The position numbers and the translations under genes were made by a program. Under the pieces are notes generated by a model. That model saw only the letters and a list, made by a program, of their open reading frames with translations, was not told the DNA's origin and searched no databases. From a virus, in IMG/VR virus record IMGVR_UViG_3300036770_000537, positions 1-30,105 of that record: a stretch of DNA of 30,105 nucleotides; one strand, 5' to 3'. This document shows, one piece after another, positions 1 through 30,105 of this stretch (the first letter of the stretch is position 1; every line of letters starts with the position of its first letter).

Positions 1-1739
1 GTGAGGGATATATCCGTCTGATTACGGAGTATTGCGACCCCGACAGCTTCGATCAAGACATCAAGATCATGCGGGTGCGTAACTCGTTTTCGGTTTACAT
101 GGATCCAACCATTCAAGACCCCTGCGGCTCAGATGCTCGGTGGTGCTTGATTACTGAAGATTTGTTGAAAGAAGACTACGAGCGCATGTTCCCGGACTCA
201 ATGCCGGTGTCGTCAATCCAGTCGCAGGGCATTGGCGATCAGCTCATCTCACAATGGCTGGCTGAAGACACAATCCGTATTGCAGAGTATTTTTACGTTG
301 AAGAAGAAAAGGCGACCTTAAACCTGTATCCAGGCAACCTTACCGCGTACAAAGGTACGCGTGAGGCAAAGGCGCTTGAAGACATGGGAATGATTGTCGT
401 TCGGTCAAGAGAAAGCACTAAGCGCAAGATTAAATGGATTAAAACCAACGGCTACGAGGTCTTGGAAGAGCAAGACTGGGCGGGTAAGTACATTCCTGTA
501 GTTCGTGTGGTGGGCAACGAATTTGAAGTTGAAGGCAGCATATACTTGTCGGGCCTTGTGCGTAACGCCAAGGACGCCCAGCGCATGTACAACTACTGGG
601 TTAGCCAAGAGACTGAGATGCTGGCTTTAGCACCTAAAGCACCCTTTATTGGCTATGGTGGTCAGTTTGAGGGTTACGAATACCAATGGAAGACAGCCAA
701 CACGAACAACTGGCCGTACCTAGAGGTAAACCCTGATGTAACCGACGGCCAAGGCGCCGTATTGCCGCTGCCGCAACGCGCAGCGCCGCCGTTGGCTCAG
801 ACAGGTCTAATACAGGCCAAGATGGGCGCCTCAGACGACATCAAAGCAACCACAGGTCAATACGACTCAAGCCTTGGGGCAACCAGCAACGAGCGTTCAG
901 GCAGGGCCATCATTGCGCGTGAGCGTCAGGCCGACACCGGCACTTACCACTACGTTGACAATCTGGCCCGCGCTATCCGTTATATAACGCGTCAATTGAT
1001 CGACCTTATCCCCGAGATTTACGACACTCAGCGCATCGCCCGCATTATTGGCGTGGACGGTCAAGCCGACATGGTTCGGATTGACCCTATGCAGCCTGAA
1101 GCAGTGCGTGAAATACGCGACGAAAACAACATTGTGATCGACAAAATTTATAATCCAAGTGTCGGTAGATACGACGTTGTTGTGGCTACAGGCCCGGGTT
1201 ATCTGTCGCAACGGCAAGAAGCGATGGACGCAATGGCTCAGATTCTTCAGGGCAACCCGAACCTTTGGACTGTGGCCGGTGACTTGTTCGTAAAGAACAT
1301 GGATTGGCCTGGGGCGCAAGAAATGGCCGAGCGCTTGAAGAAGTCGCTTGACCCACGCCTGTTGGCCGATACTGACGAAGACCCAGCATTGCAGGCCGCA
1401 AACCAGCAGATTCAAGCTATGTCGGCTGAGATGGAGCAGATGTTTGGGATGCTTCAAAACGTTAATCAGTCAATAGAAGCACAAGAGCTGCAAATTAAAG
1501 AGTACGAGGCTGAAACCAAGCGGATTAGTGCTTTGTCCAGCGGCATGGCGCCTGAGCAGGTGCAAGAGCTGGTGGTCAACACGATCCGCGACGTAATGAA
1601 CATGGGGTCGATGGTCGGTCAGATGCCGCAAATGCAGCCGCCCATACCACCTGAAATGATGCCGCCTGAAATGGGTATGGTGCCACCTGAAATGGGCATG
1701 GCACCGCCTCAAGCCTTACCGCCTGGAGGCCCAGTATGA
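1..1739 (+). CDS. Portal protein, P22-like (5' end outside window)
   Basis: The open frame runs in from the left edge (first full codon at base 3), so the ATG at 69 is internal and the N-terminus is missing; 578 residues are visible. The P22-type portal forms the dodecameric DNA channel at one capsid vertex. Recognised from the phrases EDYERMFPDSMP, YFYVEEEK, QRMYNYWVSQETEMLALAPK and PFIGYGGQFEGYE, and from a long helical C-terminal half, all typical of this family. The last ~40 residues are Met/Pro-rich (repeated PPEMG). The coat, gp4-like and gp10-like genes downstream support the assignment. The terminase genes would be expected just upstream of the window. The stop overlaps the next start as ATGA, suggesting translational coupling. 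Confidence 0.93.
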   Translation, partial: EGYIRLITEYCDPDSFDQDIKIMRVRNSFSVYMDPTIQDPCGSDARWCLITEDLLKEDYERMFPDSMPVSSIQSQGIGDQLISQWLAEDTIRIAEYFYVEEEKATLNLYPGNLTAYKGTREAKALEDMGMIVVRSRESTKRKIKWIKTNGYEVLEEQDWAGKYIPVVRVVGNEFEVEGSIYLSGLVRNAKDAQRMYNYWVSQETEMLALAPKAPFIGYGGQFEGYEYQWKTANTNNWPYLEVNPDVTDGQGAVLPLPQRAAPPLAQTGLIQAKMGASDDIKATTGQYDSSLGATSNERSGRAIIARERQADTGTYHYVDNLARAIRYITRQLIDLIPEIYDTQRIARIIGVDGQADMVRIDPMQPEAVREIRDENNIVIDKIYNPSVGRYDVVVATGPGYLSQRQEAMDAMAQILQGNPNLWTVAGDLFVKNMDWPGAQEMAERLKKSLDPRLLADTDEDPALQAANQQIQAMSAEMEQMFGMLQNVNQSIEAQELQIKEYEAETKRISALSSGMAPEQVQELVVNTIRDVMNMGSMVGQMPQMQPPIPPEMMPPEMGMVPPEMGMAPPQALPPGGPV

Positions 1740-2098
1740 CCTGCGAAGCCTTTTTAGGGCATTTGTTCTTAGCTCGGGATGTTACTCATTCGGTTCACTT
1801 GAACACCCGCAGCTACGCCAAGCACAAAGCACTTAACAAGTTCTATGTAGGCATTATTGAGCTGGCAGACGATTTTGCAGAAGCCTACCAAGGCCGAATT
1901 GGCCTAATTGGCCCGATTGTTTTGCAATCGGCCACCAAAACGAACAATGTGATCGAATTTTTGGAAGATTCTCTTAAAAAAGTCGAAGAAATGCGGTATA
2001 AGGTGGTTGAAAAAGAAGATGCCGCCCTTCAGAATCTTATTGATAGTATAGTTGTGCTTTATCTAAGCACCCTTTATAAGCTCAAATTCTTGGCGTAA
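1736..2098 (+). CDS. Small all-helical protein of the head operon, DUF5856-like
   Basis: A 120-aa protein whose ATG overlaps the portal stop (ATGA). The sequence is predicted helical throughout, with ARDVTHSVHLNTRSYAKHKALNKFY near the start, ELADDFAEAYQGR in the middle and LSTLYKLKFL at the end. From memory this resembles small phage proteins filed as DUF5856, which look like a ferritin-type helical bundle. I see no full metal-binding set and claim no activity. The position between portal and virion accessory genes suggests expression with the late genes, but whether it is in the virion is unknown. Confidence 0.75.
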   Translation: MTCEAFLGHLFLARDVTHSVHLNTRSYAKHKALNKFYVGIIELADDFAEAYQGRIGLIGPIVLQSATKTNNVIEFLEDSLKKVEEMRYKVVEKEDAALQNLIDSIVVLYLSTLYKLKFLA

Positions 2099-2107
2099 GG
2101 AGCCGGT

Positions 2108-2410
2108 ATGGAACTGTTAAACCCCTTAAACGACTCTCAGTTTCCCGGTCGCACCGTGTCGTATACCGGCACCGCAGGTTCGACGGCAACTTGGAACGCA
2201 GGGCCGCAAGGCGTGATGGTCTGGTCAACAACCCCAGCCTACATTGTGGTAGGTGAGGGCGTAACAGCCACCACTGCAAGCACACCGATCCCCGCATTTA
2301 CACCAATCCCCTTTATTGTTCCTCAAGGTTCTGGCGGTCAGTGGCGTGTGAGTGCTATTCGTGTTTCTGAAGACGGCGCTATTTTTTGTCGGCCCGTTAA
2401 CATTCGATGA
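2108..2410 (+). CDS. Hypothetical beta-rich virion-region protein
   Basis: A 100-aa protein with a good ribosome site (AAGGAG about 4 bases before the ATG). It is rich in Thr, Pro, Gly and Val with alternating hydrophobic residues, suggesting a small beta-sandwich; there is no signal peptide or membrane segment. Small proteins of this style are common between portal and fibre genes in P22-like environmental phages and are usually taken as minor head or tail components. The function is not recognised. Its stop overlaps the next small start (ATGA at 2407). Confidence 0.72.
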   Translation: MELLNPLNDSQFPGRTVSYTGTAGSTATWNAGPQGVMVWSTTPAYIVVGEGVTATTASTPIPAFTPIPFIVPQGSGGQWRVSAIRVSEDGAIFCRPVNIR

Positions 2411-2571
2411 GCTTTGGCGTCGGACTTCGGAACGCGGTAGCCATTGGGCTAGGTGGTGTTATTTCGTTGTTTTCCGGCGATTTTGATGAAGACATAGCGG
2501 TAAGCAACCTTGAAACGGAGTCTGGAGCTGATTTAGTCCAGGAAAACGGCGACTTTATTTTATTGGAGTAA
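2407..2571 (+). CDS. Small acidic-tailed protein (54 aa)
   Basis: Begins at an ATG inside the previous stop (ATGA) and ends three bases before the next ATG, so it fills the gap exactly. The N-terminal half (SFGVGLRNAVAIGLGGVISLF) is Gly-rich and hydrophobic and could be a membrane or amphipathic helix. The C-terminal half is acidic and ends LVQENGDFILLE. That acidic pattern recurs in the gp10-like protein at 8526-10184 (LLQEDGDQILQE). The function is unknown. Coupling at both ends and the recurring motif argue that it is a real gene. Confidence 0.62.
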   Translation: MSFGVGLRNAVAIGLGGVISLFSGDFDEDIAVSNLETESGADLVQENGDFILLE

Positions 2572-2574
2572 AAA

Positions 2575-3192
2575 ATGGCTGACTTAAAGATTTCCCAACT
2601 ACCTGCCGCAACTACCCCGGTCGCGGGTACTGAGGTACTACCTATTGTTCAAAGCGGCACAACCTCTAAAGTATCCATCGCCGATCTAACTGTAGGACGG
2701 GCGGTTACTGCCACTACGTTTCTAGGCGGCTTAGACACGAACGTGGCTGCGGCAGGGTTGACCGTAACCGGCACAACCGTAGCGGCTGACGGCACGGACA
2801 CAAACATTAACCTTACCCTAACCCCACAAGGTTCAGGCGTCGTAACAACTGCCGCAACGTATTCAGATGGCGGCGGTAAGTTAAGGGCGATTCCACAATC
2901 TGGCTCAGCTAAAACTGCTTCTTACACGCTTGCTGTTGGCGACGTTGGTAAATTTATTGAAGTTGGAGCAAGCGGATCAATTACGATTCCTGATGCAACC
3001 TTTGCGGCAGGTGATGTTGTTTCAATCTTCAACAACACCTCGGGTAACATTACGATTACTTGCACAATTACAACGGCTTACATAGCGGGTGTTGATACGG
3101 ACGAAGCAGCGGTTGATTTAGCAACCCGAGGCATTTGCACAATTCTGTTTATTAGCGGAACGGTCTGCGTGATCTCAGGAAATGTGTCATGA
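2575..3192 (+). CDS. Structural fibre-like protein
   Basis: A 205-aa protein. The opening MADLKISQLPAATTPVAGTE followed by LPIVQSG and VSIADLTVGR is a widespread N-terminal module of phage fibre or head-decoration proteins. The remainder is Thr/Ala/Gly-rich repetitive beta sequence ending in a domain (YTLAVGDVGKFIEVGASGSI and on) often found in fibre shafts or caps. There is no enzyme motif. An acidic GGAG-type site lies just upstream. It is followed without a gap by the DUF1566-type gene (ATGA), so this may be the attachment fibre that carries the next protein; that pairing is inference. Confidence 0.8.
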   Translation: MADLKISQLPAATTPVAGTEVLPIVQSGTTSKVSIADLTVGRAVTATTFLGGLDTNVAAAGLTVTGTTVAADGTDTNINLTLTPQGSGVVTTAATYSDGGGKLRAIPQSGSAKTASYTLAVGDVGKFIEVGASGSITIPDATFAAGDVVSIFNNTSGNITITCTITTAYIAGVDTDEAAVDLATRGICTILFISGTVCVISGNVS

Positions 3193-3827
3193 GTGGTATC
3201 CACTTAGCCCTTTTGGGAATGAGTTTTGGAGGTGGTCTGCCTGCAATCGGGTCTGCTTACGAAGGCGGGTTTTTTGCCGGTCAGATTTCAACGGCGGGTA
3301 ACGGCATTGCAGACTACAACCTCGTTATTGCGCCTAAGTCGTCGGGTGAAAATTCCAGCAAGCAATGGAAAACGTCAAACACTTCAACGGCGGGAACCTC
3401 TTCAGTTATTGATGGGCCTACTAATAGCGCCAATATGAATGATGCTTCGCATCCTGCGGCTCAATTTTGCGAAGGGCTTACGATTGGCACTTTTTCTGAT
3501 TGGTACATGCCAGCTCAAAACGAGTTAGAAGTGTGCTATTTCAACCTCAAGCCGACTACTACAAGTAACGACACGATACGGTCAGGTACAAACACCAATG
3601 CCGTACCTAGCAGGGGTAGTAACTACACGGCGGGGACTCCTGCCCAGACTGCTGCGACTGATTTTCAAACCGGAAATACAGAAGCGTTTGCTTCGAGCTA
3701 CTACTGGTGTAGTACAGAGACCAGCGCAGTAGGCGCCCGGATACAGCTCTTCGCTAATGGCGATCAGAGCGACGGCTTTAAGGACTCTAGCTTCTATGTT
3801 CGCGCCGTTCGCAGAGTGGCAGTATAA
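3189..3827 (+). CDS. DUF1566 / Lcl-C-like C-type-lectin-fold protein, putative receptor-binding protein
   Basis: A 212-aa protein coupled by ATGA to the fibre-like gene. The middle holds the usual DUF1566 phrases (GFSDWYMPAQNELE-like around residues 95-115, and YYWCSTE near 171-177) and the end is YVRAVRRVAV. DUF1566 domains are predicted to adopt a C-type lectin fold and are known as variable targets in some phage diversity-generating retroelements (DGRs). The last ~38 codons show the pattern expected of such a variable region: many codons ending in C or T whose first two bases differ, flanked by conserved YYW and RAVRR. No reverse transcriptase or template repeat was recognised in the window. 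Likely role: host-surface recognition at a fibre tip (inference). Confidence 0.82.
   Translation: MSGIHLALLGMSFGGGLPAIGSAYEGGFFAGQISTAGNGIADYNLVIAPKSSGENSSKQWKTSNTSTAGTSSVIDGPTNSANMNDASHPAAQFCEGLTIGTFSDWYMPAQNELEVCYFNLKPTTTSNDTIRSGTNTNAVPSRGSNYTAGTPAQTAATDFQTGNTEAFASSYYWCSTETSAVGARIQLFANGDQSDGFKDSSFYVRAVRRVAV
3699..3812 (+). other. Putative DGR variable region (VR) inside the DUF1566 gene
   Basis: From the YYW codons to the AVR codons, about 20 of the 29 codons between 3711 and 3797 have the form NNY (agc, ggc, ctc, ttc, gac, tct, tat and similar). These could derive from AAC/AAT codons of an adenine-mutagenised template. The flanks are clean (TACTACTGG and GTTCGCGCCGTTCGC). A matching template repeat was not found by eye in this window, so the call rests on codon pattern and family knowledge. 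Confidence 0.5.
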
Positions 3828-3836
3828 GGATAAATT

Positions 3837-4259
3837 ATGAAACATATTGTCATAACCGAAGTAGACGCTAAAACCAAAGTGCCTTGTACGGTTGAACCGC
3901 AACGCACAGGGCCATCCATGCCTAAAATTAAAGGGCTTGTGCTTGACTGGGTTGATAAATCAACATGGCCCGTGGAGCTTGATTCAACAGGCAGATACCT
4001 TCGTGCGCCTAAGTATTACGGTACTTGTGATAACGATGCCGATTTGACTGTTGCGGGGGTATTGGAAGTCATTACAGAGGTTGAGTGGACGACCCGCAAG
4101 CACGACGAGTTTTACGCTAGACAACCTTACCCTTCGTGGGTCTGGAACTCGTTTGACTTTACTTGGTCTAGCCCCGTTCCGTACCCAGAAGGCGCCGACT
4201 TTAGCGCTTACAAATGGGATGAAGAAACAACATCTTGGGTTGAGCGAGAAACAGCATGA
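3837..4259 (+). CDS. Trp-rich virion-associated hypothetical protein
   Basis: A 140-aa protein following the DUF1566-type gene after nine bases. The C-terminal half carries the aromatic phrase YPSWVWNSFDFTWSSPVPYP followed by YKWDEETTSWVE. This PxPSW / W-x-P-x-P-x-P / WDEETxSWVE arrangement recurs in small proteins encoded beside phage fibre genes, notably in marine and freshwater phages. The N-terminal half may be a small beta domain. The biochemical role is not known; tail-fibre accessory or assembly factor is a guess. The stop overlaps the next start as ATGA. Confidence 0.72.
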   Translation: MKHIVITEVDAKTKVPCTVEPQRTGPSMPKIKGLVLDWVDKSTWPVELDSTGRYLRAPKYYGTCDNDADLTVAGVLEVITEVEWTTRKHDEFYARQPYPSWVWNSFDFTWSSPVPYPEGADFSAYKWDEETTSWVERETA

Positions 4260-4735
4260 GCGCAATGCTTCCTCCAGTACCCAAAGTTCAATTTTTTACG
4301 GCCAGCGGTGAACCTTTAGTTGGCGGCAAACTCTACACTTATGCTGCAGGCACTACATCGCCTTTGGCAACGTATACAAGCGCTACCGGTAATACGGCCA
4401 ATGCGAACCCGGTCATTCTCGACTCACGCGGCGAAGCAGATGTTTGGCTCGGGCCGTCTTTGTATAAATGGGTGCTTTATGACGCAAACGACGTGCTTAT
4501 CTGGTCGGTTGACGGCATTGGCACTACCTTTGCAGCTCAAGCGCCCGTACAGATCGCTACAGGGGGCCAAACAATTTTTACGGTGCCTGAATACGGTTTA
4601 GGTGGGTACTTACTTGTAACAGTCAACGGTATTGTGCAAGAATACTTAGAGGACTACACTGAAACGAATACTACGACGATTACTTTTGCAAGCGGTCGAA
4701 CCGTTGGTGATCGTGTTTTGACCCGAATGTTGTAA
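4256..4735 (+). CDS. Tailspike/fibre head-binding-domain-like protein
   Basis: A 159-aa protein. Residues ~5-90 match the pattern of the P22-tailspike-like head-binding module: PPVPKVQFFTASGEPLVGGK, YTYAAGTTSPLATYT, LDSRGEADVWLG, then YKWVLYDANDVLIWSVDGI. This module plugs a fibre or spike onto the virion. The C-terminal ~65 residues form a second small beta domain (FTVPEYGLGGYLLVTVNGI). There is no enzymatic beta-helix, so this is an adaptor or short fibre and not a complete tailspike. It is coupled by ATGA to the upstream gene and is the last gene before the scaffold. Confidence 0.83.
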   Translation: MSAMLPPVPKVQFFTASGEPLVGGKLYTYAAGTTSPLATYTSATGNTANANPVILDSRGEADVWLGPSLYKWVLYDANDVLIWSVDGIGTTFAAQAPVQIATGGQTIFTVPEYGLGGYLLVTVNGIVQEYLEDYTETNTTTITFASGRTVGDRVLTRML

Positions 4736-4740
4736 ACGTA

Positions 4741-4756
4741 CCGGTTCGTTAACCGG
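4741..4756 (+). other. Short stem-loop between fibre and scaffold genes
   Basis: A perfect 6-bp stem CCGGTT / AACCGG around a CGTT loop lies just after the fibre stop. No T-run follows, so it is not a standard terminator. It sits upstream of the scaffold ribosome site (AAGGAAT) and could be an RNA processing or stability element. Confidence 0.4.
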
Positions 4757-4777
4757 GGATTCTAAGGAATCACAGCA

Positions 4778-5560
4778 ATGTCTGAAGAAACACAAGAAGT
4801 ATCTGAGTTAGCGGAAACACCCGCGCCGGAACAGGCCGCTACGGCTGCGCCTGAGTCTGAAAATATTACGCCGGAAGAAAAGTCAGCAGAATTATCTAAA
4901 GTCTTCTCTCAAGAAGAAGTAGATGCTCTGATTGGCAAAAGGTTAGCAAGAGAGCAACGCAAGTGGGAGCGTCAGCAACAAGCGCTCAAAGCACAACAGC
5001 CTGCGATGTCTGCGGAACTTCCACCGCCTGAACAATTTCAATCGACTGAGCAGTACGCCGATGCACTGGCGACTCGTAAAGCCGAACAGTTGTTGTTGCA
5101 GCGGGAAGAACAAAGACAGCAAGCTGAAATGCTTGAGGCGTATCACGATTTAGAGGAAGAAGCGCGGTCAAAATACGAAGACTTTGAACAAGTTGCGTAT
5201 AACCCCAGGCTTCCAGTTACAACCGTGATGGCGCAGTCGATTCAAGGTTCTGACATTGGCCCTGAGATAGCTTACTATCTTGGTTCCAATCCGAAAGAAG
5301 CGGATCGCATCTCTAAATTGCCAGCAATTTTGCAAGCTAAAGAAATTGGAAAGGTTGAAGCTAAATTAGCTTCTGACCCACCCACCAAAAAAACTTCTAG
5401 TGCTCCGGCTCCGATTTCGCCGGTGACATCCCGCAGTGCAGGTGGCCCAGCGTATGACACGACCGATCCCCGGTCGATCAAATCAATGAGCACGTCTGAC
5501 TGGATTGCTGCGGAGCGTCAACGACAAATCAAAAAGCTGGAGGCGCGAAACATTCGTTAA
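4778..5560 (+). CDS. Capsid scaffolding protein
   Basis: A 260-aa protein directly before the coat gene, the usual place for a scaffold. It has an acidic, Pro/Ala/Glu-rich N-terminus (residues ~1-35), then SQEEVDALIGKRLAREQRKWERQ, a highly charged Gln/Glu/Arg-rich coiled coil (~residues 45-125). A helical middle follows (KYEDFEQVAYNPRLPVT), then a basic C-terminus (WIAAERQRQIKKLEARNIR). Scaffolds of short-tailed phages share this design, and the basic C-terminal helix is the part that binds coat in P22. There is no protease motif. The role is to guide procapsid assembly and then leave the particle. Confidence 0.88.
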   Translation: MSEETQEVSELAETPAPEQAATAAPESENITPEEKSAELSKVFSQEEVDALIGKRLAREQRKWERQQQALKAQQPAMSAELPPPEQFQSTEQYADALATRKAEQLLLQREEQRQQAEMLEAYHDLEEEARSKYEDFEQVAYNPRLPVTTVMAQSIQGSDIGPEIAYYLGSNPKEADRISKLPAILQAKEIGKVEAKLASDPPTKKTSSAPAPISPVTSRSAGGPAYDTTDPRSIKSMSTSDWIAAERQRQIKKLEARNIR

Positions 5561-5577
5561 TTTGAAAGGACTTTATT

Positions 5578-6783
5578 GTGGCAAATACCTTACTAACCAT
5601 TGACATGATTACAAGAAAGGCTCTTGAGATTCTTGAGAACAACCTTGTAATCACCCGTAACGTAAATCGTCAGTACGACGATTCTTTCGCCGTTGAAGGC
5701 GCTAAAATTGGCTCCACACTGCGTATTCGCCTTCCGGATCGCGCTCTTGTGACCGACGGTGCTGCACTTCAGGTTCAAGACGACAACGAGCAGTTCACCA
5801 CCCTTACAGTTGCTTCCCAGAAGCATATCGGTGTGAACTTCACGTCTGCCGAACTGACCATGCAGCTCGACGACTTTGCCGAGCGTGTGCTTAAGCCCCG
5901 TATCAGCCAGTTGGCCGCTTCCATCGACGCCGATGTTGCTAACTCTTATGAGAGCATCTATCAAGCCGTTGGTACTCCCGGCACCACTCCTGGCACGTCG
6001 CTGGTTCTTCTTCAGGCCCAGCAGAAGTTGAACGAGGCCGCTGCAACCATGATGCCCCGCTACGCAACGGTTAACCCCGCTGCTAACGCCGGACTGGTTG
6101 AAGGCATGAAAGGTCTGTTTAACCCCACCTCCACCATCTCCAGCCAGTTTAAGAACGGCATGATGGGCGAAGGCGTTCTGGGTTACGACGAGATCAACAT
6201 GTCTCAGTCTGTTAAGCAGTTCACCACCGGCTCCCGTACCAACGGCGCTGTAAACGGTGCTGTTTCAACGCAAGGCGCCGACTCCATTGCCATCGACGGC
6301 GTGGGTAACGCGGCCACTATTGAGGCGGGCGACATATTCACAATTGCGGGTGTGTTTGCTGTTAACCCCCAAACCCGTGAGTCCACCGGCTCGTTGCAAC
6401 AGTTTGTTGTGACTGCCGATGCAACAGCTAACGGTAGTGGTGAAGTAACTGTTGACATTAGTCCTTCGATCTACACCTCGGCTAACGCCTTGGCAACCGT
6501 TAACAGCTTCCCCGCTAACGATGCTGTCGTAACCTTCTTGGGTTCGGCCAGCACTGCCTATCCTCAAAACTTGGTCTACCACCGCGATGCCATCACTTTC
6601 GCAACGGCTGACCTGCTTCTTCCCCAAGGTGTTGACCTTGCTTCGCGTCAAGTCCATAACGGCATCTCCATGCGCGTTGTTCGTCAGTACGACATCAACA
6701 ACGACCGTATGCCCTGCCGTATTGACGTGCTGTACGGTTTTGGCGTTATCCGTCCTGAAATGGCTGTTCGCCTCTGGGGCTAA
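5578..6783 (+). CDS. Major coat protein, P22 gp5-like (HK97 fold)
   Basis: A 401-aa protein with a GTG start at 5578 behind GAAAGGA. P22 coat is ~430 residues, so the length fits. The N-terminus NTLLTIDMITRKALEILENN, then RNVNRQYDDSF and IGSTLRIRLPDR, followed by VNFTSAELTMQLDDFAERVLKP, is characteristic of P22-type coat proteins. Codon use is more C-rich at third positions than in neighbouring genes, consistent with high expression. A strong hairpin terminator follows the stop at once, so the coat message can accumulate separately from downstream genes. Confidence 0.93.
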   Translation: MANTLLTIDMITRKALEILENNLVITRNVNRQYDDSFAVEGAKIGSTLRIRLPDRALVTDGAALQVQDDNEQFTTLTVASQKHIGVNFTSAELTMQLDDFAERVLKPRISQLAASIDADVANSYESIYQAVGTPGTTPGTSLVLLQAQQKLNEAAATMMPRYATVNPAANAGLVEGMKGLFNPTSTISSQFKNGMMGEGVLGYDEINMSQSVKQFTTGSRTNGAVNGAVSTQGADSIAIDGVGNAATIEAGDIFTIAGVFAVNPQTRESTGSLQQFVVTADATANGSGEVTVDISPSIYTSANALATVNSFPANDAVVTFLGSASTAYPQNLVYHRDAITFATADLLLPQGVDLASRQVHNGISMRVVRQYDINNDRMPCRIDVLYGFGVIRPEMAVRLWG

Positions 6784-6793
6784 ACCCTTAAAT

Positions 6794-6818
6794 GCCTCCG
6801 CTTCGGCGGGGGCTTTTT
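6794..6818 (+). terminator. Rho-independent terminator after coat gene
   Basis: An 8-bp stem (GCCTCCGC / GCGGGGGC, with one G-U pair) around a TTCG tetraloop, followed by five T. It lies 11 bases past the coat stop. Confidence 0.9.
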
Positions 6819-6841
6819 AACTTATTTGGAAAGGAATTATC

Positions 6842-7243
6842 ATGGCACTAGCTTCTGTTGGTGGTGGCTATCAAACAACTGATGGCAATATTAGTGAACT
6901 TACCCTTGGCGTTCAGGCAGCCCCTCAAACGGCTACTGCAACCGCTACCCTTACCGTTGCTCAAATTACCGGCGGTCTGCTTGTAGCAAACCCCAGCGCG
7001 TCTGCGGCCAGCTACACGTTGCCCACCACGGTTGCTACTGAGGCAGTTGTCACTAACGCCAAAGTAGACAGCACGTTTGAGCTAAACATCGTTAACCTAG
7101 GTACTTCCAGTGGCGCGCTTACGATTGTCGCTGGTACGGGTTGGACGCTTGTTGGTTCGGTTACGGTTGCCATTACGTCTTCAGCCCGCTTTTTGGCTCG
7201 TAGGACTGGCGCCGGTACTTGGACACTTTATCGCGTTGCTTAA
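6842..7243 (+). CDS. Small structural protein, probable head decoration/fibre
   Basis: A 133-aa protein with a clear AAAGGAA ribosome site. It is strongly Ala/Thr/Val-rich with regular alternation, suggesting beta structure; the N-terminus is MALASVGGGYQTTDGN and the C-terminus TGWTLVGSVTVAITSSARFLARR then WTLYRVA. The C-terminal layout is typical of small phage decoration or fibre-knob domains. It is bracketed by two hairpin terminators and so forms its own transcription unit end next to the coat gene. Head decoration is inferred from position; no signature proves it. Confidence 0.75.
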   Translation: MALASVGGGYQTTDGNISELTLGVQAAPQTATATATLTVAQITGGLLVANPSASAASYTLPTTVATEAVVTNAKVDSTFELNIVNLGTSSGALTIVAGTGWTLVGSVTVAITSSARFLARRTGAGTWTLYRVA

Positions 7244-7249
7244 CCAAAT

Positions 7250-7271
7250 GCGCCCTTCGGGGCGCGTTTTT
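7250..7271 (+). terminator. Rho-independent terminator
   Basis: A perfect 6-bp stem GCGCCC / GGGCGC with a TTCG loop, then G and five T. It starts seven bases after the stop of the small structural gene. Confidence 0.88.
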
Positions 7272-7285
7272 GAAAGGATTCTGAA

Positions 7286-7564
7286 ATGCCTAATACCAAA
7301 CCTATTGGTGTAGCGTATGAAGATCAACTGTTAGACGGCGCTCGGTTTACACCTGAAGTTTCTGCGCTGACTACTCAGTTGACTACAATTACGTCTACGG
7401 CCCCTGGCACACCCGATTTTGCAATTCAAAACTTAACTGATTCCACCCCTTTTGGTTTTGCAACCCAAGACGAGGGAAATACGGTTTTGGCCGTTATTGC
7501 TAATCTTCAAGCCCGTGTTGCAGAGCTGGAAACAGCTCTTCAAACCTACGGGATGCTTCCTTAA
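7286..7564 (+). CDS. Small virion-region protein with C-terminal coiled coil
   Basis: A 92-aa protein with GAAAGGA before the ATG. The N-terminal part is polar; the C-terminal ~30 residues (TVLAVIANLQARVAELETALQTYG) form a clear heptad coiled coil, probably a trimer or dimer. The phrase FGFATQDEGNTVLAVIANLQ occurs, to my recollection, in short proteins beside coat genes of similar phages. The role is unknown; a capsid or connector accessory role is possible. It sits between a terminator and a hairpin-containing leader. Confidence 0.72.
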   Translation: MPNTKPIGVAYEDQLLDGARFTPEVSALTTQLTTITSTAPGTPDFAIQNLTDSTPFGFATQDEGNTVLAVIANLQARVAELETALQTYGMLP

Positions 7565-7579
7565 TCTATTTTAGGAGCA

Positions 7580-7598
7580 AAGGGGCTTCTTGCCCCTT
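7580..7598 (+). promoter_or_regulatory. Hairpin between ribosome site and start codon of the 64-aa gene
   Basis: A 7-bp stem AAGGGGC / GCCCCTT with a TTCTT loop lies between AGGAG (7573-7577) and the ATG at 7608. Folding removes 19 bases and brings the effective spacing from 30 to about 11. It may also be a weak terminator, although only a broken T-run (TTCTT) adjoins it. Confidence 0.45.
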
Positions 7599-7607
7599 CT
7601 TAACACT

Positions 7608-7802
7608 ATGGCCGTTATTTACATGCAGCACCCCGATCACGGGTCAAAAGTCGCAATTATGGAACAAGAAGCCGAAGCCGATGAACAAAACGGCTGGGTG
7701 CGGTACAATCTTGACACGCCTTCTAGCCATTCAGATGACTTAGTAAGCGCGGCTCCAGTCAACGACTTGGATGTGAAACGCCGACGCAGACGATCTGAAT
7801 AA
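7608..7802 (+). CDS. Small protein with Arg-rich C-terminus (64 aa)
   Basis: Starts at the ATG at 7608; a TTG at 7590 would add six residues but falls inside the hairpin loop. The sequence opens MAVIYMQHPDHGSKVAIMEQEAEADEQNGWVRYN, a pattern seen in short phage head-region proteins whose N-terminus resembles a minor-capsid KVAI...E..E....GW module. It ends with an acidic stretch and the basic tail VKRRRRRSE, which could bind nucleic acid. The next gene (gp4-like) begins 10 bases later behind AAGGAG. The function is not established. Confidence 0.7.
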   Translation: MAVIYMQHPDHGSKVAIMEQEAEADEQNGWVRYNLDTPSSHSDDLVSAAPVNDLDVKRRRRRSE

Positions 7803-7812
7803 GGAGTAAAAA

Positions 7813-8526
7813 ATGTCCACAACGGCTGGCGATCAAATTAACGCGGCGCTTCGCCTGATCGGTCAACTAGCCGAAGGTGAGACGCCATCTGCCGCTACAA
7901 GCCAAGACGCGCTTGCAGCACTAAATCAAATGCTTGATTCGTGGAACACGGATCGGCTGTTGGTTTACACGACACAAACGCAGGTTTTTTCTTGGCCTGC
8001 TGGGCAAGCAACGCGCACGATTGGCCCGACTGGTGATTTTGTTGGCAACCGGCCTGTTTTTATTGATGACGCAACGTATTTTGATGACCCCGGCACCGGC
8101 GTGTCCTACGGCATCAAGCTGATTAACCAGCAGCAATACAACGGCATTGCGCTTAAAAACGTAACGAGCACCTACCCGCAAGTCATGTATGTGAACAACT
8201 CGTTTCCTGACATGACAATGACCGTTTACCCCGTACCAACTGCGGTGCTGACTTTTTACATTGTGTCGATTGAAGAGCTGTCTACGCCGGCAACTTTAGC
8301 CACTGCTTTAGCCTTTCCCCCAGGTTACTTAAGATGCTTTAAGTACAACTTGGCGATGGAGATTGCTAACGAGTTTGGTGTGGAGCCGTTGCCGCAAGTG
8401 CAGCGTATTGCGATGGATTCTCGGCGCAAGTTAAAACGTGTTAACAGCCCCGACAACATTATGGCGTTGCCTTACAGCATTGTTGCAACGCGTCAGCGCT
8501 ATAACATCTACGCCAACAACTTTTAA
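7813..8526 (+). CDS. Tail accessory factor, P22 gp4-like (head-completion adaptor)
   Basis: A 237-aa protein with a strong AAGGAG site. P22 gp4 (~166 aa) binds below the portal and starts closing the packaged head; relatives in other podoviruses are often longer. Supporting sequence: an N-terminal helical module AGDQINAALRLIGQLAEGE then ALAALNQMLDSWNTDRLLVYT, a central beta region, and the C-terminal helical segment PPGYLRCFKYNLAMEIANEFG with DSRRKLKRVN. The next gene is the gp10-like factor, as in P22, and its start overlaps this stop (TAATG). Confidence 0.88.
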   Translation: MSTTAGDQINAALRLIGQLAEGETPSAATSQDALAALNQMLDSWNTDRLLVYTTQTQVFSWPAGQATRTIGPTGDFVGNRPVFIDDATYFDDPGTGVSYGIKLINQQQYNGIALKNVTSTYPQVMYVNNSFPDMTMTVYPVPTAVLTFYIVSIEELSTPATLATALAFPPGYLRCFKYNLAMEIANEFGVEPLPQVQRIAMDSRRKLKRVNSPDNIMALPYSIVATRQRYNIYANNF

Positions 8527-10184
8527 TGAAAACTCCGATTCTTGGCGGCACCTACGTTGCTCGGTCGGTCAACGCCGCCGACAGTCGGATGGTCAACATT
8601 TTTCCAGAAGTTATTCCTGAAGGCGGCAAAGAACCCGCTTTTTTACAACGCGCTCCCGGTCTTAAGCTGTTACGCACAGTTGGAAAAGGCCCAATACGCG
8701 GCATGTGGCGCATTGACCAGTTTGGCTACATTGTCTCTGGCACTGAAGTGTTTCGTTTTGACAAAGGCAACAATGTTCAATTTATAGGCAATGTAACCGG
8801 CACAGGGCCGGTCAGTATGGCCGACAATGGCTTTCAGTTGTTCATTGCTTGCAATGGGCCTAGCTTTATCTACAACCTTACCAACAGCTCGTTTGTCCAA
8901 ATTACTGACCCTGATTTTCCTGGCGCAGTAACGGTTGGCTACCTTGACGGGTATTTTGTCTTTAACGAACCTAATAGCCAGCGCATCTGGGTTACGGCGG
9001 TGCTTGATGGCGCGTCGATTGATCCATTGGATTTTGCAAGCGCCGAGGCGTCGCCTGACCGCGCGGTGGCGTTGCTAGTTGACCATAAAGAAGTGTGGAT
9101 TTTTGGTGATAATTCAGTTGAAGTCTGGTACAACTCGGGCGCTGCTGACTACCCTTTAACGCCTATTCAAGGCGCCTTTAACGAACTTGGTTGTGTAGCC
9201 CCTTACTCAGTTGCTAAACTCGATAACGGCATTTTTTGGCTGGGCGCCGACGCGCGCGGTCAAGGTATGGTCTACCGAGCCACTGGCTATCAAGCCATTC
9301 GCGTTTCGACCCACGCGGTTGAGTGGCACATACAGCGCTACGGCAACTTGTCAAACGCCCTTGCGTACACTTATCAACAAGACGGCCATTCGTTTTATGT
9401 GCTGATTTTTCCTGAAGCTAATACGACGTGGGTGTTTGATGTTGCTACCGGCCTGTGGCACGAACGTGCAGGCTGGGTTAACGGCTTGTTTACCCGGCAT
9501 AGGTCGAACTGCCAGATGTCGTTTAACAACGAGATTGTGGTGGGCGACTTTGAAAACGGCAACATTTACGCGCTCGACTTAGATGTATACCGCGATAACG
9601 ACACAGTGCAGCGCTGGCTACGGACGTGGCGGGCGTTACCTACTGGTCAAAACAACCTTAAGCGCACTGCCCAACATACGCTTCAGCTCGACGCGGAGTC
9701 GGGCGGCGTAGACCCGACAGAGCTAATTAACATTGAAGTTATTGATACCACCACAGGCGAAGATTTTTTACTGACTGAAAACAATGATTTTCTTGTAGCT
9801 GAAGAACCCGATCTTAACGACTATTCTTTGTTGCAAGAAGACGGCGATCAAATACTACAAGAGGACGACGACCCGCTGTTATTAGAAGCTAACAACATTC
9901 CAACGGTTATTGTCGGAAAACTTGTACTTCAAACAGGCTTGCTTATTGCCGATCAGCTTGACCCGCAGGTTATGTTGCGTTGGTCAGACGACGGCGGTCA
10001 CACTTGGAGCAACGAGCATTGGCGTTCGATGGGTAAATCAGGCGAATGGGGCTACCGCGTTTTTTGGCGTCGCCTTGGCATGACCGAGAAGCTGCGCGAC
10101 CGTGTGTACGAAGTGTCCGGTACTGACCCTATAAAGTTAGCCATTATGGGTGCTGAACTTGAAGTAAGCGGGTCTTCATCGTGA
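8526..10184 (+). CDS. Packaged-DNA stabilisation protein, P22 gp10-like tail hub
   Basis: A 552-aa protein, longer than P22 gp10 (472 aa). It binds under the gp4-like ring to form the hexameric tail hub and hold packaged DNA. The start GGTYVARSVNAADSRMVNIFPE with FLQRAPGLKLL and IRGMW is diagnostic of this family. A predicted beta-propeller-like middle contains WIFGDNSVEVWYNSG and GCVAPYSVAKLDNGIFWLG. Extra length lies around residues 395-460, an acidic insertion with degenerate repeats (DFLLTENNDFLVAEE, LLQEDGDQILQED, DPLLLEANN). The C-terminal phrase QVMLRWSDDGGHTWSNEHW is also typical. The downstream GTG start overlaps this stop. Confidence 0.92.
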   Translation: MKTPILGGTYVARSVNAADSRMVNIFPEVIPEGGKEPAFLQRAPGLKLLRTVGKGPIRGMWRIDQFGYIVSGTEVFRFDKGNNVQFIGNVTGTGPVSMADNGFQLFIACNGPSFIYNLTNSSFVQITDPDFPGAVTVGYLDGYFVFNEPNSQRIWVTAVLDGASIDPLDFASAEASPDRAVALLVDHKEVWIFGDNSVEVWYNSGAADYPLTPIQGAFNELGCVAPYSVAKLDNGIFWLGADARGQGMVYRATGYQAIRVSTHAVEWHIQRYGNLSNALAYTYQQDGHSFYVLIFPEANTTWVFDVATGLWHERAGWVNGLFTRHRSNCQMSFNNEIVVGDFENGNIYALDLDVYRDNDTVQRWLRTWRALPTGQNNLKRTAQHTLQLDAESGGVDPTELINIEVIDTTTGEDFLLTENNDFLVAEEPDLNDYSLLQEDGDQILQEDDDPLLLEANNIPTVIVGKLVLQTGLLIADQLDPQVMLRWSDDGGHTWSNEHWRSMGKSGEWGYRVFWRRLGMTEKLRDRVYEVSGTDPIKLAIMGAELEVSGSSS

Positions 10185-10846
10185 CTTTTCAAGCAGACAG
10201 TCAGATCCCAGCCCCACGGGTTCCTTTAACGGACGAACGTACAGGGTTTGTGTCACGCGAATGGTTTAGATTTTTTAACCTTTTGTATAACGCAACAGGC
10301 ACTGTTAGCAGGGTTCGTGGCACGGGGTCAACAAATGGCATCAGCCTTACTGGCGATGTCACTACAAGTGGTTTTCTACGCTTGGAAGGCACGTTGCGTG
10401 TTACCCCAGAAAGCGGCGGTACAGGGCTAAACGTAGCCCCTGCTGACGGCCAACTGCTGATTGGTAGTGACGGTAACTACTTTCTAAACACCCTGCAGCC
10501 GGGGCCGGGGATGCTGGTTACGAACGCTCCCGCCACGATTACGCTTGCCCCCGGCGGTGCGCCGGTTACTAAAACAGCTAATTTCGACCTTGCGGCAGAT
10601 GAATTTAACGTCATCAACAACAAGACCGGCTCGGCCTGCGTGGTCACGCTGCCTGCGGCCTCGGATTGGGTAGGCCGAACCGTAAACTTTAAGAACACCC
10701 AGGCCCAAGCGCTTGACTCCGCGTCAAGTAACGTCGTGCCAATCACAGGGGGCGCGGCAGGTACTGCGATTTTGGGGGCAACTTCAGGCGCTTGGGCCGT
10801 CGTGGTGTCCGACGGCACCAACTGGGTCATTATGGCGACAGGCTAA
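10181..10846 (+). CDS. Tail fibre-like protein in the needle-gene position
   Basis: A 221-aa protein from a GTG that overlaps the previous stop. The N-terminal phrase PAPRVPLTDERTGFVSREWFRFFNLLYN is a common virion-anchoring segment of environmental phage fibres. It is followed by Gly/Thr-rich shaft sequence and a C-terminal beta domain (FDLAADEFNVINNKTGSACVVTLP, then GAWAVVVSDGTNWVIM) often found as a fibre tip. In P22 this slot holds the trimeric coiled-coil needle gp26; here there is no coiled coil, so it is a fibre or plug of a different type (inference). Confidence 0.8.
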   Translation: MTFQADSQIPAPRVPLTDERTGFVSREWFRFFNLLYNATGTVSRVRGTGSTNGISLTGDVTTSGFLRLEGTLRVTPESGGTGLNVAPADGQLLIGSDGNYFLNTLQPGPGMLVTNAPATITLAPGGAPVTKTANFDLAADEFNVINNKTGSACVVTLPAASDWVGRTVNFKNTQAQALDSASSNVVPITGGAAGTAILGATSGAWAVVVSDGTNWVIMATG

Positions 10847-11361
10847 TGAGCGAACTCACCGTTACCCAGTCCAGCCGAGAGGTTTCTACGCCAGTAAATG
10901 TGCGGCAAAAAATAGAAAACTTGCAGACTGAGCTGTTAAAAATGCCGCAGGCTAATATTCAGACAATTCACACCTTTGCTTTTGGCAAGTATTATCGGAC
11001 AATAGTAGTACCACCTTGGGTTGTTTTGACTGGTGCGGCGCACAAGACCGACTACAAAGTTAGGCTAGAAAAAGGCAAAATAGCAGTTAATGTGGACGAT
11101 AAGATAAAAATTTTACAGGCACCATGCAAATTTGACGCGGCGGCAGGTGCTCAACGAGCAGGGCGTGTGTTTGAGGAAGAAGTAGTCTGGACGGACGTTT
11201 ACGACAACCCAGACGACTGCACGAACATAGAAGTTTTGGAAGACAGATTGTATGTGGTGCCGGAGTGTGGATTAGGGTCAAACCGGCCTCAATTGGCAAA
11301 CGAAAGTAATCAGGCAAAACAATTTGCCTACGAAGGAGATATATCATGGCTGGATTCGTAG
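10846..11361 (+). CDS. Cupin-like phage protein
   Basis: A 171-aa protein starting at the ATG that overlaps the upstream stop (TAATG); an in-frame upstream extension would run into the fibre gene. After a helical N-terminus (VRQKIENLQTELLKMPQ) comes a jelly-roll-like stretch: KYYRTIVVPPWVVLTGAAHKTDYKV, KGKIAVNVDD, APCKFDAAAGAQRAGRVFEEEVVWTDVYDNP. The order VVP-G-AHKT-G-I, then P-G-R-G-EE-VWT resembles small cupins found in phage tail regions. The usual metal-binding histidines are mostly absent, so a structural role is more likely than catalysis. The last 16 bases overlap the next gene. Confidence 0.68.
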   Translation: MSELTVTQSSREVSTPVNVRQKIENLQTELLKMPQANIQTIHTFAFGKYYRTIVVPPWVVLTGAAHKTDYKVRLEKGKIAVNVDDKIKILQAPCKFDAAAGAQRAGRVFEEEVVWTDVYDNPDDCTNIEVLEDRLYVVPECGLGSNRPQLANESNQAKQFAYEGDISWLDS

Positions 11362-12965
11362 CCGCAGCGATAGTAGGTAGCGCCGTTGTTGGCGGCATAG
11401 CCTCAAGTAGCTCAGCCCGCACTCAAGCAGAGGCCGCAGAACGCGCGGCTGAAACTGGGGCAACTGGCGCTGTTCGTGTCGCGGAAATAGAGGCAGAGTC
11501 TAACGAAAGAGCCGCCGAGCTTCAAGCTCAAGCCTACCTTGATGCCGCCCGTGAATTAGAGCTAGGCGCGGTAGGCGCGGGGGGCATTGAATTTCCGACA
11601 TCTCGCGCTCCGGGAACAATTACGCCAGCCGAACTAAACCAATTTAACGAAGCGGTTGCTACCGGGCGTTTTGATGACGCTGCGCGGCTTGCGGCAGCAA
11701 CAGGTGTTTCTCCCGAAACGGTTACCCAATACATCAATGCAAATTTAACAGGTTTAAATTTACCTGAGCCAGTTACTCAAGCTAACGTAAACGAGCTAAT
11801 GAGCCGCGCTCAAACCGGCCAATTTAACGACGCAGTTGCTACAGGACGTTTTGACGAGGCTGCGCGAATTGCCATATCAACAGGGGCCACTCCTGAAACA
11901 GTTACCCAATACATCAATGCAAATCTAGCAGGTTTAAATTTACCTGAGCCAGTTACCCAAGCTAACGTAAGCGAGCTAATGAGCCGCGCTCAGGTTGAAG
12001 GTGGCGGCATAAGAGCAGGGACTGAAATAGAAGCACGGGCAGCAGAACGAGCAGCAGGCGAAGTTGCGGGGGGTGAAACAAGAGCCACCCTTTTACAGCA
12101 AAAACGCATGGACGACGCGCTTACCGCGCAGCGAAATTTACTTTCTCCATATAGCACTGCGGGCGCGACCGCTGTAAATCGACTTTCTACTGGTTTGGCT
12201 ACGGGTGGTGAGTTTGCCAAACCCTTTACTTTGACAAATTTTACCGCCGATCCTGGCTATGCGTTTCGTTTATCTGAAGGCCAAAAAGCGCTTGAGCGAC
12301 AATCTGCCGCTAGGGGCGGCCTAATGTCAGGCGGCGCGTTAAAGGCGGCAACACGTTTTGGTCAAGAGATGGGGTCGCAAGAATTTCAAAACGCTTTTAA
12401 TCGCTACTATGCTGAGCGAGGAGCACAACTTGACCCGCTTTTTCAACTTTATTCAGGAGGTTTAGCGGCCTCTGGTGACTTGGCAAGCGCTGAAGGCGCG
12501 GCAGGCAGGGTTACGGCAGACTATTTGGGTGCAGGCGAAACCGGCGCGGCCCGCGCAAGAGCGCAAGGCACATTAAGCGCAGGCGCAGCACGAAGCTCAG
12601 GTTATTTAGAGGAGCTTGATGCTAGATCAAGAGCTGCAAGAGAGCTTGCGGCTATCCGCGCTTCGGCCTATACCGGCCCTGCTGCGTTTACCGCTGAAGG
12701 TATTCGAGGCGCTGGTTCAGCAAGAGCTGGCGGTGTGCGCGAATCGACTGCGGCCACCAGCGCGGGGCTGTTACGCGCAGGCGAAGCCCGCGCTGCCGGT
12801 ACAATGGGCATAGCTAACGCGTTGAGTGGAGGGTTAAACACTGGGCTAAACTACTATCAAAATCAGCAACTTTTGAATAGGTTGGCACCTTCACCAACAT
12901 CAAGCATAAACATAACGTCAAACCCAACTATGGGTAATTTTCCGAGCTTAAATCGTTTCGGCTAA
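11346..12965 (+). CDS. DNA ejection / internal virion protein with duplicated 60-aa repeat
   Basis: A 539-aa protein with an almost T7-gene-10-like ribosome site (GAAGGAGATATATC). The N-terminus (AGFVAAAIVGSAVVGGIASS) is a hydrophobic helix, followed by an Ala/Glu-rich coiled coil. Residues ~99-158 and ~159-217 are near-identical repeats (ATGRFDxAAR, then PETVTQYINANL and GLNLPEPVTQANV). The next module, ~254-385 (FTADPGYAFRLSEGQKALERQSAARGG then SGGALKAATRFGQE), is widespread in phage ejection-type proteins. The Ala/Gly/Arg-rich C-terminus is helical. Position after gp10 matches the P22 ejection genes (7, 20, 16), whose products leave the head and help DNA cross the envelope. Confidence 0.85.
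   Translation: MAGFVAAAIVGSAVVGGIASSSSARTQAEAAERAAETGATGAVRVAEIEAESNERAAELQAQAYLDAARELELGAVGAGGIEFPTSRAPGTITPAELNQFNEAVATGRFDDAARLAAATGVSPETVTQYINANLTGLNLPEPVTQANVNELMSRAQTGQFNDAVATGRFDEAARIAISTGATPETVTQYINANLAGLNLPEPVTQANVSELMSRAQVEGGGIRAGTEIEARAAERAAGEVAGGETRATLLQQKRMDDALTAQRNLLSPYSTAGATAVNRLSTGLATGGEFAKPFTLTNFTADPGYAFRLSEGQKALERQSAARGGLMSGGALKAATRFGQEMGSQEFQNAFNRYYAERGAQLDPLFQLYSGGLAASGDLASAEGAAGRVTADYLGAGETGAARARAQGTLSAGAARSSGYLEELDARSRAARELAAIRASAYTGPAAFTAEGIRGAGSARAGGVRESTAATSAGLLRAGEARAAGTMGIANALSGGLNTGLNYYQNQQLLNRLAPSPTSSINITSNPTMGNFPSLNRFG
11641..11994 (+). repeat. Tandem duplication, 180-bp period, within ejection protein gene
   Basis: The first copy begins at 11641 and the second at 11821, both with AATTTAACGA. 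Long identical stretches include GTTACCCAATACATCAATGC and GGTTTAAATTTACCTGAGCC. The encoded 60-aa units differ at about ten positions. Confidence 0.93.
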
Positions 12966-12974
12966 AGGATTGAT

Positions 12975-14273
12975 ATGAGCGCAATAAATCAAATGATCGC
13001 ACGGGGCGTTGACCCAATACAGGTTCAATCCCCCGTTAATCAGTTGGCGCAGATCGAACAGATTCGTAGCGCTCAACAAACAAACATGTTGCGTCAAGAG
13101 CAGATGGCCGCGCTTCAAAGAGAGCGAGAGCAATTCCAAACGCTCAATCGCCTTTACGGGGAAGCGTACAACCCCACTACCGGGCGAGTCGATGAAACTA
13201 AACTTTATAGCGGGCTAGCTCAAGGCGGTCTTGGGTCACAAATACCTGGGTTGCAGAAAGCAGAGCTTGAGCGAGAAAAAACAAGATTTGCAACGTCAAA
13301 AGAACAATCAGAAGCCATACTCAAGCGCCTTGACGTTAAGAGAACCCAACTTGACGGCGTTAGCACACCCGACGCATACGTTAACTGGGCGCTGTCAAGT
13401 TTTGATGACCCTCTGCTTGGGCCAACGCTACGAGAAATTGGGTCAACACCTGAAAAAGTTATGGAGCGAATAAATCAAGCAGCGCAACAGCCTAACGCAC
13501 TGCAAAATTTGATTGAAGAATCAAAGCTAGGTTCCGATAAATTTGCCCAGCTCGTAAAAGACAGGGCCGGTCAACAAATTACCGTGCGCGGTCAAAACCT
13601 TCAAGCAGGCACTACAAGGCGAGGTCAAGACATTCAAGCCGAAACATCGCGGCGCGCTCAGGACATTACCGACCGTCGTGAGCGTGATCTTGCTCTCGCT
13701 GAAAATCAAGCCGCAGCTAAGGCTCGCGGCAAAGTGATAGCTGAAAACAAAGTGGAAGCCGAACGTGCGTTGCCGGGTGCGATAGCAACTGCCGAACAGA
13801 CGCTTACGCTGATCGACGAAATGATTGGCGATGCTAAGGTAAACCCCAAGACCAACAAAATTGAAATTCCAAGAAGCGGGCGCCGCCCTGCGCCAGGATT
13901 TACAGATTACGTCGGTGCTGGTGTTCCCGGTATGCGATTTTTGGAAGGTTCAGACGCAGCATCATACGAACGCCGGCAGTTGCAGATCGAAGGTAAGACC
14001 TTCTTGGAAGCGTTTGAGTCTTTGCGTGGCGGCGGTGCGATTACCGAGGTTGAAGGCGCCAAAGGTCAACAGGCCATTAGTCGCATGAACAAGGCGCAGA
14101 ACGAAGTCGAGTATGTTAAGGCAGCGCGTGAACTGCAAGAAGTGGTGCGTAAGGGTGTTGAACGCGCCCGAACTAAAGCCGGCGTTGCACCCGGTGGTGG
14201 TGGAACCGCTGGCAGTGCATCTAACCCTAGATTATTGTCGGATGATGAACTTCGTCGCCAGTTAGGACTGTAA
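12975..14273 (+). CDS. Second ejection-type internal virion protein
   Basis: A 432-aa protein with an AAAGGA site. It is almost wholly helical and polar: a Gln/Arg-rich N-terminal coiled coil (EQIRSAQQTNMLRQEQMAALQ), then a long charged helix around residues 185-260 (QNLQAGTTRRGQDIQAETSRRAQDITDRRERD). A conserved C-terminal module (FLEGSDAASYERRQLQIEGKTFLEAFESLRGGGAITEVEG, then SRMNKAQNEVEYVKAARELQ) recurs in proteins of this position in many podoviruses. It ends directly at the next start codon with no gap. Role inferred: part of the set of head-internal proteins ejected with DNA. Confidence 0.8.
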   Translation: MSAINQMIARGVDPIQVQSPVNQLAQIEQIRSAQQTNMLRQEQMAALQREREQFQTLNRLYGEAYNPTTGRVDETKLYSGLAQGGLGSQIPGLQKAELEREKTRFATSKEQSEAILKRLDVKRTQLDGVSTPDAYVNWALSSFDDPLLGPTLREIGSTPEKVMERINQAAQQPNALQNLIEESKLGSDKFAQLVKDRAGQQITVRGQNLQAGTTRRGQDIQAETSRRAQDITDRRERDLALAENQAAAKARGKVIAENKVEAERALPGAIATAEQTLTLIDEMIGDAKVNPKTNKIEIPRSGRRPAPGFTDYVGAGVPGMRFLEGSDAASYERRQLQIEGKTFLEAFESLRGGGAITEVEGAKGQQAISRMNKAQNEVEYVKAARELQEVVRKGVERARTKAGVAPGGGGTAGSASNPRLLSDDELRRQLGL

Positions 14274-16406
14274 ATGGCAAACCTTGACCTGTACTTAGAA
14301 GCCGAACGGCGCGGGATTTTACCGCCGGACAAGGCGGCGCTTCTTAACGAGGCGCGGTCACGCGGTCTAGTACCCGGCGCACCCGGTATGCCGCAAGACC
14401 AAATGCCTGAACCGCGCATGACCACAGGCCAACAGGTTTTGCAGTTTGCTCGACCCACGATTGAAGCGTTAGGCACCGCAGGTGGCGCTGCCCTTGGCGC
14501 CCCGCTTGGCCCCGCAGGTATTGTTGGGGGTGCAGGGCTAGGTTACGGCATGACGCAAGAAGGCTTGCGTCTGTTAGAAGAACAGCTTGGTTATCGTGAG
14601 CCTCGCACGGGCGCGGCGCTTGCTACTCAACCTGTGCGCGACATACTTGAAGGTGCCACGTTTGAGGCCGGTGGCCGCGCAATTGTTGGCCCTGTTTTAG
14701 AGGCCGCAGGTCGCGGTGGCTCTCAGCTTCTCGGCACCATCGCCGACATGCGCCAGATTCCACAACAAAAGGCCGCTGCCGCTGCCCGTGAGGCGATAGT
14801 TGGCCGTGTTGCGCCTGGGGCTGCGGGGCAAGCGCAAATGGCGGCTGAAGTAGCCGCTGCCCGTCAGGCATTACAAGCCCAGCCGGATCTGTTGCCCGGT
14901 CAAGCCTTGGCCGCTGCCGGTCAGGTGCGCCCCACGGCGCAGGCGCTTTTACAACGTACAGGTGCTCAGGCGCCTGAGCGCACAATGAACATGTTAAACG
15001 CGCAAGACGCCGAGCGACTGAACCAGCTTGCCGTGCTTGCCGGTGGCACAGATCAAACCGCCGCCCGTGCGGCCCGTGAAGAGTCGCGTGAAATACTAAA
15101 CGAGTTAATGATCCCTCAACTAAAGATTGAGTTGGGCGCGGCTAACATTGCAGGTCAACAGTTGCCACGTTTGCAAGGCCAAGCAACGCAGTTTGGCGAT
15201 GTTGCAGCCCAAAAAGTTGAGGATGTGCGGCGCTTTACTGCGGCAGGCGAACGCGCCCGTGGGGCTGAGGTTACGCCGGTGCCGGGTATGCCTCGCGTGT
15301 CGTCTCAAATTACTTACTTTGATGACTTAGCGCAAGCCGCAGATGAAATGGCTGACCAAGCGGCACGGGGGTCAATTGTCTTTGGTGATGCTAGCCGGTT
15401 TGCACAAGCCGCAGCCAACAGCCTTGAGGCTCACGGTCTAAAGCCCTTGCAAGCTCAGCAGGTCATTAGCAAGATCGACGACCGACTGCGTGACGTGACC
15501 ACGGCCCCAGGCAATAAGCCCTTGCGAGACATCATGAACCAAGTCAAGCAAGACATTCTTCAATGGACGGACAACAACGGCGTCATCGACGCATGGGCGT
15601 TAGAAAACATTCGTAAGAACGCGCTTTCGTCTTACATCATTACGGTGCCTGCGGGCGCCGAAGCGGCTGAAAAAGTTGCCAAGCAGGCCGCTGGCCGTGT
15701 GAAAGACATCGTGGCCGATGCGATTGAAGACGCAGGCGGCACAGGCTACCGCGCCTATCTTGACGCCTACTCCAAAGGCGCACAGAGAATTTCGCAGACC
15801 GAGCTGGGCGCCCAAGCGTTGCGCTTGTACGAGTCGGCGCCCCGCACGTTTATTAAGGTTATCGAAGGCAACGACCCTAAGCTGATCGAGCGCATCTTTG
15901 GCCCTGGCAGTTACGACGTGGCAAAAGAAATGAGCCAAGAGGCAATGGGCCGTTTAAAGGGCATCGCAGGTGAAGTCAAGCGCGACCGCGAGATGGCGAC
16001 GCAGGCCAAGGCCGGTCAAGAGCGCATGGTCGAACTGATGAAAGACTACGGTGTAGACCTGCAACTGCCCAACGTGTTTAGCATCGTCGCCACCACAGGT
16101 AATGCTATTTTGTCGGGCCTGTCCAAACGCATCAATAAGCGTTCCTACGAAAGACTAATTGAGGCGTCTAAAGACGCTAAGAGTTTTGACGAGCTGTTAG
16201 GCACCCTGCCTGCAAGTGAGCGCAGCAAAGTGTTGCAGTTTCTACGCGACCCCTCTCAGTTTGCACCTGCGCTTGGCGAGGCTAAACGTGCTGTAACGCC
16301 GGTTGCTGGCGCTGCAGGCGTTGGTATGACAGCGCCTATGCGCCAACCTGAGTACACCAACATGCTGGCGCCTGAGCCTGCTCAGAATATGCTAATGGCG
16401 CCGTAA
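14274..16406 (+). CDS. Large ejection / DNA-transfer protein, P22 gp16-like position
   Basis: A 710-aa protein that starts immediately after the preceding stop. It is Ala/Gln/Arg-rich and helical. Near residues 62-100 there is a Gly/Ala/Pro-rich hydrophobic segment (LGTAGGAALGAPLGPAGIVGGAGLGYGMT) that could insert in a membrane. Residues ~110-600 are long helices with no catalytic lysozyme or transglycosylase motif that I can identify. The C-terminus ends with a Met/Pro/Ala-rich tail. As the third and largest member of the post-gp10 set, it is probably the pilot protein for envelope crossing. Family membership is inferred mainly from position and composition. Confidence 0.78.
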   Translation: MANLDLYLEAERRGILPPDKAALLNEARSRGLVPGAPGMPQDQMPEPRMTTGQQVLQFARPTIEALGTAGGAALGAPLGPAGIVGGAGLGYGMTQEGLRLLEEQLGYREPRTGAALATQPVRDILEGATFEAGGRAIVGPVLEAAGRGGSQLLGTIADMRQIPQQKAAAAAREAIVGRVAPGAAGQAQMAAEVAAARQALQAQPDLLPGQALAAAGQVRPTAQALLQRTGAQAPERTMNMLNAQDAERLNQLAVLAGGTDQTAARAAREESREILNELMIPQLKIELGAANIAGQQLPRLQGQATQFGDVAAQKVEDVRRFTAAGERARGAEVTPVPGMPRVSSQITYFDDLAQAADEMADQAARGSIVFGDASRFAQAAANSLEAHGLKPLQAQQVISKIDDRLRDVTTAPGNKPLRDIMNQVKQDILQWTDNNGVIDAWALENIRKNALSSYIITVPAGAEAAEKVAKQAAGRVKDIVADAIEDAGGTGYRAYLDAYSKGAQRISQTELGAQALRLYESAPRTFIKVIEGNDPKLIERIFGPGSYDVAKEMSQEAMGRLKGIAGEVKRDREMATQAKAGQERMVELMKDYGVDLQLPNVFSIVATTGNAILSGLSKRINKRSYERLIEASKDAKSFDELLGTLPASERSKVLQFLRDPSQFAPALGEAKRAVTPVAGAAGVGMTAPMRQPEYTNMLAPEPAQNMLMAP

Positions 16407-16673
16407 ATGGATGAACAAGTTCTTTTTAACTGGATTGTGGGTGTCGCTGGGGTTCTCGGCGGCTGGACGTTAAAAGTGATCTGGGATTCGCTTATGGAAC
16501 TGCGCCGCGACATTAAAACGATGGACACTAAAATGCACGACGATTTTGTGCGCCGCGACGATTTTAAAGATGCTGTAAGAGAAATCAAGGAAGATATGCG
16601 GTCAGGCTTTAGCACCGTAGACGCCACACTAAGATTGCTTTTCAAAAAACTTGATGACAAAGAGAACCGCTAA
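16407..16673 (+). CDS. Small membrane-anchored coiled-coil protein of the lysis region
   Basis: An 88-aa protein that begins right after the previous stop. One N-terminal membrane segment (VLFNWIVGVAGVLGGWTLKVIW, residues ~5-26) is followed by a charged helix (residues ~28-88: LRRDIKTMDTKMHDDFVRRDDFKDAVREIKEDM). The shape is that of small phage inner-membrane proteins next to holins. It could be a holin accessory, an i-spanin-like protein or a superinfection factor. No lipobox or outer-membrane partner was seen, so a spanin call is not supported. Confidence 0.72.
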   Translation: MDEQVLFNWIVGVAGVLGGWTLKVIWDSLMELRRDIKTMDTKMHDDFVRRDDFKDAVREIKEDMRSGFSTVDATLRLLFKKLDDKENR

Positions 16674-16705
16674 TTGGCGCAACTTTTTAGAAATGACAAT
16701 TTTTA

Positions 16706-17227
16706 ATGGATCCAATTACCCTTCTTGCCGCCGCTTCGGCGGTATGGTCTGGCATCAAGAAAGCCTCCGAGTTCGCTCAGGAGGCCGAAAGCATTTGGAG
16801 CCAGCTTTCTAAATACGTCGGTTACGCCGATCAGCTTGAACAGCATATTACTGATGCTAAGAACAAGCCACAAAAACCCAAGTTGTTCGGTAATTTAGAT
16901 TTTGGCAGTGATACGCAAGAAGCCTTTAACGCTTTTGAGGCAGAGCATAAGTTGATGTCCATAGAAAAGGAAATCCGTCACGAATTTTTGTATGGTGCTT
17001 TTTGCAACCTTGAAGGTGGATACGGAAGCCTGGACGGGTATCGCAAGTTTTTAGAGATGCGCCGCAAGATCAGGGCAGAGCGTATTCGCATGAAGCAAGA
17101 GCAAGAAATGATGCAAAAGAAGTTCTGGGACGACATGTTTCTTTATGGTGGCAGTTCAACCGTAGTGGTGGTTGGGTGCCTGCTTCTGTACATGGCAGTT
17201 GACTTTATTGTTAGGTACGCAAAATGA
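16706..17227 (+). CDS. Hypothetical protein with C-terminal membrane segment
   Basis: A 173-aa protein. The N-terminus MDPITLLAAASAVWSGIKKASEFAQEAESIW is an amphipathic helix typical of a phage family seen in marine and freshwater genomes. Next come a Lys/Pro linker and a charged helical region (KFLEMRRKIRAERIRMKQEQEMMQKKF), then one strong membrane span (STVVVVGCLLLYMAVDFIV, residues ~150-169) and a basic end. No clear ribosome site precedes the ATG. The stop overlaps the holin start (ATGA). Probably membrane-associated and co-expressed with lysis genes; its exact role is unknown. Confidence 0.74.
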   Translation: MDPITLLAAASAVWSGIKKASEFAQEAESIWSQLSKYVGYADQLEQHITDAKNKPQKPKLFGNLDFGSDTQEAFNAFEAEHKLMSIEKEIRHEFLYGAFCNLEGGYGSLDGYRKFLEMRRKIRAERIRMKQEQEMMQKKFWDDMFLYGGSSTVVVVGCLLLYMAVDFIVRYAK

Positions 17228-17664
17228 TTCCCTTAGCCGCAATTCTTTCGATTGGTGAGAAAGTCCTCGACAAAGTTCTCCCAGACCCAGAGGCCAAGGC
17301 CAAAGCGCAGGCCAGTCTTATGGAGATGGCGCAGCGGGGTGAGCTTGCTCAGTTAGAAGCCCAGGTCAAAGAGATGCAGTCTGCCCGTGATCGAGAGGTT
17401 CAGATTGCGACCAGCGAGTTTGCTCCAATGCTGAGCAAGATCGTTACCCCTTTGCTTGCGCTTGGTACGGTAGGGTTAACCTTTATTCTGTTCGGGGTCA
17501 TAATCTTTGTGGATGTGGACGCCGATTCCAAGGACATCTTGATCTATGTACTGGGCGCGCTGACTTCTGCGGTCACGATGGTGTTGGGCTACTATTTTGG
17601 GTCAAGTGCTGGCAGCAAGGAAAAGAGCGCCCAGCTTGATGACATCATGGAAAAGAAAAAGTGA
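17224..17664 (+). CDS. Holin (gene-transfer-agent 3TM-type family)
   Basis: A 146-aa protein coupled to its neighbours on both sides (ATGA before, GTGA after). The N-terminal part has LSIGEKVLDKVLPDPEAKAKAQ, then ELAQLEAQVKEMQSARDREVQ, followed by two strong membrane spans (IVTPLLALGTVGLTFILFGVIIFV, ~78-101; DILIYVLGALTSAVTMVLGYYFGSS, ~106-130) and a charged Lys-rich end. This order is that of the family annotated as holin of 3TMs for gene-transfer release (GTA_holin_3TM). Directly upstream of the endolysin, it would permeabilise the inner membrane at lysis. Confidence 0.88.
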   Translation: MIPLAAILSIGEKVLDKVLPDPEAKAKAQASLMEMAQRGELAQLEAQVKEMQSARDREVQIATSEFAPMLSKIVTPLLALGTVGLTFILFGVIIFVDVDADSKDILIYVLGALTSAVTMVLGYYFGSSAGSKEKSAQLDDIMEKKK

Positions 17665-18125
17665 ACCTGACCCAAAACTTCACCTTGTCTGAAATGACCA
17701 AATCGGAAACGGCCCTGCGCTTTGGCATGGCAAACGACCCCAGCAAAACCGAAATCGAGAACATGCGCCTGCTGTGCGAGAACGTGCTTCAAAAGGTGCG
17801 TAACTATTACGGCATGGGCGTCAAGGTCAATAGCGGGTTTAGGCACCCTCTTGTCAACGCCAAGGTCGGCGGGTCTACCACGTCCGATCACTGCAAGGGC
17901 ATGGCCGCTGACATCGAAATCCCCAGTATTGCCAACGCCGACTTGGCCCAGTGGATTGTAGACAACTGCGAGTTCCGGCAAGTAATTTTAGAATTTTATA
18001 CGCCGGGTGTTCCTGATTCCGGCTGGGTACACGTTAGCTACAACCCTGCTGACAACAAAAAGCAGGTGCTCACGGCGTATAAAAAAGACGGCAAGACAGT
18101 CTACGAGCCTGGGCTGATCGCCTGA
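17661..18125 (+). CDS. Endolysin, M15A-type peptidase
   Basis: A 154-aa protein starting at a GTG that overlaps the holin stop. N-terminal phrase NFTLSEMTKSETALRFGMAN followed by SGFRHP and the zinc motif SDHCKGMAADIE. His77, Asp84 and the C-terminal His124 (GWVHVS) are the expected metal ligands of the M15 DD-/L-alanyl-D-glutamate-type peptidases. There is no signal peptide, so export relies on the holin. It cleaves peptidoglycan cross-bridge peptides. The leftward 57-aa gene converges on it and overlaps its last 25 bases. Confidence 0.94.
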   Translation: MNLTQNFTLSEMTKSETALRFGMANDPSKTEIENMRLLCENVLQKVRNYYGMGVKVNSGFRHPLVNAKVGGSTTSDHCKGMAADIEIPSIANADLAQWIVDNCEFRQVILEFYTPGVPDSGWVHVSYNPADNKKQVLTAYKKDGKTVYEPGLIA

Positions 18126-18274
18126 TCGCGCATCAACTGGCGGTACGCCGCAATTGCAACCTTGAGATCAGCCTTTAGCTGGTCGATCTCTGCTTCCCTT
18201 TCCAACAGCGCAATACGGCTTTCCTCTGCAAACTGCACCAGCGTTTGTTTATCCCACGAATAAAAGTCGCTCAT
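18101..18274 (-). CDS. Small coiled-coil protein (57 aa)
   Basis: A leftward ORF from the ATG at 18274 to TAG at 18101, overlapping the 3' end of the endolysin gene tail-to-tail. The protein (MSDFYSWDKQTLVQFAEESR, then IALLEREAEIDQLKADLKVA) is one amphipathic helix with heptads. It is the last gene of the leftward operon and resembles in form the 60-aa coiled-coil gene just upstream. The ribosome site is weak (CGAG). The function is unknown, and its small size makes it less certain. Confidence 0.55.
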   Translation of the reverse strand: MSDFYSWDKQTLVQFAEESRIALLEREAEIDQLKADLKVAIAAYRQLMRDQAISPGS

Positions 18275-18301
18275 TGCTTGATCTCGTAAAAAAGACGTTC
18301 G

Positions 18302-18484
18302 TTAAATTTGCACATTGCTTTTTGTGTAACCGCGCTCAGCAAACCCTACTTCTTCAATAAGAATCTTAATCCGCGCGTTGGCGTCGGTCAGACTCTTTTT
18401 CAATTGCTCATTTTCACGTTTTAACGTGTCAAGGCGATCTTGCATCGCCAGCCACTCAGCGGCGTTAATCATAATCTGATTCAT
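18302..18484 (-). CDS. Small coiled-coil protein (60 aa)
   Basis: ATG at 18484, with GGAG five bases upstream. Residues ~10-45 (WLAMQDRLDTLKRENEQLKKSLTDANARIKILIEE) form a good leucine-zipper-like coiled coil. The upstream 44-aa gene ends on this start (ATGA). Small proteins of this shape are common in phage early operons. No motif gives a function. Confidence 0.66.
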   Translation of the reverse strand: MNQIMINAAEWLAMQDRLDTLKRENEQLKKSLTDANARIKILIEEVGFAERGYTKSNVQI

Positions 18485-18615
18485 ACGATCTCCATTAAGT
18501 AGGGCGCCGGGTCACGGTGAGGATCGGAGGGATTACCGCCCCGGCTGCGGGTGTTGTTTGGCAACGTCAACCACGACACCGCCCGCTGGTCGCCCTTTAT
18601 TGTTTGCGATTCCAT
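18481..18615 (-). CDS. Tiny Pro/Arg/Asn-rich protein (44 aa)
   Basis: Begins at the ATG at 18615, inside the last codons of the membrane-protein gene (19-base overlap), and ends by ATGA on the 60-aa gene, so it bridges what otherwise looks like a gap. The product starts MESQTIKGDQRAVSWLTLPN and continues NTRSRGGNPSDPHRDPAPYL: polar, Pro-rich, probably unstructured. There is no good ribosome site, so translation would depend on coupling. Contiguity at both ends is the main support. Confidence 0.5.
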   Translation of the reverse strand: MESQTIKGDQRAVSWLTLPNNTRSRGGNPSDPHRDPAPYLMEIV

Positions 18616-18830
18616 AGCTCAAGGCAAGTCATTTCTAGGTCTGCCGATATAGGGTTAGTGCGTAACGCGTCGGTGCGGCCCGTGTTGTAGGCGTCGATCA
18701 CGTCCTTCGGAATAAGCGACGAGGTATCGACCTGCGAATCAAACAAACGGCCTGCGGCCACAGACGTAAGCAACGCAAACACGCCGCCAATCATAATGCC
18801 GCGCCAGAAGGCGCTCTTTTCAGTTGACAT
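18597..18830 (-). CDS. Small single-span membrane protein (77 aa)
   Basis: Start chosen at the ATG at 18830 (MSTEKSAFW), which has AAGGAG eight bases upstream; the GTG two codons earlier is too close to that site. One membrane helix (GIMIGGVFALLTSVAAG, residues ~11-27) is followed by a soluble C-terminal region (SLIPKDVIDAYNTGRTDALRTNP, then EMTCLELWNRKQ) with a single Cys. The phrase TDALRTNP...LE..C..LW is, from memory, a recurring pattern in small phage proteins. The function is not known. Confidence 0.7.
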   Translation of the reverse strand: MSTEKSAFWRGIMIGGVFALLTSVAAGRLFDSQVDTSSLIPKDVIDAYNTGRTDALRTNPISADLEMTCLELWNRKQ

Positions 18831-18832
18831 AA

Positions 18833-19003
18833 TCACAACTCCTTTGCTTGGGCTAAAATTTCCATGCGCTCCCGGTTTGCGCGTACCACTGTAAAACGCT
18901 GGTGCAATCGGTTAAGAATCGAGCTGCGCTTGCGGTTCTTCAGCTCGTCGATGATGAACTGCTTTAGTTCGTCCTCGCTGAAGCTCGTTATGTTTTCGTT
19001 CAA
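18833..19003 (-). CDS. Small basic helical protein (56 aa, TTG start)
   Basis: No in-frame ATG exists near the start. TTG at 19003 follows TTGGAG by four bases and yields MNENITSFSEDELKQFIIDEL then KNRKRSSILNRLHQRFTVVR. The frame looks protein-like from here to the TGA at 18833. Upstream extension to a TTG at 19048 would read the coiled-coil gene in another frame and is less likely. The ORF overlaps the 3' end of the 85-aa gene by 92 bases. The function is unknown; a basic helical product might bind nucleic acid. Confidence 0.5.
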   Translation of the reverse strand: MNENITSFSEDELKQFIIDELKNRKRSSILNRLHQRFTVVRANRERMEILAQAKEL

Positions 19004-19169
19004 GTTTCTCCAATTCAGTATCAATTTTATTCTCCAGTTCGTTGACAAGTTTAATGGCGCGTTCGTAAGCGCGTTGCACGGAATTGTATTGGCGCCGTTT
19101 TAACCGCCGGTCAAGCAATGCGGCCTTCTTTTTAACCCGCAAGTTCTTCAGTCGCACACTTATCTGCAT
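18912..19169 (-). CDS. Basic coiled-coil protein (up to 85 aa)
   Basis: The ATG at 19169 lies 38 bases inside the SNF2 helicase gene, behind GAGGAACTAAAAG. Residues 1-60 are convincing: a Lys/Arg-rich helix (LRVKKKAALLDRRLKRRQYN) and a heptad region (LVNELENKIDTELEKLERKHNE). The last ~28 residues (RGRTKAVHHRRAEEPQAQLDS) are low-quality and coincide with the well-formed downstream frame, so the functional part may end earlier or a frameshift may join the two. The role is unknown. Confidence 0.6.
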   Translation of the reverse strand: MQISVRLKNLRVKKKAALLDRRLKRRQYNSVQRAYERAIKLVNELENKIDTELEKLERKHNELQRGRTKAVHHRRAEEPQAQLDS

Positions 19170-20505
19170 CTTTTAGTTCCTCTAGTGCAATGTCTGACAC
19201 GCTACGCTTATCGTTCAGCGCAGCCCATACGCGCTCGTCCACCGTGTTGCGCGAGATCAACAAGTAACACCACACGTCATGGCGCTGACCGCTGCGGTGC
19301 AGGCGCCCAACCGTCTGCTCAAACAACTCCAACGACCAAGGCAACGACACCCAGATCATGCGGTTGCCGCCGTGCTGTAGGTTCAGGCCGTGGCCTGCGC
19401 TCTTAGGGTGGATCAACAACATCTCGATCTCACCCCTGTTCCAACGCTCGATGGCGCCAATGTGGTCAAGCGTCTCGGCCTTCGGGTAACGGCGCATCAG
19501 CTCATGCAGCTCTTCTTGATAGTTGTAGACGATTAAGGTGTTGGCGTGTTGGTTTTCTTCAATGATCTCGTCGAGCAAATCAAACTTGTGATCGGAGAAC
19601 CACACGGGCTTACGCTCGATGATGTACTCACCTGGGTGATGCGGGTGCGGCCTTGACGTGGTGTCGTAGACCCAGCCGCCTGCCATCTGTTGCAACTTGC
19701 TCGTAAGCACAGCAGCGTTCGCGGCCACGGCCTGTGCGTTAGGGAACTCCACCATCAGGTCGCGCTTCATCTTTTCATACGGGTCGCGGTCAGGCAAGTC
19801 GCAACGCATCTCAATCGTGTGCAGCGGCGGCAAGGTGTCGGTGTAGTCGCCTGCGTCAAGCACGAACGTCGCTGGCTTGATACGGGCCATGACCTGCTCC
19901 AGCGCCCCAGGCGCGGGCGTCCACTGACCGAAGTCGCGGTTCAAACAAATGAAGTATTGCTGTAAGAAGGCGCCTTTGCTACGGCCAAGCAAGCCCTGAT
20001 CGACGATCTTGCACTGGCCGAACGTGTCCTCTAGCCCGTTGCTTGTAAACGAGCCGGTCAAGCCCCAGCGTATTCGCATGGACGCGATGACCTTATCGAG
20101 CGCCTTGAAGCGCTTGCCCGACGGGTTTTTGAGTTTGGTCAGCTCATCGAACACAACAGCGTCAAAACTCAACGGTTGTTCACACAACCATTGCAGGTTG
20201 TCGTAGTTCGTCACGACCACGCGGGCGTAACTGTGCAACGCCTTCGACCGGGCCGCAGCCGTGCCAACGGCCACAGCCACCGGCATCTGCGGCGTCCACT
20301 TCTCGGCCTCGACCGGCCACACGTCCGTGCAGACGCGCTTAGGCGCTAGTACAAGGAAGCGTTGGGCATGGCCCTGCACTAACATCTCAAACATGGCCGT
20401 GAGCGTGAGCGCGGTCTTGCCTGCACCCACGGGTGCGAGGATCAGGGCGCGGTCGTGTTCAAACAGAAAGTCAGCCGCGTTGTCTTGGTAGGGTCGCAGC
20501 TTCAC
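19132..20505 (-). CDS. SNF2-family (SF2) DNA helicase/translocase
   Basis: A 457-aa protein from a GTG that overlaps the upstream stop (GTGA). All core motifs are visible: Q-like RPYQ at 4-7; Walker A APVGAGKT at 24-31; motif II DE at 120-121 (FDELTKLKN); motif III LTGS at 149-152; motif V SAGHGLNLQ at 369-377; motif VI QTVGRLHRSGQ at 397-407. The size equals a bare two-lobe ATPase with no added domain. SNF2-type enzymes translocate on duplex DNA without classic unwinding. Encoded with a VRR-NUC nuclease, it probably acts in replication, repair or recombination of phage DNA. Confidence 0.94.
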   Translation of the reverse strand: MKLRPYQDNAADFLFEHDRALILAPVGAGKTALTLTAMFEMLVQGHAQRFLVLAPKRVCTDVWPVEAEKWTPQMPVAVAVGTAAARSKALHSYARVVVTNYDNLQWLCEQPLSFDAVVFDELTKLKNPSGKRFKALDKVIASMRIRWGLTGSFTSNGLEDTFGQCKIVDQGLLGRSKGAFLQQYFICLNRDFGQWTPAPGALEQVMARIKPATFVLDAGDYTDTLPPLHTIEMRCDLPDRDPYEKMKRDLMVEFPNAQAVAANAAVLTSKLQQMAGGWVYDTTSRPHPHHPGEYIIERKPVWFSDHKFDLLDEIIEENQHANTLIVYNYQEELHELMRRYPKAETLDHIGAIERWNRGEIEMLLIHPKSAGHGLNLQHGGNRMIWVSLPWSLELFEQTVGRLHRSGQRHDVWCYLLISRNTVDERVWAALNDKRSVSDIALEELKDADKCATEELAG

Positions 20506-20678
20506 TGATTGCTCTCCGTTTCTGTTTCTAAACTTACATCGTCAGCAGGCATCTCGACAGTCCACAGTTTGAAACCACAGTTCTTACAAACTCTGCGCCG
20601 CTTAGTCCATCGAGGGTTCTCTTCAATAATTCTAGTTTCCGCAACCTCAGTTTTTGTTTGGCAGTCTGGACATTTCAT
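20502..20678 (-). CDS. Zinc-ribbon protein (58 aa)
   Basis: Start chosen at the ATG at 20678, which overlaps the upstream stop as ATGA; a longer form would begin inside the wHTH gene. Four cysteines in two CxxC pairs (C3/C6 in MKCPDC and C31/C34 in RRRVCKNCG) are separated by a basic stretch. The layout resembles the N-terminal zinc ribbon of NrdR and small phage zinc-finger regulators of the Ogr type. It lacks an ATP-cone, so it is not NrdR. Probably DNA-binding or a partner of the helicase encoded next. Confidence 0.75.
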   Translation of the reverse strand: MKCPDCQTKTEVAETRIIEENPRWTKRRRVCKNCGFKLWTVEMPADDVSLETETESNQ

Positions 20679-20998
20679 AGCCGCACACCCATAACTGTGT
20701 TGCCCGTGTATCGCATCCAAGCAGGGTCAAACGCTAAGGGTTTGCCTGTGGCTACAAAGGTGCAGCCCCAGTTATGCCCGCCGGCGTGAGGGTCTTGAAT
20801 CTTCTCTAACTGGTCTAAACGCTGCAACAACCGCAGATGATTGTAGATCGCGGATAAAGTGATGCCAAGATGATCTGCAATCTGCTTTGACGTTTTTGGT
20901 TGCTGACAAACCGCCAGCACTTTTTCGTGCGTCTTACTTAATTTTTTAGGAAATCTAGTCGGCGCTTCTTTGTAGCCACAATTTGGGCATGTAATCAT
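20675..20998 (-). CDS. Winged-helix DNA-binding protein with N-terminal CxxC
   Basis: A 107-aa protein coupled by ATGA on both sides. The N-terminus MITCPNCGYKEAP has one CxxC knuckle. Residues ~22-62 form a helix-turn-helix (KVLAVCQQPKTSKQIADHLGITLSAIYNHLRLLQR) of the ArsR/MarR-like winged-helix type, followed by a wing region (LDQLEKIQDPHAGGHNWGCTF). A second cysteine pair is not evident, so zinc binding is uncertain. It sits near the divergent promoters and could repress or switch them; that is inference. Confidence 0.8.
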   Translation of the reverse strand: MITCPNCGYKEAPTRFPKKLSKTHEKVLAVCQQPKTSKQIADHLGITLSAIYNHLRLLQRLDQLEKIQDPHAGGHNWGCTFVATGKPLAFDPAWMRYTGNTVMGVRL

Positions 20999-21291
20999 TT
21001 CATCTCCTTTTTAGGCACCGCATGGGCGGCGATCCATTGGTCAACGTCTTCCTTACTCCACAGCACCGTGTAGTTCTGGCACAGTGTTCTCATCTCGGCG
21101 GCGAACCTTTGTTGCAGTGCAGATAACTTGCCGCCTTCCTTCTTCAGCTCCACGAACCATGTCGTGCCGTCCGGCCAGCACACGATACGGTCAGCCACGC
21201 CACGGTTTGCGGGTGAGGTAAACTTATAAGCCTTGCCGCCAAACAACTCGACGGCCCAGACCAGATGTTTCTCTATATCTTTTTCTAGCAT
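20995..21291 (-). CDS. VRR-NUC family nuclease
   Basis: A 98-aa protein from the ATG at 21291. The reading frame continues upstream to 21309, but the predicted -10 box lies there. PD-(D/E)XK core: GVADRIV with Asp34, FVELKK with Glu48 and Lys50, then GKLSALQQRF with Gln60. This is the standalone single-domain form of VRR-NUC common in phages, and the N-terminal EKDIEKHLV helix is also typical. Family members act on branched or flapped DNA. It is the first gene of the leftward operon, and no ribosome site precedes the ATG, which fits a leaderless message. Confidence 0.9.
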   Translation of the reverse strand: MLEKDIEKHLVWAVELFGGKAYKFTSPANRGVADRIVCWPDGTTWFVELKKEGGKLSALQQRFAAEMRTLCQNYTVLWSKEDVDQWIAAHAVPKKEMK

Positions 21292-21297
21292 GGTGTA

Positions 21298-21326
21298 ACA
21301 ATAAACCATAAAAAACTATTTGACAA
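21298..21326 (-). promoter_or_regulatory. Leftward sigma70-like promoter for the VRR-NUC/SNF2 operon
   Basis: On the minus strand, -35 TTGTCA (21326-21321), a 17-bp spacer, and -10 TATTGT (21303-21298). The expected transcription start falls at or next to the A of the ATG at 21291, predicting a leaderless mRNA. The -10 is only a moderate match. Confidence 0.5.
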
Positions 21327-21349
21327 GTGAAAAACATTTGATCTACACT
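21320..21349 (+). promoter_or_regulatory. Rightward sigma70-like promoter for the replication genes
   Basis: Perfect -35 TTGACA (21320-21325), an 18-bp spacer, and -10 TACACT (21344-21349). It lies 31 bases before the ATG of the exonuclease gene, which has the ribosome site AAAGGAGA. Its -35 overlaps the leftward -35 on the other strand. Confidence 0.68.
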
Positions 21350-21380
21350 ACAGTCTCAGTCAACTAAAGGAGAGTCCACT

Positions 21381-22502
21381 ATGTCACACAGCACCATCGT
21401 CGGCGGTAGCACCGCCTCCCGCGTCATCAACTGCCCAGGCAGCGTTGCGCTTGTCGCACAGATGCCGCCCCGCCCGTCAAGCTCTTACGCTGACGAAGGC
21501 ACATTGCTTCACGAAATCATGGCCGAGCTACTTAATAATGGCTTTGCAAAACCTGATGACTTCTTAGGGCATCGTTACGAAGACATTGAACTCACGCAAG
21601 ACATGATCGACGAGAAGGTGCGGCCTGCTATGCGCCTGCTCGATCAAGTCGATCCTGAGCAGATGATGGACATGTACGTTGAGTTTAAGGTTGGCTTCGG
21701 CGATGTGCTTCCCGGCGTGTTCGGGTCGTGCGATGTCATCGGGCGCTTGAAAGACACGGCCTACATCATCGACTGGAAGTTCGGCGACGGCGTTGCCGTA
21801 AGCGCAGAAGAAAACAAACAGCTTATGTTTTACGCGGCTGCGGCGATGCGTACCGAAGGGCCGTCAAAGATGTTTGCTGGCGCCAAAGAGATTGAGCTAA
21901 TCATTATCCAACCACCCGCCATCCGACGCTGGAAGACGACGTTTGAGCGCATCAAAGAGTTTGAGGTCGAGCTTGTTCGTGCCGTCAAGACCGCGCAAGA
22001 ACCTGACGCACCGCTGTCGCATGGCGACCATTGCCGCTGGTGTGCGGCGAAGCCCATCTGCCCGCGCATGACAGGCGAAGTAGACCGTGCGCTCAAGACG
22101 CAACTGCAAAACATTAACGTAGACGCCATCGGTGGCCTGCTCAACAACGCTGACCTGCTTGAAGGCTGGATCAAAGACTTACGCGCACTGGCGTTTGAGT
22201 TGCTCGACCAAGACGTGAAAGTGCCTGGGTACAAACTTGTAGCCAAACGTGCGACGCGTCAGTGGACTGACGACAAGGGTGCTGTAAAATTCTTAAAAGA
22301 CAACGGCGTGGAGCCGTTTGAACCAAAATTAAAAACTCCCGCAGCAGCAGAAAAGGAGTTGAAAAAGAGCAAGGTGGCATTGCCTAGCGATCTGATCGTG
22401 GCAGTGTCGTCAGGCAGCACGTTAGCGCCGGAAGATGATCCCCGGCCTGCCGTGCTTAACATCGGGAAGCAGTTAACTGCGGCCCTTTCTAAACTTCAAT
22501 AA
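21381..22502 (+). CDS. Cas4/RecB-like PD-(D/E)XK exonuclease (DUF2800)
   Basis: A 373-aa protein of usual DUF2800 size. Nuclease motifs: EGTLLHEI with His44; Asp118 in GSCDVIGR; DWK with Asp131 and Lys133 (IIDWKFGDG); then KQLMFYA. An iron-sulphur cluster is likely: Cys18 (INCPGS) near the N-terminus with C218, C221 and C227 (HCRWCAAKPICPRM), the Cas4/AddB arrangement. Such phage proteins resect DNA ends for recombination-dependent replication. It is the first gene behind the rightward promoter and is followed 10 bases later by the accessory gene. Confidence 0.92.
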   Translation: MSHSTIVGGSTASRVINCPGSVALVAQMPPRPSSSYADEGTLLHEIMAELLNNGFAKPDDFLGHRYEDIELTQDMIDEKVRPAMRLLDQVDPEQMMDMYVEFKVGFGDVLPGVFGSCDVIGRLKDTAYIIDWKFGDGVAVSAEENKQLMFYAAAAMRTEGPSKMFAGAKEIELIIIQPPAIRRWKTTFERIKEFEVELVRAVKTAQEPDAPLSHGDHCRWCAAKPICPRMTGEVDRALKTQLQNINVDAIGGLLNNADLLEGWIKDLRALAFELLDQDVKVPGYKLVAKRATRQWTDDKGAVKFLKDNGVEPFEPKLKTPAAAEKELKKSKVALPSDLIVAVSSGSTLAPEDDPRPAVLNIGKQLTAALSKLQ

Positions 22503-22512
22503 GGAAATAGTC

Positions 22513-23163
22513 ATGTCAAATCTCGTAACTTTTAGTCAAGCAAACCTTCCTTCAGTCCAGTCACTCTCCACTGCCCTACGGTCATTAGAGAAAGACGTTG
22601 CACCGGCTGGCGTCGTCATCATCAAGATGGATAAAACCGGCCATTGGGTCTTTGGTGCCGATCAAACCGAGGTGGAAGACGAGGCAACATGGGCCGTCAA
22701 CCCGTTCTCTTTCGTTCATGGCTTTATCGCCTGGGGCGACGGTGAAGTGCTCGGTGAAAAGATGGTGCCTGTATCACAACCGCTGCCTGAGTTAGACGCT
22801 GCACCACCCAACGCCAAGAAGGGTTGGGAGACGCAGGTGGGCCTGTCGATGAAGTGCATCAGCGGCGAGGACAAGGATATGGAAGTGCGCTACACCACCA
22901 CGTCGGTCGGCGGCAAACGCGGCGTTCAGACGCTTGCTGTTGCTATTGCCGAGCAGGTTGAGAAGGATCAAGGTAAACCCGTACCCGTGGTGCGCTTGAA
23001 GAAAGACCACTACTCGCACAAGAGCTACGGCAAGATTTTTACGCCGGTGTTTGAGATTGTCGAGTGGGTCAGCATGAGTGGTGATACGGAAGACGCGCCT
23101 GCAATAAAAGCCCCTGCGGAAGCTGAGGTTGAGGCACCCCGTCGCCGTCGCCGTTCGGCTTAG
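22513..23163 (+). CDS. Replication/recombination accessory protein, possible ssDNA-binding protein
   Basis: A 216-aa protein with an AAGGAAATAG site. The N-terminal part (VKVDKTGHWVFGADQTEVE-like around residues 33-55, then TWAVNPFSFVHGFIAWGD) and the middle (YTTTSVGGKRGVQTL, then KKDHYSHKSYGKIFTPVFEIVEW) look like an OB-type or mixed beta domain. The tail is acidic, then basic (APRRRRRSA). In many phages a gene next to the DUF2800 nuclease encodes an ssDNA-binding or annealing partner, and this is the likely role, by neighbourhood only. I do not recognise a named family. Confidence 0.72.
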   Translation: MSNLVTFSQANLPSVQSLSTALRSLEKDVAPAGVVIIKMDKTGHWVFGADQTEVEDEATWAVNPFSFVHGFIAWGDGEVLGEKMVPVSQPLPELDAAPPNAKKGWETQVGLSMKCISGEDKDMEVRYTTTSVGGKRGVQTLAVAIAEQVEKDQGKPVPVVRLKKDHYSHKSYGKIFTPVFEIVEWVSMSGDTEDAPAIKAPAEAEVEAPRRRRRSA

Positions 23164-23209
23164 CATTAAACCCCGGGGGTGGTTAGGCAGACAGTCGAGG
23201 ATGTTGCAA

Positions 23210-23238
23210 GCAAGTGTTTTTTCTGCCTTCGCACTTGC
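23210..23238 (+). other. Stem-loop in the 120-base gap before the methyltransferase
   Basis: A 7-bp perfect stem GCAAGTG / CACTTGC with a 15-base loop that starts with six T. A second small hairpin GCCC / GGGC (23267-23278) ends six bases before the ATG at 23284, where no ribosome site is visible. These may affect translation of the methyltransferase. No promoter was recognised in the gap. Confidence 0.35.
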
Positions 23239-23283
23239 GTGTAGTAGCGGCCAAATCGACGCCCCCGCCCACTTGGGCCTGAA

Positions 23284-23883
23284 ATGAAAATATTAAACTT
23301 GTACGCCGGTATTGGCGGCAATAGGCGCCGGTGGAACGGCCATGAAGTAACGGCTGTTGAGTACGACCCGGCCATCGTCGATGTTTATAAAGCGCTCTAC
23401 CCCAACGATACTGTCGTGGTAGGCGACGCAGTTGCTTATTTAGAATCCAATTACGCGGCCTTTGACTTTATTTGGTCAAGCCCGCCATGCCCTTCACATG
23501 GTCAGTACCGTCACAACGTCGGCGTCATCGGTAAAGGTTTTGCGCCGATCATGCCTGACATGACGCTGTACGCGCAGATTGTTTTTTTGCGGCACTACGC
23601 TAAAGGTAAGTGGGTTGTCGAAAACGTCAAGCCCTACTACACGCCGCTAGTGCCAGCTACGTTTGAGTTGCAACGCCATTTGTTTTGGGCTAACTTTAAC
23701 GCCCCCCCCCTCAAGTTCGGCAAGTCCGACATTCGGCACAAAAACAAAATATCAGACTTCGACGGGTATGAGATCGTGGCCGCAAGTAAGATAAAAAACA
23801 AGCGTCAAGCGCTACGCAATTGCGTCGAGGCCGAAGTGGGCGAATATATTTTACGGTGCGCGAATGACAATTCTTTGGGTTGA
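23284..23883 (+). CDS. Short C5-cytosine DNA methyltransferase
   Basis: A 199-aa protein, far shorter than full Dcm-type enzymes but like a compact phage class. Motif I LNLYAGIGGN (residues 4-13); motif II VEYD with Glu26; motif IV SSPPCP with catalytic Cys69; motif VI VVENVKP with Glu113-Asn114; a motif VIII-like QRHLFWANF at 130-138; and a C-terminal ALRNCVEAEVG resembling motifs IX-X. The target-recognition region between VIII and IX is short (about 40 residues). It probably methylates phage DNA to evade restriction. A run of nine C lies at 23702-23710. The gene overlaps PolA by 20 bases. Confidence 0.88.
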   Translation: MKILNLYAGIGGNRRRWNGHEVTAVEYDPAIVDVYKALYPNDTVVVGDAVAYLESNYAAFDFIWSSPPCPSHGQYRHNVGVIGKGFAPIMPDMTLYAQIVFLRHYAKGKWVVENVKPYYTPLVPATFELQRHLFWANFNAPPLKFGKSDIRHKNKISDFDGYEIVAASKIKNKRQALRNCVEAEVGEYILRCANDNSLG

Positions 23884-25816
23884 CTTTGAGACGCGTAGCC
23901 GGTGCGACTTACCGGCGCAAGGCGTTTATAACTACGCAATGGACGGCAGCACCGACGTGCTCTGCATGTCGTGGGCGTTCGATGATGATGAGGTACAGAC
24001 ATGGACGCCGGGGCAAGACTTCCCGGTTGAGGTCGAGATGCACCGTGGGCAGATCAGGGCGCACAACGCCGCCTTTGAGCGTCTGATTTTTAAATATGTG
24101 TTAGAGCAAGACTTCGCCTTGGAACAGTTTTACTGCACCGCAGCGCAGGCTCGGGCTAACTGTGCGCCTGGGTCGCTTGAGGACGTTGGCCGGTTTGCCA
24201 GCGCCAACATGAAAAAAGATTACCGAGGGGCGCAACTGATTCGCCTCTTATCTATACCGCAGGCCGACGGCAAGTTCCGCAACGACCCTGAGTTAATGGC
24301 TGAGATGATCCGCTATTGCGAACAAGACGTTCGCGCCATGCGGGCGGTGTCACGCGCCATGCGCGACCTGACAGGTGATGAGCTGCACGATTACCAAGTT
24401 AACGAGCGCATCAACGACCGTGGCGTGTTGCTCGACCTTGACCTAGCCAAAGCTGCAATACGCTACGCCGAGGCTGAGCTGGACGAGATTGAGACGCTGG
24501 TGGACGAAGTGACCGAAGGCGCGATCAAGTCGGTGCGCTCACCGCGTATGCGGGAGTGGGTGCTGGAGCGTGTCGGGCCGCAGGCGTTGACGCTCATGGA
24601 GCGTTATGAAGATGGCGAGAAGAAGTACAGCATCGACAAGACCGTGCGGGCAAACCTGTTGATCTTGGCCGAAGAAAACCCTGATGAGGTGCCGAGTAAC
24701 GTGGCCGACGTGATCCAGTGCGCCGACGACCTGTGGGCCTCAAGCGTGGCAAAGTTCAAGCGTTTGTCGGAGCTGGCTGACATTGAAGACCACCGTGTGC
24801 GTGGCGCGTTCGTGTTCGCAGGCGGCAGCGCTACAGGACGGGCGTCGAGCTACGGCGCCCAGGTGCATAACTTCACTCGCAAGTGTGCTAAAGATCCTGA
24901 CGCAGTGCGGCAGGCGATGGTGCGCGGCCACAAGGTCGTGCCTGCCTACGGCAAGCGGGTCACGGACGTGCTCAAGGGTATGCTCCGACCTGCGCTGGTG
25001 CCTGCGCCTGGGCATGTCTTCATTGTAGCCGACTGGGCTGCTATCGAGGCGCGGATGACGCCGTGGTTGTCAGCCCAGCCGCAGGCCGAGCAGGTGCTTG
25101 ACGTGTTTCGCGAAGGCAAGGACATCTACGTTAACGAAGCCGCCAAAATTTTTCATTGTCAACAGTCCGATGTGAGTGCTGACCAACGTCAGATCGGCAA
25201 GGTCGCCATTCTCTCGCTTGGTTACGCCGGTGGCCCTGGCGCGTTTGCATCAATGGGCCGCAACTACGGCATCTTGCTGCCTGAGTCGGACGTGCGCCGC
25301 ACGGTGGACAACTGGCGCCGTGCGAACCAGTGGGCCGTGCAGTATTGGCAACAATTAGAGAGCGCCTACACGCGGGCCATGCGACACAAGGGCCATGAGT
25401 TTACCGCAGGCCGTGTGGCGTACATGTTCGACGGTGAGCACTTATGGTATGTACTACCAAGTGGTCGGGTACTGCGTTATCCCTATGCAACATTGGATAG
25501 TGATGGTGTAAGCTATGCAAAGGCGGCGTGGAAGCCTGCTGCCGATGCTAAAGAATGGCCCCGCGCCCGACTGTGGAAGGGGCTTGCCGCCGAGAACATC
25601 ACACAAGCCGCCGCCAATGACATTTTGCGCCATTGTCTCCGTGAAATCCCCAACGTCGTTTTGCATGTCCACGATGAGATCGTCGCTGAGTGTCCTACGC
25701 TGGACGCCGAGCAGCGCATAGCCCAGATGGAAACAGTAATGTGTACGCCCCCGGCGTGGGCTGAAGGTCTGCCCCTCGCTGTGGAAATTAAAACAATGGA
25801 GAGGTATGGGAAATGA
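23864..25816 (+). CDS. polA: Family A DNA polymerase with 3'-5' exonuclease domain
   Basis: A 650-aa protein. Exonuclease: VDFETRS (Asp7, Glu9), HNAAFE (67-72), YCEQD (Tyr151, Asp155), all intact. Polymerase: motif A VADWAAIEARM with Asp390, Glu395 and Arg397; motif B R442-QIG-K446-VAI-L450-SLG-Y454; motif C HVHDE with His603, Asp604 and Glu605. No 5'-3' exonuclease domain. The residue equivalent to E. coli Pol I Phe762 is Leu450, the variant reported as common in virioplankton PolA. This is the replicative polymerase. The start lies inside the methyltransferase gene; the stop overlaps the primase start (ATGA). Confidence 0.96.
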   Translation: MTILWVDFETRSRCDLPAQGVYNYAMDGSTDVLCMSWAFDDDEVQTWTPGQDFPVEVEMHRGQIRAHNAAFERLIFKYVLEQDFALEQFYCTAAQARANCAPGSLEDVGRFASANMKKDYRGAQLIRLLSIPQADGKFRNDPELMAEMIRYCEQDVRAMRAVSRAMRDLTGDELHDYQVNERINDRGVLLDLDLAKAAIRYAEAELDEIETLVDEVTEGAIKSVRSPRMREWVLERVGPQALTLMERYEDGEKKYSIDKTVRANLLILAEENPDEVPSNVADVIQCADDLWASSVAKFKRLSELADIEDHRVRGAFVFAGGSATGRASSYGAQVHNFTRKCAKDPDAVRQAMVRGHKVVPAYGKRVTDVLKGMLRPALVPAPGHVFIVADWAAIEARMTPWLSAQPQAEQVLDVFREGKDIYVNEAAKIFHCQQSDVSADQRQIGKVAILSLGYAGGPGAFASMGRNYGILLPESDVRRTVDNWRRANQWAVQYWQQLESAYTRAMRHKGHEFTAGRVAYMFDGEHLWYVLPSGRVLRYPYATLDSDGVSYAKAAWKPAADAKEWPRARLWKGLAAENITQAAANDILRHCLREIPNVVLHVHDEIVAECPTLDAEQRIAQMETVMCTPPAWAEGLPLAVEIKTMERYGK

Positions 25817-28125
25817 ACCAAATTCAATTTATAGATTTCTTAACCAAACTTGCGCCCGAGGGTGAGACAGCGTTGCTTGTGCGACAAAAGCCGCAATTGC
25901 GCGGTGGTGAGCTGCAATTCCACGCCGACGGCGCGATCAAATGCACATGGCCTGCCATGCTGCCTGCGGCCAAGATCAAGCCCGACTGGGCAATCTACGG
26001 CAACACGGCGTCGTTTATTGTGGATCGCTTTGAAGAGGGCCACGTTTCTGCGTCTGCCGCCAATTGCGAGTACGTTCTGGTCATGGTGCTTGACGACGTG
26101 GGCAGTAACAAAGCGCCTAACACGCCCGCCCTGACCCCGACGTGGAAGATCGAGACATCGCCTGACTCGTTTCAATGGGGCTATGTCTTTAGTGAGCAAC
26201 CCTCAAAGGCCGAGTTCAGCGCGGCGATTAAGGCTATCTCTGCCGCAGGCTACACCGACCCAGGCGCCTGCAATGCTGTACGCAACTTCCGCATCCCCGG
26301 CTCGATCAACTTGAAGCCAAACAAAAATCAATTTGCTGCCGTGCTCACCGAGATTAACCCTGACTTGGAATACACGCTTGCCGAAATCTGCGAGGCGCTC
26401 GGTGTCGTGCCGGGTGAGGCTGAAGGCGACGGGCCGAAGCCCATTCGCATTGCTGACAATGGCGGCGATGACGTTTTTGCGTGGCTTAGTGAGCAGGGCA
26501 TGGTGCTGTCGAAACCTAACCCTGAAGGCTGGGCCGGTATCTTCTGCCCTAACGCGCAGTCGCACACCGACGGCAACCCCGAGGGGCGTTACATGCCCGC
26601 GACGCGCTCGTATTGTTGCCTGCACGGTCATTGCGTCGAGTTCGACACCAAGGCGTTTTTGGCCTGGGTCGCTGAAAACGGTGGCCCTGCCCACGACGGC
26701 GGCCTGCGCGATGACCTGCTGGCCTCTGCAATGGAAGCCGCGCTTGCTAAGTTAGAACCGTCCGACATGTTCACCGACGACGCGCAGAAGATTATTGATG
26801 AGGTCGAGCAGCGTGAGCTGGGCCGCATCGAGAAGTCGCAGTGGTATGAACGGTTCGCCTACGTTGCAGACGACGACGCCTACTTCGACATACAGACCCG
26901 CCGTGAGGTCAGTCGCGGCACGTTTAATGCCCTGTTCCGTCACATTACCTGCCGGTCGATCCACACGGGTCGCCGTGTCGAGGCGTCGGTCGGGTTCGAT
27001 GAGAACCGTCAAACGTCGGGCGGTAAGGTGCTGGTCGGTGTTACTTACGCCGCAGGCGACACGGTGCTGGTTACGCAAAACGGCGACATATTCGGCAACC
27101 GATGGTGCAACGCTCGGCCCCAGTTCGACCCTGTTAAGACGCCCATTGACCCTTGGCTCGACCATTGCAAGACGCTGGTGCCAGAAGACGCCGAGCGTGA
27201 GCACCTGCTTGACATGATGGCCTACAAGCTCCAGCACCCCGAGGTTAAGATCAACCACGCCGTACTGCACGGTGGCGATCAGGGCTGCGGTAAAGACACG
27301 CTCTGGGCGCCCTTTATCTGGTCAATTTGCGGCCCTGCTCTTAAGAATCGAGGTCTTATCGACAACGACGGCCTGTCGTCGCAGTGGGGCTACCAGCTTG
27401 AGGCCGAGGTTTTGATTCTGAACGAGCTGAAAGAACCCGAGGCGCGAGAGCGCCGCGCCCTGGCAAATAAACTCAAGCCCATTATCGCCTGCCCGCCTGA
27501 GACGCTCATCATCAACCGCAAGGGCTTGCACCCGTACCAGATGGTCAACCGATTGTTCGTTCTGGCGTTCAGCAACGACCCCGTGCCGATCTCAATTGAT
27601 AGTCAAGACCGCCGCTGGTTCTGCGTCTGGTCAACCGCGCCGCGCATGGAGCCTACTGCCGCTATGTCGCTCTGGCGCTGGTACAAGGCGGGCGGGTTTG
27701 AGGCCATCGCGTCCTGGCTGTACGCCCGCAACGTGTCGGCGTTCAACCCTGCTGCCGCGCCCCCGTGGACGGAGTTTAAGTACAACCTGATCGAGCAGGG
27801 CATGTCGACTGCCGAGTCGTATTTGGTCGAGCTGATGCGTGAGCGTCGCAGTGAGTTTGCCAAGGGCGTAATCGGTTCACCGTTCCACGCGCTCTGCGAC
27901 CGTCTCGCAGGCGCCGCGCCCTCGGGCGTCAAGGTGCCGCAGGCCGCGCTACTTCACGCCATCAAAGAGGCGGGCTGGGTTGACTTGGGCCGCATTGCCT
28001 CGGGCGACTACCCGAGCAAGAAGCGCCTGTATTGTGCGCCTGAGATGGTCGAGAAGGTGAGCAAGTCGGAGATGCGGCGCATGGTCGAGGAGGCCAACGC
28101 CCCGCGCCTGTCGTCTGTCAAATAA
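25813..28125 (+). CDS. Bifunctional primase / SF3 helicase
   Basis: A 770-aa protein. N-terminal region (~1-200): primase-like, with VMVLDDVGS (Asp94/Asp95) and AVRNFRIPGSINLKP around 155-168, as in RepB-type or archaeo-eukaryotic-style primases. A zinc-binding segment follows (Cys245, His251, Cys268/269, His271/His273, Cys274). C-terminal helicase: Walker A HGGDQGCGKDT (486-496), Walker B LILNELKE with Asn537-Glu538, sensor LAFSNDPVPI with Asn588, arginine finger DRRW (600-602); this matches the DUF5906/D5-type SF3 helicases. The protein would open the origin, prime and unwind for PolA. It is followed directly by a repeat-rich candidate origin. Confidence 0.92.
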   Translation: MNQIQFIDFLTKLAPEGETALLVRQKPQLRGGELQFHADGAIKCTWPAMLPAAKIKPDWAIYGNTASFIVDRFEEGHVSASAANCEYVLVMVLDDVGSNKAPNTPALTPTWKIETSPDSFQWGYVFSEQPSKAEFSAAIKAISAAGYTDPGACNAVRNFRIPGSINLKPNKNQFAAVLTEINPDLEYTLAEICEALGVVPGEAEGDGPKPIRIADNGGDDVFAWLSEQGMVLSKPNPEGWAGIFCPNAQSHTDGNPEGRYMPATRSYCCLHGHCVEFDTKAFLAWVAENGGPAHDGGLRDDLLASAMEAALAKLEPSDMFTDDAQKIIDEVEQRELGRIEKSQWYERFAYVADDDAYFDIQTRREVSRGTFNALFRHITCRSIHTGRRVEASVGFDENRQTSGGKVLVGVTYAAGDTVLVTQNGDIFGNRWCNARPQFDPVKTPIDPWLDHCKTLVPEDAEREHLLDMMAYKLQHPEVKINHAVLHGGDQGCGKDTLWAPFIWSICGPALKNRGLIDNDGLSSQWGYQLEAEVLILNELKEPEARERRALANKLKPIIACPPETLIINRKGLHPYQMVNRLFVLAFSNDPVPISIDSQDRRWFCVWSTAPRMEPTAAMSLWRWYKAGGFEAIASWLYARNVSAFNPAAAPPWTEFKYNLIEQGMSTAESYLVELMRERRSEFAKGVIGSPFHALCDRLAGAAPSGVKVPQAALLHAIKEAGWVDLGRIASGDYPSKKRLYCAPEMVEKVSKSEMRRMVEEANAPRLSSVK

Positions 28126-28319
28126 AATTTAATTTCTAACCCTACCCGCCAGAATCGAACCTTAATTGATGGCCCTACTGACCAGACTTAAGGTTCAATT
28201 TCTGGCCCTACTCGCCAAAGTTAGACCCACTGACCGACTACCGGTTTATCGGCTGGAAGGACTACTAACCGACTATCGGCTTATCGGTCATCAAAGGGCT
28301 ATCGGGCGGGCGGTAGCCC
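28126..28319 (+). repeat. Repeat-rich non-coding region, candidate replication origin
   Basis: Three copies of CCCTAC-N3-CCA at 28140, 28173 and 28206 are spaced exactly 33 bp apart. A perfect 9-bp inverted repeat GAACCTTAA / TTAAGGTTC (28157-28165 and 28188-28196) lies across the first two, with further pairing outside. Two 20-bp direct repeats (ACCGACTA-CGG-TTATCGG type) lie at 28233-28252 and 28268-28287 and differ at two positions. A 9-bp hairpin GGGCTATCG / CGGTAGCCC closes the region (28296-28319). Location right after the primase/helicase gene fits an iteron-type origin (inference). Confidence 0.6.
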
Positions 28320-28362
28320 GTAGACGTTCACGGGCGCGATTTAGGCGCGGGTTATGGTTAAA

Positions 28363-28411
<49 letters not shown>

Positions 28412-28504
28412 GGGTCTAATAAAGCCTTGGCGGGCTTTGCGCTTTGCCTGAATGGTTACCTATACACTTGCAAAACAATCCCTTACACGGGCTTTTGAGG
28501 GGCA

Positions 28505-28536
28505 TAAAAAAAGCCCCTAGGGGTTAGCTAGGGGCT
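28505..28536 (-). terminator. Rho-independent terminator of the leftward small-gene cassette
   Basis: A 9-bp perfect stem AGCCCCTAG / CTAGGGGCT (28512-28520 and 28528-28536) with a 7-base loop; on the minus strand it is followed by seven T. It lies 30 bases past the last tiny gene. Confidence 0.85.
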
Positions 28537-28566
28537 AAGACGTGTGAACGTCGGAGGGTAGAGAAG

Positions 28567-28629
28567 TTACAACCTTAACACAATAAAAAGGGCAGCCAGT
28601 ACGCCCGCAACAATTAAGCCTATCAGCAT
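28567..28629 (-). CDS. 20-aa hydrophobic micropeptide
   Basis: ATG at 28629, stop TAA at 28567. The product MLIGLIVAGVLAALFIVLRL is a single membrane helix with one basic residue near its end. The ribosome site GAGGTG, five bases before the ATG, is a perfect 6-base match to the 16S anti-Shine-Dalgarno. The ATG overlaps the 3' end of the upstream gene by seven bases, and the terminator follows. Very short, yet the start signal is among the best in the cassette. It could be a small toxin-like or membrane-modulating peptide; the function is unknown. Confidence 0.5.
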   Translation of the reverse strand: MLIGLIVAGVLAALFIVLRL

Positions 28630-28934
28630 ACGCGCACCTCAATCACGTCATCTTCAACCGCAAAATCGGGGGCGGGGTTATCGGATAGAGGGCCAAAAAG
28701 CCCCTCAAGGTACTCATAAAGGCTTTGGTTTCCGTTTAGGTTGTTTCTTTGATAGTACTGGCTTACATAATCGCGCGTAGACGTTTGACCCGCATAAAAG
28801 ACGGGAAAAAAGCGCTTTTCAACCTTGGCCCGTTTGGTTGCGCTTTTGGGCTTCTTTAATTGTTTTATGAAATCGTCTAGGTTGCGGTTGTCTGCGATTG
28901 TGTAGTGCCCGCGCTCGGTTTTAATGGTTCGCAT
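28623..28934 (-). CDS. Hypothetical basic protein (103 aa)
   Basis: A leftward ORF from the ATG at 28934, overlapping the upstream gene by 14 bases, with AAGGA about nine bases before the start. The N-terminal half is basic (KQLKKPKSATKRAKVEKRFF); the middle has SQYYQRNNLNGNQSLYEYLEGLFGPL; the end is acidic (DFAVEDDVIEVRVC). There is no membrane segment. The family is not recognised. Placed in the early-type small-gene cassette, it may be a host-takeover factor, by position only. Confidence 0.72.
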   Translation of the reverse strand: MRTIKTERGHYTIADNRNLDDFIKQLKKPKSATKRAKVEKRFFPVFYAGQTSTRDYVSQYYQRNNLNGNQSLYEYLEGLFGPLSDNPAPDFAVEDDVIEVRVC

Positions 28935-29202
28935 GGTTTTGAATCCTTTTCATAAATTGAGTGCAAGCAAGGGAAACGTGCAAAGGTCTATACCAATGGT
29001 TTCCGCGTTTTTTACCTTGCTCAAAGGTGCCTGATAGGTTGATAGGCTCGCAACAATCCCATTTGCCTGTAAAGGTTCGCAGCGCGGATACCGACGCCAT
29101 GTAATTGCAAACCGCGTTTTCATGCGCCAATGGGGAAACCTTGCGCGATAATCGGTAAACCCTACGGATAGACCTAAATTGGGCTCTAACGTCTTTTTGC
29201 AT
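28921..29202 (-). CDS. Hypothetical basic protein (93 aa)
   Basis: ATG at 29202, three bases after the TAG of the 43-aa membrane gene (TAGGCCATG). Strongly basic at the N-terminus (MQKDVRAQFRSIRRVYRLSRK), with two adjacent cysteines (WDCCEP), a third and fourth Cys elsewhere, and several His near the end (NHWYRPLHVSL and QNHANH). Zinc binding is possible, but the spacing fits no family that I know. The function is unknown. It overlaps the next gene. Confidence 0.65.
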   Translation of the reverse strand: MQKDVRAQFRSIRRVYRLSRKVSPLAHENAVCNYMASVSALRTFTGKWDCCEPINLSGTFEQGKKRGNHWYRPLHVSLACTQFMKRIQNHANH

Positions 29203-29205
29203 GGC

Positions 29206-29337
29206 CTAACCCCCCAAAAGTGTTAGAAGAATCATAAGAAGCCAAAGCCCCCCGTAAAAGGCTACGGCTGAGACTGCGAAAAGAAGCCAGTAAGACAACC
29301 CGTGGCCTTTATCAAGAATCGCGTCTAGTCTTTTCAT
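29206..29337 (-). CDS. 43-aa membrane protein with two hydrophobic segments
   Basis: The ATG at 29337 overlaps the stop of the 58-aa gene (ATGA). A short charged start (MKRLDAILDKGHG) is followed by two hydrophobic stretches (LSYWLLFAVSAVAFY and LWLLMILLTLLGG) separated by Gly-Gly, suggesting a helical hairpin in the inner membrane. No ribosome site precedes it, so translation is probably coupled. The function is unknown; small early phage membrane proteins often affect host envelope or superinfection. Confidence 0.6.
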   Translation of the reverse strand: MKRLDAILDKGHGLSYWLLFAVSAVAFYGGLWLLMILLTLLGG

Positions 29338-29510
29338 CGTGCGCCCCCTTGATACGCGTCAAATGCGTCTGAAATCAGCCAAGCCCCTATATCGCGGGGG
29401 CTAACCCCCCGATCTAATTCTTCTTGAATGTACGCGGCAACGTATTGCGCCAATTCCAATTTCAGCGCGTCATTGGATACCCGTTTTTGATTAGAGAATA
29501 CAGTTAGCAT
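29334..29510 (-). CDS. Hypothetical small protein (58 aa)
   Basis: ATG at 29510, with AAAGGG eight bases upstream; the stop overlaps the next start (ATGA). The product begins MLTVFSNQKRVSNDALKLEL and contains AQYVAAYIQEELDRGVSPRDIGAWLISDAFDAY in two consecutive parts: a clean amphipathic helix, then a helix-turn-helix-like arrangement. Too short to assign. Codon use and coupling support a real gene. An A-rich leader (GGTAAAAAAAATG) precedes it. Confidence 0.62.
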   Translation of the reverse strand: MLTVFSNQKRVSNDALKLELAQYVAAYIQEELDRGVSPRDIGAWLISDAFDAYQGGAR

Positions 29511-29563
29511 TTTTTTTACCCTTTATAAAAGTTTAGGTTTTGGCGCATTGAACCCGCACCCCG

Positions 29564-29586
29564 TAGCCCCCGCATGGGGGGGGCTA
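29564..29586. other. Stem-loop at the end of the 54-aa gene
   Basis: An 8-bp stem TAGCCCCC / GGGGGCTA with a 7-base loop. No T-run lies on either side, so it is not a classic terminator. Together with the adjacent GGTTGAGGGCTTAGGC it matches the arrangement at 30033-30069. Confidence 0.6.
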
Positions 29587-29598
29587 AAGGTTGAGGGC

Positions 29599-29763
29599 TT
29601 AGGCGCGGTTGATAGCGTCTTTAATCGCTTGCAATCTTTCGGCTTTGGTGTAGCCAATCATTTTTAGGCGCAAGGTTTCCCCGTCATCGGGTATAGCGAT
29701 AATTTCATGCCCCCATTGATACGCGGTTTCGGTAATGTAAAAGCCTTTGTAAGTCTTATTCAT
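29599..29763 (-). CDS. Hypothetical small protein (54 aa)
   Basis: Start chosen at the ATG at 29763 (MNKTYKGFYITETAYQWGHE); a longer frame to 29928 reads through the 74-aa gene in another frame and lacks protein character. The product continues IIAIPDDGETLRLKMIGYTKAE and ends in a helix (RLQAIKDAINRA): a compact beta-then-helix fold similar in plan to small proteins of other phage early cassettes. It overlaps the 74-aa gene by eight bases. The function is unknown. Confidence 0.68.
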   Translation of the reverse strand: MNKTYKGFYITETAYQWGHEIIAIPDDGETLRLKMIGYTKAERLQAIKDAINRA

Positions 29764-29980
29764 GGCTTGCCCCTTGCGGCCCGTAAGACCTAGAATTGTC
29801 TGATGCCTCAACCGCGTCAACGGATTCAACATATAAATCGGTGTCGCAGTCTTCAGACTTCCACGATAGAATTCCGTCAATTTTGTCCCATACTTGATCT
29901 TTAGCGTCTTCTTCTGATTCAGCCTCAACCGTTATGTAACGGTATTCTTTTGATACTACGCATATTGAATAGCTATTCAT
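29756..29980 (-). CDS. Hypothetical acidic protein (74 aa)
   Basis: ATG at 29980, behind GAGGGTTAGGCC. The sequence MNSYSICVVSKEYRYITVEA followed by ESEEDAKDQVWDKIDGILSW has the beta-strand / EAxSEEDAxxxV helix pattern of many tiny phage proteins of unknown role; the end is acidic, then polar (DTDLYVESVDAVEASDNSRS). A DNA-mimic role could be imagined from the acidity but is not supported by any motif. It overlaps the next gene. Confidence 0.7.
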   Translation of the reverse strand: MNSYSICVVSKEYRYITVEAESEEDAKDQVWDKIDGILSWKSEDCDTDLYVESVDAVEASDNSRSYGPQGASHE

Positions 29981-30032
29981 GGCCTAACCCTCATAAAATA
30001 ATTGAACAATGGTGCGGTAAACCGTCACCCAG

Positions 30033-30054
30033 TAGCCCCTGATTAGAGGGGCTA
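30033..30054. other. Stem-loop after the partial gene at the right edge
   Basis: An 8-bp perfect stem TAGCCCCT / AGGGGCTA with a GATTAG loop and no T-run. It is a relative of the stem-loop at 29564-29586; both lie just beyond a leftward gene end and are followed on the plus strand by TGAGGGCTTAGGC. Confidence 0.6.
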
Positions 30055-30066
30055 GAGGCTGAGGGC

Positions 30067-30105
30067 TTAGGCCTTTTTGCCTGATTCTAAAAACTCATAA
30101 CCATT
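30067..30105 (-). CDS. Partial leftward gene at right edge (C-terminus only)
   Basis: The open frame entering from the right edge encodes NGYEFLESGKKA and stops at TAA (30069-30067). Only 12 residues are visible. Its place before a stem-loop, in the same strand as the small-gene cassette, supports a real gene end. The product cannot be identified. Confidence 0.45.
   Translation of the reverse strand, partial: NGYEFLESGKKA

Follow-up and report, generated by a model that had tools for sequence, protein, structure and literature searches.

An orphan variable region, probably left by a deleted or replaced DGR cassette, at the 3' end of a DUF1566-type phage gene

The diversity-generating retroelement (DGR) of Bordetella phage BPP-1 is a functional cassette, and its adenine-directed variable region (VR) lies at the C-terminus of Mtd, a fibre-type receptor-binding protein. 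The cassette is not always complete in other phages. In crAss-like phages, the DGR cassettes of 91 genomes were incomplete in 66 and complete in 15, and the VR was found in 80 genomes, only 30 of which contained the template repeat (TR) (PMC7290462). A VR with an incomplete cassette is thus already known, and the locus described here is an unusually well-resolved example. DUF1566 is the commonest Pfam domain among DGR targets (PMC6642488). Surveys that start from the reverse transcriptase (RT) do not see targets remote from it (PMC8144416), and by the same logic they overlook orphan VRs too.

The sequence analysed here (the window) is an IMG/VR fragment of 30,105 bases, which is the whole record and encodes a P22-type coat gene. 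Its 5' edge falls within the portal gene, and the record is incomplete (30 kb vs 36-46 kb in the longest related records). The closest relative, L001 (5 kb), has 92% identity to the window, with a mosaic distribution in which many stretches reach 98-100%. The features around the target gene are as follows.

2575..3192, plus strand: upstream gene of 205 aa, overlapping the target start; 97% in L001 and 90% in L002, and the same neighbour in close relatives
3189..3827, plus strand: target gene for a 212-aa DUF1566/Lcl_C-type protein, a probable tail fibre or receptor-binding protein (Pfam, phrog, AlphaFold, 51 viral relatives)
3690..3812, plus strand: VR, TR-homologous by codon alignment to four TRs, with a hypervariable core at about 3696-3797
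3828..3836, plus strand: junction of 9 nt, the site of Avd-TR-RT in relatives
3837..4259, plus strand: g3837, a phrog_7759 homologue, located after the RT in most relatives that have a DGR

Several other features of the window were recorded. A DUF5856 gene at 1736-2098, matching phrog_858 (starvation-inducible regulator family), adjoins the portal gene in relatives too. Two direct repeats of 174 nt each, 87% identical, lie at 11639-11992 within the ORF 11346-12965, and the intergenic segment 28349-28408 holds a short tandem array of the heptamer GGGTTGA. Besides, positions 6240-6620 show 62-85% identity to L001 within an otherwise near-identical coat gene, which suggests a recombined coat segment.

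The 212-aa protein was matched to Pfam Lcl_C (PF07603) with E 1.5e-7 and 32.2 bits, below the gathering cut-off of 34.9, which is exceeded by its homologue in the relative L009 (39.5 bits). It also matches phrog_4245 (E 2e-25), and a scan of viral contigs with the target returned 51 relatives. For the AlphaFold model (pLDDT 90), the best PDB match in a fold search is the C-terminal domain of Legionella Lcl (8q4e, E 7e-5), which is likewise the best solved structure in a sequence-profile search (E 3e-7), while classical C-type lectins match the model only at E about 1. Lcl is therefore the closest known structure by profile and by fold; it is a bacterial adhesin domain with 18% identity to the target in the fold match, and the likeness implies no DGR context. 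By the Lcl_C match and the predicted fold, the protein whose C-terminus holds the VR is of the DUF1566, C-type-lectin-like type, and it is probably a tail fibre or receptor-binding protein.

Members of this target family also occur as tandem arrays of 2-4 DUF1566 paralogues before g3837 in records without RT (L007, L008, L011, L013, L014, L015, and also L018, L022, L026, L030, L040). Orthologous array members can carry frozen VRs, as in L013/L015 and L018/L030.

A DGR-type VR in a DUF1566-like protein had been proposed from the sequence alone, and the proposal is borne out by the homologues that have intact DGRs, in which TR and VR differ at A only. The ORF 3189-3827 (plus strand, 212 aa) carries YYW at 3699-3707 and AVRR at 3804-3815, and exactly 20 of the 29 codons in 3711-3797 end in C or T, as that reading had counted. 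Its extent of the VR, 3699-3812, was nearly right, the TR-homologous stretch being slightly longer (3690-3812). The count is weak by itself, as 62 of the 104 upstream codons in the alignment also end in C or T. The informative test concerns the columns that are AAC or AAT in the TRs of DGR-bearing relatives, with columns classed by four TRs. It turned out that all 13 codons of the window at these columns are NNY, compared with the 62/104 upstream (p = 0.004). For the window and its three closest relatives, an amino-acid-matched test gave 30/31 NNY codons where 18.3 were expected (p = 1e-6), and K, E, Q, M or W occupied none of 52 residues at these columns vs 45 of 412 upstream. Orphan VRs overall are less strictly NNY (84%) than those of the window clade (97%).

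The divergence between relatives is distributed in the same way. The window differs from L001 at 25/42 template-A sites (60%), vs 10/70 non-A sites of the VR (14%) and 16/312 upstream sites (5%) (p = 1.5e-6 and 8e-17), and from L003 at 23/42 A columns, 8/70 non-A sites and 60/303 upstream sites. The exact 32-nt flank pattern was found in viral_contigs only in L001 and L003, to which the cross-sample comparison is limited. The 10/70 non-A changes mean that the window VR is no perfect match to one template shared with L001. Judged by its letters, the stretch 3690-3812 has the traits of a VR, with variation at template-A positions, NNY codons and conserved third bases. In a silent VR, exemplified by L013/L015, the divergence is 2% at A sites vs 13% upstream; the 60% vs 5% between the window and L001 indicates that this VR was rewritten or exchanged recently. 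It is very fresh and near-saturated relative to L001, as would likewise be expected if a DGR were still at work in some unseen place. The raised non-A changes, together with synonymous changes in the 3' flank of the VR, indicate that recombination probably contributed.

No mutator had been recognised in the window by the sequence-only reading, and our searches agree. There is no RVT_1 match in the 30,105-base record and no tblastn match to Avd. An A-tolerant scan of both strands for a TR-like repeat found nothing above shuffles, the best off-site match scoring -38 (null mean -40); in L009, L005 and L047 the score is 92-97 with no non-A mismatch. Only 9 nt separate the target stop from g3837 in the window, and Avd, TR and RT are absent from there; comparison with relatives places the expected site of the cassette at 3828-3836.

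In these relatives the cassette is intact. The order in 7-8 independent relatives is target, Avd, TR and RT, followed by g3837 wherever it is detectable (L041 ends within the RT, and L047/48 have no g3837 match). An RVT_1 gene occurs in exactly the TR-bearing records, 8 of the first 50 target-relative records, among which L004/5/6/10 and L047/48 are near-duplicates. By the ungapped A-tolerant repeat test, the VR is followed at a distance of about 650 nt by a TR in L004/5/6/10, L009, L041 and L047/48, with no non-A mismatch, and four TR/VR pairs of 123 nt contain 20-25 differences at TR adenines and none elsewhere. The gene between target and TR is Avd (bAvd PF22296, E 7e-12; in L009 also the DGR Avd model NF033474). 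The RT matches RVT_1 (E 2e-17) and has the motif IGNLSSQ, as expected of DGR RTs (IGxxxSQ); its matches include Bordetella phage records. The cassette occupies about 1750 nt at the target-g3837 junction in L009 and L005, and target, Avd, a TR-like stretch and RT were also found in L220-L223. The DGRs of L009, L005, L041, L047 and L220-L223 thus have a homologous target, a VR at the same columns and, in most, g3837 next, but they keep Avd, TR and RT, all three of which the window is without.

Near relatives of the window hold parts of this cassette at the same junction, where RT was searched with a trimmed query from L009 (TR stretch removed). In L001 the gap is 59 nt and contains TTTAAT repeats and the start codons of Avd (x-ARYKHLS vs MAQYKHLP), a likeness equalled by none of 3000 shuffles; this Avd is truncated, and no more of it is carried. 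From g3837 up to and including the coat gene, the congener L218 runs collinear to the window (84% nt identity over 3057 nt, coat 92% aa); its record begins with a partial DGR RT, namely the last 80 aa, which end just before g3837. Two-ended deletion scars are found in L011, which retains the 5' end of Avd and the 3' end of RT, and in L042, where 47 aa of Avd are fused to the last codons of RT. At the target-g3837 junction of L003, where others have the DGR, there is an HNH_3 endonuclease gene (726-1138, E 8.5e-14). The junction of L002 had been taken by eye for an Avd-start remnant (RYKYFTFYKTIA), which the nucleotide test did not support (p 0.38). In other orphans, short junctions are similar to the RT end in the stretch before and at the g3837 start, where g3837 and RT overlap in L005, and these were not scored as remnants.

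The junction of the window itself holds no remnant, and its short TAAGGA...ATG form resembles that of several other DGR-less lineages, so the window may have received an already DGR-less module. In the g3837 tree, the window, L001, L218, L003 and L002 form a 100/100 clade, whose nearest outside row is the DGR-bearing L009. The tree requires at least 5 changes of DGR state and rejects the grouping of all DGR bearers in one clade; losses can be counted only roughly, since many branches are weak and modules recombine.

With a probability of about 0.78, we consider the 3' end of the 3189-3827 gene to be an orphan DGR VR whose cassette was deleted or replaced by recombination. The VR signature, the homology to intact DGR targets, the missing cassette, and the RT and cassette remnants that near relatives retain at this site are apparent from comparison of the sequences. 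A DGR was presumably active in this exact lineage in the past. It would have been of the kind that lies between target and g3837 in relatives, with Avd, template RNA and an error-prone RT, and would have rewritten 3690-3812: cDNA copies of the TR, mutated at adenines, would yield NNY codons in the surface domain of the probable receptor-binding protein. The Avd-TR-RT block would then have been removed, through deletion in the lineage or recombination with a DGR-less relative. Since the block is absent from the site, the VR is probably no longer rewritten and would now evolve by ordinary mutation and recombination. The earlier reading had left three options for the retroelement (elsewhere in the genome, acting in trans, or lost), among which local loss or replacement is best supported, given the 9-nt junction, the Avd remnant of L001, the scars of L011 and L042, and the RT of L218 at the same synteny.

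An intact DGR located elsewhere in the genome, beyond the sequenced part, or one acting in trans from the host or a prophage, is less likely, and we regard it as improbable. The incomplete record, starting within the portal gene, leaves room for it, the VR is fresh and strongly unlike that of a close relative, and remote targets are known that RT-centred surveys overlook (PMC8144416). However, the RT is a close downstream neighbour of the target in the target-family relatives whose RT is at least 67% identical to that of L009, and in L047/48, and the nearest relative, L001, has a truncated Avd only. Among 150 related records, RT was positive only in the eight with target, Avd, TR and RT; none of 99 tested coat/portal/primase relatives, many of 30-46 kb, has RT, though most of these are without this target. 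A TR-compatible pattern had no exact match in a one-per-species collection of bacterial and archaeal genomes; the test is weak, since one drifted non-A site is enough to prevent such a match. It is very improbable that no DGR was ever involved and that diversifying selection on a binding surface favoured Y, S, N, D and G, whose codons often end in C or T. The VR is indeed rich in such residues, and the looser NNY fraction of orphan VRs overall (84%) points the same way; but the third base is C or T even where A or G is possible, as in the 30/31 codons above, and homologues possess a TR that departs from their VR, in these columns, at A only. The NNY excess after amino-acid matching and the divergence at A columns disfavour ordinary selection alone.

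The cassette may also never have been at this site in the window's lineage, the VR and its tail being imported from a relative by homologous recombination with crossovers in the conserved flanks; we hold this to be possible, if doubtful. The divergence between the window and L001 is mosaic: there is almost no difference in 3360-3540 or in the scaffold gene, and a single divergent block comprises the VR, the codons after it (where synonymous differences are numerous) and the junction. Non-A sites are raised too (14% vs 5%), and target and g3837 modules occur in contigs without match to the head genes of the window. Against this, the excess over the flanks sits at template-A sites (60%), and import from a divergent homologue would not concentrate it there unless the donor VR was itself DGR-made. 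On the g3837 tree, RT is also present in one row within the clade and in the closest row outside it, which makes an ancestral cassette the simpler account. Import overlaps with loss or replacement of the cassette; it alters the route and leaves the DGR origin of the VR. The data are best explained if the cassette was recently active and then lost or replaced, or if a DGR-made VR was acquired from a DGR-bearing congener, for example L218.

Most sampled members of this DGR target family have no RT alongside and are missed by RT-first surveys. Close relatives offer a comparative series of intact cassette, one-ended remnant, two-ended scar and clean junction, which makes the rate of loss and the after-life of phage hypermutation directly testable. 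A broader idea, which we think rather unlikely, is that many target-family phages shed the DGR and keep the repertoire of binding sites that it made, as in the tandem paralogue arrays of records without RT, new VRs being recombined from DGR-bearing relatives and then fixed. If so, the phage community would share the output of few mutators, and window/L001 (rewritten) and L013/L015 (frozen) would represent two phases of this sharing.

In comparison with known systems, the likeness to BPP-1 lies in the workings, while its target family (Mtd) differs from the DUF1566-type target here. The situation is similar to that of alpha crAss-like phages, where the state of one locus varies among close relatives from a complete cassette through a partial one to a VR that has no TR. 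Unlike in those phages, the locus here belongs to a phage with a P22-type coat, the target is of the DUF1566 type, the intact cassette includes Avd, and the site and gene order differ.
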